DNA from: Aurantimonas endophytica
GTDB taxonomy: Bacteria; Pseudomonadota; Alphaproteobacteria; Rhizobiales; Rhizobiaceae
NCBI RefSeq assembly: GCF_014196845.1
Contig: NZ_JACIEM010000001.1
Span: 434,001 to 498,000, forward strand
Reading direction: 5' to 3'
DNA length: 64,000 nucleotides
In this document: positions 1-64,000 of the stretch, piece after piece
Layout of the letters: each line of letters opens with the position of its first letter
Numbering within the stretch: position 1 is the stretch's first letter
Translations under genes and position numbers: made by a program
Notes under the pieces: model-generated
What the model saw: only the letters and a program-made list of their open reading frames with translations
The model's database searches: none
Told to the model about the DNA's origin: nothing

Positions 1-1926
1 GGCGGAGGCCGGCGTGTACTTCACGCCGCGAAGGGCGAGCGGGATGAGCGCGACGATGACCAGCGCGTTGAAGATCACCGCCGAGAGGATGGCGCTCCCC
101 GGATTGGACAGGGCCATCACGTTGAGCGCGCCGAGGCCGGGATAGGCCGCGACGAACAGGGCCGGGAGGATCGCGAAATACTTCGCGACGTCGTTGGCGA
201 TGGAAAAGGTCGTCAGCGAGCCCCGTGAGATCAGCAATTGCTTGCCGACGAGGACGATCTCGATGAGCTTGGTCGGGTCGCTGTCGAGGTCGATCAGGTT
301 GCCGGCTTCCTTCGCCGCCGGCGTCCCGGTGTTCATCGCGACGCCGACATCTGCCTGGGCGAGCGCCGGCGCGTCGTTGGAGCCGTCGCCGCACATCGCC
401 ACGAGCTTGCCTTCCGCCTGCTCCGAGCGGATCAGCTCCAGCTTGCGCTCCGGCGTCGCCTCGGCGAGGAAGTCGTCTACGCCGGCCTCGGCGGCGATCG
501 CGGCGGCGGTCAGCGGGTTGTCGCCGGTGACCATCACCGTGCGGATACCCATCCGCCGGAGCTCGGCGAAACGCTCCCGTATGCCGGGCTTGACGATGTC
601 CTTCAGATGGATAACGCCGAGCGGCTGGCGGTCTCGCGCCACGACCAGCGGGGTGCCGCCGGAGCGGGCGATCCGTTCGACGATCGCGGTCAGTTCCGGC
701 GATGCGGCAACGCCGCACCAGGAAAGCACCGCGTCTGCCGCACCCTTGCGCAGGGACGATCCGTCCGCGAGGTCGATGCCCGACAGGCGGGTCTGCGCAG
801 AGAAGGGTATGGTTTCGCCGGTTGCTGCATCGCGTTCCGGCGACGACGGCAGCTGCTTCTGGGCAAGCTCGACGATGGAGCGGCCCTCCGGCGTCTCGTC
901 GGCCAGCGAGGCCAGGTAGGCAGCCTCCACCAGCGTGCGTTCGGCGACACCCGGAACGACATGGAAGGCGTCGGCTCTTCGTGCGCCGAAGGTGATCGTT
1001 CCTGTCTTGTCGAGCAGCAGCGTGTCGACGTCGCCCGCGGCCTCGACGGCCCGGCCGGACTTGGCAACGACATTGGCCTTGACCAGCCTGTCCATGCCGG
1101 CGACGCCGATGGCCGAAAGCAGGCCACCGATGGTCGTCGGGATCAGCGTCACCAGGAGCGCGATGAGGAATACCACCGGAACGAAGCCGCCGGAGTAGAT
1201 GACGAAGGGCTCGAGCGTCGCGACGACCAGCAGGAAGATGATCGTCATGCCGACGAGCAGGATGTTGAGGGCGATCTCGTTCGGGGTCTTCTGGCGCTCG
1301 GCCCCTTCGACGAGGGCGATCATGCGATCGAGAAAACTCTCGCCGGACTTCGCCGTCACCTTCATCACCAGCCAGTCCGAGACGATGCGCGTCCCGCCGG
1401 TCAGGGACGAGCGGTCGCCGCCTGCCTCCCGGATAACCGGCGCGGATTCGCCGGTGATGGCGGATTCGTCGACCGAGGCGACGCCGTCCACAGCCTCGCC
1501 GTCACCCGGGATGATGTCGCCGGCCTCGACCAGAATCAGGTCGCCCGGCTTCAGACTGGTGCTCGGCACCGTCTCGAAACGGTGCTCGGCGGCCGTCTGC
1601 AGCTTCTTCGCCGGGGTCTCCGTCTGGGCCGACCGGAGCGAGTCGGCCCGTGCCTTGCCGCGGCCCTCGGCCATCGCCTCGGCGAAATTGGCGAAGTAGA
1701 CGGTGAACCACAGCCAGAGCGCGATCTGGCCGAGCACGAGCGAGCCTTCCATCCCGAGCGCCAGGTTGCGCAGGAACAGCAGGGTCGAGAGCGCCGCGAC
1801 GATCTCGGTGACGAACATCACCGGGTTTTTGATCAGTCGCCGCGGATCGAGTTTCGCGGCGGCCGACCGAAGCGCCGGCCCGGCGATCGCCGGGTCGAGC
1901 AGGGACATTTCCTTGGTCTTGGGCAT
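1..1926 (-). CDS. kdpB: Potassium-transporting P-type ATPase, catalytic subunit KdpB (C-terminus outside window)
   Basis: KdpB hydrolyses ATP to drive high-affinity K+ import by the inner-membrane KdpFABC complex. The visible part is 642 codons, starting [10 protein letters not shown] at 1926. I see the phosphorylation motif DKTGT with Asp near residue 306, the hinge motif [10 protein letters not shown] near residue 513 (Ser where many KdpB have Thr), the TGES actuator loop, and hydrophobic membrane segments. KdpB is usually about 680-700 residues, so some 40-60 C-terminal residues lie beyond position 1. It begins 10 nt after the kdpA stop, so it belongs to the same transcript. kdpC, and possibly kdpDE, would be expected to the left but are not visible. 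Confidence 0.97.
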
Positions 1927-1936
1927 GCGAGCTTCC

Positions 1937-3646
1937 CTAGAAGGTCTGGCCGGACAGCATCGCGAAATGTTCGGCGATGGGTCCGAGCGCGAGGGCCGGG
2001 AAGAAGGTGAGGCCGCCGATGATCAGGATCACCGCGATCAGCAGCGTCACGAACAGCGGCGTGTGGGTGGGGAAGGTCCCGGACGAAGCCGGAACGGTCT
2101 TCTTGGCGGCAAGCGACCCGGCAACGGCCAGCATCGGCACGATGAAGGCGTAGCGCCCGAGCAGCATCGCGATGCCCTGCATCACGTTGTGATACGGGAC
2201 GTTGGCATTGAAGCCGGCGAACGCCGAGCCGTTGTTTCCGGTCGCCGAGGAGTAGGCGTAGAGGATCTCGGAAAGCCCGTGCGGACCCCTATCCTGAAGC
2301 GATGCGAGGGCCGTCGGGATCATGGCGGCCATGGCGCCGAAGACGAGGACGCCGAGCGGCATCACCAGGAAGGCGATGATCGAGAGCTTGACCTCCTTCG
2401 CCTCGATCTTCTTGCCGAGATATTCCGGCGTCCGCCCGACCATGAGGCCGGCGAGGAACACCGTCAGCACCACGAACAGCAGCATGCCGTAGAAGCCCGA
2501 GCCGACGCCGCCGAAGACGATCTCGCCGAGCTGCATCTGCAGCATCGGCGCCAGCATGCCCAGCGGGGTGTAGCTGTCGTGCATGGAGTTCACCGAGCCG
2601 TTGGACGCGGCCGTGGTCGCGGCAGCCCACAGCGCGGAATTGCCGGTGCCGAAGCGGACTTCCTTGCCCTCCATGTTGCCGGCGGACTGGTCCACCGGCA
2701 TCTCCGCAAAGAGCGCATTGCCCTGGATTTCCGGCGCGTATGTGAGGGCAAGGCCGCCGATGAAGAGGATCAGCATCGTCGCGAAGATCGCCACGCCCTG
2801 CCGCATGTCACGGCCCATCCGGCCGAACATGAAGCAGAAGGCCGCCGGGATCAGCAGGATGGAGACCATCTCGATGAGGTTCGAGAGCGGCGTCGGGTTC
2901 TCGTAAGGCACCGCCGAGTTGGCGTTGAAGAAGCCGCCGCCATTGGTGCCGAGCTGCTTGATCGCGATCTGCGATGCTGCCGGGCCCTGGGCGATGGTCT
3001 GCCGGGCGCCTTCCACCGTCGTGGCGTCGACATGGGCCGTCAGGTTCTGCGGCACGCCCTGCCAGACGAGCGCCAGTCCGACCAGGATCGACAGCGGCAG
3101 CAGGACGTAGAGGACCGACCGGGTGAGATCGACCCAGAAATTGCCGAGCGACCTGGTCTCCCGTCCGAAGAAACCGCGAATGACGGCGGCACCGATGGCG
3201 ATGCCGGTCGCCGCCGACACGAAGTTCTGGACGGCGAGGCCGACCATCTGGCTGAAATACGACATCGTCGTCTCGCCGCCATAGGCCTGCCAGTTGGTAT
3301 TGGTGACGAAGCTGACCGCCGTGTTGAAGGCAAGATCCGGCGACAGAGGCGGCATGCCTTCCGGGTTCCACGGCAGCAGGTGCTGCAGCCGCAGGATCGC
3401 ATAGAGCAGCACCCAGCCGGCGAGATTGAACGCCAGCGCGGCGAGCGCATAGCGCGTCCAGTGCTGTCCGGCATTGTTCCGGTCCACTCCGGCAACACCG
3501 AGGAGAAGCCTCTCCACCGGCTGCAGCACGGGGGTAAGGAAGGTCCTCTCTTCGGAAAAGACCTTGGCCATGTAGATGCCGAGCGGCCAGGCAAGGGCCG
3601 TCAGCAGCGCGCCATAGAGCGCGAACTGGATGATGTCCGATGACAT
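1937..3646 (-). CDS. kdpA: Potassium-transporting ATPase, potassium-binding subunit KdpA
   Basis: KdpA is the channel-like subunit of KdpFABC that selects and binds K+. The protein is 569 aa, normal for the family, and is almost wholly hydrophobic with about ten membrane helices. Selectivity-filter-type loops are visible, including TNGGGFF in the middle of the protein and [10 protein letters not shown] near residue 120. The start [10 protein letters not shown] at 3646 matches the usual KdpA N-terminus. It lies 10 nt downstream of kdpF and 10 nt upstream of kdpB on the same strand, a classic kdp operon. A long antisense frame runs through it and is a composition artefact. Confidence 0.98.
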
Positions 3647-3656
3647 AGAAGGCCCC

Positions 3657-3746
3657 TCAGAACCGTTCGGGACGCGCGAGCGCGTAGCCGAGATAGAAGA
3701 GGAGGCCGATGGCGGTCAGGCCGCCGAGGATGAGGTCCAGGGTCAT
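3657..3746 (-). CDS. kdpF: KdpF, small stabilising subunit of the Kdp ATPase
   Basis: A 29-codon frame encodes a single membrane helix of the form [13 protein letters not shown]...YALARPERF. The ending ARPERF and the one-helix plan are typical of KdpF, which stabilises the KdpABC complex in the membrane. The frame ends 10 nt before kdpA and starts 10 nt after the stop of a second micro-peptide gene. A ggagaag-type ribosome-binding site lies just upstream of the ATG. It is too short for standard gene callers and is easily missed. Confidence 0.92.
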
Positions 3747-3756
3747 GGACTTCTCC

Positions 3757-3840
3757 TCAAAGCCGTTCGCAGCCGCCGACGGCGAACGCCGTGGCGAAGA
3801 AGAAACCGACTGCCAGGAGGATGTAGAGAATGTCGAGCAT
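3757..3840 (-). CDS. 27-aa single-helix membrane peptide at the head of the kdp operon
   Basis: This frame starts MLDILYILLAVGFFFATA and ends GGCERL. One hydrophobic helix fills residues 2-22, followed by a short tail with Cys, Glu and Arg. It is the first gene of the kdp transcript and stops 10 nt before kdpF. Its plan resembles KdpF (one helix, charged tail), but the C-terminal CERL differs from the PERF of KdpF, so it is a different peptide. I recall similar peptides ending in C(D/E)RL near kdp operons in other bacteria but could not check. A role as an extra small subunit or regulator of Kdp is inference. Confidence 0.7.
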   Translation of the reverse strand: MLDILYILLAVGFFFATAFAVGGCERL

Positions 3841-4316
3841 GACTGCGCTCCGTGTGAGGATGCAGCCTATGTGCTTCCGGGGGCCGTCAACGCGCCATTA
3901 TCCGTATGGGTGGGGACCCTAAACATCGCATAGACCGTTGATGCTCTGTTTATGCCTCGGCCGGCGCGGCGACTGCTCGGACGCGTGATCCTCAAGGCGG
4001 CCTGGGGCAGGTGACGGCGCGCGGCACGGGCGGGACTGCGTATCGCCCGATAGCTGGGGCGCAGTGGCCGTCCTCCGTGCCCGACACCTCCTGCCGTCAC
4101 TGCGCCGCTGGAGCGCCTTCTGCGTCGACGTGATCGATCAGCTGCGGGTCGAACGCGCCGGCGGAGACATGAATCGTCGGAATCGTGTCCGGATTCGGCG
4201 AAAGACGCGCCGCTCGGCCGAGGCCATATCGCGGTGTGCGGTGCGGCACGCTTGTCTTTGGCGGCCGCACTCGCTATGTCGCGCCGGAACTTCAGACCTC
4301 CGGACTGGGAGCAGGC
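3841..4316. other. Divergent intergenic region between kdp and tuf (476 bp)
   Basis: No convincing gene is present. The region must hold the leftward kdp promoter and the rightward tuf promoter. On the minus strand a TTGACG hexamer lies at 3885-3890, but the best -10-like sequence after it is spaced at only about 14 nt, so I do not call a kdp promoter. The area around 3895-3955 is more AT-rich than its surroundings and is where a response-regulator site such as KdpE would be expected; no recognisable operator is visible. The tuf promoter is listed separately. Confidence 0.6.
4252..4280 (+). promoter_or_regulatory. Predicted housekeeping promoter of the first tuf gene
   Basis: A -35-like TTGTCT at 4252-4257 and a -10-like TATGTC at 4275-4280 are separated by exactly 17 nt. 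Transcription would start near 4287 and give a leader of about 30 nt before the tuf ATG, with a ggag ribosome-binding site in between. The match is by eye. Confidence 0.5.
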
Positions 4317-5492
<1,176 letters not shown>

Positions 5493-5532
5493 CGACGGCC
5501 GCGCACGGCGCAGCCTTCCGCAGACACTTGAT

Positions 5533-5558
5533 AAACGGGCCCTTCGCGGGGCCCGTTT
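5533..5558 (+). terminator. Rho-independent-type terminator after tuf copy 1
   Basis: A perfect 10-bp stem, AAACGGGCCC pairing with GGGCCCGTTT around a 6-nt loop, starts 41 nt after the tuf stop. The right arm ends in TTT. It should isolate tuf from the glycan cassette downstream. Confidence 0.8.
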
Positions 5559-5708
5559 GCATTTCCGGGGACACTCCTGGGTCAGTCGACCTTAGACGCT
5601 GGTCGATGGAGGAACTCGTGGCCTTCGGCCGCTGCATCGGCTCGCGGGTGGCTGGCGCCGGCCGAGGGATTTGCGCTAGAGACCGGCGAGATCTGCGGGG
5701 AGATACGC

Positions 5709-6659
5709 GTGCGCGTCTGGACGGTGAGCGAGGAAAAGGCGGGTACGCTGACCCAATGCCTCGGCGTTGCCGGCCATCTCGCGAGCGACCCGGTGGTTCA
5801 CACGATAAACCGCCTGGCGAAATGGCGGCGCGGCCTGCTGTCACCGTACCGGCGCGTGCGGGAGCCGGAGCCCGATATCGTCATCTCCTGCGGCTGGTTC
5901 GCCGAGCGACACGTGGCGCGGATCAAGGAGCGCTTCGGCGGGCGTCCGCTCGCGGTGCACCTGCAGCCGCCGGCCCCGCCGTCGGCGGGAATCTACGACC
6001 TTGCCTTTGTCTCCCGGCACGACTGGAATAGCGAGAGGCTGGAAGGCACCGAATATCGCAGCATGATCGGGGTGCCGCATCGCATCACCCGGCAATGGCT
6101 GGACGAGCGGCGGCCTGTCGCCCGCGCGCGCTGGCTGCCAGCCGGCGACGAGAGCCACATCGTGGCAATGCTCCTCGGCGGGCCGAACGGGGCCTATGAC
6201 TACGATGCGGCGACCGTCCAGCGTCTGGTCGGGATTGCCCGGCAGCTGGCCGCGGAGGGCCGCCTCGTGCTCGTAACGACGTCGCGCCGCAGCCGCCCGA
6301 CGCTGCTGGAGGCGCTGCTCCGGATCGAGGATCCGCGTGTCCACATCTGGGACCGGGCAGGCGAGAACCCGTATCACGACTATCTCGCCGCCGCGGACAG
6401 CTTTCTCATCGGCAAGGACACGGTGACGATGCATTGCGAGGCACTGACGTCGGGTCGTCCCGTCTACAGTCTCGACCTCGCTCCGGTCGATGGCGAACGG
6501 CTCGAGAAGTTCGAGTGGTTCCATCATGACCTGCAGGAAACTCTGGGCCTGACCCGACGCTTTGGGGGAGCCCTCGATCCCTACGACTACCGATTTGCCG
6601 ACCAGGCAGAGGCGATCGCTGACGCGATCCGGATCCACCACGCGGCGCGGCGTCGATGA
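5709..6659 (+). CDS. ELM1-family (DUF1022) protein, probable glycan-related
   Basis: The 316-aa product begins at a GTG with VRVWTVSEEKAGT and resembles the mitochondrial fission ELM1-like family, whose members share an early W...(D/E)xKAGH/T..Q motif and a later LGGPN motif (here LLGGPNGAYDYD near residue 157). Bacterial members often sit in lipopolysaccharide or capsule loci, and the two-lobed layout recalls GT-B glycosyltransferases. Function is not established. No signal peptide is apparent. Its stop overlaps the next ATG by 4 nt, implying translational coupling. It is the first gene of the rightward block of the cassette. Confidence 0.75.
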   Translation: MRVWTVSEEKAGTLTQCLGVAGHLASDPVVHTINRLAKWRRGLLSPYRRVREPEPDIVISCGWFAERHVARIKERFGGRPLAVHLQPPAPPSAGIYDLAFVSRHDWNSERLEGTEYRSMIGVPHRITRQWLDERRPVARARWLPAGDESHIVAMLLGGPNGAYDYDAATVQRLVGIARQLAAEGRLVLVTTSRRSRPTLLEALLRIEDPRVHIWDRAGENPYHDYLAAADSFLIGKDTVTMHCEALTSGRPVYSLDLAPVDGERLEKFEWFHHDLQETLGLTRRFGGALDPYDYRFADQAEAIADAIRIHHAARRR

Positions 6660-7327
6660 CAGATGCCCCGCTGACGGCGCGGCTGCTGCAGGTGCGCGAG
6701 GCGCAGCGCGAGGCGATGGGCCGGCTTGGGCTCCTTCATCGCCCCTGGGTGCTCCTGGGAGGCGCACCGGAGCCGACCATGCCTGCCGACCTCTTGGCGA
6801 GCCATGCGCGCATCGACATCAACAATTCGGGCCTGGCGGCGAAGCAGCGCGGCTGGGATCCCGCCGACCTGACGGTCCGTCGCCCGGTGGAATCCTGGAA
6901 GGTCTTCCCCGATCTCGAGACGAAGGCGTTGCTGTGGTACAATGCGCGGCCGAGATGGCGGCAGCGCTGGAAGCTGATCCGCCAGCGCCGGGCGAAGATC
7001 GGCGCGCTGGTCTCGCTTGATCCCGATGACCGGGAAGCGATCAACCAGGCGCTGCTGGGGCCTGAAATCCTGACGGTGGGTGAACTGGGCAAGCCATCGA
7101 CCGGCATTGCGGCGCTCTGCTATGGGCTCTTCCTCGGCGTTCCCGAAATCGTCCTTTCTGGCTTTTCCTTTTCGCGCGCCGGACATTCCTACGACACGCT
7201 CGCCCGCCCACGGCTGCAGATCGCCGAGGACCGGTATGCCCTGACCCGCCTGCGGGAGGACAAGCGGGTCGCCACCAGCGAGCCGGAACTGGCGGAGGAT
7301 CTCGGCCTGCGCCTGTGGAAGCCCTGA
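6656..7327 (+). CDS. Putative glycosyltransferase-like protein, GT42/DUF115-like (paralogue 1)
   Basis: The protein is 223 aa. Near residue 30 it has PWVLLGGAPEP, a nucleotide-binding-type loop, and near residue 150 a segment PSTGIAALCYG...PEIVLSGFSF. The second resembles the conserved S/T-G-x-x...E-I-x-L-x-G segment of GT42 sialyltransferases and DUF115 proteins. The same features occur in the protein at 9052-9765, including a GHSYD...R...IAEDRYAL tail, so the two are paralogues. The gene overlaps the ELM1-like gene by 4 nt. The exact substrate cannot be read from sequence; GT42-like assignment is inference from motifs. Confidence 0.6.
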   Translation: MTDAPLTARLLQVREAQREAMGRLGLLHRPWVLLGGAPEPTMPADLLASHARIDINNSGLAAKQRGWDPADLTVRRPVESWKVFPDLETKALLWYNARPRWRQRWKLIRQRRAKIGALVSLDPDDREAINQALLGPEILTVGELGKPSTGIAALCYGLFLGVPEIVLSGFSFSRAGHSYDTLARPRLQIAEDRYALTRLREDKRVATSEPELAEDLGLRLWKP

Positions 7328-7397
7328 CGGCGATGCGGTTCAGCTGCCGCTGTCGACCCTTTCGGCCGCCGGCGCGGTATCAGGCGGCCGTTCGGAA

Positions 7398-7426
7398 TTG
7401 GACATTGCGCATCGGGGGTGTATGAG
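7398..7426 (+). promoter_or_regulatory. Predicted promoter for the GT8-like/GT29-like gene pair
   Basis: A TTGGAC at 7398-7403 and a TATGAG at 7421-7426 are spaced by 17 nt, inside the 131-nt gap before the GTG at 7459. It would make the second half of the rightward cassette a separate transcription unit. By-eye match only. Confidence 0.4.
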
Positions 7427-7458
7427 GCCTCCGGTTTATCAAACAACGAGGTCGTCAC

Positions 7459-8151
7459 GTGAAGCACCCGCCAGTCCAGGTCTTCGTAGGGTTCGACTCC
7501 AAGGAAGTGATTGCCTACCACGTCCTTTGCCAGAGCATTCTCGAGCGGTCGTCGGTGCCGGTCCTGTTTTCTCCGCTCTATCTGCCGAATCTCGGGTCGG
7601 TCTTCACCCGCGAGCGCAATGCGCTGCAGTCCACCGAATTTTCCTTCTCGCGCTTTCTCGTGCCGGCCTTGAGCAATTTCGAGGGCTGGAGCCTGTTCAT
7701 GGATTGCGACATGCTGATGCGTGCCGACATTGCCGAGCTCTGGGCGCTGCGGGATGAGAACTACGCGGTGCAGGTCGTCAAGCACGACTACACGCCGAAG
7801 GTCGAGACCAAGTTCCTCGGGCAGACGCAGACCAAGTACGAGAAGAAGAACTGGTCGAGCGTCATGCTCTTCAATAATGCCCGATGCCGTGCGCTGACCA
7901 CCGACTATGTGAACTCGGCCACCGGGCTCGAGCTGCACCAGTTCAAGTGGCTCGAGGGCGACGAGAATATCGGCGAGATCCCGGCAGCGTGGAACTGGCT
8001 GGTCAACGAGTACGACTTCAACGCCGACGCCCGCAACGTTCACTTCACCGACGGCGGCCCGTATTTCGACGAATACAAGAATGACGACTATGCCGACGAG
8101 TGGTTCGCCGCGCGCGAGCGCACGCTCTTCGTGCAGCAGCGCGGCGGCTGA
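7459..8151 (+). CDS. GT8-like glycosyltransferase
   Basis: The 230-aa product starts at GTG with VKHPPVQVFVGFDSKE, a GT-A nucleotide-sugar-binding N-terminus. A DxD-type metal/nucleotide motif appears as MDCDMLM near residue 77, preceded by ...FSRFLVPAL, as in GT8-type enzymes. Further conserved-looking acidic and His residues follow (LEGDENIGEIP, VHFTDGGPYFDEY). No signal peptide or membrane helix is seen, so it should act on the cytosolic face on lipid-linked or nucleotide-activated glycans. It is followed after 18 nt by the GT29-like gene, so the two are co-transcribed. Donor and acceptor are unknown. Confidence 0.75.
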   Translation: MKHPPVQVFVGFDSKEVIAYHVLCQSILERSSVPVLFSPLYLPNLGSVFTRERNALQSTEFSFSRFLVPALSNFEGWSLFMDCDMLMRADIAELWALRDENYAVQVVKHDYTPKVETKFLGQTQTKYEKKNWSSVMLFNNARCRALTTDYVNSATGLELHQFKWLEGDENIGEIPAAWNWLVNEYDFNADARNVHFTDGGPYFDEYKNDDYADEWFAARERTLFVQQRGG

Positions 8152-8169
8152 CGGGCGGGGCGCAGACAC

Positions 8170-9033
8170 TTGAACGCAACCGAATATCGCGGGTCAGGCT
8201 TGCCCGACACACGCGAGGGCTGGGCGGATTATCTCGGCGGTTTCGCGCGGGTCGTGCTCGTCGCCAACAGCGACGCGGTCGATATCGCATCGCTCGGGTC
8301 GCGTTACGGTGATGGCACGCTCTTCGTCTTCTTCAACAAGGTCTTCAAGGTTCTCGACGCGCCGTTCGACCGGCCGTCGCTGCTGGTTGCCCGCAGTAGC
8401 GCGGCCGGGGCCAACATCGTCTATCGGCGGGAAGTCGACGACGTGCTGCGGCTCCTGCGCGGCGCGCATTTTCAAGGCATATTGAACCTCAGCGCCGGCG
8501 ACCAGGAAGTCTTCAGCCCGGCCAACGATTTCGGTGGCGCCAGGGTCGGCTATCTCGATCTCACCCCGGTCTTCGTGGACTTCTATCCGCCGACGCATGT
8601 GCCGACGAGCGGCTTCGCTCTGGCCTACTGGCTGGCGGAAGCCTGTCCCGATCTGCCGATCGTCCTCGCCGGCTTCACCGCGCGCCGGTCGCAGGCGTGG
8701 AAGCTCTTTCACGACCACGAATGGACCTTCGAGCAGATCGTCAACCGGCTGCTGGTGCGAAACGGTCGGCTGACGATGGACGGCGGAAGCAGCGGCGGTC
8801 GATGGGACCGCATCGCCGAGCGCGTGCCGGGCATTACCCCCTCGGACGTGGCGTTGGTCTCGGCCGAGGTGCTGTCCGAACGGCTGGAAGGCACCAACAT
8901 CGTGGTCGACCGGCTGCTGTCCCTGACCCGGTTGCAGGGCTGGTTCAGCGGGTTCCTGCGCTCGTTGAAGCCCAAGACGCGCAAGCAGAAGCTGGCGGAG
9001 AAATCGGCCGCCGAGGCGCCCGGCAAGTCCTGA
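8170..9033 (+). CDS. GT29-like (sialyltransferase-motif) protein of the glycan cassette
   Basis: The product is 287 aa from a TTG start. It has RVVLVANSDAV near residue 27, resembling the L-motif VGN(S/G) loop of GT29-type proteins, and near residue 155 PTSGFALAYWLAE...IVLAGF followed by FHDHEWTFEQ. That combination resembles the S-motif and the His-containing motif of bacterial GT29-like proteins often found near Kdo/capsule genes. The C-terminal 30 residues are rich in Lys and Arg. It follows the GT8-like gene by 18 nt and converges with the gene at 9052-9765. Family assignment is from short motifs only. Confidence 0.55.
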   Translation: MNATEYRGSGLPDTREGWADYLGGFARVVLVANSDAVDIASLGSRYGDGTLFVFFNKVFKVLDAPFDRPSLLVARSSAAGANIVYRREVDDVLRLLRGAHFQGILNLSAGDQEVFSPANDFGGARVGYLDLTPVFVDFYPPTHVPTSGFALAYWLAEACPDLPIVLAGFTARRSQAWKLFHDHEWTFEQIVNRLLVRNGRLTMDGGSSGGRWDRIAERVPGITPSDVALVSAEVLSERLEGTNIVVDRLLSLTRLQGWFSGFLRSLKPKTRKQKLAEKSAAEAPGKS

Positions 9034-9051
9034 ACCGGGCGCGCCGTTCGC

Positions 9052-9765
9052 TCAGCCGGCGGCGACGCTCGCCATCAGGGGGAGGCCGGTTATCCGGCTG
9101 AGGCTGGGTTCGGTCGTCGTTACCTGGGGATAGCGCTCGGCGACGACCGCGAGCGCTGCACGATCCTCCGCGAGATGGCGCCTGGTGCGCGCGGAGCGGT
9201 CGTAGGCATAGCCGTCGCTGTCGAGAGAGATGCCGGCGACGATGATCTGCGGGATGCCGACGGCAATAGCGTAGGCGATCAGCGCCACGCCGTTGGACGG
9301 CCTGATCTCGTCGCCGCTGCCGCCGAAGAGCGTGCCCAGCGTGCCGATGATGAAGGCATCGCGTTCGCGGTCGGTGAGGGCGCATTCCCTGGCCTTGAGA
9401 AACGGCAGGTCGCGACGAAGCCGTGTCAGAAGGCTCTGGCGCTTGCACAGCCGCAGGATGGAATCGACGGAGAGCCCGGCGATCTCCTCGGGCTTTGTTT
9501 TCGTCAGGAGAAAGGTGAGGTCGCCCGATGGCAGTCCATGCTGGCGCGCCGCGTGCCCGGCATATTTGACGTGGACATGGGCGGTCCGCGGCGGGAAGGG
9601 ATCCGGGACATGCGGATCCGGCGCCGAGCCGAGGATGAACCACGGCCGGTCCGTCAGACCTCTGGCGCCCAGCCATGCCGCGTGCCGGGCCGACAGGGGG
9701 GCAAAATCCCGGGCAATGACCTGCTCTTCGTCAGCATTGAACGGCTGCCGCACGGTCTCGGTCAC
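9052..9765 (-). CDS. Putative glycosyltransferase-like protein, GT42/DUF115-like (paralogue 2)
   Basis: This 237-aa protein is a diverged relative of the product of 6656-7327. It shares PWFILGSAPDP near residue 40, a PSNGVALIAYA...PQIIVAGISL segment near residue 165, and the GYAYD...R..LAEDRAAL...V.T.EP.L..ITGLPL tail. The rest is poorly conserved, so the two may use different donors or acceptors. It is the last gene of the leftward block (HAD, kdsB, this gene), 73 nt after kdsB. Linkage to kdsB suggests a role in a Kdo-containing surface polysaccharide, which is inference. Confidence 0.6.
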   Translation of the reverse strand: MTETVRQPFNADEEQVIARDFAPLSARHAAWLGARGLTDRPWFILGSAPDPHVPDPFPPRTAHVHVKYAGHAARQHGLPSGDLTFLLTKTKPEEIAGLSVDSILRLCKRQSLLTRLRRDLPFLKARECALTDRERDAFIIGTLGTLFGGSGDEIRPSNGVALIAYAIAVGIPQIIVAGISLDSDGYAYDRSARTRRHLAEDRAALAVVAERYPQVTTTEPSLSRITGLPLMASVAAG

Positions 9766-9838
9766 GGAACGAGCTCCTGCTTACGCGCTGGCGTCCGGAT
9801 CCCACGAGGCTCTGGCACGGGGCGGGACCAGACGAAAC

Positions 9839-10576
9839 TCAATGGCCGGCCATCAGCGTGCGGACGCGGTCGAGATCGGCCGGCGTGTCGACCGGAATGC
9901 CTTCGTCGTTGGGCACCTGCACCATCTGGACCCCGTAGCCGTGCTCGACGAAGCGCAGCATCTCGACGCCCTCGGCCTGTTCCAGCGGTCCGGGCTTCAG
10001 CGAAGCGAAACGCTCAAGCCCCTCGCGACGGAAGGCATAGAGGCCGAGCTGGCGCAGATGGCGGACGGCGCCGCCTTTCGGATAGGGGATCGGCAGGCGG
10101 GAATAGGCCATGGCCAGGCGCGATACGGTCATCACCACCTTGACCACGTTGGTGTCGATCGCGTCGGAGGGCGAGGATATCTCGTTGTAGCCGTTGGACG
10201 CCTGGACATTCGGATCGTCGCAGGCGGCGATGCCTCTGGCGACGCGCGCAATCGCCTCCGGCTCGATCATCGGCTCGTCGCCCTGGACGTTGACGATAAT
10301 ATCGGCATCGAGGCGTGCAGCGCATTCGGCCACGCGATCCGTGCCGGATGCGTGGTCACTGCGGGTCATCAGCACAGGCAGATCCAGCACCTCGCATACC
10401 TTGCGGATCCGGTCGTCGTCGGTGGCGATCGTCGCCGCATCGATGCCCTCGGCGGCGATCGTCTGCTGATAGACGTGCCAGAGCATCGGCTTGCCGTTGA
10501 TGTCGGCGATCGGCTTGCCGGGAAAGCGGGAAGCGCCGAAACGGCAGGGAATGACGGCGACGATACGCGGGGCCAT
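9839..10576 (-). CDS. kdsB: 3-deoxy-manno-octulosonate cytidylyltransferase (CMP-Kdo synthetase)
   Basis: KdsB activates Kdo with CTP to give CMP-Kdo, the donor for lipopolysaccharide core or Kdo-containing capsule. The 245-aa protein starts MAPRIVAVIPCRFGASRFPGKP, the family signature near the N-terminus, and has NVQGDEP and the ASNGYNEI-type segment mid-protein. A longer in-frame reading reaches 10765 but lies inside the HAD gene; the ATG at 10576, right after the HAD stop, is the expected start. It lies 11 nt downstream of a HAD phosphatase gene and upstream of a GT42-like gene on the minus strand. Confidence 0.95.
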   Translation of the reverse strand: MAPRIVAVIPCRFGASRFPGKPIADINGKPMLWHVYQQTIAAEGIDAATIATDDDRIRKVCEVLDLPVLMTRSDHASGTDRVAECAARLDADIIVNVQGDEPMIEPEAIARVARGIAACDDPNVQASNGYNEISSPSDAIDTNVVKVVMTVSRLAMAYSRLPIPYPKGGAVRHLRQLGLYAFRREGLERFASLKPGPLEQAEGVEMLRFVEHGYGVQMVQVPNDEGIPVDTPADLDRVRTLMAGH

Positions 10577-10587
10577 GATGCGGGTCC

Positions 10588-11244
10588 TCAACTGAGCAGG
10601 AATGTCTGGAGATCGGCCGGCGCTTTGGCCGCAAAGAGACAGTCGGCCGGCCGTGCACCGTAACCCCAGTCGACGTGGACGTAGTCGACGCGCGCCCGGC
10701 GCGCGGCTTCCGCGTCCGAATCCATGTCGCCGATGAAGACTGTGTTCGAAGGGTCGACGTTGCACCGGGCCATCGCAAACAGGAGGTGATCGGGCGCCGG
10801 CTTGCCCCGCAGCCCGTCACGGGGAGTCATGACCACCGCGAAGCCGATGGGCAGGCGGTCAAGGACGAGTTCGGTCCGCGCCGCGTCCTTCGATGTCACG
10901 ATGCCGAGCTGCCGACCACTATCGGCAAGGGTCGACAGCATTTTGTCGATCCCCTCGAAGACAGGTGTCTCGTGCAGCGACTGGCTGGAGGCGCGCCGGA
11001 ACACCCGTTCGATGGCGCCGGCTGAATGGGCGAGCCCGAGCCGCGCCATGATGTCGGGGAACGGTCGCCCGATCTCCGCGAAATAGGCCTCGAAGGGCAG
11101 GGCGATCCCGAGCTCCTCCCGAACGCTGCTCCAGGCGATCTCCATATTCCGGCGCGAATCCAGGATCACGCCGTCGAGGTCGAACAGGATGAGCGACTTT
11201 GGCCGGTTCACCGTGGTCTTGTTCATGGCCGACTCCGGTATCAT
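10588..11244 (-). CDS. HAD-superfamily hydrolase, phosphoglycolate phosphatase-like
   Basis: The 218-aa protein has HAD motif I as FDLDGVILDS (nucleophile Asp22 and Asp24 from the first Met), motif II in IVTSKD, a Lys in RGKPAPDH, and motif IV as FIGDMDSDAEAA. It is a subfamily IA enzyme with a helical cap, not the capless KdsC type, so it is unlikely to be the standard Kdo-8-phosphate phosphatase. A second ATG six codons in is an alternative start. It heads the leftward block, 11 nt before kdsB, so a sugar-phosphate substrate linked to the glycan pathway is plausible but unproven. Confidence 0.85.
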   Translation of the reverse strand: MIPESAMNKTTVNRPKSLILFDLDGVILDSRRNMEIAWSSVREELGIALPFEAYFAEIGRPFPDIMARLGLAHSAGAIERVFRRASSQSLHETPVFEGIDKMLSTLADSGRQLGIVTSKDAARTELVLDRLPIGFAVVMTPRDGLRGKPAPDHLLFAMARCNVDPSNTVFIGDMDSDAEAARRARVDYVHVDWGYGARPADCLFAAKAPADLQTFLLS

Positions 11245-11437
11245 CTGGTGGCCGGCTGCTCTCGGCTACGGTCCGAACCCTGCCGCGGCGGATGTAGCGA
11301 TCCGCCATGGGGGTGTCCATTGCAAACTGGCGCAGGACGCCGCGGGCTGCGAGATGCAGACACGGACGGCACCAGCCTTTCCATGGCGGCCGTGTGTCGC
11401 CGCCGGAGCCAGGCGGAGGGCGTTGCGAAAATCGCTG

Positions 11438-11466
11438 TTGCAGTTCCTGCCGCGAGGCGATATTCG
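11438..11466 (+). promoter_or_regulatory. Predicted promoter of tRNA-Trp
   Basis: TTGCAG at 11438-11443 and TATTCG at 11461-11466 are separated by 17 nt and end 10 nt before the first tRNA base. The placement is what a tRNA promoter should show. By-eye match. Confidence 0.4.
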
Positions 11467-11476
11467 GACCCCGCGA

Positions 11477-11552
<76 letters not shown>

Positions 11553-11594
11553 GAGCCCTCGGCCCCCGATCATCCGAAATTGACGCGACCGGGC

Positions 11595-11623
11595 TTGTGA
11601 ATCACGTCAAGGGCGTTTAAATG
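11595..11623 (+). promoter_or_regulatory. Possible promoter of secE-nusG
   Basis: TTGTGA at 11595-11600 and TAAATG at 11618-11623 have a 17-nt spacer, within the 139-nt gap between tRNA-Trp and secE. The transcript would have a leader of about 60 nt. Read-through from the tRNA promoter is the alternative. Confidence 0.35.
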
Positions 11624-11691
11624 GATTTTCACAGACACGTGGCGCGTGGGGCTGGTTAGCGGCCTTCACGCGCTTTAGCTATGAGCGGTGC

Positions 11692-11889
11692 ATGGCCAAG
11701 ACCAATCCCTTCACCTTTATCCAGCAGGTGCGCACCGAGACCGCAAAGGTCACGTGGCCGACCCGCCGGGAGACGATGATCTCGACGATCATGGTGTTCG
11801 TGATGGTCACCTTTGCCGCGGCGTTCTTCTTTATCGCCGACCAGGCCCTTGGCTATCTGGTCGGGTTGATCATGAACGTCAGCGTCTGA
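11692..11889 (+). CDS. secE: Protein translocase subunit SecE
   Basis: SecE is the small membrane subunit that clamps SecY in the SecYEG channel. The 65-aa protein has the short amphipathic stretch before its helix with the family signature VRTETAKVTWPTRRE, then one transmembrane helix (about residues 30-58). This is the one-helix form common outside enterobacteria. It precedes nusG by 31 nt, as in almost all bacteria. Confidence 0.97.
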   Translation: MAKTNPFTFIQQVRTETAKVTWPTRRETMISTIMVFVMVTFAAAFFFIADQALGYLVGLIMNVSV

Positions 11890-11920
11890 CGCCAGACACC
11901 GCAGGAGTAATCGCAGCATC

Positions 11921-12451
11921 ATGACCGCCCGCTGGTACATCGTCCACGCCTACTCGAATTTCGAGAAGAAGGTCGCGGAATCGATCGAGGAGCAGGCCCG
12001 GCAGAAGGGGCTCTCCGACAAGTTCGAGAAGATCCTCGTCCCGACCGAGAAGGTCGTCGAGGTTCGTCGCGGGCGCAAGGTCGACGCCGAGCGAAAGTTC
12101 TTTCCGGGCTACGTGCTGGTGAAGGCCGAGCTGACCGACGCCGTGTTCTCGATGATCAAGAACACGCCGCGGGTCACCGGGTTCCTCGGGCCGGACAATC
12201 GTCCGGTGGCGATTTCCGACAAGGAAGCCGAGCAGATCCTGATGCAGGTCCAGGACGGCGTCGAGCGGCCGAAGCCGACGATCTCCTTCGACATCGGCGA
12301 GAACGTCCGCGTGTCGGATGGTCCGTTCGCCTCGTTCAACGGCGTCGTTCAGGAAGTCGACCAGGAGCGCACACGGCTCAAGGTCGAAGTGTCGATCTTC
12401 GGTCGGGCAACGCCCGTCGATCTCGAATTCGGTCAGGTCGAAAAGGTCTGA
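11921..12451 (+). CDS. nusG: Transcription termination/antitermination factor NusG
   Basis: NusG binds RNA polymerase and links it to Rho and the ribosome. The 176-aa protein has the NGN domain from residue 3 (ARWYIVHAYSNFEKKV, then FFPGYVLVK), a linker, and a C-terminal KOW domain with VSDGPFASFNGVVQEVD. Length is normal. It is cotranscribed with secE, and a 140-nt gap with a small cgggc-ttcg-gcccg hairpin (12456-12469) separates it from rplK. Confidence 0.98.
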   Translation: MTARWYIVHAYSNFEKKVAESIEEQARQKGLSDKFEKILVPTEKVVEVRRGRKVDAERKFFPGYVLVKAELTDAVFSMIKNTPRVTGFLGPDNRPVAISDKEAEQILMQVQDGVERPKPTISFDIGENVRVSDGPFASFNGVVQEVDQERTRLKVEVSIFGRATPVDLEFGQVEKV

Positions 12452-12591
12452 CCGCCGGGCTTCGGCCCGATCCCAGTGCGGGAGGCATCGAGGCTTAGCC
12501 GGCCGATCATGCCGCACCGCGCGAACTGCAAAAAGCTGCCGGAGGCTCCGTCGTTACGGGCTTTTGGCGCCAGAAACGAAAGCAGGAAGCA

Positions 12592-13020
12592 ATGGCTAAA
12601 AAAATCCAGGGCCAGCTGAAGCTGCAGGTCCCGGCCGGTTCGGCAACGCCGTCCCCGCCGATCGGACCCGCGCTCGGTCAGCGTGGCGTCAACATCATGG
12701 AATTCTGCAAGGCGTTCAACGCCCAGACGCAGGACCAGGAGAAGGGTCAGCCGATCCCGGTCATCATCACCTACTACCAGGACAAGTCCTTCACGTTCGT
12801 GATGAAGACCCCGCCGGTCAGCTACTTCCTCAAGAAGGCCGCCAACCTTCCGAAGGGGTCGCAGACTCCGGGCAAGTCCGTCGCCGGATCGGTCACCCGT
12901 GACCAGGTCCGCGAGATCGCGGAAAAGAAGCTGCAGGACCTCAACGCGACCAATCTGGACGCGGCGATGGCGATGATCGAGGGCTCTGCCCGCTCCATGG
13001 GCCTCGAAGTGGTGGGTTGA
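12592..13020 (+). CDS. rplK: 50S ribosomal protein L11
   Basis: L11 forms the GTPase-associated centre with 23S rRNA and L10/L7/L12, and is needed for RelA activation. The 142-aa protein starts [16 protein letters not shown] and keeps the Pro-rich N-terminal signature [19 protein letters not shown] and the RNA-binding C-terminal domain with [12 protein letters not shown]. It stops 4 nt before rplA, so the pair is translationally linked. Confidence 0.99.
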
Positions 13021-13024
13021 GACG

Positions 13025-13726
<702 letters not shown>

Positions 13727-14090
13727 GACTTTCAATTGGTGAACGGCGCGCCTATATGCGGCGTTCACCTTCAAAAAGGTTCCGGGGCTTGCCCCGGTGC
13801 GTGGGAGTCCCTCGGGGCTCCCTGAATGCCTGTCCGAGATTGCGGGGCGACTGGTCTAACGACCGGTCATAATCGTCAGATAGCCCTCATGAGACGGGGT
13901 GTTCCGAATTTTCCGGTCCGTCCGGGACTTCGGTTCGAACCTCCGAATGCCTTGCGTCGCCTGTCGGTTCCATCGGAATCGCCCGGGCAGCCGAGGGGAC
14001 AGGATCTCCGAGCGTCGCCCGGATGGTCCGGGCGGCAAAAGGCAACCGGCTACGACGTCCTCGGGCGTTGCAGTCAAATGGAGAGAGGCA
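13727..14090 (+). promoter_or_regulatory. rplA-rplJ intergenic leader with three stem-loops (L10 leader region)
   Basis: No gene is seen in these 364 nt. Three hairpins follow rplA: 13738-13769 (GGTGAACG pairing with CGTTCACC, extended by GCGC/GCGG-type pairs), 13782-13797 (CCGGGGC-TTGCCCCGG) and 13803-13822 (GGGAG pairing with CTCCC plus an inner CCC/GGG). Upstream of rplJ, bacteria usually have an L10(L12)-binding autoregulatory leader, so the right-hand half probably includes it. An open reading frame from 13899 joins rplJ in frame but is leader, not protein. Confidence 0.55.
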
Positions 14091-14609
14091 GTGGACAGAG
14101 CGGAAAAACGCGAATTCGTCACGGCGCTTCAAGAGACCTTCAAGGTCTCCGGAACGGTCGTGGTGGCCCACTATGCCGGTCTTACCGTCGCGCATATGAA
14201 CGACTATCGGTCGAAGATGCGTGATGCGGGAGGCACCGTCAAAGTCGCGAAGAACCGCCTCGCCAAGATCGCTCTTCAAGGCACGGACGCCGAAGGCATC
14301 TCGAACCTGTTCGAGGGCCAGACACTGATCGCTTATTCGAGCGATCCGGTCGCGGCGGCCAAGGTCTCCAACGATTTCGCCAAGGGGAACGACAAGCTCG
14401 TGATCCTCGGCGGAGCGATGGGCAAGACCACGCTCGATGCCGATGGTGTGAAGGCTTTGGCCAACATGCCGTCGCTGGACGAACTCAGGGCCAAGCTGGT
14501 CGGTATGATCAGCACACCGGCCACGCGCATTGCTGGAGTTCTCCAGGCGCCTGCGGGGCAACTCGCGCGCGTCTTCGGAGCGTACGCCAAGAAGGACGAG
14601 GCGGCGTGA
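14091..14609 (+). CDS. rplJ: 50S ribosomal protein L10
   Basis: L10 anchors the L7/L12 dimers in the ribosomal stalk. I place the start at the GTG at 14091 ([17 protein letters not shown]), giving the usual 172 aa, because a GGAGAGAGG ribosome-binding site lies 5-12 nt upstream. The frame is open further upstream, but that stretch is the mRNA leader. The family signature [11 protein letters not shown] and [12 protein letters not shown] are present, and the C-terminal helix that binds L12 ends AYAKKDEAA. Confidence 0.96.
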
Positions 14610-14660
14610 GGATGGTTCCTCGCTGCTCAACTCAAAGTTCGAACCTGAAGGAAAATCAAA

Positions 14661-15035
14661 ATGGCTGATCTTGCCAAGATCGTTGACGAACTCTCGACCC
14701 TGACCGTCCTCGAGGCGGCCGAGCTGTCGAAGATGCTGGAAGAGAAGTGGGGCGTTTCCGCCGCCGCTCCTGTCGCCGTTGCCGCCGCTGGTGGCGCGGC
14801 TCCGGCCGAGGCCGCCGAAGAGCAGACGGAATTCAACGTCATTCTCGTCGCCGCCGGCGCCCAGAAGATCAACGTCATCAAGGAAGTCCGCGCGATCACG
14901 GGTCTCGGCCTGAAGGAAGCCAAGGACCTCGTCGACAACGCCCCGAAGCCGGTCAAGGAAGCCGTCGACAAGGCAGAGTCGCAGAAGATCAAGGACCAGC
15001 TCGAGAAGGCTGGTGCGACGGTCGAAGTCAAGTAA
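14661..15035 (+). CDS. rplL: 50S ribosomal protein L7/L12
   Basis: This is the flexible stalk protein that recruits translation GTPases. The 124-aa product has the N-terminal dimerisation helix (residues 3-31), an Ala-rich hinge ([20 protein letters not shown]) and the C-terminal factor-binding domain with [20 protein letters not shown] and GATVEVK at the end. It is 51 nt after rplJ. A terminator-like hairpin follows and probably reduces read-through into rpoBC. Confidence 0.99.
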
Positions 15036-15339
15036 TCGCGGCGTAGCCGCGGTTGCCAACGAAAATCCGGTAGGCGGGGCGGCTTTTGCCGTCCCGCCTT
15101 CCGTGCTCGCTGCAAGGGCGGGCAGGATCGGTGGCACCGGTCCGGTATCGGAAGACCTGCGGCAAGCAGGTGCACGCGTGTCCCGAAGGCTCCTCGGAGC
15201 CTTTCGGAGACGCGGGGGTCCGTCCCGGTAGTTCGTCAAGGCCGCCCTGTCCGTCCCGGACAGCGACGGCTCCTCTCGGCGGAGAGGAATAAGAGTTGAA
15301 GCCCTTCGGTCAAGGGCGATGTCACGAGAAGGAGCGACG
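15036..15339 (+). promoter_or_regulatory. rplL-rpoB intergenic region with attenuator-like hairpin
   Basis: These 304 nt hold no gene. The main feature is a stem-loop at 15073-15098: 11 bp with one G-T wobble around a TTTT loop, without a long T run, as expected for a partial terminator that lowers polymerase gene expression relative to L7/L12. An AGAAGGAG ribosome-binding site at 15328-15335 sits just before the rpoB ATG. No convincing promoter was found. Confidence 0.55.
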
Positions 15340-19482
<4,143 letters not shown>

Positions 19483-19618
19483 CGTTCTGCGAGGCGCGGC
19501 CTGACAAGGCCGCGCAACGGATCGGCGCCCGCCGGCGCCGGTCCTTCTACGAGGAAGATTTCAGCGGTCGGCCCTGCCACCGCGACTCGGGGCTCCGCGT
19601 CCCAGAAGGAGAAAATCC

Positions 19619-23815
<4,197 letters not shown>

Positions 23816-23843
23816 CGGCCGCCTCGAACCGCACGACATGATC

Positions 23844-23869
23844 AAGGGCCGCTCGCAAGAGCGGCCCTT
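23844..23869 (+). terminator. Strong terminator after rpoC
   Basis: A perfect 11-bp stem, AAGGGCCGCTC with GAGCGGCCCTT, encloses a GCAA tetraloop. It ends the rplK-rpoC transcription block before the GNAT gene. Confidence 0.85.
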
Positions 23870-23911
23870 CGTCGTTCCGGCTCCGCGGGGGCATTATAAG
23901 AGACACCGACG

Positions 23912-24463
23912 ATGACCGTACCTTCCGAGGAGAAATCTGCAGCAGCGCTCCGGGCGATCCGCGCCGACGACCTGCCGGGGCTGCTGGCGCTCAACAACAC
24001 CCATGCAGAGGAATTGTCGCTGCTGACGGCGGGAGAGTTGGCCGAGTTGGTGGACTCGGCCTTCCTCGCCATCCGGTCCGAGACGGCAGCCGCGTTCCTT
24101 TTGGCGTTCGACCAGGGCGCCGCCTATGCCAGTCCCAATTTCCTCTGGATGCGCGAGCGCTTCGAACGCTTCGTGTACATCGACCGTGTCGTGGTCGCGG
24201 CGGAAGCGCGCGGACGCGGACTGGCGAGGCAGCTCTACGCCGCCGTGTTCACTGCCGCGGGGCGGTCGGACCACGTCCGTGTCGTCTGCGAGGTCAACCG
24301 CGTGCCGCCGAACCCGCTCTCCGACGCTTTCCACGCGACGATGGGATTTGCCGAAATCGGCTGTGCCGCGATAAAGGGTGGCGCCAAGTCGGTCCGCTAT
24401 CTGGCACGGCCAATTGATTGCGTTGACGACGCGGCACAAGCGTCCGGCCCGCGGGCATCGTAA
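23912..24463 (+). CDS. GNAT-family N-acetyltransferase
   Basis: The 183-aa protein has the GNAT fold signature: a beta strand YIDRVVVAAEARGRGLARQLY (residues about 89-109) containing the acetyl-CoA-binding R-G-x-G-L-A loop, followed by CEVN and a late FAEIG strand. An N-terminal helix includes LALNNTHAEELS, typical of a COG3818-like subgroup. The substrate is unknown. It stands alone between the rpoC terminator and the str-operon promoter, so it is a monocistronic insert in the ribosomal cluster. Confidence 0.88.
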   Translation: MTVPSEEKSAAALRAIRADDLPGLLALNNTHAEELSLLTAGELAELVDSAFLAIRSETAAAFLLAFDQGAAYASPNFLWMRERFERFVYIDRVVVAAEARGRGLARQLYAAVFTAAGRSDHVRVVCEVNRVPPNPLSDAFHATMGFAEIGCAAIKGGAKSVRYLARPIDCVDDAAQASGPRAS

Positions 24464-24486
24464 GGCGCGTGTCCGGGTCTGCGGGG

Positions 24487-24514
24487 TTGACGAGGGCCAT
24501 CAGAATCGTTAAAC
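24487..24514 (+). promoter_or_regulatory. Predicted promoter of the str operon
   Basis: TTGACG at 24487-24492 and TTAAAC at 24509-24514 are spaced by 16 nt (17 to TAAACA). This is the best promoter-like pair in the 306-nt gap and gives a leader of about 250 nt before rpsL. Confidence 0.55.
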
Positions 24515-24769
24515 ACCCGCCAACAGAGCCGATGTGAAGCCGAATCTTCCCATGGACGCCACGTCCGGGATCCAGCGCTTCAAACAAGGCTTCGTTCAAC
24601 GAGACGACACATCGCTGGCTGCATGACCGTATGAACGGTCCTCTGCATCATTCCGGGCAGTCCGCAGTTCAAGCGGATCGACTGCCCGGTTTCGCGCATG
24701 AGGAACACTCCTCTCGCGGGCGGAGCGTTTTGTTCAGAACCTGGATTTGGAAGAAGAGGGAAGGTTGGA
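24515..24769 (+). promoter_or_regulatory. rpsL leader with two stem-loops
   Basis: The gap between the GNAT gene and rpsL spans 306 nt and holds no gene. Besides the promoter it has a 6-bp hairpin at 24625-24640 (GACCGT-ATGA-ACGGTC) and a larger one at 24653-24689, where CCGGGCAGT pairs with ACTGCCCGG and an inner CCGC pairs with GCGG beside a 4-nt bulge. The leader is a candidate autoregulatory mRNA element of the str operon. Confidence 0.45.
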
Positions 24770-25141
24770 ATGCCGACCATTAACCAGCTGGTTCGGAAGC
24801 CGCGCGTTCGCCCCGTCGAGCGCAACACGGTTCCGGCACTCGAGGCCAACCCGCAGAAGCGCGGCGTTTGCACGCGCGTCTACACCACGACCCCGAAGAA
24901 GCCGAACTCGGCACTTCGTAAGGTCGCCAAGGTGCGCCTCGTGAACGGCTTCGAAGTCATCGGCTACATTCCGGGCGAGGGGCATAACCTTCAGGAGCAC
25001 TCCGTGGTGATGATCCGCGGCGGTCGCGTCAAGGACCTTCCCGGTGTGCGCTATCACATCATCCGCGGCGTGCTCGACACGCAGGGCGTCAAGAACCGCA
25101 GACAGCGCCGTTCGAAGTACGGCGCCAAGCGTCCGAAATAA
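24770..25141 (+). CDS. rpsL: 30S ribosomal protein S12
   Basis: S12 shapes the decoding centre. The start is [12 protein letters not shown] at 24770; an in-frame extension upstream is leader. The 123-aa protein has the sensitive-type streptomycin residues, with the first Lys pair in [13 protein letters not shown] and the second Lys in [23 protein letters not shown] ribosome-binding region precedes the ATG. It heads rpsL-rpsG-fusA-tuf. Confidence 0.99.
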
Positions 25142-25161
25142 GCCCCACGCCGACAAGTTGA

Positions 25162-25644
<483 letters not shown>

Positions 25645-25675
25645 TTCAAGCTTCCGTCCGAAAGGCGACGCCCCT

Positions 25676-27766
<2,091 letters not shown>

Positions 27767-27829
27767 TCGGATCCGTCCGGGAACAGAAATTCGGCTCCTT
27801 GAGCCGCGATGAGATAATGGAGCGCCACG

Positions 27830-29005
<1,176 letters not shown>

Positions 29006-29018
29006 CGACGAGACAATC

Positions 29019-29054
29019 GGGCGCGGCGCCGGAGCAATCCGGCCCGCCGCGCCC
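29019..29054 (+). terminator. Terminator-like hairpin between tuf and rpsJ
   Basis: A perfect 10-bp outer stem, GGGCGCGGCG with CGCCGCGCCC, encloses a second small stem CCGG-AGCAAT-CCGG. No T run follows, so it may be a partial terminator or an mRNA processing/stability element between the str and S10 blocks. Confidence 0.55.
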
Positions 29055-29173
29055 TTCGAATTCGCCCCACGGGGCAGGCGGGGCCAGTCCTCGCGACGAC
29101 ATGGCTGCCTTGAGAAGACAAGCGCTCGGAAACCGCCGCTAGGCCGGTGTGGTCCGACGAGAGGACGAATGAA

Positions 29174-29482
29174 ATGAACGGCCAGAATATCCGCATCCGC
29201 CTCAAGGCGTTCGACCACCGGGTCCTCGACGCCTCGACGCGCGAGATCGTTTCGACTGCCAAGCGCACCGGCGCCAATGTCCGTGGTCCGATCCCGCTGC
29301 CGACGCGAATTGAAAAGTTCACCGTCAACCGCTCGCCGCACATCGACAAGAAGTCGCGCGAGCAGTTCGAAATGCGCACCCATAAGCGGCTCCTCGACAT
29401 CGTCGATCCGACGCCGCAGACGGTTGATGCGCTCATGAAGCTCGACCTCGCCGCTGGCGTCGATGTCGAGATCAAGCTCTGA
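29174..29482 (+). CDS. rpsJ: 30S ribosomal protein S10
   Basis: S10 is a 30S head protein and the NusE partner of NusB in antitermination. The start is [16 protein letters not shown] at 29174, giving the standard 102 aa; an in-frame upstream Met at 29147 would add nine non-conserved residues. [25 protein letters not shown] is typical. It leads the S10 block, with rplC 25 nt downstream. Confidence 0.98.
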
Positions 29483-29507
29483 TACGAGCACGGGAAGGAC
29501 AACGCCC

Positions 29508-30236
29508 ATGCGTTCAGGTGTGATTGCACAGAAGGTCGGCATGACCCGCGTCTATAACGACGTCGGCGAGCACGTGCCGGTTACCGTCCTGCGGGTTGAA
29601 AACCTCCAGGTCATCGCCCAGCGGACCCGCGAGAAGAACGGCTACAGTGCCGTTCAGCTCGGCGCCGGTCTCGCCAAGGTGAAGAACACGTCCAAGGCCA
29701 TGCGCGGCGTCTTCGCGCAGGCCTCGGTCGAGCCGAAGCGCAAGCTCGTCGAGTTTCGCGTCACGGACGAGAACATGATCGACGTCGGATCCGAGATCAC
29801 GGCCGAGCACTTCGTCCCCGGCCAGAAGGTCGACGTGACGGGTACCTCGATCGGTAAGGGTTTCGCCGGCGGCATGAAGCGCCACAATTTCGGCGGCCTG
29901 CGGGCGACCCACGGCGTTTCGGTTTCGCACCGTTCGCTGGGTTCGACCGGTCAGCGTCAGGATCCGGGCAAGGTCTTCAAGAACAAGAAGATGGCCGGTC
30001 ACATGGGTCAGGTTCGCGTCACCACGCAGAACCTCGAAGTGGTCCGCACCGATCCCGACAAGGGCCTGATCCTGATCCGCGGTGCGGTTCCGGGTTCCAA
30101 GGGCGGCTGGATCGAAATTCGCGACGCCGTCAAGGCGGCGCTGCCCGACAACGCGCCGAAGCCGGCTGCGCTGCGCTCGGCTGCCGGTAACGGTGCTGCT
30201 GCGGAGACCGCGGACGCTTCCGAGGGAGCGGAATAA
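29508..30236 (+). CDS. rplC: 50S ribosomal protein L3
   Basis: L3 is an early-assembly protein that reaches the peptidyl transferase centre. From [16 protein letters not shown] the protein has 242 aa. The segment [18 protein letters not shown] contains the Gln that is methylated by PrmB in other bacteria. A C-terminal Ala-rich tail of about 25 residues is usual in alphaproteobacteria. The stop codon shares one base with the rplD ATG. Confidence 0.98.
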
Positions 30237-30856
30237 TGGATTTCACGATCAAGAGCCTCGACGGCAAGGACGCCGGCAAGGTGACGCTCGCGGATGAGAT
30301 CTTCGGTCTCGAGCCGCGTGAGGACATCCTGCAGCGCATGGTTCGCTGGCAGCTGGCCAAGCGCCAGCAGGGCACGCACCAGACGCTCGGCCGCGCGGAG
30401 ATCGCACGGACCGGCGCCAAGCTCTACCGCCAGAAGGGCACCGGTCGTGCCCGTCACGGTTCGGCACGCGCTCCGCAGTTCCGCGGCGGTGGCAAGGCCC
30501 ACGGCCCGACCTCGCGCAGCCATGCTCACGACCTTCCCAAGAAGGTCCGGGCACTGGCGCTGCGGCACGCTCTGTCGGCCAAGGCGAAGTCCGGCGGCCT
30601 GATGATCATCGACGATCTGAAGAGCGCCGATGCCAAGACCAAGGGCATGGTGAAGAACTTCGCCGATCTCGGCCTGGCGAACGCACTGATCATCGGCGGT
30701 GCCGAGCTCGACGTGAACTTCTCGCGCTCGGCTCGCAACATCCCGAACATCGACGTGCTGCCGGTCCAGGGCATCAACGTCTACGACATTCTCCGTCGCC
30801 GGACCCTCGTTCTGTCGAAGGCCGCCGTCGAGGCTCTCGAGGAGCGGTTCAAATGA
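30236..30856 (+). CDS. rplD: 50S ribosomal protein L4
   Basis: L4 lines the exit tunnel and in enterobacteria represses the S10 operon. The 206-aa protein has the extended loop region with [27 protein letters not shown] (residues about 63-89), then the globular C-terminus ending VEALEERFK. Its ATG overlaps the rplC stop by one base and its end overlaps rplW by four, showing tight coupling. Confidence 0.98.
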
Positions 30857-31146
30857 ACGATCTTCGCCACTACGACGTCATCACCAGCCCGGTGATCACC
30901 GAGAAGTCGACCATGCTGTCGGATTCGAACCAGGTGGTCTTCAACGTCCCCAAAACGGCTACCAAGCCGGAGATCCGGGCGGCCGTCGAGGCACTGTTCG
31001 GGGTGAAGGTCACCGCCGTCAACACGCTGGTCCGCAAGGGCAAGGTCAAGCGCTTCCGCGGCCGCATCGGTCGCCAGAGCGATCAGAAAAAAGCCGTCGT
31101 GACATTGGCCGAAGGCCAGTCGATCGACGTCTCGACCGGTCTTTGA
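30853..31146 (+). CDS. rplW: 50S ribosomal protein L23
   Basis: L23 sits at the exit tunnel and docks signal recognition particle and trigger factor. The 97-aa protein has [16 protein letters not shown] at the start and [20 protein letters not shown], both family landmarks. It overlaps rplD by 4 nt (ATGA) and is 21 nt before rplB. Confidence 0.98.
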
Positions 31147-31167
31147 TCGGGACCGGAGGATTAGGCA

Positions 31168-32004
31168 ATGGCACTTAAGAATTTCAAACCGAACACGCCG
31201 AGCCAGCGCCAGCTGGTCATCGTCGATCGCTCGGGCCTCTGGAAGGGCAAGCCGGTCAAGCATCTGACCGAGGGCCTCAGCCAGAAGGGCGGCCGCAACA
31301 ATACCGGCCGCGTGACGGCTCGGTACCAGGGCGGCGGGCACAAGCGGACCTATCGCCAGATCGACTTCAAGCGGCGCAAGCTGGATGTCGTCGGGACGGT
31401 CGAGCGGATCGAGTACGATCCGAACCGGACCGCGTTCATCGCGCTGATCAAGTACGCCGACGGCGAGCTTGCCTACATCCTGGCGCCGCAGCGCCTGGCT
31501 GCCGGCGACCAGATCGTCGCGGGCATGACCGGCGTCGACGTCAAGCCCGGCAATGCGATGCCACTGTCGTCGCTCCCCGTCGGCACCATCATCCACAATG
31601 TGGAGATGAAGCCGATGAAGGGTGGCCAGATCGCCCGCTCGGCCGGGTCCTATGCCCAGCTGGTCGGTCGCGACCAGGGCATGGCGATCCTGCGCCTCAA
31701 TTCGGGTGAGCAGCGGCTGGTGTCGTCCTCGTGCTTCGCCACGGTCGGCGCGGTGTCGAACCCTGACCACTCGAACATCAATCTCGGCAAGGCTGGGCGT
31801 TCGCGCTGGCTGGGCCGGCGCCCGCATGTTCGCGGTGTCGCGATGAACCCGGTCGATCACCCGCATGGCGGCGGCGAAGGCCGCACCTCGGGCGGTCGTC
31901 ATCCGGTCTCGCCCTGGGGCAAGCCGACCAAGGGCAAGCGGACACGCCAGAACAAGGCGACCGACCAGTTCATCATGCGCTCGCGCCATCAGCGTAAGAA
32001 GTAA
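31168..32004 (+). CDS. rplB: 50S ribosomal protein L2
   Basis: L2 is a core 50S protein near the peptidyl transferase centre. The 278-aa product carries [20 protein letters not shown] near residue 47 and the conserved [20 protein letters not shown] containing the key His near residue 230. Length is normal. It is 21 nt after rplW and 11 nt before rpsS. Confidence 0.99.
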
Positions 32005-32015
32005 GGGGTTTTTTC

Positions 32016-32294
32016 ATGACACGTTCCGTCTGGAAGGGTCCGTTCGTCGATGGCTACCTTCTCAAGAAAGCCGAGAAGGCACGCGATAGCGGCCGCAATG
32101 ATGTGATCAAGATCTGGACCCGTCGCTCGACGATCCTGCCGCAGTTCGTTGGACTCACGTTCGGCGTCTACAACGGCAACAAGCACATTCCGGTCTCGGT
32201 CAACGAGGACATGGTCGGACACAAGTTCGGCGAGTTCGCTCCGACCCGTACCTATTACGGCCACGGCGCCGACAAGAAGGCGAAGAGGAAGTAA
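32016..32294 (+). CDS. rpsS: 30S ribosomal protein S19
   Basis: S19 binds 16S rRNA in the 30S head beside S13. The 92-aa protein begins [22 protein letters not shown] and has the signature [20 protein letters not shown] at the end. It lies between rplB (11 nt) and rplV (2 nt). Confidence 0.98.
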
Positions 32295-32296
32295 CG

Positions 32297-32686
32297 ATGG
32301 GTAAGGCGAAGGCCGAGCGCCGGCTTAACGAAAACGAAGCGAGAGCTGTCGCCCGGACGATCCGTGTCAGCCCGCAGAAGCTCAATCTCGTCGCGCAGAT
32401 GATCCGCGGCAAGAAGGTCGAGGCCGCATTGGCTGACCTGACCTTCTCGCGCAAGCGGATCGCCGAGACGGTCAAGAAGACGCTGGAAAGCGCCATCGCG
32501 AACGCCGAGAACAACCATGATCTCGACGTGGACGCGCTGATCGTGTCGGAAGCCTATGTCGGCAAGTCGATCACGATGAAGCGTTTCCATGCCCGCGGCC
32601 GCGGTCGTGCGAGCCGGGTGGAGAAGCCCTTCTCGCATCTGACGATCGTCGTTCGCGAGGTCGCCGCACTCGAGGAGGCCGCATAA
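32297..32686 (+). CDS. rplV: 50S ribosomal protein L22
   Basis: L22 lines the exit tunnel with a long beta hairpin that influences macrolide access. The 129-aa product contains [24 protein letters not shown]-type residues at the start and the hairpin [25 protein letters not shown] near the end. It shares one base with the rpsC start. Confidence 0.97.
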
Positions 32687-33393
32687 TGGGTCAGAAAATC
32701 AACCCGACCGGCTTCCGCCTCGGGATCAACCGTACCTGGGACTCGCGCTGGTTCGCCAACACCGGCGAATATGGCGAGCTCCTGCATGAGGATCTGAAGA
32801 TCCGCGCCTATCTGCTCGAAGAGCTGAAGCAGGCTGCGGTCTCCAAGATAGTCATCGAGCGTCCGCACAAGAAGTGCCGCATCACGATCCACTCGGCACG
32901 CCCGGGCATCGTCATCGGCAAGAAGGGCGCCGACATCGAGAAGCTTCGTAAGAAGCTCGCCTCGATGACCGACGCCGAGACGCACATCAACATCGTCGAG
33001 ATCCGCAAGCCGGAGATCGACGCGACGCTGGTGGCCCAGTCGATCGCCCAGCAGCTGGAGCGCCGCGTGGCGTTCCGTCGGGCGATGAAGCGTGCGGTCC
33101 AGTCGGCCATGCGCCTTGGCGCGGAAGGCATCCGGATCAATTGCGGCGGTCGCCTCGGCGGCGCCGAGATCGCCCGGACGGAATGGTACCGCGAGGGCCG
33201 TGTGCCGCTGCATACGCTGCGCGCCGACATCGATTACGGCACCGCCGAAGCCAAGACTGCCTACGGCATTTGCGGCGTCAAGGTGTGGATCTTCAAGGGC
33301 GAAATCCTCGAGCATGATCCGATGGCCTCCGAGCGCCGTCAGATCGAGGGTGATGCCCAGGGCGGCGGCGGTCGTCGTCGCGAGCACGCCTGA
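32686..33393 (+). CDS. rpsC: 30S ribosomal protein S3
   Basis: S3 lies at the mRNA entry channel. The 235-aa protein has [22 protein letters not shown] at the N-terminus, a KH domain with [18 protein letters not shown] near residue 73, and the C-terminal domain with [27 protein letters not shown]. The last residues are a Gly/Arg tail. It starts on the last base of rplV. Confidence 0.99.
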
Positions 33394-33418
33394 CGGCCAG
33401 AATTCGGAGTAACGAAAG

Positions 33419-33832
33419 ATGCTGCAGCCAAAGCGCACGAAGTACCGGAAGGCGTTCAAGGGACGCATTCACGGCACGGCCAAGGGTGGAACGAGCCTCA
33501 ATTTCGGTTCGTTCGGTCTGAAGGCGGTCGAGCCGGAGCGGGTCACCGCCCGGCAGATCGAGGCGGCTCGCCGCGCGATCACCCGTCAGATGAAGCGCCA
33601 GGGCCGCGTCTGGATCCGGATCTTCCCGGACCTGCCGGTCACGTCGAAGCCGACCGAAGTCCGCATGGGCAAGGGCAAGGGCTCCGTCGACTACTGGGCC
33701 GCCCGGGTTCATCCCGGTCGCGTCATGTTCGAGATCGACGGCGTATCCGAAGACATCGCGCGGGAAGCGCTGCGGCTGGGAGCTGCGAAGCTCCCGATCC
33801 GCACGCGCTTTATCCAGCGCATCGCCGAGTAA
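33419..33832 (+). CDS. rplP: 50S ribosomal protein L16
   Basis: L16 contacts the A-site tRNA elbow and is added late in 50S assembly. The 137-aa protein begins [19 protein letters not shown], and [26 protein letters not shown] holds the Arg that is hydroxylated in some bacteria. It is 25 nt after rpsC and 12 nt before rpmC, the invariant rplP-rpmC-rpsQ order. Confidence 0.98.
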
Positions 33833-33844
33833 GGAGAGTTTGAA

Positions 33845-34045
33845 GTGAAAGCTTCCGACGTCAAGACGCTGACCCAGGACGAACTCACCGACGAGCTCGC
33901 CAAGCTGAAGAAGGAGCAGTTCAACCTGCGCTTCCAGCGTGCCACCGGTCAGCTTGAGAATACCGCCCGCGTTCGCCAGGTGCGTCGCGACATCGCACGG
34001 ATCAAGACGATCAACCGCTCCAAGGCGGCCGAGGCGAAGGCCTGA
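33845..34045 (+). CDS. rpmC: 50S ribosomal protein L29
   Basis: L29 is a two-helix protein near the exit tunnel that helps dock trigger factor and SRP. The 66-aa product starts at GTG with [18 protein letters not shown], preceded by AAGGAGAG. The signature [35 protein letters not shown] fills the middle. It is 10 nt before rpsQ. Confidence 0.97.
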
Positions 34046-34055
34046 GGATCAGATA

Positions 34056-34304
34056 ATGCCGAAACGCATCCTGCAGGGGACGGTCGTCTCCGACAAGAAC
34101 GAAAAGACGGTGGTGGTTCTGGTGGAGCGTCGCTTCACTCATCCGCTGTTCAAGAAGACCGTGCGCCGGTCGAAGAAGTACAAGGCGCATGACGAGAACA
34201 ATCAGTGCAAGATCGGCGACATGGTCTCCATCCAGGAGAGCCGTCCGATCTCGAAGGACAAGAGCTGGGTCGTCGTTTCCAACGACGCGGCAGCAGCCAG
34301 TTAA
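34056..34304 (+). CDS. rpsQ: 30S ribosomal protein S17
   Basis: S17 is a primary 16S rRNA-binding OB-fold protein. The 82-aa product starts [25 protein letters not shown]; the frame is open upstream through rpmC but that is overlap, not protein. [29 protein letters not shown] is typical of S17. A 64-nt gap precedes rplN, unusually wide for this part of the operon. Confidence 0.97.
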
Positions 34305-34368
34305 TCGGTACGGTCGGTGAAGCGCCTCGGCGGCGCCTCCCGGCAACAAGCTTTGAAGGCGGCCTGAC

Positions 34369-34737
34369 ATGATTCAGATGCAAACAAACCTCGACGTCGC
34401 GGATAATTCCGGCGCGCGTCGTGTCATGTGCATCAAGGTTCTGGGCGGCTCGAAGCGGAAATACGCGTCCGTCGGCGACATCATCGTGGTGTCGATCAAG
34501 GAAGCTATTCCGCGCGGCCGCGTCAAGAAGGGCGACGTGATGAAGGCCGTGGTGGTACGCACCGCCAAGGACATCCGTCGCGCCGACGGTTCGGTCATTC
34601 GGTTCGATTCGAATGCCGCGGTGCTCATCGACAACAAGAAAGAGCCAGTCGGCACCCGTATCTTCGGACCGGTTCCGCGCGAGCTTCGCGCCAAGAACCA
34701 CATGAAGATCATCTCGCTGGCCCCTGAAGTTCTATAG
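34369..34737 (+). CDS. rplN: 50S ribosomal protein L14
   Basis: L14 lies at the 30S/50S interface and is the docking site of the silencing factor RsfS. The 122-aa protein starts [27 protein letters not shown] and has [24 protein letters not shown], both invariant. It leads the spc-type genes and is 13 nt before rplX. Confidence 0.99.
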
Positions 34738-34750
34738 AGGAGAGCGGACG

Positions 34751-35065
34751 ATGCAAAAGATCCGCAAGGGCGACACGGTCGTCGTGCTCGCCGGCAAGGA
34801 CAAGGGCCGGTCGGGCGAAGTCATCAAGATGATGCCGAAGGACGATCGCGCCCTGGTGCGCGGCGTCAACATGGTCAAGCGCCATCAGCGCCAGACCGCT
34901 TCGCAGGAAGCCGGTATCATCACCAAGGAAGCCCCGATCCACCTGTCGAACCTCGCGGTCTCCGACCCGAAGGACGGCAAGGCAACCCGCGTCGGCTTCA
35001 AGACCCTCGACGACGGCACCAAGGTGCGCGTCGCGAAGCGCTCGGGAGAGCAGATCAATGGCTGA
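34751..35065 (+). CDS. rplX: 50S ribosomal protein L24
   Basis: L24 initiates 50S assembly. The 104-aa protein begins [24 protein letters not shown], a KOW motif, followed by [12 protein letters not shown]. Its last 8 nt overlap the start of rplE, so translation of the two is coupled. Confidence 0.98.
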
Positions 35066-35621
35066 GACCGCAACCGCTTACGAGCCGCGGCTGAAGCGCG
35101 TCTATCGCGATGAAATCCGCAAGGCGCTGCTGGAGCAGTTCTCGTACTCCAACGAGATGCAGGTCCCGCGCCTCGAGAAGATCGTCATCAACATGGGTGT
35201 CGGCGAGGCGACGGCAGATTCCAAGAAGCCGAGCGTGGCTGCCGAGGATCTCGCGCGCATCGCCGGGCAGAAGCCCGTCGTGACCCGCGCCACCAAGTCC
35301 ATCGCCGGCTTCAAGCTGCGCGAGGGAATGCCGATTGGCGCGAAGGTGACTCTGCGCAAGGACAAAATGTACGAGTTCATGGACCGGCTGGTGCAGATCG
35401 CGCTGCCGCGCGTCCGCGACTTCCGCGGCCTGAACCCGAAGAGCTTCGATGGCCGCGGCAATTTCGCCATGGGCATCAAGGAACACATCGTGTTTCCCGA
35501 GATCAACTACGACAAGGTTGATCAGATGTGGGGCATGGACATCATCGTCTGTACGACGGCGAACAATGACGAGGAAGCCCGGGCGCTGTTGAAGGCGTTC
35601 AACTTCCCCTTCCGCCAGTAA
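35058..35621 (+). CDS. rplE: 50S ribosomal protein L5
   Basis: L5 binds 5S rRNA and contacts P-site tRNA. The 187-aa protein has the family signature [13 protein letters not shown] near residue 36, [19 protein letters not shown] and the C-terminal [25 protein letters not shown]. It overlaps rplX by 8 nt and is 25 nt before rpsN. Confidence 0.99.
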
Positions 35622-35646
35622 CGGCAGTCGAGCAAAGGACGAGACA

Positions 35647-35952
35647 ATGGCCAAAAAGGGCATGATCGAGCAGAACGAGCATCGCAAGAAGCTGGTGAAG
35701 AAATTCGCCGCCAAGCGAGCCGCCCTGAAGACGATCACCAAGAATGCCGACGCTCCCATGGAGGAGCGTTTCCGGGCGCAGCTCGAGCTGGCGGAACTTC
35801 CGCGCAACAGCTCGAAGGTGCGTGTCCGCAATCGCTGCGAAGTCACCGGCCGTCCGCGTGCCTATTATCGCAAGCTGAAGATGAGCCGCATCGCGCTGCG
35901 GGACCTGGGCAACAATGGCCAGATTCCCGGCATCGTGAAGTCGAGCTGGTAA
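35647..35952 (+). CDS. rpsN: 30S ribosomal protein S14 (zinc-independent long form)
   Basis: S14 is a 30S head protein. The 101-aa length and the single Cys in [21 protein letters not shown] show the C-minus form that needs no zinc. The product ends [11 protein letters not shown] as expected. Placement between rplE and rpsH is standard. Confidence 0.98.
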
Positions 35953-35964
35953 GGAGGTCACGTC

Positions 35965-36363
35965 ATGTCACTATCTGATCCTCTCGGCGATATGCTGACC
36001 CGCATCCGCAACGCCATCATGCGCAATAAGTCGTCGGTGATGACGCCGGCGTCGAAGCTGCGCGGCCGGGTGCTCGACGTCCTCAAGGACGAGGGCTACA
36101 TCCGCGGCTACACGCAGACCGAATTCGTCAACGGCCAGTCTGAGTTTCAGATCGAGCTGAAGTATTATGAGGGCACTCCGGTGATCCGCGAGATCGCTCG
36201 CGTCTCCAAGCCTGGTCGGCGGGTCTACGTTTCGGCGAAGACCATCCCGCAGGTGGCGAACGGGCTGGGCATCTCGGTGCTGTCGACGCCTAAGGGCGTC
36301 ATGGCCGATCACAGCGCCCGCGAACAGAATGTCGGCGGTGAGGTGCTCTGCCGCGTCTTCTGA
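35965..36363 (+). CDS. rpsH: 30S ribosomal protein S8
   Basis: S8 binds helix 21 of 16S rRNA and in E. coli represses the spc operon by binding rplE mRNA. The 132-aa protein starts [22 protein letters not shown] and ends with the signature [32 protein letters not shown] ribosome-binding site precedes it. Confidence 0.98.
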
Positions 36364-36407
36364 CGCGGTAGCAGCCTCCCAGCGCAACGAACGGACAGGG
36401 TTTCGAT

Positions 36408-36941
36408 ATGTCTCGTATTGGTAAAAAGCCGGTCGCCGTACCCGATGGCGTGACTGCGTCCGTCGATGGGCAGACCGTCACGGTCAAGGGACCGAAGGGC
36501 GAGCTCTCCTTCGTGGTGAACGAAGAAGTGCTGGTGAAGATGGAAGAGGGCGCGATCCAGGTGGATCCGCGCGACCAGTCCAAGGATGCGCGGTCGAAGT
36601 GGGGCATGTCCCGCACGATGATCTCGAACATCCTGAACGGCGTGAAGACCGGTTTCGAGAAGAAGCTCGAGATCAACGGCGTTGGCTATCGTGCGTCGCT
36701 GCAGGGCAAGAACCTTCAGCTGGCGCTTGGCTTCAGCCATGACGTGCTCTATCCGGTGCCGGAAGGCATTCAGATCGTCGTTCCGAAGCCGACGGAGATC
36801 GTCGTCTCGGGCATCGACAAGCAGCGTGTCGGCCAGGTCGCCGCTGAAATCCGCGAATACCGCGGTCCCGAGCCGTACAAGGGCAAGGGCGTGAAATACG
36901 CGGACGAAACCATCGTCCGCAAGGAAGGCAAGAAGAAGTAG
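36408..36941 (+). CDS. rplF: 50S ribosomal protein L6
   Basis: L6 sits at the base of the GTPase-associated region. The 177-aa product starts [22 protein letters not shown] and ends with the C-terminal signature [25 protein letters not shown]. Two similar domains are normal for L6. It is 8 nt before rplR. Confidence 0.98.
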
Positions 36942-36949
36942 GGCTCGTT

Positions 36950-37312
36950 ATGGCTACACCGAAGGAAAACCTGCGGCGCCGTGCTTCGCGCGTCCGCCGC
37001 TCGCTCAAGAAGGTGGCGAATGGCAGGCCTCGCCTGTCCGTTCACCGCTCGTCGAAGAACATCTACGCGCAGATCATCGACGACGAGGCGGGCCGGACAC
37101 TGGCTGCAGCTTCGAGCCTCGATGCCAATCTGCGCGAAGCATTGAAGACGGGGGCCGATACGGCCGCCGCAGCTGCCGTGGGCAAGCTCGTCGCCGAGCG
37201 CGCCAAGGAAGCTGGTGTCACGGACGTGGTTTTCGATCGCGGCGCTTTCATCTATCACGGCCGCATCAAGGCTCTGGCTGATTCCGCCCGTGAGGGCGGG
37301 CTCAACTTCTGA
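36950..37312 (+). CDS. rplR: 50S ribosomal protein L18
   Basis: L18 binds 5S rRNA with L5. The 120-aa protein starts [21 protein letters not shown], has [29 protein letters not shown], and ends [28 protein letters not shown], all family-typical. An unusually wide 107-nt gap with a hairpin (37359-37380) separates it from rpsE. Confidence 0.98.
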
Positions 37313-37358
37313 GCCTGTCGTTCCGCCGGCATTGCGGCGGCGGAGTGGAAACGAACCG

Positions 37359-37380
37359 GACGGTCGCCAAGGCGGCCGTC
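37359..37380 (+). other. Hairpin in the rplR-rpsE gap
   Basis: GACGGTCGCC faces GGCGGCCGTC with one wobble pair, forming a stem of about nine pairs with a very small loop, 21 nt after a GCCG/CGGC-rich element. It lies mid-operon and may stabilise mRNA ends or attenuate. Confidence 0.4.
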
Positions 37381-37419
37381 TTCGCTTAGACGCCTCCGGA
37401 AAAGAACAAGGAACAGGAT

Positions 37420-37977
37420 ATGGCGCCTCGCAATGACAGACATGACGATCGCGACGACGGTTTCGTCGACAAGCTCGTCCACATCAACCGCGTCGCCAAG
37501 GTCGTCAAGGGCGGCCGTCGCTTCGGTTTCGCCGCGCTCGTCGTGGTCGGCGACCTGAAGGGCCGCGTCGGCTTCGGCCACGGCAAGGCCCGTGAAGTGC
37601 CGGAGGCGATCCGCAAGGCGACGGAAGCCGCCAAGCGCGACCTGATCTTCGTTCCGCTGCGCGACGCTCGCACGCTGCATCATGACACCGAAGGCCGCCA
37701 TGGGGCCGGCAAGGTCATCCTGCGCGCGGCAGAAGCCGGTACCGGCATCATCGCCGGTGGTCCGATGCGCGCCGTGTTCGAGGCCGTCGGCATGCACGAC
37801 GTCGTCGCCAAGTCGCTCGGTTCGTCGAACCCCTACAACATGGTTCGCGCCACGTTCGACGCGCTGAAACAGGCGGTTCATCCCAAGGACGTTGCGGCGC
37901 GCCGGGGCTTGAAGTACTCGACCCTGCAGGCACGTCGCCGCGATCTCGCGGGCGTCTCGGCTTCGGCCGAGGATTGA
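37420..37977 (+). CDS. rpsE: 30S ribosomal protein S5
   Basis: S5 lies at the mRNA entry tunnel and affects decoding fidelity. The 185-aa protein has the double-stranded-RNA-binding-type N-terminal domain with [16 protein letters not shown]-like residues (here [16 protein letters not shown]) and [17 protein letters not shown], then [19 protein letters not shown]. It is 51 nt before rpmD. Confidence 0.98.
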
Positions 37978-38028
37978 TTGGACGGGCAGGGGTCCGACCC
38001 TTGCCGCTTTGAGTGAAGGAGCCAATCG

Positions 38029-38232
38029 ATGGCCGACAAGAAGACTGCGGGTAACACCATCACCGTCGAGCAGATCGGCAGCCCGCTTCGCCGCCCCGAC
38101 GCCCAGCGCCAGACGCTGGTCGGGCTTGGCCTGAACAAGATGAACCGCCGCCGCACGCTCGAGGACACTCCTGCGGTGCGCGGCATGATCGCCAAGGTCC
38201 ACCACCTCGTTCGCGTGATCGAGGAGGCCTGA
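38029..38232 (+). CDS. rpmD: 50S ribosomal protein L30
   Basis: L30 is a small 50S protein present in most proteobacteria. The 67-aa product has [25 protein letters not shown] near the start and the typical [15 protein letters not shown] end. It is followed by a 121-nt gap that holds two strong hairpins before rplO. Confidence 0.97.
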
Positions 38233-38243
38233 TCATCGATGCT

Positions 38244-38265
38244 GACGCGGCCGTCCGGCCGCGTC
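38244..38265 (+). other. Perfect hairpin 1 in the rpmD-rplO gap
   Basis: GACGCGGCC and GGCCGCGTC form a perfect 9-bp stem with a GTCC loop, starting 11 nt after the rpmD stop. No T run follows, so full termination is unlikely; partial attenuation or 3'-end protection is possible. Confidence 0.5.
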
Positions 38266-38304
38266 GCTTCGAGAGGCACAACCCATTGCCAGAGCGTCTC
38301 TGCC

Positions 38305-38322
38305 GTCCCGACCCGTCGGGAC
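38305..38322 (+). other. Perfect hairpin 2 in the rpmD-rplO gap
   Basis: GTCCCGA-CCCG-TCGGGAC forms a 7-bp stem with a 4-nt loop, about 30 nt before the rplO start. It may affect rplO translation or mark a processing site. Confidence 0.45.
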
Positions 38323-38353
38323 ATCGGGCCGGGGATACTCCAGGAGAAGACTG

Positions 38354-38824
38354 ATGAATCTGAACGAGATCTCCGACAAGCCCGGTGCAACGCAGTCGCG
38401 CAAGCGCGTCGGTCGTGGCATCGGTTCGGGCACCGGCAAGACCGGCGGTCGCGGCGTGAAAGGCCAGAAGTCCCGCTCGGGCGTCGCCATCAATGGCTTC
38501 GAGGGCGGCCAGATGCCGCTCTTCCGGCGTCTGCCGAAGCGTGGCTTCACGAATATTTTCGCCAAGGACTTCACCGTTGTGTCGGTCGGGCGCATCCAGC
38601 AGGCGATCGACGCCGGCAAGCTCGACGCCGCCGACGCGATTGATGTCGCTGCCCTGAAGGCAGCTGGGATCGTTCGTCGCACGAAGGACGGTGTCCGTCT
38701 GCTCGGCGACGGCGAACTCTCCGCGAAGATCACGATCACCGTCGCGGGCGCTTCCAAGTCGGCGGTCGAGAAGGTCGAGAAGGCCGGTGGTTCGGTGACG
38801 TCCGGGAACAGCACCGCGGCTTAA
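38354..38824 (+). CDS. rplO: 50S ribosomal protein L15
   Basis: L15 is an assembly protein that contacts many 23S rRNA domains. The 156-aa protein starts [30 protein letters not shown] and has the Gly/Lys/Arg-rich N-terminal tail plus [18 protein letters not shown]. It precedes secY as in all spc operons. Its stop codon lies in the centre of a perfect palindrome (38814-38831). Confidence 0.98.
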
Positions 38825-38831
38825 GCCGCGG
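38814..38831 (+). other. Perfect palindrome over the rplO stop codon
   Basis: CCGCGGCTTAAGCCGCGG is an 18-nt perfect palindrome whose centre includes the TAA stop of rplO. As RNA it folds into a 7-bp stem with a TTAA loop. It could protect the upstream mRNA or separate rplO and secY translation, in a 142-nt gap otherwise without genes. Confidence 0.5.
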
Positions 38832-38966
38832 CTTGCGCCCCACGTTCGACCCGCCTATCTCTCGGGCTCCCTCGGCGAGGGGGCTCGCTTTCAACCCGGG
38901 CCGGCGGGTTTCGCCTGAGCGTCTCTCGACCGACATGCGGGACGACAACCCGGAGACATCCCCTTC

Positions 38967-40310
38967 ATGGCATCGGCTGCGGAACAACTCGCCGCTAACT
39001 TGAATTTCTCCGCCTTTTCCAAGGCCGAGGACCTCAAGAAGCGTATCTGGTTCACGCTCGGCGCGCTTCTGGTCTACCGGCTCGGGACGTACATCCCGAT
39101 GCCCGGCATCAATCCCGATGCGCTGGCGCAGGCTTTCTCGCAGCAGTCGTCGGGCATTCTCGGCCTGTTCAACATGTTTTCCGGCGGCGCCATCGAGCGC
39201 ATGGCGATCTTCGCCCTCGGAATCATGCCCTACATTTCGGCGTCGATCATCATCCAGCTCATGACCTCGGTCGTGCCGTCGCTGGAGACGCTGAAGAAGG
39301 AAGGCGAGCAGGGCCGCAAGGTCATCAACCAGTACACCCGTTACGGCACCGTTCTCCTGGCGACGGTTCAGGCCTACGGCATTGCCGCGGGGCTGGAGTC
39401 GCAACCGGGCATCGTCGTCGACCCGAGCTGGTTCTTCCGCGTTTCCGCCGTGATCACGCTTGTCGGTGGCACGATGTTTCTGATGTGGCTCGGCGAGCAG
39501 ATCACCGCGCGCGGCATCGGCAACGGTATCTCACTGATCATCTTCGCCGGCATCGTCGCCAACCTGCCGTCGGCCATTGCCAACCTCTTGGAGCTCGGCC
39601 GGACCGGTGCCCTGTCGACCGCGATCATCCTGCTGGTGATCGTCGTCGCGATCACCTGCATCGCCGGCATCGTGTTCTTCGAGCGGGCGCAGAGACGGTT
39701 GCTGATCCAGTACCCGAAGCGCCAGGTCGGCAACCGCATGTTCCAGGGCGACACCTCGCACCTGCCGCTGAAGCTGAACACTTCGGGCGTGATCCCGCCG
39801 ATCTTCGCCTCTTCCCTGCTGCTGCTGCCGGTCACCGTCGCGAACTTCACCGATACGACGCAGCTGCCGGCGTGGGCGACCACGGTGGTCGCTTCGCTCG
39901 GCCACGGCCAGCCGCTGTACATGTTCCTGTATGCCGCGCTGATCGCATTCTTCGCGTTCTTCTACACGGCTGTCGTCTTCAGTCCCAAGGACACCGCCGA
40001 CAACCTCAAGAAGCATGGCGGCTTCATCCCGGGTATCCGTCCCGGTGAGCGTACGGCCGACTACATCGACTATGTCCTCACCCGGATTACCGTCATCGGC
40101 GCCATCTATCTGGTGGTGATCTGCCTGTTGCCCGAGTTTCTCATATCGGCTGCCGGCATTCCGTTCTATCTCGGGGGCACCTCGCTGCTGATCGTCGTCA
40201 GCGTGACCATGGATACGGTCGCCCAGGTGCAGGGCCACCTTCTGGCCCACCAGTACGAGGGCCTGGTCAAGAAGGCGAAGCTCAGAGGGGGGAGACGAGG
40301 GGGCAAATGA
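38967..40310 (+). CDS. secY: Protein translocase subunit SecY
   Basis: SecY is the protein-conducting channel of the inner membrane. The 447-aa protein has ten hydrophobic helices, with the plug-region [15 protein letters not shown] near residue 88 and cytoplasmic loops with [14 protein letters not shown]-like residues (here [17 protein letters not shown]) that contact the ribosome. It ends RGGRRGGK and overlaps adk by 4 nt. Confidence 0.99.
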
Positions 40311-40954
40311 TACTGATTTTGTTGGGGCCGCCGGGCGCGGGCAAGGGTACCCAAGCCCATCGGCTGATCGAAAGACTGGGCATACCGCAGCTTTCGACGG
40401 GGGACATGCTGAGGGCGGCGGTGGCCGCCCAGAGCGAAGTAGGGAAGCAGGCGAAGGCCGTAATGGACGCCGGCAATCTCGTCTCGGACGACATCGTCAA
40501 CGCGATCGTTTCGGAGCGGATCGACCAGCCGGACTGCGCCAACGGCTTCATCCTCGACGGCTATCCGCGCACGCTGGTGCAGGCGGATGCGGTCGAGGCG
40601 ATGCTGGATGCCAAGGGCCTGGCGCTCGATCACGTGATCGAGATGCGGGTTGACGACGACGTGCTGGTCAAGCGCGTCTCCGGTCGTTTCACCTGTGCCA
40701 AGTGCGGAGCGGTCTATCACGACGAGGACCGCAAGCCGAAGGTGGACGGCGTCTGCGACGTCTGCCAGTCGACCGAATTCAAGCGTCGGCCGGACGACAA
40801 TGCCGAGACCATGCGCACCCGTCTGAGGTCCTATTACAAGGATACCTCGCCGCTGGTCGGGTACTACCACTGCAAGGGTACGTTGCGCTGGGTAGACGGT
40901 ATGCAGGACGTCGATGCGGTGACGCAGAGCATCGAGCGCATCGTCAACGGCTGA
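40307..40954 (+). CDS. adk: Adenylate kinase (zinc-type LID)
   Basis: Adk interconverts ATP, ADP and AMP. The 215-aa protein has the P-loop [11 protein letters not shown] at residues 7-17, and FILDGYPRT for AMP binding. The LID domain carries four Cys ([11 protein letters not shown]... and GVCDVCQ), a structural zinc site common in alphaproteobacteria and Gram-positives but absent in E. coli. Its ATG overlaps the secY stop, and it closes the spc transcript before the alpha-operon promoter. Confidence 0.98.
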
Positions 40955-40986
40955 CGCTGCGCCACCAACGACCCCGGGGCAGGCGG

Positions 40987-41016
40987 TTGACTTGTCAAGC
41001 CCCGATGATCTATAGC
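40987..41016 (+). promoter_or_regulatory. Predicted promoter of the alpha operon (rpsM-rpsK-rpoA-rplQ)
   Basis: TTGACT at 40987-40992 is followed after 17 nt by CTATAG (41010-41015), matching the alphaproteobacterial TTGACN-17-CTATAN consensus well. The transcript would have a leader of about 130 nt before rpsM. Confidence 0.65.
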
Positions 41017-41152
41017 CTGCGCCTATTCGCGAATCCTTTGCGATCGGCGCAGGCCTTCGTTTGGAAGTCCTGTCTCGGTCGTTGTCGGCCGTAGGGCTCC
41101 CGCATCTTGTGCGAGGCAGCTTCTCTGCCCATTTAATTCTAGGAGTATGGTT

Positions 41153-41521
41153 GTGGCACGCATCGCTGGCGTCAACATCCCGACGAACAAGCGCGTCGTC
41201 ATCGCTCTGCAGTACATCCACGGCATTGGCTCGACGTTCGCGAAAGAGATCGTCGAGAAGGTCAATCTCGGCGAAGAGCGCCGGGTGAACGACCTCACCG
41301 ATGCCGAGGTTCTGCAGATCCGCGAGATGATCGATCGCGATTATCAGGTCGAGGGCGATCTTCGCCGCGAGACCGCGATGAACATCAAGCGACTGATGGA
41401 TCTCGGCTGCTACCGCGGCCTGCGCCATCGTCGCGGCCTGCCGGTGCGCGGCCAGCGCACCCACACCAATGCCCGCACCCGCAAGGGCCCGGCAAAGGCG
41501 ATCGCAGGCAAGAAGAAATAA
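41153..41521 (+). CDS. rpsM: 30S ribosomal protein S13
   Basis: S13 contacts both subunits in the 30S head. I prefer the GTG at 41153 ([16 protein letters not shown], 122 aa) over the ATG at 41147. The AGGAG at 41141-41145 is only 1 nt from the ATG but 7 nt from the GTG, and S13 proteins normally start [34 protein letters not shown] at the end is the family signature. Confidence 0.96.
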
Positions 41522-41601
41522 TTCGCGGCGCGCCTTCGGGCGCGCTGTCGGTGTAGCCGCTGGAATGACGGCGGTGTCGATATCAACAGGACCGATTTTA
41601 T

Positions 41602-41991
41602 ATGGCTAAAGAAGCACAGCGCGTTCGTCGCCGCGAACGCAAGAACATCACGTCGGGCGTCGCCCATGTGAGTTCGACCTTCAACAACACGCTGATCACC
41701 ATCACCGACGCGCAGGGCAACACGATTGCCTGGTCCTCGGCCGGTGCACAGGGCTTCAAGGGGTCGCGGAAGTCGACGCCGTTCGCCGCGCAGACCGCGG
41801 CTGAAGACGCCGCGAAGAAGGCGCAGGAACACGGCATGCGCACCCTCGAGGTAGAGGTGTGCGGACCGGGTTCGGGCCGTGAGTCGGCGCTTCGCGCGTT
41901 GCAGGCCGCAGGGTTCACCATCACGTCGATCCGCGACGTGACGCCGATCCCGCACAACGGCGTGCGTCCGCGCAAGAAGCGCCGCGTCTGA
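41602..41991 (+). CDS. rpsK: 30S ribosomal protein S11
   Basis: S11 lines the mRNA exit region of the 30S platform. The 129-aa protein has [24 protein letters not shown] and the C-terminal [20 protein letters not shown], both standard. It is 80 nt after rpsM and is followed by a 205-nt gap before rpoA. Confidence 0.99.
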
Positions 41992-42196
41992 TCCGAAACG
42001 GCTGCGGCGGGCCTTCAGCCCGTTTCGCGGCCGGTCGAGGTTGCGGCGGTCGGCTGGCGCCCCTCGGGCACTGCGCCGAAGCATAATTCGAGCCGAGAAG
42101 CCGGGTCCGATCGCCAGTGCGATCCGATCGTCGGGCTCCGGCATCAGAACCATCGCCACGATTGGATAGTGGCGAGGAAACTGGAAGGCATCCGTC
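41992..42196 (+). promoter_or_regulatory. rpsK-rpoA leader with small hairpins
   Basis: No gene is visible. I see CGGGC-CTTCA-GCCCG within 41994-42027, GATCGC-CAGT-GCGATC near 42110-42125, and TCGCCAC/GTGGCGA at 42153-42175, the last just before the rpoA ribosome-binding region. In many bacteria S4 binds alpha-operon mRNA, but rpsD is not here, so this is only a candidate control region for rpoA. Confidence 0.35.
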
Positions 42197-43225
42197 ATGA
42201 TTGCTAGCAACTGGCAAGACCTCACCAAGCCGAACCAGGTCGTCTTCAAGAACGGCGGAAGCCGGACGAAGGCGTCGCTGACCGCTGAGCCGCTGGAGCG
42301 CGGTTTCGGCCTGACGCTCGGCAATGCGCTCCGTCGCGTTCTCCTGTCGTCGCTCCAGGGCGCGGCCGTGACCGCCGTCCAGATCGATGGCGTCCTGCAC
42401 GAGTTCTCGTCGATCCCGGGCGTCCGCGAAGACGTGACGGACATCGTCCTGAACGTGAAGGAAATCAACATCGGCATGCAGGGCGAAGGCCCGAAGCGGA
42501 TGGTGCTTCGCAAGTCCGGCCCGGGCGTCGTTCGCGCCGGTGATATCCAGACCGTCGGCGACATCGAGATCCTCAATCCCCAGCACGAGATCTGTACCCT
42601 CGACGAGGGCGCGGAGATCCGCATGGAATTCACGGTCGACACCGGCAAGGGCTATGTTCCTGCTGACCAGAACCGTGCCGAAGACGCGCCGATCGGGCTG
42701 ATCCCCGTCGACTCGCTGTTCTCGCCGGTCAAGAAAGTGTCCTATAAGGTCGAGGCCACCCGCGAGGGGCAGGATCTCAACAAGGACAAGCTGACCATGT
42801 CGATCGAGACCGATGGCTCGATCACGGGTGAGGATGCGGTGGCCTATGCCGCCCGTATCCTCCAGGACCAGCTGTCCGTGTTCATCAACTTCGAAGAGCC
42901 GCAGCGCGACCAGCGGGCGGGCGCGGGCGCCGACGAGCAGATCGCCGAACTCGCCTTCAACCCGGCGCTTCTCAAGAAGGTCGACGAACTGGAGCTTTCG
43001 GTCCGTTCGGCGAACTGCCTGAAGAACGACAACATCGTCTACATCGGCGATCTGATCCAGAAGACCGAAGCGGAGATGCTCCGCACCCCGAACTTCGGTC
43101 GCAAGTCGCTGAACGAGATCAAGGAGGTTCTTGCCTCCATGGGTCTCCACCTCGGCATGGACGTTACCGATTGGCCGCCGGAGAACATCGACGATCTGGC
43201 CAAGCGCTACGAAGACCAGTACTGA
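42197..43225 (+). CDS. rpoA: DNA-directed RNA polymerase subunit alpha
   Basis: RpoA dimerises to start RNA polymerase assembly and its C-terminal domain binds UP elements and activators. The 342-aa protein has the N-terminal assembly domain ([20 protein letters not shown] near residue 36) and the C-terminal domain ([42 protein letters not shown]). A terminator-like hairpin follows 11 nt after the stop. Confidence 0.99.
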
Positions 43226-43236
43226 GCATGAACTGC

Positions 43237-43267
43237 CGCTCCCGGCCTCATCGGCCGGGAGCGTTTT
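43237..43267 (+). terminator. Terminator-like hairpin between rpoA and rplQ
   Basis: CGCTCCCGGCC pairs perfectly with GGCCGGGAGCG over 11 bp around a TCATC loop, then TTTT follows. It has the shape of an intrinsic terminator inside the alpha operon, upstream of rplQ. Confidence 0.7.
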
Positions 43268-43366
43268 CAATCATTCAAAGGAACGGCGGCCTGTCGCATC
43301 GACGGCAGGGACGCAAAGATCCCGACCCCCGGCCCTGGAGCCGGTAGACTTCCCGAGGAAAATCCC

Positions 43367-43789
43367 ATGCGCCACGGCAAAGCCGGACGGAAACTGAACC
43401 GAACCGCCAGTCATCGTAAGGCGATGTTCGCCAACATGGCGGCGTCCCTGATCCTGCACGAGCAGATCGTGACCACGCTGCCGAAGGCGAAGGACCTTCG
43501 TCCGATCGTCGAGAAGCTGGTGACGCTCGGCAAGCGCGGCGACCTGCACGCCCGCCGCCAGGCACTCTCCAAGGTGCGCGACGGCTCGGTGATCCCGAAG
43601 CTCTTCGACACGCTCGCCCCGCGTTATGCTGACCGTCAGGGCGGCTATTGCCGCGTCCTGAAGGCCGGCTTCCGTCGCGGCGACAATGCGCCGATGGCCG
43701 TCATCGAGTTCGTCGATCGTGACCCGGACGCCCGGGGCGCCATCGACCGCGAGCGTCTCGAGGACGAGGGCCAGGACGACGCGTCCTGA
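43367..43789 (+). CDS. rplQ: 50S ribosomal protein L17
   Basis: L17 is a 50S protein near the exit tunnel. The 140-aa product starts [29 protein letters not shown], the invariant signature, and has the alphaproteobacterial acidic C-terminal tail. Its distance from rpoA (141 nt) and the hairpin between them suggest that its level is set partly by attenuation. A clear terminator follows. Confidence 0.99.
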
Positions 43790-43822
43790 TCCATCCGGTT
43801 CGACCGGAATCTGTTAGCGACG

Positions 43823-43846
43823 AAGGGGCCCCGGTGGCCCCTTTTT
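43823..43846 (+). terminator. Terminator after rplQ
   Basis: AAGGGGCC pairs with GGCCCCTT around a CCGGT loop and is followed by TTT. It closes the ribosomal supercluster. The only canonical start codon at the head of the next frame (GTG at 43834) lies inside this hairpin. Confidence 0.85.
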
Positions 43847-43875
43847 CATGTGCGGCGTTTGGCGAGGAGTCGAAA

Positions 43876-44898
43876 ATAGCGGACGATACGGTCCTGCTCA
43901 CCGGGGTTTCCGGCTTCATTGCCAAGCACGTGGCGCTACGGCTTCTCGACCGCGGCTATCGGGTCAGAGGCAGCGTGCGGTCCGCCGGCAAGGGCGCCGA
44001 GGTCCGCGCCACGCTCGCCAGACACGGCGCAGCCGTCGAACGGCTGGACTTAGTCGAAGCGGATCTCCTGGCGGAGGCGGGCTGGGCCGATGCGGCCGCC
44101 GGGTGTCGCTTCCTCATCCACACGGCATCCCCGTTTCCGATGGCGCAGCCGCGGGACCGGTTCGCGCTGGTGCCTGCGGCACGGGAAGGAACGCTGCGGG
44201 TGATTGCCGCCGCCCGGAAGGCGGGGGTGGAGCGCATGGTAATGACCTCGTCGATCGTTGCCGTCTATCAGGGCCACGAGGACCGTACCGATGTGCGCTA
44301 CGGCGAGGCGGACTGGTCGAACGTCGACAGTCCGTCCGTCGGTGCCTATGCCGTATCCAAGACCGAAGCCGAGCGGGCCGCCTGGGAGGCGTCGCGAGAC
44401 GCGGGGCTGGAACTATCCGTCATCAACCCCGCCTTCGTCCTCGGCCCGCTGCTCGACGCCGATGCCGGAACATCGGCCATGGTGATCGCCATGATGATGC
44501 GCGGCCGGACGCCGGTGGTTCCGGATGTCAGCTTCGGCATCGTTGATGTCCGCGACGTGGCAGATGCGCACGTGGCAGCCATGGAAGTGCCCTCGGCTGC
44601 CGGGCACCGGTTCATCCTCTCGGCGGGCACACGCTCGCTGATGGAGATCGGCCGCCATCTCGCCTCGGCCGAGCCCACCCTCCGCCGCCGCGTTCCGCGA
44701 TTCGTTCTGCCCGATTATGTGGTCAGGACGGCGGCGCTGGTGTCCAGGCAGGCTCGTCTCCTTCTGCCCGAGCTTGGCCGCCCCAAGGATCTCGACACCG
44801 ATCTGGCCCGCACGACTCTCGACATCGTGTTCAGATCGCCTGAGGAAGCGATAGCCGCTACCGCGACAAGCCTTCGGAACTATGGCGTCGTTCGTTAA
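43876..44898 (+). CDS. NAD(P)-dependent epimerase/dihydroflavonol-reductase-like SDR protein
   Basis: This extended short-chain reductase is 340 aa if it starts at the ATA at 43876. The Rossmann glycine motif TGVSGFIAKHVALRLL is at the N-terminus and the catalytic pair is in YAVSKTEAE; the Ser before it is in MTSSIVAVYQG. The frame is open back to a GTG at 43834, but that codon lies in the rplQ terminator and the extra residues (APFSCAAFGEE) are unlike the family. GAGGAG at 43864-43869 sits 6 nt before the ATA. The substrate is not known. Confidence 0.85.
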   Translation: MADDTVLLTGVSGFIAKHVALRLLDRGYRVRGSVRSAGKGAEVRATLARHGAAVERLDLVEADLLAEAGWADAAAGCRFLIHTASPFPMAQPRDRFALVPAAREGTLRVIAAARKAGVERMVMTSSIVAVYQGHEDRTDVRYGEADWSNVDSPSVGAYAVSKTEAERAAWEASRDAGLELSVINPAFVLGPLLDADAGTSAMVIAMMMRGRTPVVPDVSFGIVDVRDVADAHVAAMEVPSAAGHRFILSAGTRSLMEIGRHLASAEPTLRRRVPRFVLPDYVVRTAALVSRQARLLLPELGRPKDLDTDLARTTLDIVFRSPEEAIAATATSLRNYGVVR

Positions 44899-44940
44899 CG
44901 TGCTGAAAACGCGGTTTTTTGGAGCGTCGGGCACGTTAAC
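44894..44940 (+). terminator. Inverted repeat overlapping the SDR stop codon, terminator-like
   Basis: GTTAACGTGC at 44894-44903 is the exact reverse complement of GCACGTTAAC at 44931-44940. The loop contains a smaller AAAAC-GCG-GTTTT stem followed by TT. The structure spans the TAA of the SDR gene and is a plausible 3'-end or terminator; a dyad operator is the alternative. Confidence 0.5.
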
Positions 44941-45187
44941 CGCTCGGCGTGCGAAAGCCGGGAGTGTGGCGGAAAAGTCATCGTTGCCGCCAGCTCGGCG
45001 TGCCATACGGACCACGCGGTTCGAGAAAATCTGAAAATTCGGCGGAAACGCGGCAACCAAAAGGCCGCCCGGGCATTTTCGACCCCAACATAGGGACGTG
45101 CGCTGCGTCACAGTGGCGAGCTTTTACACGGGTTAAACTACTTCCATGCACGATGTGACCACGAACAACCTCAAGGGGCCTTCTTCC

Positions 45188-45319
45188 ATGCGCCGGACAC
45201 TGCTGACGCTTCTCGGTGCGGTCGCCGCATTCGGCGTCCTGACCGCCAGCTACGCGACGGCGGAACTGCCGGAGCAGGCGCCGAGCGCCATCACCACCGG
45301 CACCACCGATCTGCGATAG
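45188..45319 (+). CDS. Tiny exported peptide (43 aa with signal sequence)
   Basis: The frame starts MRRTLLTLLGAVAAFGVLTASYATA, a textbook Sec signal (Arg pair, hydrophobic core, Ala-x-Ala at about residues 23-25), and the mature part is only about 18 residues, ELPEQ...TTDLR, rich in Thr, Pro and acidic residues. I prefer this ATG because AAGGGG lies 9 nt upstream; an in-frame ATG at 45146 would add 14 residues before the signal. A dedicated terminator follows 28 nt after the stop, which supports a real monocistronic gene. No known family was recognised. Confidence 0.6.
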   Translation: MRRTLLTLLGAVAAFGVLTASYATAELPEQAPSAITTGTTDLR

Positions 45320-45347
45320 CAGCCACAAAACCGACCAAGCGTGTGAT

Positions 45348-45371
45348 AAGGGGCCTTCGTGGCCCCTTTTT
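45348..45371 (+). terminator. Terminator after the tiny exported peptide gene
   Basis: AAGGGGCC pairs with GGCCCCTT around TTCGT and is followed by TTT. It is almost the same stem as the rplQ terminator and ends the short transcript before the Do-family protease gene. Confidence 0.85.
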
Positions 45372-45437
45372 CGTGGACGGTCTCCGGCTCCTGCCGGACC
45401 CAAGCGACGCGGGGCGCCGGATAACGACAGGCGGGTC

Positions 45438-47000
45438 ATGCGTCCGAACCGACTTCTCAGAATCCTTCTGATCTCGTTCATCGCGATTCCTCTGCCGCCT
45501 CACGGCGCCGTTGCGGAGGAGGGGTGGAGCCTTCGCGGTCTCGTGCAGGGGCTGTTCGGCCAGGGGGATGGCGCGGCGAACGACGCGACCCGGCCCTCGG
45601 CTCCCGGTAGCGACGGCCAGCCACTCGCAGGCGACTCGCTCGCGACGGCGCCGGTTCCGGCCGAAGCGGTCGGACCCGAACGCCGCCTTCCGTCAGCCGA
45701 AGCCCAGATTCAGCTGTCCTTCGCGCCTCTGGTGAAGGAGACGGCACCCGCCGTCGTCAACGTCTACGCGGCGCGCGCCGTGCCGGCACGCCAGTCGCCC
45801 TTCGCCAACGATCCGTTCTTCGGCCAGTTCTTCGGCCAGCGTTTCGATTCCCGCCCGCGCATGGAATCCTCGTTGGGGTCCGGGGTGATCGTCGACAGGA
45901 TGGGGCTCGTCGTGACGAACAACCATGTCGTTGCCGACGCCGACGAGGTGAAGATCGCCTTTGCCGACGGGCGGGAGTTCCAGACCACCGTCCTCCTGAA
46001 GGACGACAAGGTCGATCTGGCGGTGCTGAAGATCGAGGGGGAGGGCCCGTTCCCGACTCTGGCCATGGGCAATTCCGACGGGCTGGAGATCGGCGACCTC
46101 GTGCTGGCGATCGGCAACCCATTCGGGATCGGCCAGACCGTGACCAACGGCATCGTCTCGGCGCTCGCCCGTACTCATATCGGCGTCAACGATTTCGGCT
46201 TCTTCATCCAGACGGACGCGGCGATCAATCCCGGCAATTCCGGCGGCGCGCTCATCGACATGCAGGGGCAACTGGTGGGCGTCAACACAGCGATCTTCTC
46301 CCGCTCCGGCGGCTCCAATGGAATCGGTTTTGCCATTCCGTCCAACATGGTGGCGAGTTTCGTTCGCGCAGCCCGCGAAGGCGATCGCTTCGAGCAGCCT
46401 TTCCTCGGCGCGGGATTTGCGCCGGTCACGCCGGACATCGCCGAGGCGCTGGGGCTCGATCGGCCGACCGGCGCCCTCGTTCATGAGGTCGGCGGCGACA
46501 CGCCGGCTGCCGAGGCGGGGCTGGAGGTCGGCGATGTCATCCTGGGGGTCGGCGACGTCGCCATCGACAGTCCCGATGCGCTTGGCTACCGGCTTGCTAC
46601 GACCGGCATCGGGGGCGTCGCGAGGCTGCAGATCCTGCGTGGCAACGAGCGCCTCGCGGTGGATCTGCCGCTGCAGCCGGCACCCGAGACGCCGCCGCGC
46701 GACGAGCGCGTCCTCGGCGGAGAGACTCCGTTTGCCGGCGCGACCGTGCTCAACCTCTCGCCGCGCGTCGCCTCCGAACTCGATCTGCCGATGAACAAGA
46801 CCGGGGTCGTGGTGACGGCAGTCGCGCGGGGCTCCTATGCTGCCCGGTTCGGCCTGCGTCCCCGCGACATCCTGCTGGCGCTGAACGGCCAGCCGATCGA
46901 ATCGACCGAGGCATTGGAAGCGATGCTCGCCGGCCGCTTTCTTGGCTGGCGGTTCGAGCTTGAGCGTGACGGCCGCCGCATGTCGCAACTGGTGCGCTGA
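45438..47000 (+). CDS. Periplasmic Do-family serine protease (DegP/DegQ-like)
   Basis: This HtrA-type protease/chaperone acts on misfolded envelope proteins. The 520-aa protein has a signal peptide (residues 1-27), a Pro/Ala/Gly-rich linker (about 40-90), a trypsin-like domain with catalytic His163 (VTNNHVV), Asp193 (KVDLAVL) and Ser268 (NPGNSGG), then two PDZ domains (about 325-415 and 430-520). Do-family genes commonly sit downstream of rplQ in Rhizobiales. It ends 1 nt before rarA. Confidence 0.93.
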
Positions 47001-47001
47001 G

Positions 47002-48351
47002 ATGAGCGATCTCTTCGGCGAAGCCCCTGCAGCGCCCCGCGGATCTCGACGCGCTTCCGTTCCGTTCGACGACGGCTCGCGCCCGCTTGCCGACCGGCTG
47101 CGGCCGCGGACGCTGGGCGAGGTGGTGGGCCAGGAGCATCTGACTGGCCCGGACGGGGTACTGTCGCGCATGCTGGATGCGGGAAGCCTTGGCTCGATGG
47201 TGTTCTGGGGCCCGCCCGGGACCGGCAAGACCACCGTCGCCCGATTGCTCGCGAGCGAGGTCGACTACGCTTTCGAGCAGATCTCGGCGATATTTTCCGG
47301 CGTGGCTGACCTCAAGAAGGTATTCGAGGCGGCGCGGCTGCGTCGCACCAACGGCACGCGCACGCTGCTCTTCGTCGACGAGATCCACCGCTTCAACCGT
47401 GCTCAGCAGGATTCGTTTCTGCCGGTGATGGAAGACGGCACCGTCGTGCTGGTCGGGGCAACTACCGAAAACCCCTCCTTCGAACTGAACGCCGCGCTCT
47501 TGTCGCGAGCCCGCGTCCTGACCTTCCGGTCGCACGGGCCGGAGAGCTTGGCGCGGCTGCTCGAGCGTGCCGAAGAGGCCGAAGCAAGGCCGTTGCCGCT
47601 CGACGAGGAGGCCAGGCTCGCGCTGGTGCGGATGGCGGACGGTGATGGCAGGGCGATCCTGACGCTCGCCGAGGAGGTCTGGCGCGCGGCGAAGACCGGC
47701 GAGATATTCGATGCGGCGACTGTCCAGGACGTCGTGCAGCGGCGCGCGCCGGTCTACGACAAGAGTCAGGACGGCCATTACAACCTGATCTCGGCGCTGC
47801 ATAAATCGGTTCGGGGGTCCGATCCGGACGCGGCTCTCTACTGGCTCTGCCGCATGCTCGATGCCGGCGAGAACCCGCTCTATCTCGGGCGGCGCCTGGT
47901 GCGCATGGCGGCGGAGGACATCGGTCTCGCCGATCCAAGCGCACTACATATCGCGCTCGCCGCCAAGGACGCCTACGATTACCTGGGCTCGCCGGAGGGG
48001 GAACTGGCACTGGCCGAAGCGACCGTCTATCTCGCGGCCGCGCCCAAATCGTACGCCGTCTATGTCGCGTACAAGGCGGCGATGCGTGCGGCCCGCGAGC
48101 ATGGCTCGCTCTTGCCACCGAAGCACATCCTCAACGCGCCCACCCAGCTGATGCAGGACGAGGGCTACGGCTCGGGCTACGCCTACGACCACGATGCGCC
48201 GGAGGCGTTCTCGGGTCAGGATTATTTCCCGGAAGAGATGGGCCGCCGGGAATTTTACCGCCCTACCGACCGCGGCAGGGAAGCGGCCTTGCGCGAACGG
48301 ATGTCGCATTGGGCAGATCTGCGCGAAGCGACGAAGAAAAGCCGCCGCTAG
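47002..48351 (+). CDS. rarA: Replication-associated recombination protein A (RarA/MgsA-type AAA+ ATPase)
   Basis: RarA acts at stalled replication forks. The 449-aa product starts [16 protein letters not shown], with Walker [10 protein letters not shown] at residues 70-78 and Walker [10 protein letters not shown] near 125-132, then [11 protein letters not shown] as sensor 1. The C-terminal tetramerisation region with [23 protein letters not shown] is family-specific. A frame opening 60 nt earlier overlaps the protease gene and is not used. It starts 1 nt after the protease stop. Confidence 0.96.
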
Positions 48352-48514
48352 GACGTCCGTCGGCTCGAATTCGCCCCTCGCGAACGAAAAATGTCGCTGC
48401 CGAGCCACAATCTCGCCTGAAATCGTGTATGACGCCCTGGGTGGCCGGTTCTTCGGGCCGCCGCGAGACGCGCCAGCCACCAAGGCCGCCGCCGATTTTC
48501 TCTGGCTGATCGCA

Positions 48515-48536
48515 CCGCTTTGTCCCGTCAAAGCGG
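48515..48536 (+). other. Perfect dyad upstream of the BCCT transporter gene
   Basis: CCGCTTTG and CAAAGCGG form a perfect 8-bp inverted repeat with a 6-nt spacer, 60 nt before the BCCT start, in a 244-nt gap with no gene. It could be an operator for osmotic or substrate control, or the rarA terminator (no T run is present). Confidence 0.4.
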
Positions 48537-48595
48537 TTGCTTGCCGTGGCCTCTAGCGCCGCCCGGCCTACCGCCCAAACCGAGACGAGGAAGCG

Positions 48596-50203
48596 ATGAG
48601 CACCGAAGAGACGCAGATTCCCGAAGAATCGGTGACGAATTACGAAGTCGGCCAGGACAATGTCCAGCGGTTCGGCCTCGACATTCACAATCCGGTATTT
48701 CCGATCTCGGCTGCGGTGATCATTACCTTCGTCGCGTTGACGCTGCTGTTTCCCGACGCCGTCGACGGCTTCTTCGGCTGGCTTCGTCCGGCCATCACCT
48801 CGACCTTCGACTGGTTCTTCATCCTGGCCGGCAACATCTTCGTGCTGTTCTGCCTCTATCTCGTGCTGTCTCCGCTCGGGAAGATCCGCCTCGGCGGCAA
48901 GGACGCACTCCCCGAGTTCGGCTATTTCGGTTGGTTCTCGATGCTGTTCGCCGCCGGCATGGGTATCGGCCTGATGTTCTATGGCGTCTCCGAGCCGATC
49001 ACCCACTTCACCGCCTCGCTGGAGGGCGGCAGCGCCGCTCCGCTCGGCGGCGCCGTGGGCGACGAGCTGGCGTCGCGCCGCCTCGGCATGGCCGCGACAA
49101 TCTATCATTGGGGTCTGCATCCCTGGGCGATCTACGCGGTGGTCGGGCTGGCGCTGGCCTTCTTCAGCTACAACTGGGGCCTGCCGCTGACCATGCGCTC
49201 GGCCTTTTACCCGTTGCTCGGCGAACGCGTCTGGGGCTGGCCCGGCCACATCATCGACACGCTGGCTGTCTTCGCGACGCTTTTCGGTCTTGCGACCTCG
49301 CTCGGGCTCGGGGCCCAGCAGGCGGTTGCCGGCCTAAGCTACCTGTTCGGCGTGCCCGATACGCTGTTCAGCAACATCGTGCTGATCGTGCTCATTACAG
49401 GTGTCGCCCTGGTCTCGGTGCTCGCGGGGCTGGATGCCGGCGTGAAGCGGCTGTCGGAGATCAACATGGGCCTGGCGCTGCTGCTCCTGGTCTTCATCTT
49501 CACCGTCGGTCCTACCCTCGTGCTGGTTCGCGGCTTCTTCGGCAATGGCTGGGAGTACATCAGGGAGCTGGTGCCGCTCTCCAATCCCTTCGGTCGCGGC
49601 GACGATGACTACCGCACCGGCTGGACGACGTTCTACTGGGCGTGGTGGATGAGCTGGTCGCCTTTCGTCGGGATGTTCATTGCCCGGGTGTCGCGGGGTC
49701 GCTCGGTGCGCGAGTTCATCACCTGCGTCCTCTTGATCCCGACGATCGTGTCGGTGATCTGGATGACCGTCTTCGGCGGCACTGCGCTGACCCAGACGAT
49801 CGCCGGCTTCGACGGCATCGTCGATGCCGCGCTCGAGGTGAAGCTCTTCGTCATGCTCGACCAGCTGCCGCTGTCGATGATCAGCTCGTTCGTCGGGATC
49901 GTGCTGGTAATCGTGTTCTTCGTCACCTCGTCGGACTCAGGCTCGCTGGTGATCGATACGATCACCGCCGGCGGCAAGATCGACGCGCCGGTGTCGCAGC
50001 GGGTGTTCTGGGCATCCTTCGAAGGCCTGGTGGCGATCGCGCTGCTGGCAGGCGGCGGCCTTGCGGCCTTGCAGGGAGCGGCCATCACCACGGGCTTTCC
50101 GTTTGCCTTCCTGCTGATCGCGCTGTGCTGGTCGACCTTCCTCGGCCTGCGCGCCGAGCGTCGCAAGCCCTTCCTGGAAAACGTACGGGCCGAAGCAAGC
50201 TAG
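48596..50203 (+). CDS. BCCT-family transporter (betaine/carnitine/choline type)
   Basis: The 535-aa protein has twelve predicted membrane helices and the BCCT signature WAWWMSWSPFVGMFIARVSRGRSVREF near residue 345-370. The Trp-rich stretch in helix 8 that binds trimethylammonium groups is present. N- and C-terminal tails are short, so there is no long osmosensory C-terminal domain as in BetP. It likely imports glycine betaine or a relative for osmoprotection or as a nutrient. The exact substrate cannot be read. Confidence 0.93.
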   Translation: MSTEETQIPEESVTNYEVGQDNVQRFGLDIHNPVFPISAAVIITFVALTLLFPDAVDGFFGWLRPAITSTFDWFFILAGNIFVLFCLYLVLSPLGKIRLGGKDALPEFGYFGWFSMLFAAGMGIGLMFYGVSEPITHFTASLEGGSAAPLGGAVGDELASRRLGMAATIYHWGLHPWAIYAVVGLALAFFSYNWGLPLTMRSAFYPLLGERVWGWPGHIIDTLAVFATLFGLATSLGLGAQQAVAGLSYLFGVPDTLFSNIVLIVLITGVALVSVLAGLDAGVKRLSEINMGLALLLLVFIFTVGPTLVLVRGFFGNGWEYIRELVPLSNPFGRGDDDYRTGWTTFYWAWWMSWSPFVGMFIARVSRGRSVREFITCVLLIPTIVSVIWMTVFGGTALTQTIAGFDGIVDAALEVKLFVMLDQLPLSMISSFVGIVLVIVFFVTSSDSGSLVIDTITAGGKIDAPVSQRVFWASFEGLVAIALLAGGGLAALQGAAITTGFPFAFLLIALCWSTFLGLRAERRKPFLENVRAEAS

Positions 50204-50350
50204 GCCTCACAGCCGCCACGTCGGCGGAGCAGGGTCGGCGCTTGTGTGCCGACTATCCCCGCCGGGCGGCTGACGGTATAGAGGCGCAATGATGGAATGA
50301 CCCGGTCGCTGCCGGCGGAGTGCTCCTCGCACCGCCGGCGTCCGGGTGTC

Positions 50351-50372
50351 GCGGCCCCGCTTGCGGGGCTGC
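50351..50372 (+). terminator. Hairpin in the gap after the BCCT gene
   Basis: GCGGCCCCGC faces GCGGGGCTGC over about ten pairs with one wobble and a minimal loop, then TTGACGTTTG. It is the best terminator candidate in the 224-nt gap between the BCCT gene and the pseudouridine synthase gene. Confidence 0.4.
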
Positions 50373-50427
50373 TTGACGTTTGTGGCGGTATGATCCGTCC
50401 GACGCGTCGGGAAGGATAAGCCGGATC

Positions 50428-51408
50428 ATGGCATCGGTAGAACAGAAGCGCGTTGAAGACGACGAGGCCGGGCTGCGCCTCGACCGGTGGTTCAAGCTGC
50501 ATTATCCGGGCCTCGGCTTCGGCCACCTGCAGAAGCTCCTGCGCTCCGGACAGGTGCGGGTCGACGGCGGTCGCGCCAAGTCCGACACGCGCGTCGCGCC
50601 GGGCCAGATGATCCGCGTCCCGCCCATGGGCAGCGATGCCGCGCGCCGCGTCGGTCCGCTCACACCCAACACGATGCGCGACCGCAACGACGGCGACGTT
50701 CTCTCGCAGATGCTGATCTACGAGGACGACAAGGTGCTGGTGTTCAACAAGCCGGCAGGGCTGGCGGTGCAGGGCGGCTCGGGCGTCTCGCGCCATGTCG
50801 ACAAGATGCTCGAGGCCTGGCGCAGCCGGAAGGGCGAGAAGCCCAGGCTGGTACATCGGCTCGACCGCGACACGTCCGGCGTCCTGGTGGTGGCCCGCAC
50901 GCGCGGCGCCGCCACGGCACTGACCCGCTCGTTCCGCGAACGCGACACCAAGAAGACCTACTGGGCCGTGGTGAAGGGAGTCCCGGTTCCCCACGACGGC
51001 CGCATCTCCACCTATCTGGTGAAGGAGCAGACGGAGGACGGCGACCGGATGCGCGTCGCCAAGCATGGTGAGGAGGGGGCCGACCACGCCCTGACGCACT
51101 ACCGGGTGATCGAGAACCTGGCGCAGAACTTCGCCTGGCTGGAGATGGAGCCCTATACCGGCCGCACCCATCAGCTGCGCGTCCATGCCCTGCATCTCGG
51201 CCATCCGATCCTCGGCGACCCGAAATATTTCGAGCACGACACCAACTGGGACTTCCCCGGCGGCGTCCAGAAGCGGCTGCATCTCCATGCGCGGCGGATC
51301 GTGATCCCGCATCCCGATGGCGGCCTGGTGGACCAGGTGGCGCCGCTGCCACCGCACATGGTGCAGACCTTCAACCTCTTCGGCTTCGACGAGGAGCTCG
51401 GCGACTGA
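50428..51408 (+). CDS. rluC: RluC-type 23S rRNA pseudouridine synthase
   Basis: RluC-family enzymes make pseudouridines in 23S rRNA (955, 2504 and 2580 in E. coli). The 326-aa protein has an N-terminal S4 RNA-binding domain (about residues 14-65) and the catalytic motif HRLDRDTSG at 143-151, with the active Asp at about 146. EPYTGRTHQLRVHALHLGHPILGD is also typical. I chose MASVEQKRVE at 50428; the frame opens 48 nt earlier without conservation. The HAD gene starts on the last base of its stop. Confidence 0.93.
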   Translation: MASVEQKRVEDDEAGLRLDRWFKLHYPGLGFGHLQKLLRSGQVRVDGGRAKSDTRVAPGQMIRVPPMGSDAARRVGPLTPNTMRDRNDGDVLSQMLIYEDDKVLVFNKPAGLAVQGGSGVSRHVDKMLEAWRSRKGEKPRLVHRLDRDTSGVLVVARTRGAATALTRSFRERDTKKTYWAVVKGVPVPHDGRISTYLVKEQTEDGDRMRVAKHGEEGADHALTHYRVIENLAQNFAWLEMEPYTGRTHQLRVHALHLGHPILGDPKYFEHDTNWDFPGGVQKRLHLHARRIVIPHPDGGLVDQVAPLPPHMVQTFNLFGFDEELGD

Positions 51409-52115
51409 TGAAGGCGATCCTCTTCGACTGCGACGGCACCATCGCCGATTCCTGCGGCGTGATCTGCGACATCATGCGGCGCACCTTCGTGGCTCATGGC
51501 CTGGATGCTCCGGCAGACGCGGCGACGCGGGACATCATCGGCCTCTCGCTCGATGTCGCCATCGCCCGCCTGCACCCGGGCGTGGAGGCCTCGCTGCTTG
51601 CCTCCCTGGTCACCGGCTACCGGACGCAGTTCCGCGCGGCGCGTGTGGAACCGGGCTTCCGCGAAATGCTGTTCCCCGAGATGAGGGGGCTGATCGATCG
51701 GCTTTCGGCGCGCGATTCCCTGCTTCTTGGCATGGTCACCGGAAAATCCCGCAGGGGTGTCGCAGCGCTTTGCGCGGAGCACGATATGGCGGCTGCGTTC
51801 TCGGTGGTTCGCACGGCCGACGACTGCCCGTCCAAGCCGCATCCGGCGATGGTACTCGAATGCTGCGAGGCCCTTGGGGTCGGTGCACAGGATACGTTGG
51901 TGGTCGGCGATTCGATCTACGACGTCGAAATGGCTCGCGCTGCCGGCGCGACGGCAATCGGTGTCGCCTGGGGAACCCATCGACCCGACATGCTCTTCTC
52001 AGCCGGTGCGGCAGAGGTGGCCGGCACGCCTGGAGAACTCGGTCTGCTGATCGACCAGTGGCGCGAAGGCGGCCTTGCCACCGCCCGCCGGGAAGTGCTG
52101 AGCGCCGTTTCCTGA
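51408..52115 (+). CDS. HAD-superfamily hydrolase, subfamily IA
   Basis: The 235-aa protein has HAD motif I FDCDGTIADS with Asp7 and Asp9, motif II in GMVTGKS, the motif III Lys in PSKPHPAM and motif IV as VVGDSIYDVEMA. It resembles phosphoglycolate phosphatases. It shares a base with the rluC stop (TGATG), a gene pair conserved in many Rhizobiales. Substrate unknown. Confidence 0.92.
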   Translation: MKAILFDCDGTIADSCGVICDIMRRTFVAHGLDAPADAATRDIIGLSLDVAIARLHPGVEASLLASLVTGYRTQFRAARVEPGFREMLFPEMRGLIDRLSARDSLLLGMVTGKSRRGVAALCAEHDMAAAFSVVRTADDCPSKPHPAMVLECCEALGVGAQDTLVVGDSIYDVEMARAAGATAIGVAWGTHRPDMLFSAGAAEVAGTPGELGLLIDQWREGGLATARREVLSAVS

Positions 52116-52181
52116 AGGATCGTGCCGGGCGCGGGAGCATTGCTTCCATCCCGTTGGTCCACCATCCCGACGAGTGACGCA

Positions 52182-52907
52182 ATGAGCAAGTCGATCAACC
52201 CTCGCCCGGAACTGCCGAAGCGCTTCTACGCGGAAGTCACCGTGTCGGAAGGCGAGGGCGGCCACGCCATCCTCCTCGACGGACGGCCGGTCAAGACGCC
52301 CGCGCGCCGCCCGCTGGCCATCCCCAGTCGGGCCGTCGCGGACGCGGTGGCGGCCGAATGGGAGGCGCAAGGGGAACGTATTGACCCGGCGACGATGCCC
52401 GTGACCCGCCTCGTCAACACCGTCGTCGACGCCATCGCCGACGATCCGGATCCGGTGCGGACCGACGTCGCGCGTTATGCGGAGACGGATCTGCTGTTCT
52501 ATCGCGCCGGAGACCCGGCGCGGCTGGTCGAGCGACAGCGCGACCGCTGGGATCCGATCCTCGAATGGGTGCATCAGCGGCTGGGCGCGCGCTTTCTGCT
52601 CGCGGAAGGCGTGATGCATGTCGCCCAGCCGGAGCCCTCCCTGCGCGCGGTTGCCAGGCACGTCGCCGATTTCGCCGATCCCTTCGCCGTTGCGGCATTA
52701 CACCAGGTGACCACGCTGACCGGCTCGGCACTGCTGGCACTGGCGCTGGCGGACGGCCACGTCACGGCAGAGGAGGCGTGGTCGCTGGCGCATCTGGATG
52801 AAGACTGGAACATCGAGCAATGGGGCGCCGATGCAGAAGCCGAGATACGGCGGGCACTGCGATGGGAAGAGATGCAGGCGGCGGCGCTGATCCTCGCCGG
52901 TCGTTGA
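52182..52907 (+). CDS. ATP12-family F1-ATPase assembly chaperone
   Basis: ATP12 proteins bind the F1 alpha subunit during ATP synthase assembly in mitochondria and alphaproteobacteria. The 241-aa product starts MSKSINPRPELPKRFY and has the family landmarks LLDGRPVKTPAR(R)PL near residue 30 and YAETDLLFYRA near residue 110, followed by the helical C-terminal domain ending with HLDEDWNIEQWG. It follows the HAD gene by 66 nt. Confidence 0.93.
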   Translation: MSKSINPRPELPKRFYAEVTVSEGEGGHAILLDGRPVKTPARRPLAIPSRAVADAVAAEWEAQGERIDPATMPVTRLVNTVVDAIADDPDPVRTDVARYAETDLLFYRAGDPARLVERQRDRWDPILEWVHQRLGARFLLAEGVMHVAQPEPSLRAVARHVADFADPFAVAALHQVTTLTGSALLALALADGHVTAEEAWSLAHLDEDWNIEQWGADAEAEIRRALRWEEMQAAALILAGR

Positions 52908-52997
52908 GCCAGACCGCGGGCGGTGAAGTTCCTCCGTGGGTGTGCTAACGGCCATCGGGCAGCGCCCGTGACAGGGTGACTGGGAGGAGGGAAGCAA

Positions 52998-54530
52998 ATG
53001 CGGGACATGCTGGGGGAACTCGAGGCACGGCGCGAGCAGGCCCGACAAGGCGGTGGCCGTAAACGCATCGACGCGCAGCATGCCAAGGGCAAGCTCACCG
53101 CCCGCGAGCGGCTCGACGTGTTTCTCGACGAGGGCTCGTTCGAGGAATTCGACATGTTCGTCCAGCACCGCGGGACGGATTTCGGCATGGCTGAACAGAC
53201 CATTCCCGGCGACGGCGTCGTCACCGGCTGGGGCACGGTGAACGGCCGCACCGTCTTCGTCTTCGCCAAGGACTTCACCGTCTTCGGCGGCTCGCTGTCC
53301 GAGGCGCATGCCGAGAAGGTCCAGAAGGTCCTAGACATGGCGCTGCGCAATCGCGCGCCGATCATCGGCTTCTACGATGCCGGCGGCGCCCGCATACAGG
53401 AAGGGGTCGCCGCGCTCGGCGGCTATGCCGAGATCTTCCAGCGCAACGTCCTCGCCTCCGGCGTCATCCCGCAGATCTCCGTGATCATGGGCCCTTGCGC
53501 CGGCGGCGACGTCTATTCCCCGGCGATGACCGACTTCATCTTCATGGTCCGCGATACGTCCTACATGTTCGTCACCGGCCCGGACGTCGTGAAGACCGTG
53601 ACCAACGAGACCGTCACGGCCGAGGAGCTCGGCGGTGCGTCGGTCCACACGGTGAAGTCTTCGATCGCCGACGGCGCGTACGACAACGACATCGCCGCGC
53701 TGACCGAGATGCGCCGGCTGATCGACCTGTTGCCCGCCTCGAACACGTCGCCGGTGCCGGAACTGAGCTTCAGCCAATCGGTGACGGAGGAGGACCCCTC
53801 GCTCGATACGCTCGTGCCGGACAATGCCAACAAGCCGTACGACATCAAGGAGCTGATCGCCAAGACGGTCGACGAGGCCGATTTCTTCGAGATCCAGGCG
53901 GCGTTCGCCAAGAACATCGTCACCGGTTTTGGCCGCATCGAGGGCCGAACCGTCGGCATCGTCGCCAACCAGCCGATGGTGCTGGCCGGCGTCCTCGATT
54001 CCGACGCCTCGCGCAAGGCAGCGCGCTTTGTCCGGTTCTGCGATTGCTTCTCCATCCCGGTCCTGACCTTCGTCGACGTGCCGGGTTTCCTGCCGGGTAC
54101 CGCGCAGGAGCAGGGCGGCCTGATCAAGCACGGCGCCAAGCTGCTCTTCGCCTATGCCGAGGCGACGGTGCCGAAGGTTACGGTGATCACCCGCAAGGCC
54201 TTCGGCGGCGCCTACGATGTCATGGCCTCGAAGCACCTTCGCGGCGACATCAACTATGCCTGGCCGACGGCGCAGATCGCCGTGATGGGCGCCAAGGGGG
54301 CGGCGGAGATCATCCACCGGCGGGACGCGGCGGACCCTGAGAAGCTGGCGCAGCACACGCGGGAATATGAGGAGCGTTTCCTGTCGCCGTTCGTCGCCGC
54401 CGAGCGCGGCTATGTCGACGAGGTGATCATGCCGCACTCGACGCGGCGCCGCGTCGCCAGGGCGCTGGCGATGCTGCGCAACAAGGATCTCGAGAACCCC
54501 TGGAAGAAGCACGACAACATCCCGCTATAG
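52998..54530 (+). CDS. pccB: Propionyl-CoA carboxylase beta subunit (carboxyltransferase)
   Basis: PccB moves CO2 from biotin to propionyl-CoA, giving methylmalonyl-CoA. The 510-aa protein has both crotonase-like halves: [24 protein letters not shown] (residues about 125-148) with the acyl-CoA oxyanion glycines, and [23 protein letters not shown] near residue 360. The N-terminal [21 protein letters not shown] is shared by the family. A GGAGGAGG ribosome-binding site precedes the ATG. Its partner pccA lies 3.2 kb downstream beyond four unrelated genes. Confidence 0.93.
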
Positions 54531-54546
54531 GCGGCGCGTCGTCGTT

Positions 54547-55509
54547 TCAGGCGGCGACGGAGCGCTGCGCGACGATGAGGTTTCGGCCGCGCTGCTTGGC
54601 GGCGTAGAGCGAGGCATCCGCAGCCGCGATGAGATCGGCGGGCGAGGTCATCTCCGAATTCCGGCTGGCAGCTCCGATACTGATCGTCACCCGGTCTTGA
54701 GAAGAGGCCTCGTGATGGGGGATGGCTGCGCGGTCCGTCGCCTCCAGGATTCTGTGCGCTACCGAGAGCGCCCCGTCGAGGCCGGCATGCGGCAAGACGA
54801 CGGCAAACTCCTCGCCGCCGTACCGCGCCACGATATCCACGTCGCCGCGCGTCTCTCCGACGATGATCTGGGCGATCCGCTTCAGGCAGTCGTCGCCACA
54901 CTGATGGCCAAGATGGTCGTTGTATATCTTGAAATGGTCGATATCGATCATCAGCAGCGAAAGCGGCTGGCCGGAGCGGGCCGCCAACTCCCATTCGCTC
55001 TCGAAACGCACGTCGAAGGCCCGGCGATTGGCGATGCCGGTCAGCCCGTCCAGGCTCGCCAGAAGCTCGAGCGCCGACTGTGCCTCCTTCTGTGCGGTGA
55101 TGTCGCGCAGCGTCTCGACGACCGCGATGAGGGTGCCATCGTCGGCGTAGATGGGACCGGCATCGATCGCCAGATAGCGGCGGCCGCGGCCCGTCGGAAA
55201 TACGCACCAGTTTTCGGCAGACAGGGCGCCGGTCTGGCAGTCCAGGCTCCGGTCGATCTCGTAGAACTCGGCGACCCGCGCCGACGCTCCCTCAAGTACC
55301 AGGTCGGCCAAGCAACGGCGCTGTTGCTGGTAGAAGCCGGTCCAGTGACGGCGCGTACCGAGAACCGCTGATGCCGGCACCCCGGTCATCCGTTCGCAGG
55401 CGCGATTCCAGATGATCACCCGGCCGGCGGCGTCGAGCACAAAGGTGGGGACGACGAGATGCTCCATCAACTGAACGGCGAAGGTGTGGTATTTCGCCTC
55501 GCGCATCAT
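54547..55509 (-). CDS. PAS-GGDEF diguanylate cyclase with degenerate inhibitory site
   Basis: The protein (320 aa from the ATG at 55509) has an N-terminal PAS domain (about residues 15-135, ending with ETLRDITAQKEAQ) and a GGDEF domain with the active motif GGEEF at 231-235. The inhibitory RxxD position reads GDVD (residues 222-225), so the Arg is missing and c-di-GMP product inhibition may be weak. There is no membrane helix, so it is cytosolic. GGAGGG lies about 9 nt before this ATG; the ATG at 55527 is an alternative. It converges with pccB. Confidence 0.92.
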   Translation of the reverse strand: MMREAKYHTFAVQLMEHLVVPTFVLDAAGRVIIWNRACERMTGVPASAVLGTRRHWTGFYQQQRRCLADLVLEGASARVAEFYEIDRSLDCQTGALSAENWCVFPTGRGRRYLAIDAGPIYADDGTLIAVVETLRDITAQKEAQSALELLASLDGLTGIANRRAFDVRFESEWELAARSGQPLSLLMIDIDHFKIYNDHLGHQCGDDCLKRIAQIIVGETRGDVDIVARYGGEEFAVVLPHAGLDGALSVAHRILEATDRAAIPHHEASSQDRVTISIGAASRNSEMTSPADLIAAADASLYAAKQRGRNLIVAQRSVAA

Positions 55510-55565
55510 CGCATTCAACCCTCCCATTCCATCTGAAACGTTGCATCGCCATTATTGGAACAGAG

Positions 55566-55595
55566 ATCTTAACGAATTCTGTTTCACTGTTGCAA
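55566..55595 (-). promoter_or_regulatory. Predicted promoter of the diguanylate cyclase gene
   Basis: Reading the minus strand, TTGCAA (55595-55590) and TTAAGA (55572-55567) have a 17-nt spacer; TAAGAT fits with 18. The region is distinctly AT-rich. A 10-bp inverted repeat begins 5 nt upstream of this -35 element. Confidence 0.4.
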
Positions 55596-55600
55596 GACTC

Positions 55601-55676
55601 ATCATATCTTGATGGCAAAAGCGCAGCGCAAGGAAAGATTGAGAGTTTTTGGGGTTTTCGCTTGGGAAGATATGAT
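55601..55676. repeat. 10-bp inverted repeat in an AT-rich intergenic region
   Basis: ATCATATCTT at 55601-55610 is the exact reverse complement of AAGATATGAT at 55667-55676, with 56 nt between. It sits in a 246-nt gap between the cyclase start and the end of the UPF0178 gene, where base composition is far less GC-rich than elsewhere. It could be paired operator half-sites upstream of the cyclase promoter, or the stem of a small RNA. Confidence 0.55.
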
Positions 55677-55755
55677 ATGGACCCGTGGAGCGGGACATCC
55701 TTGGTGTCGACAGTCTGGATGAATTCTGTGAAGTCGCTCGCGACGCAGCCGGGGC

Positions 55756-56205
55756 TTACGCCCGCGACCGTCTCAGGATCAACTCCAGCGCCTGTCGAAA
55801 TCGCGACCGGTCGGCGGCGGTGAAGGAGGCGTTGTAGCCCTTGCTCTCGCCCGTCTCGCGCAGATGCTGCTTGAACGCGCGCATGGACAGTGCCGCACCG
55901 ATCGACTCCGGCGTGAATTCTCGCCCTGTCGGACCAAGGGCGGCGGCGCCGGCTTCGAGCGCCCTGGCGGCGAGGGGGATGTCCGCCGTGATGACGACGT
56001 CTTCCGGCGCTGCCGCTTCGGCGATCCAGTCGTCGGCAGCGTCCGCGCCCTCCGCCACGACCACGATTCGGGCATCGGGATAACGCGACGGCCGCATCCC
56101 GCCGTTCGACACGAGGAATGCCTCGGCGTCGTGGCGCAGGGCCACCTCGATCGCCTCGTCCTTCACCGGGCAGGCATCGGCATCGATCAGTACTTTACGG
56201 GGCAT
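55756..56205 (-). CDS. UPF0178 (YaiI/YqxD, DUF188) family protein
   Basis: The 149-aa product starts MPRKVLIDADACPVKDEAIE, the signature of UPF0178, which belongs to the PIN/NYN-like nuclease-fold families. Conserved acidic residues include DADAC near the start, ADDWIAE and TADIPLAARAL mid-protein. Function in cells is not established. An earlier in-frame Met at 56241 gives extra residues without conservation. It is divergent from the EamA transporter gene by 81 nt. Confidence 0.92.
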   Translation of the reverse strand: MPRKVLIDADACPVKDEAIEVALRHDAEAFLVSNGGMRPSRYPDARIVVVAEGADAADDWIAEAAAPEDVVITADIPLAARALEAGAAALGPTGREFTPESIGAALSMRAFKQHLRETGESKGYNASFTAADRSRFRQALELILRRSRA

Positions 56206-56286
56206 CAAGTTTTCCACTCGCCTGTCGCCGTTCGCCGGCAAACGATCCTCGGCGACGGGGATGATCGCAACATGCCATGAAGCACC

Positions 56287-57240
56287 ATGACGTCACTTGC
56301 CAGAACCTTTGAAAACACTCCGGCCGAAGTGCTGCGCGGGATAGCCATCATGATTGCCGCCGCGGCATTCATTCCGCTGCTGGACGCTTTCGGCAAGATC
56401 CTCGTGATGACGTATCGCGTATCGGCGGGCGAGGTCGCGCTGGTCCGTCTCGTCCTCCAGGCCGGGCTGATTCTGCCCGTCCTGCTGCTGGCCCGCGGGC
56501 GCAGTGGTCTTAGCACCACCCATCTCTGGCTGAACCTGCTGCGAGGTGCGCTGCTTGCCTTCTCCGGCGTCGCCTTCTTTGCGGCGCTCGAGTTCATGCC
56601 GCTTGCCGATGCCTCGGCGGTGTTCCTGATCCAGCCGATGATCGTCACGCTATTATCCGGCGTGCTGCTGAAGGAGCGGATCGGCTGGCAGCGAATCGCT
56701 GCCGCCGCCGTCGGCTTTATCGGCGCTCTCGTCATCGTCCGTCCCAGCTATGCGGTGTTCGGCGTACCATCACTGTTTCCGGTGGTCGCCGCCGTCTGTG
56801 CCGCACTGTACATGATCGTGACGCGCAAGGTTTCGCACGGTGCCAAGCCGCTTACGATGCTGTTCTACTCGGGCCTCGGGGGCAGCGTGGTGCTGTCGGC
56901 GGTGATGGTCGTAACCCTGCCATTCGACATTCCCGCCCTGCGCCTCGCCTGGCCGGCGTCGGCAGCGATATGGCAGCTGCTGCTGCTCACCGGCCTTATC
57001 GGGGCGATCGGCCATTTGCTTTTCATTCTCGCCTACCGGCTGGCGCCGGCGTCGGTGCTGGCGCCCTTCGGCTATGTCGAGATCGTCTCGGCGGTTCTTC
57101 TCGGCTACCTGATCTTCGGCGAAGTGCCGGACGGCGCAAAATGGTTCGGCATGGCGATCATCGTCGGCTCCGGGCTTTTCATCTACGCTCGTGAAAAGCG
57201 TCTCGCCCGCAATCTTCCACCGCCGCCGCTGGTCCACTGA
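56287..57240 (+). CDS. EamA-family (drug/metabolite) transporter
   Basis: The 317-aa inner-membrane protein has about ten helices in two EamA repeats; the first repeat contains LRGALLAFSGVAFFAALEFMPLADASAVF and the second ends YLIFGEVPDGAKWFGMAIIVGSGLFIYAREKR. These are typical of DMT-superfamily exporters or importers of small metabolites. Substrate unknown. It converges with the XRE regulator gene, 9 nt apart. Confidence 0.9.
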   Translation: MTSLARTFENTPAEVLRGIAIMIAAAAFIPLLDAFGKILVMTYRVSAGEVALVRLVLQAGLILPVLLLARGRSGLSTTHLWLNLLRGALLAFSGVAFFAALEFMPLADASAVFLIQPMIVTLLSGVLLKERIGWQRIAAAAVGFIGALVIVRPSYAVFGVPSLFPVVAAVCAALYMIVTRKVSHGAKPLTMLFYSGLGGSVVLSAVMVVTLPFDIPALRLAWPASAAIWQLLLLTGLIGAIGHLLFILAYRLAPASVLAPFGYVEIVSAVLLGYLIFGEVPDGAKWFGMAIIVGSGLFIYAREKRLARNLPPPPLVH

Positions 57241-57249
57241 GCGACTGTG

Positions 57250-57606
57250 TCAGCCCGCGGCCGAGTCCTGCTCTTCGAGCCGCGCGATCTCCCGATCGAG
57301 CCCGTCGCGGCGAGATCTGAGGGCCGCCAGGCGATCGGCATGGTCGGATCCGGGCACGGGCTCGTCTTCCGGTGCGGCACCATAGCCGCCGATCAGCCAG
57401 GCCGGGCTGACGCCGAGGATCCCCGCGAGGGTGATCAGCTTGTTGGCGCGCGGTTCCGCCCGGTCACGCTCCCATCCGCGCATGGTCTCCGGCTTTACGC
57501 CGAGCCGCGCTGCCAGCTGCGACGTCGCCATCCCGAGCGTCTCGCGGCTGCGCTGGATGCGGCCGCCCAGCGTATCGTGATCCCTGCGTGCGGTGATGTT
57601 ATCCAC
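57250..57606 (-). CDS. XRE-family transcriptional regulator next to pccA
   Basis: The 118-aa protein begins at GTG (VDNITARRDHDTLGG), with GGAGG about 9 nt upstream; a longer open frame to 57753 is untranslated leader. A Cro/C1 helix-turn-helix covers residues about 13-70 (LGGRIQRSRETLG...SQLAARLGVKPETMRGWERDRAEPRANKL). The C-terminus has a short coiled-coil (RLAALRSRRDGLDREIARLEEQ). It is divergent from pccA with a 170-nt shared region that contains a palindrome, so control of pccA or of itself is likely. It lacks the large C-terminal domain of the ScfR/PccR type. Confidence 0.88.
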   Translation of the reverse strand: MDNITARRDHDTLGGRIQRSRETLGMATSQLAARLGVKPETMRGWERDRAEPRANKLITLAGILGVSPAWLIGGYGAAPEDEPVPGSDHADRLAALRSRRDGLDREIARLEEQDSAAG

Positions 57607-57721
57607 TTTTTCCCCTCCGGTCGGGTAACCCCATCTATCGCATCGACAGCCCCAAGCTGCTGTCTGATGAGCGTCGTCGGGCAAACGTCTTGCGGCGGTG
57701 CCGACCCTTGGCTTGCAGGAA

Positions 57722-57733
57722 CTTTGCGCAAAG
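57722..57733. promoter_or_regulatory. Perfect 12-bp palindrome upstream of pccA
   Basis: CTTTGCGCAAAG is a perfect palindrome 43 nt before the pccA start in the divergent pccA/XRE region. I recall the TTTGC/GCAAA half-sites of the ScfR-type propionate regulator PccR being similar, but no tandem second copy is visible here. It is a candidate operator. Confidence 0.5.
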
Positions 57734-57776
57734 GTCAAAACGATCGCCCGCATCTGACACGCCGGAGCGTCGCGCC

Positions 57777-59772
<1,996 letters not shown>

Positions 59773-59789
<17 letters not shown>

Positions 59790-60633
59790 TCGTCAGCGGC
59801 TGAGGGCCATCGAGGGTCGGGCCGAACACGCGCTCGAAGTTCTGGCGCAGCAGCATGTCGACTTCCGGCAGCGTGACCGGAATCCCGAGATCGGCGAGGC
59901 TGGTGACGCCATGGCCGCGGATGCCGCATGGCACGATGCCGGCGAAATGGTCGAGATTCGGGTCGACGTTCAGCGAGATGCCGTGGAAAGTCACCCAGCG
60001 GCGCACGCGGATGCCGATCGCAGCGATCTTGTCCTCGGCGACGGCGTCATCGACGCGCCTGGCGCGCTCCGGCCGGCGGACCCAGACGCCGACCCGGTCC
60101 TCGCGGCGCTCGCCGGTGATCTGGAACTCACCGAGCGTGGCGATAATCCACGCTTCCAGAGCGGCGACGAAGGCACGCACGTCCTGCCGGCGGCGTGTCA
60201 GATCCAGCATCACGTAGGCGACCCGCTGGCCGGGCCCATGATAGGTATATTCGCCGCCGCGACCCGTCGCGAAGACAGGCAGCCCGCCGGCGTCGACCAG
60301 ATCGGCCTCCTGGGCGCTGGTGCCGGCCGTATAAAGCGGGGGGTGCTCGAGAAGCAGCACGGCCTCCGACGCCGTGCCTGCAGCGATCGCCTTCGCCCGC
60401 TCCTCCATGGCAGCCACGGCATCGGGGTAGGAAGTCAGTCCACCAAGAATCACCCACTCGACCGGCGGCGATCCTTCAGGGGCGGTGAATCGCTCCGCAA
60501 CGGTCGCGAGTCGTGTTTTCGCGTAGTCTCTGTCGGTCCGGACATCCATGCGCTTCATGTAGCGATCCGTAAGCACCGGGAAAAGCGGCATTTCCTGCAG
60601 GCGGACCCGATCCGGGGGAATTCGCGGCGACAT
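59773..60633 (-). CDS. lipB: Octanoyltransferase LipB (lipoate biosynthesis)
   Basis: LipB transfers octanoate from ACP to lipoyl domains. Motifs present: [22 protein letters not shown] near residue 124, [19 protein letters not shown] with the catalytic Lys, and [13 protein letters not shown] with the catalytic Cys. The longest frame is 286 aa, some 30-50 residues more than usual; Met at 60549 ([11 protein letters not shown]) is a plausible later start, but no ribosome-binding site decides it. The 3' end overlaps pccA by 17 nt in a convergent pair. Confidence 0.93.
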
Positions 60634-60714
60634 ACGGCGAAAGACCTTGTGCCCCCCGGGAAGTCTTGTTACATGCCCGCCACCGACGGCCTCGCGGCTT
60701 TCGGTACACGGCGT

Positions 60715-60799
60715 GCGGTCGTGGCGGAATTGGTAGACGCGCAGCGTTGAGGTCGCTGTGGGGCAACCCGTGGAAGTTCGAGTCTTCTCGACCGCACCA
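60715..60799 (+). tRNA. tRNA-Leu (GAG)
   Basis: The 85-nt sequence has acceptor arms GCGGTCG/CGACCGC followed by A and encoded CCA, a D arm GGCGGAATTGGTAGACGC, an anticodon arm CAGCG-TTGAGGT-CGCTG presenting GAG (reads CUC/CUU), a long variable arm typical of leucine tRNAs, and a GTTCGAGTC T loop. An integrase gene begins its 3' end 80 nt downstream, so the tRNA 3' end is the likely integration site. Confidence 0.97.
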
Positions 60800-60816
60800 C
60801 CTTATTTATAAGGCAT

Positions 60817-60870
60817 TGATGGGAAAGCAGTTTTTCCCGTCAACCCCGCACCTGCTACCAGGGTGCGGGG
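60817..60870. terminator. Two stem-loops between tRNA-Leu and the integrase gene
   Basis: The first, 60817-60842, pairs TGATGGGAAA with TTTCCCGTCA (one wobble). The second, 60844-60870, pairs CCCCGCACC with GGTGCGGGG over 9 perfect bp. They lie between the rightward tRNA and the leftward integrase and probably terminate transcription from both sides. Confidence 0.6.
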
Positions 60871-60879
60871 ATAGAGTGT

Positions 60880-61803
60880 TCACCAGGCGTTCCGATCGAG
60901 CTTGCTGATGGCGCCTTTGGCCAGTCGGCGCCGATCGGCAGCGCGGGTGTAGAGCGAGGCCATGGCGCCTCCCTGCCATCCGAAAATCGCTTCAAGTTCG
61001 GCCACCGTTGCGCCGGCGTTCGCAGCGCGCGTCGCGCCGATCTTGCGGACGCCATGGGCCGATTTCTGGACCTTCGCCTCGCGGCAGGCTTCGCGGAAAT
61101 CGTTGCCGAAGGTTTCCTTAGTCAAAGGCTGGCCGCGCTCGCCGCAGCTAAAGGCAAGATCTCCGCAGGGCCCCGCCGCGAGCGTCGCGGCGAGGACCGG
61201 GAGAATCGGTATCGTGACCTCCATCGTGTAGCGGCTCTTCTCGATCTTCAGCGTGATCACGCCTTCGCTGACATGCTGACGCCCGGCACGCACAGCGTCA
61301 CCGCGGCGAAGACCCGTGTAGAGCAGAACATCCAACCTGACGCGCTGACGGGTGCCGACCGGCCATCGGGCCTCAAAGCGGTCGACGTCGTCCTCGGTCC
61401 AGACCGGGAAGCCGTCGGTCTTCGGCCGGGCCGGGTTCTTGACGCCGGCGGTCGGATCGATTGCGACGTGTCCCGCCTCGAGTGCCCATCGGAACAAGCC
61501 CCGCATGGCGTCGAGAAAGTTGCGCGCCCGGGCAGGCGTGGCGGCGCGCTTCTCCCGACCGGCGACGATGACGGCCTTCGTCATCGCCTGGTAGGGCTGT
61601 TTTCCGACATTGGCTATCACGCCCTTGAAGATGTTCTCGCGCTGGCGCCGTGTGGCAGCCGAGAGCGTGAGCCAGCCGCCCGTCTCCCGGTGACGCGCAA
61701 TCAGCCACTCGAGCGAGTGTATGGGCTGCCTCGGCAAAGCCAACGTCATCCACCGGCTGTACAACGGGGAGCAGATGTGAGGGCTTAGAGACTCACCTGA
61801 CAT
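60880..61803 (-). CDS. Tyrosine recombinase (phage/island integrase), possibly N-terminally truncated
   Basis: The 307-aa product has the catalytic residues of tyrosine recombinases: Arg in LYTGLRRGDAVR, His-x-x-Arg in HGVRKIGATRAANAG, a Trp in IFGWQGGAM, and the nucleophile Tyr in SLYTRAADRRRL. It looks short at the N-terminus: in-frame codons upstream of the ATG read EVGSARFVEEA, like the AP2-type arm of this class, and stop at a TGA at 61849-61851. Its C-terminal end faces tRNA-Leu, the usual place for an island integrase. It may be inactive. Confidence 0.85.
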   Translation of the reverse strand: MSGESLSPHICSPLYSRWMTLALPRQPIHSLEWLIARHRETGGWLTLSAATRRQRENIFKGVIANVGKQPYQAMTKAVIVAGREKRAATPARARNFLDAMRGLFRWALEAGHVAIDPTAGVKNPARPKTDGFPVWTEDDVDRFEARWPVGTRQRVRLDVLLYTGLRRGDAVRAGRQHVSEGVITLKIEKSRYTMEVTIPILPVLAATLAAGPCGDLAFSCGERGQPLTKETFGNDFREACREAKVQKSAHGVRKIGATRAANAGATVAELEAIFGWQGGAMASLYTRAADRRRLAKGAISKLDRNAW

Positions 61804-62111
61804 GGCTTCTTCAACGAAGCGCGCAGATCCTACCTCAGGACCGTCGGCTCATCCTAGAAACCAGAATTCCCAGTTCGGAGCACATGCGCGCGACCACGGC
61901 GCGGTTGAGTCTGTCCAGCCTTACGGAGGTGCAGGCAGCCGAGCACCCAGCTGGCGTAGGTCTGGGTGGGGAGCAAGTGCCGCATGTTGAACGTCAACCG
62001 GCAAGCCAGAGCATTCTCGCAACTTTGATGTGACCGATGCTGATCTGGCGGCAATGATTGCCGACGGTCAGGTTGAAGTCGACGTCCTCCTGAAATTCAA
62101 AACGGGAAGAC
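61804..62111. other. Probable degraded region between integrase and acetyltransferase genes (308 bp)
   Basis: No complete gene is convincing. The first 48 nt look like the remains of the integrase N-terminus. Frames of 60-66 codons on both strands show no family signature. A small hairpin CGGCAA-TGA-TTGCCG lies at 62049-62063, and GGGAAG before 62112 serves as the ribosome-binding site of the next gene. No copy of the tRNA-Leu 3' end was found here. Confidence 0.5.
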
Positions 62112-63374
62112 ATGAATTCCGACGCGAACGATTCGGCTCAAAGGAATCAGGCAGAGCGCATGAAGATGACGGCTAAGGATTCAGGAGAGTTCGGTTTCGT
62201 TCCTGACATCACGTCCGGGACAGTCAGGGTCGTCATCGAACGCAATCCAGCCGCGCTGCCGGGCTTTTGGCCGCGAACCACCACCACTACGCCGGGGCGC
62301 TACTGGGTGTTCCAGTGCGCCGACGTGATCGAGGCCTGGTGCCCCTCGCTCGGCATGGCGCAGGGGATCGAGTCGCTTTTCGTCGCGGTGCTGGATGCAC
62401 GCGACCAGCCGCTGCTCCTGCTGCCGCTGGGCATACGGTCGCGCGGCGGCGTTCGCCAGCTCGTCTTCCTCGACGAGACGGTGAGCGACTACAACGCGCC
62501 CGTCGTCTTCGCTGGCGCCCGCGATTTCGACGTCGCGACGATGCGGCGAGTCTGGCACGACATCGTCGCGAGCCTGCCCCCGTTCGACGTCGCCGTGTTG
62601 GAAAAGATGCCGGACATGGTCAAGGACTGGCCTAACCCGATGCGGTTCCTCGCCACCGGACCGAGTTGCGTCGGCGCGCACGGGATGACCCTGCCGGCTG
62701 ATTGGGAGAGCGACGGCAAGAAACGTCTGCCCAACTTCAGGGACTCGCGTCGGCGTTTGCGAAAGCTCGCCGAGCGCGGCGCAGTCTCGATCGAAACGGC
62801 CCAGACCGCCGAGGAGGCATCCGCGATCCTTGAAGCGATGATCTCGATGAAGCGCAGGCAACTGCTGCGCATCACCGGCGTCGATCCGTTCGACGCCCGC
62901 CCCGGCTACGTCGACTACTATGTTGAAGCGACCCGCCGTCTGTTCGCCGGCGGAGCCGTGCATCTGTCGGCGCTGCGACTCGACGATCAGATTCTCGCGG
63001 CTCACTGGGGCTACGTGCTCGACGACCGATTCTACCAGCTGATGCCAACCTTCCTTGAGGACGAGGAGTGGCGGTTCTACGCCCCGGGCCGACTGCTCAA
63101 CGAACACCTGATCGAGTGGAGCACGCGACAAGGTCTCGCCATCTTCGACTTCGGCTGCGGTGATGAGCCTTACAAGGCGGCGTATTGCGATCAGCACTGG
63201 TCGCTCAACGAGGCCGTGCTGCCGATGACCGCTATCGGCCAGCTCTGGAGCCTCGCCTTCAACGCGCGGCGGTTCGCCGCCGACCGGCTGCGCGAATCCG
63301 CGACCTGGAACACGATCAAGGCTTTTCGCCACCGCTTGCGTAGCAGGCGGCCCGCGGGCTGGCCGGCCTCCTGA
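62112..63374 (+). CDS. BioF2-like/CelD-type GNAT acetyltransferase
   Basis: The 420-aa product resembles the BioF2-like (CelD) acetyltransferases of exopolysaccharide loci. Two GNAT-like halves are suggested: an N-terminal region with LLLLPLGIRSRGGVRQLVFLDE (residues about 95-117), and a C-terminal catalytic region with LSALRLDDQILAAHWGYVLDDRFYQLMPTF and the signature FDFGCGDEPYKAAYCD near residue 344. It has no signal peptide. It is the first clear cargo gene of the putative island and likely modifies a surface glycan or its precursor. Several Met residues in the first 20 codons leave the start slightly uncertain. Confidence 0.8.
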   Translation: MNSDANDSAQRNQAERMKMTAKDSGEFGFVPDITSGTVRVVIERNPAALPGFWPRTTTTTPGRYWVFQCADVIEAWCPSLGMAQGIESLFVAVLDARDQPLLLLPLGIRSRGGVRQLVFLDETVSDYNAPVVFAGARDFDVATMRRVWHDIVASLPPFDVAVLEKMPDMVKDWPNPMRFLATGPSCVGAHGMTLPADWESDGKKRLPNFRDSRRRLRKLAERGAVSIETAQTAEEASAILEAMISMKRRQLLRITGVDPFDARPGYVDYYVEATRRLFAGGAVHLSALRLDDQILAAHWGYVLDDRFYQLMPTFLEDEEWRFYAPGRLLNEHLIEWSTRQGLAIFDFGCGDEPYKAAYCDQHWSLNEAVLPMTAIGQLWSLAFNARRFAADRLRESATWNTIKAFRHRLRSRRPAGWPAS

Positions 63375-63415
63375 CCCATCGGCTCCTCCGGCGCGACGGC
63401 AAGCGGTAATCCAGA

Positions 63416-64000
63416 TTAACGGCCAATGGCGCGTCCGAACCGCCATGCCCCCAGCGCCATCAGGATCGCGGTCGCATTATGGATGCTAGGCATGGCGGAA
63501 ATCCCGAGGGGGTTCCGTTCGCCGATATATCCGTCCCAGAGCATATCCTGCGTCGTTAGTGCGAAAATCGGATAAACGGTGTCTGCCTTACGCAGGCTGT
63601 CCATCAGCGGCTGGTAGGGGTCGGGTAGCAGGCCAATGGCTGAATAGAAGCAGGGCCCGGCGGACGAGAAGGCCAGCGCCAGACAGTTTCCGACCACGAT
63701 CCAAGTGAGAAAGTAGCTGAGCAGGTAGCGGGTTCGCAATTCCGATCGTGCAGTGCTGAAGGCAAAGGCGGTTAGGAACCCCCACATAAGGAAGGACCAG
63801 ACGTTGTAGGCAACGTTCGTGAGAAAGACCACGAAGGGGATACCCATAACCGGTTGAAGGAACGCGTACGGGAGGGAACCGAGAAAAACTGCGCGGTCCC
63901 ACTCGGTGAACGTTCCGTCCCATGCGAATGGCTGTATCAGCGGAATGTTGGTTTTGAGGTAGCCGAACAGGGTGATGAAAAAACGAAGATGGCGATGACC
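63416..64000 (-). CDS. PAP2-superfamily membrane phosphatase/transferase (N-terminus outside window)
   Basis: The frame is open from 63416 to the window end (194 visible residues). It is strongly hydrophobic, with the PAP2-type segment LGISAMPSIHNATAILMALGAW containing the catalytic-type Ser and His, and an earlier SAGPCFYSAIG that resembles the PAP2_3 or inositolphosphotransferase-like group. The residues before the internal Met at 63847 (AFLQPV, FAWDGTFTEWDR) continue the frame, so the true start lies beyond position 64000. It converges with the BioF2-like gene. Lipid-phosphate or lipid-head-group transfer is likely; the substrate is unknown. Confidence 0.8.
   Translation of the reverse strand, partial: GHRHLRFFITLFGYLKTNIPLIQPFAWDGTFTEWDRAVFLGSLPYAFLQPVMGIPFVVFLTNVAYNVWSFLMWGFLTAFAFSTARSELRTRYLLSYFLTWIVVGNCLALAFSSAGPCFYSAIGLLPDPYQPLMDSLRKADTVYPIFALTTQDMLWDGYIGERNPLGISAMPSIHNATAILMALGAWRFGRAIGR

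Follow-up and report, generated by a model that had tools for sequence, protein, structure and literature searches.

RESULTS

Gene content of the tuf-trnW interval

The window analyzed in this work is a stretch of 64,000 nucleotides from Aurantimonas endophytica. Within it, the end of tuf (5492) and the start of the tRNA-Trp gene (11477) are separated by an interval of 5,984 bp that contains seven genes. The features of this locus are the following:

4317..5492, + strand: tuf (EF-Tu), left border, 95-99% identity to Tuf of the Aurantimonas relatives L005, L007, and L008
5533..5558, + strand: perfect 10-bp inverted repeat with a 6-base loop and a short T tail, terminator-like, directly after tuf (direct reading)
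5709..6659, + strand: ELM1-family protein, GTG start (PF06258, E 6.5e-56, 190.1 bits, cut-off 27)
6656..7327, + strand: GTa, GT42-like paralogue, 31% identity to GTb (dN/dS 0.12-0.14)
7459..8151, + strand: GT8-like glycosyltransferase, core member, with D-C-D (DxD) in its sequence
8170..9033, + strand: orf4, GT29-like by predicted fold and invariant residues, core member, TTG start
9052..9765, - strand: GTb, GT42-like (CstII fold, predicted model), His197 kept
9839..10576, - strand: KdsB, one of two CMP-Kdo synthetases encoded in the genome (CTP_transf_3, E 9e-42; closest solved structure 1gq9)
10588..11244, - strand: HAD phosphatase of the phosphoglycolate/AHBA type, start at 11226 or 11244 (HAD_2, E 3e-28)
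11477..11552, + strand: tRNA-Trp (CCA), right border
11692..12451, + strand: secE and nusG, right flank

The seven-gene content proposed in the initial annotation was confirmed: all open reading frames were located, and the ELM1, CTP_transf_3, and HAD_2 assignments were recovered with Pfam. The dN/dS values of all seven genes, calculated against A. aggregata and A. marina, lie between 0.05 and 0.20, which identifies them as real genes under purifying selection. The ELM1 gene and GTa overlap by 4 bp (ATGA). The segment initially annotated, 5559-11476, starts right behind the inverted repeat at 5533-5558; this repeat is missing from the sites of a promoter/terminator scan, whose number of sites was at chance level. 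None of the seven proteins matched a transporter or polymerase model in Pfam, and a literature search retrieved no paper on this tuf-trnW island.

Age and modularity of the island

A NusG search covered 61 family genomes, and in 30 of them, besides that of the window, the tuf-trnW interval could be read completely. In 21 of these intervals (84-3040 bp, median 399), all seven genes are missing, which agrees, at family level, with the earlier statement that tuf usually lies near tRNA-Trp; the remaining nine hold some of the genes. The island arrangement was found in all 15 scored rows of the window's clade, eight of which had been chosen as orf4 carriers, the other seven being the window and six genomes shared with the NusG sample. 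Since all clade rows carry the arrangement, the underlying event is old, and the term "inserted" used in the initial annotation is valid against the family ground plan but not as a novelty of this strain. Presence of the same genes in most relatives, named there as refuting evidence (ancestral arrangement), was thus observed in part. The island was already present in the ancestor of the Aurantimonas/Jiella clade, and its gene content has been subject to turnover. Among the relatives compared, the GT8-like and GT29-like genes form the core, and ELM1/GTa as well as GTb/kdsB/HAD are optional; the description as one compact pathway was therefore too strong, as members have been gained and lost separately. 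In part of the Rhizobiales, the tuf-trnW interval emerges as a hot spot of genes for surface glycans.

GTa and GTb resemble GT42 sialyltransferases

No credible Pfam match was obtained for GTa, GTb, or orf4. PF06002 was matched at E <= 1 by none of 23 members of the GTa/GTb family, and PF01973 was likewise unmatched in the 23 members. A phmmer search of the PDB with GTb as the single query gave chance matches only (cytochrome b559), and the class-level search with PF06002 (0 of 240 genomes) also failed to detect the control genomes, so that it does not demonstrate absence. The profile of GTa and GTb reached CstII by sequence (E 0.0036). For GTb, the sole paralogue modelled, all 17 PDB matches of the predicted model with E <= 1e-3 are sialyltransferases, for the most part CstII (TM 0.45-0.59), and CstI/CstII together account for 15 of these top 17; HPPK of Methanocaldococcus ranks 19. 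The GT42-like fold initially assigned is thus borne out for GTb. In distinct rows, a His residue is found in 11/11 GTb-type and 8/8 third-type sequences at a position that is Gln in 20/20 GTa-type sequences. This C-terminal His, His197 in GTb, may correspond to the catalytic H188 of CstII. No paper linking GT42 sialyltransferases with alphaproteobacteria was found in a literature search.

orf4 appears to resemble GT29 sialyltransferases

PF00777 was matched at E <= 1 by none of 20 orf4 members, which had no other credible Pfam family either. Since no Pfam GT29 or GT42 model was passed by orf4 or GTb, both are divergent. Searches of the PDB with orf4 alone (phmmer) and with its profile gave chance matches only. 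When profiles were compared, orf4 showed no significant similarity to a PF00777 protein from bacteria (prob 0.5%) and a borderline one to GTa/GTb (prob 56% and 36%). At class level, PF00777 was detected in 1 of 240 genomes, the source of the protein used in this comparison; the count shows no absence, since control genomes were also undetected.

The predicted model of orf4, which is weak in part, had human ST6GALNAC2 as its best PDB match in Foldseek (prob 0.99, TM 0.39, and a weak E of 9e-3), and the mammalian sialyltransferase 2wnb was also among the best matches (prob 0.96, E about 0.01); no match reached E <= 1e-3, and the next matches, with E values much alike, are to unrelated folds. In BFVD, the top 14 matches included viral proteins of the GT29 and sialyltransferase kinds. 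Across 57 distinct relatives, all with at least 26% identity to orf4, N33, S34, G148, F169, H183, and E188 are invariant, as is W185, and G168 is kept in 56 of 57. By eye, we liken these residues to sialylmotifs, with the H-x4-E formed by H183 and E188 presumably representing motif VS. The protein holds a single Cys, and an L-S disulphide is therefore absent. With fair confidence, orf4 is predicted to fold like GT29 sialyltransferases, in support of the initial annotation, albeit less firmly than is the case for GTb.

A second KdsB points to CMP-Kdo as the likely donor

The cassette KdsB scores above the cut-offs of two kdsB equivalog models (TIGR00466, 160.6 bits versus 155.2; NF009905, 260.2 versus 255). 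A further kdsB, which the initial annotation had recommended looking for, was found elsewhere in the genome and represents the housekeeping enzyme. Among solved structures, the best match of the cassette KdsB is 1gq9 (193 bits), the capsule enzyme KpsU, and the housekeeping KdsB is closest to 3jtj and 3oam, which are LPS-type enzymes. The genome has four PF02348 matches, namely, the two KdsBs and, by our reading, GlmU and a MobA-type fusion; none is a NeuA or PseF (genome completeness, 97.85%), and sialic acid was consequently rejected as the donor. KpsC/KpsS (PF05159) gave no match in the window's genome, by which a canonical KpsC/KpsS capsule was rejected as the pathway that the second KdsB serves. 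This family is present in 3 of the 17 genomes searched and in none of the 8 with a cassette KdsB. As neither NeuA nor KpsC/KpsS was found, CMP-Kdo is the likely donor, a conclusion held with good confidence.

The distribution of these genes supports the link to Kdo made earlier. A cassette-type KdsB is encoded in 8 of 247 family genomes, in every case with orf4, at gaps of 149-1632 bp. An orthologue of the GT8-like gene is present in 31 of the 247 genomes, all of which have orf4, within 5 kb in 30. Conversely, 36 of 44 orf4 carriers are without a cassette-type KdsB and 13 of 44 without the GT8 orthologue. The housekeeping KdsB was present in all 15 orf4 carriers examined, so CMP-Kdo is available without a local copy; two of the 15 (G318 and G323) have a further PF02348 protein of undecided type.

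GT8-like, ELM1, and HAD proteins

The GT8-like protein scored 23.2 bits with PF01501, just under the cut-off of 24.3, and a PDB search found no solved relative. The ELM1 protein is the sole PF06258 match of the genome (dN/dS 0.12-0.14) and gave one chance match only in the PDB; no paper joining mitochondrial fission ELM1, bacteria, and glycosyltransferases was found in the literature search. For the HAD protein, TIGR01670 (KdsC) was missing from the best 25 of 37 families, and the two genome matches to this model were below the cut-off and located outside the island; the HAD protein was thus rejected as a KdsC orthologue.

DISCUSSION

We propose an old, modular surface-glycan island, with a GT8-like and GT29-like core, that carries a swappable cassette for the LPS core, or for another surface glycan, in which the GT29-like enzyme transfers Kdo; the chances that this reading is correct appear about even. 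CMP-Kdo would be supplied by the dedicated second KdsB together with the HAD protein, which perhaps acts as a Kdo-8-phosphate phosphatase. The GT8-like enzyme may use a UDP-sugar to extend the LPS core by a hexose or uronic acid in alpha linkage, and orf4 would then transfer Kdo from CMP-Kdo, with predicted inversion, onto this branch. GTb, with its His kept, may be a second CMP-Kdo-type transferase, GTa an altered partner, and ELM1 an accessory transferase-like protein. The roles assigned to the GT8-like, HAD, GTa, and ELM1 proteins are weak suggestions. A tentative idea, which we consider somewhat improbable, is that the GT29/GT42 fold class has bacterial CMP-Kdo transferases in orf4 and GTb, whose genes lie together with one for a CMP-Kdo synthetase of their own.

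The LPS core is favoured as the acceptor with moderate confidence. The context of an orf4 homologue is carB-greA-[GT4]-orf4-...-trxB in three genomes, and the greA gene of Sinorhizobium precedes lpsB and lpsCDE, which are assigned to LPS-core synthesis (excerpt of PMC3788101). The same enzymes and the same donor may instead serve a capsule-, K-antigen-, or exopolysaccharide-type glycan, as the similarity of the cassette KdsB to 1gq9, and of the housekeeping copy to 3jtj and 3oam, would suggest; moreover, Sinorhizobium fredii is reported to make a Kdo homopolymer capsule (excerpt of PMC3788101). However, the missing PF05159 matches in the window's genome and the eight cassette-KdsB genomes, the absence of transporter or polymerase matches among the seven proteins, and the greA and GT4 neighbours argue against such a product, which we consider rather unlikely. 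No paper on a Kdo transferase and capsule in Rhizobiales was found in the literature search. It is less probable still, and unlikely overall, that the GT29-like and GT42-like proteins use another donor and that KdsB is in the island for other reasons: the many orf4 carriers without a cassette KdsB and the failure of both families to match PF00777 and PF06002 would fit, but all eight cassette-type KdsBs adjoin or lie near orf4, every carrier examined has a housekeeping KdsB, and the best fold matches are CMP-sugar enzymes. The nearest folds are sialyltransferases, which would be compatible with classical sialylation from a sialic-acid-like CMP-nonulosonate, but the lack of a NeuA/PseF-type protein among the four PF02348 matches makes this donor very improbable.

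As to the origin of the island, the strong form of the event initially envisaged, a recent insertion of horizontally acquired genes between tuf and trnW, is highly improbable. It would account for the 21 of 30 readable family intervals without the genes, but the clade rows already carry the arrangement, on which grounds a strain-specific or recent insertion was rejected. Furthermore, no change in GC content is seen at the borders, 5493-5720 and 11227-11700 share no exact direct repeat of at least 9 bases, and no integrase-like match was found in Pfam among the seven proteins. Thus, no mark of a recent genomic island was found, be it absence from close relatives, end repeats, or an integrase.

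The locus offers small bacterial candidates for sialyltransferase-fold Kdo transferases, some of them beside a dedicated CMP-Kdo synthetase. GT29 relatives have been reported in alphaproteobacteria, from which eukaryotic GT29 is proposed to stem (excerpt of PMC5811610). An Arabidopsis GT29 (MGP2/RCKT1) is the proposed CMP-Kdo transferase of RG-II, and its expression in E. coli failed (excerpt of PMC11288761). If orf4 and GTb are indeed CMP-Kdo transferases, CMP-Kdo may have been the donor for the GT29-like stock of alphaproteobacteria, with the plant Kdo transferase as the ancestral and animal sialylation as the derived state; a bacterial relative that uses the same donor would allow a direct test of which donor came first.

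Comparison with known systems

orf4 resembles CAZy GT29 in its best fold matches (ST6GALNAC2 and 2wnb), in the residues N-S, G, F, and H-x4-E at positions reminiscent of sialylmotifs, and in having no L-S disulphide, as described for bacterial GT29 (excerpt of PMC5811610); it differs in matching neither PF00777 nor, significantly, a bacterial GT29 profile, and in its link to KdsB. By its model, GTb shares the fold of Campylobacter CstI/CstII (CAZy GT42), CstII is also reached with the GTa/GTb profile, and the model match to HPPK of Methanocaldococcus at rank 19 is a likeness to DUF115/MptE-like proteins, whereas the 23 members are unlike GT42 and DUF115/MptE-like proteins in matching neither PF06002 nor PF01973, and unlike GT42 in the Gln for His of the GTa clade and in a donor that is probably CMP-Kdo. 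The cassette KdsB is like KpsU/KdsB synthetases in its equivalog score and its match to 1gq9, but it sits with GT29/GT42-like genes in genomes without KpsC/KpsS. The greA and GT4 neighbours of orf4 homologues in three genomes may parallel the greA-lpsB-lpsCDE cluster. Rhizobial LpcB, named as a CMP-Kdo transferase (excerpt of PMC11103875), would share the proposed reaction class, addition of an outer Kdo to the core. GT30, GT73, and GT99 use CMP-Kdo (excerpt of PMC5811610), but no such Pfam match was obtained with any of the seven proteins, and a bacterial Kdo transferase of the GT29/GT42 type would, if real, represent another fold class.

Gene content and layout of the island

Seven genes, arranged as three units, lie between tuf and tRNA-Trp in the genome under study (5.04 Mb, nine contigs, 97.85% complete):

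4317-5492, tuf, border of the island
5533-5558, perfect inverted repeat 3' of tuf, read directly from the sequence
(+) strand, ELM1-GTa unit, its genes overlapping by ATGA
(+) strand, GT8-orf4 unit (orf4, 8170-9033)
(-) strand, HAD-kdsB-GTb unit, converging on orf4
11477-11552, tRNA-Trp, border of the island

Purifying selection acts on each of the seven (dN/dS 0.05-0.20 against A. aggregata and A. marina), and the base composition of the island resembles that of its flanks. By protein identity, Aurantimonas aggregata is the closest among the named loci (orf4 92%, KdsB 97%, NusG 100%). The 97% homology to its locus ends at 4236, directly upstream of tuf, the tRNA-Tyr/tRNA-Gly pair present 5' of tuf in relatives is absent, and a gene read as kdpA (1937-3646, minus strand) lies upstream; a rearrangement break is probably situated near 4236.

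Pfam and NCBIfam assign ELM1 (PF06258), KdsB and a HAD protein of the phosphoglycolate/AHBA type, and the GT8-like protein scores slightly below the Pfam GT8 cut-off. Neither database gave a credible match for GTa, GTb or orf4. Since PF00777 was matched by none of 20 orf4 members, PF06002 by none of 23 GTa/GTb-type members, and the comparison of the orf4 profile with one true bacterial GT29 was not significant, orf4 is GT29-like and GTa and GTb are GT42-like, and not proven family members. As far as tested, the protein families named in the initial annotation are right.

Folds and conserved residues

The orf4 structure model (alignment of 20 rows, mean pLDDT 75.6) had human ST6GALNAC2 as its top PDB match (E 9e-3, probability 0.99, TM 0.39), with the mammalian sialyltransferase 2wnb also among the best (E 1e-2, probability 0.96). 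The matches in this PDB search all stay above E 1e-3, and those that come next, with similar E but low probability, are unrelated folds, in many cases TIM barrels. In a viral structure library, the top 14 matches include a Mimiviridae protein (E 4e-5), a protein of that virus annotated as GT29, and two sialyltransferases of viral origin. Among 59 orf4 relatives, all at least 26% identical to orf4 and collapsed at 97% to 57 distinct rows, the residues N33, S34, G148, F169, H183, W185 and E188 are invariant, which we take to be the pattern of sialylmotifs L, S and VS. These motif names are given in PMC5811610. Near tuf, a GT29-like gene occurs in tandem in two relatives, at 1016-2681 of L074 (genome G394) and 8875-10507 of L090 (G318), the copies being 33-61% identical to orf4.

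For the GTb model (alignment of 23 rows, mean pLDDT 85.3), the PDB search gave 17 matches at E <= 1e-3, every one a sialyltransferase and 15 of them CstI/CstII, and the GTa/GTb profile detects CstII from sequence (E 0.0036). Residue 197 of GTb, a C-terminal His, is His in all distinct rows of the GTb type (11/11; 13 before collapse) and of a third, Rhizobium-type clade (8/8; 9 before collapse), and Gln in 20/20 of the GTa type (23 before collapse). GTa is under purifying selection despite this Gln, and may either act as a transferase with altered chemistry or serve as a partner for GTb.

Distribution, age and turnover

With the genome under study counted in both samples, orf4 was found in 44 of 247 family genomes (24 of 109 genera). 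At the level of the order, 4 of 297 genomes have it, all four within the family; the latter count leaves out a fifth match (E 7e-4) spanning 44 residues. Of the 41 carriers viewed (all except G432, G464 and G494), 30 have the gene no more than 9 kb from tuf, tRNA-Trp or secE and 11 have it elsewhere; among named genomes, tuf or secE is visible in 15 of 19 loci. Of 41 complete tuf-trnW intervals besides that of the genome under study, 20 hold island genes and 21 (84-3040 bp, some with other genes) hold none of the seven. As 11 of these 20 had been selected for orf4, the count free of selection is 9/30.

In a quick-method tree of 63 rows built from NusG, L11, SecE and Tuf, the clade of the genome under study, which holds Aurantimonas and Jiella, comprises 17 rows with support 99. 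The island is present in 15/15 scored clade rows, 8 of which had been selected for orf4; the two unscored ones (G323, G316) carry it next to tuf, but on a different contig or at a different site. Outside the clade its presence is scattered, with at least seven changes over the whole tree. Within this clade the island has thus been resident for a long time, and beyond it several gains or losses have taken place. Its gene content is subject to turnover. The GTb-kdsB-HAD unit is missing from A. coralicida DSM 14790; of the seven genes, A. manganoxydans has only GT8 and orf4, accompanied by two additional ORFs, one of which resembles nucleotide-diphospho-sugar transferases at a score below the cut-off. 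The further genes that vary are transferases of the GT2 and GT4 types and an epimerase. The unit of kdsB and HAD, running against tuf and adjoining tRNA-Trp, is met again in other genera (L090, L091). The insertion between tuf and tRNA-Trp/secE initially proposed is weakened to an ancient and modular arrangement.

In three Jiella loci (L014, L015, L017) the island is still tied to tuf, and no tRNA-Trp, secE or nusG follows orf4 within the 10 kb covered at each locus; the chromosome has probably been rearranged there between orf4 and trnW. Another tenant of the tuf-trnW site is a conserved gene read as an NAD-dependent epimerase (71-89% mutual identity), found in five relatives (L094:7692, L098:8167, L107:9100, L123:9211, L133:856), four of whose intervals lack island genes.

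Proposed link to CMP-Kdo

Of the four PF02348 proteins in the genome, two are KdsBs, one belonging to the cassette and one housekeeping; the other two, by reading of the ORFs, are GlmU and a MobA-type fusion. The search revealed no synthetase for CMP-sialic or CMP-pseudaminic acid among these four. The second kdsB that the initial annotation proposed to seek elsewhere in the genome thus exists, its product being 38% identical to the cassette KdsB; its neighbours read as cytochrome c and prephenate-dehydratase-like genes. For KdsC (TIGR01670), the family expected to supply the Kdo-8-phosphate phosphatase, this genome gave no match over the cut-off. The best PDB matches are 3jtj for the housekeeping and 1gq9, the capsule enzyme KpsU, for the cassette protein. 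All 15 orf4-bearing genomes checked have the housekeeping KdsB and six the cassette type; two (G318, G323) hold an additional PF02348 protein of unclear type.

Eight of 247 family genomes have a cassette-type KdsB (E <= 1e-50); each also carries orf4, at a distance of 149-1632 bp. The GT8 orthologue (at least 72% identity) occurs in 31 of the 247, again all orf4 carriers, within 5 kb of orf4 in 30 and on a different contig in one; 33 more family genomes have only a GT8 paralogue (at most 50% identity). This gene neighbourhood and the absence of other CMP-sugar synthetases strengthen the proposed Kdo link. CMP-Kdo use by the entire orf4 family is an extrapolation, since 36 of 44 carriers lack cassette KdsB and 13 lack the GT8 orthologue.

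The point of most interest is the link of a GT29-like bacterial family to a dedicated CMP-Kdo synthetase. MGP2/RCKT1, a GT29 of Arabidopsis, has been put forward as the Kdo transferase for RG-II (PMC11288761), and eukaryotic GT29 is described as derived from alphaproteobacteria (PMC5811610). The orf4 family may belong to this alphaproteobacterial GT29 stock, a membership to which the sequence tests give no support.

Candidate acceptor

A capsule or another glycan is a possible acceptor; the capsule proteins KpsC/KpsS were found in none of the eight cassette-KdsB genomes and in 3 of 17 genomes searched. The location of orf4 homologues favours the LPS core. In G498, G351 and G377 the gene order is carB, greA, a GT4 transferase gene, orf4 and, further on, trxB, and carB and trxB presumably also flank the Sinorhizobium greA-lpsB cluster. 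In two such greA-GT4 loci, sub-cut-off MptE-like (PF01973) proteins adjoin orf4 (L082:10193-11107, L086:9735-10673), perhaps a further DUF115/GT42-type companion. Rhizobial LpcB is named in PMC11103875 as a CMP-Kdo transferase acting on the core. PMC3788101 reports that lpsB and lpsCDE come after greA in Sinorhizobium, assigns their products to synthesis of the LPS core, and describes altered LPS in lpsB and lpsE mutants.
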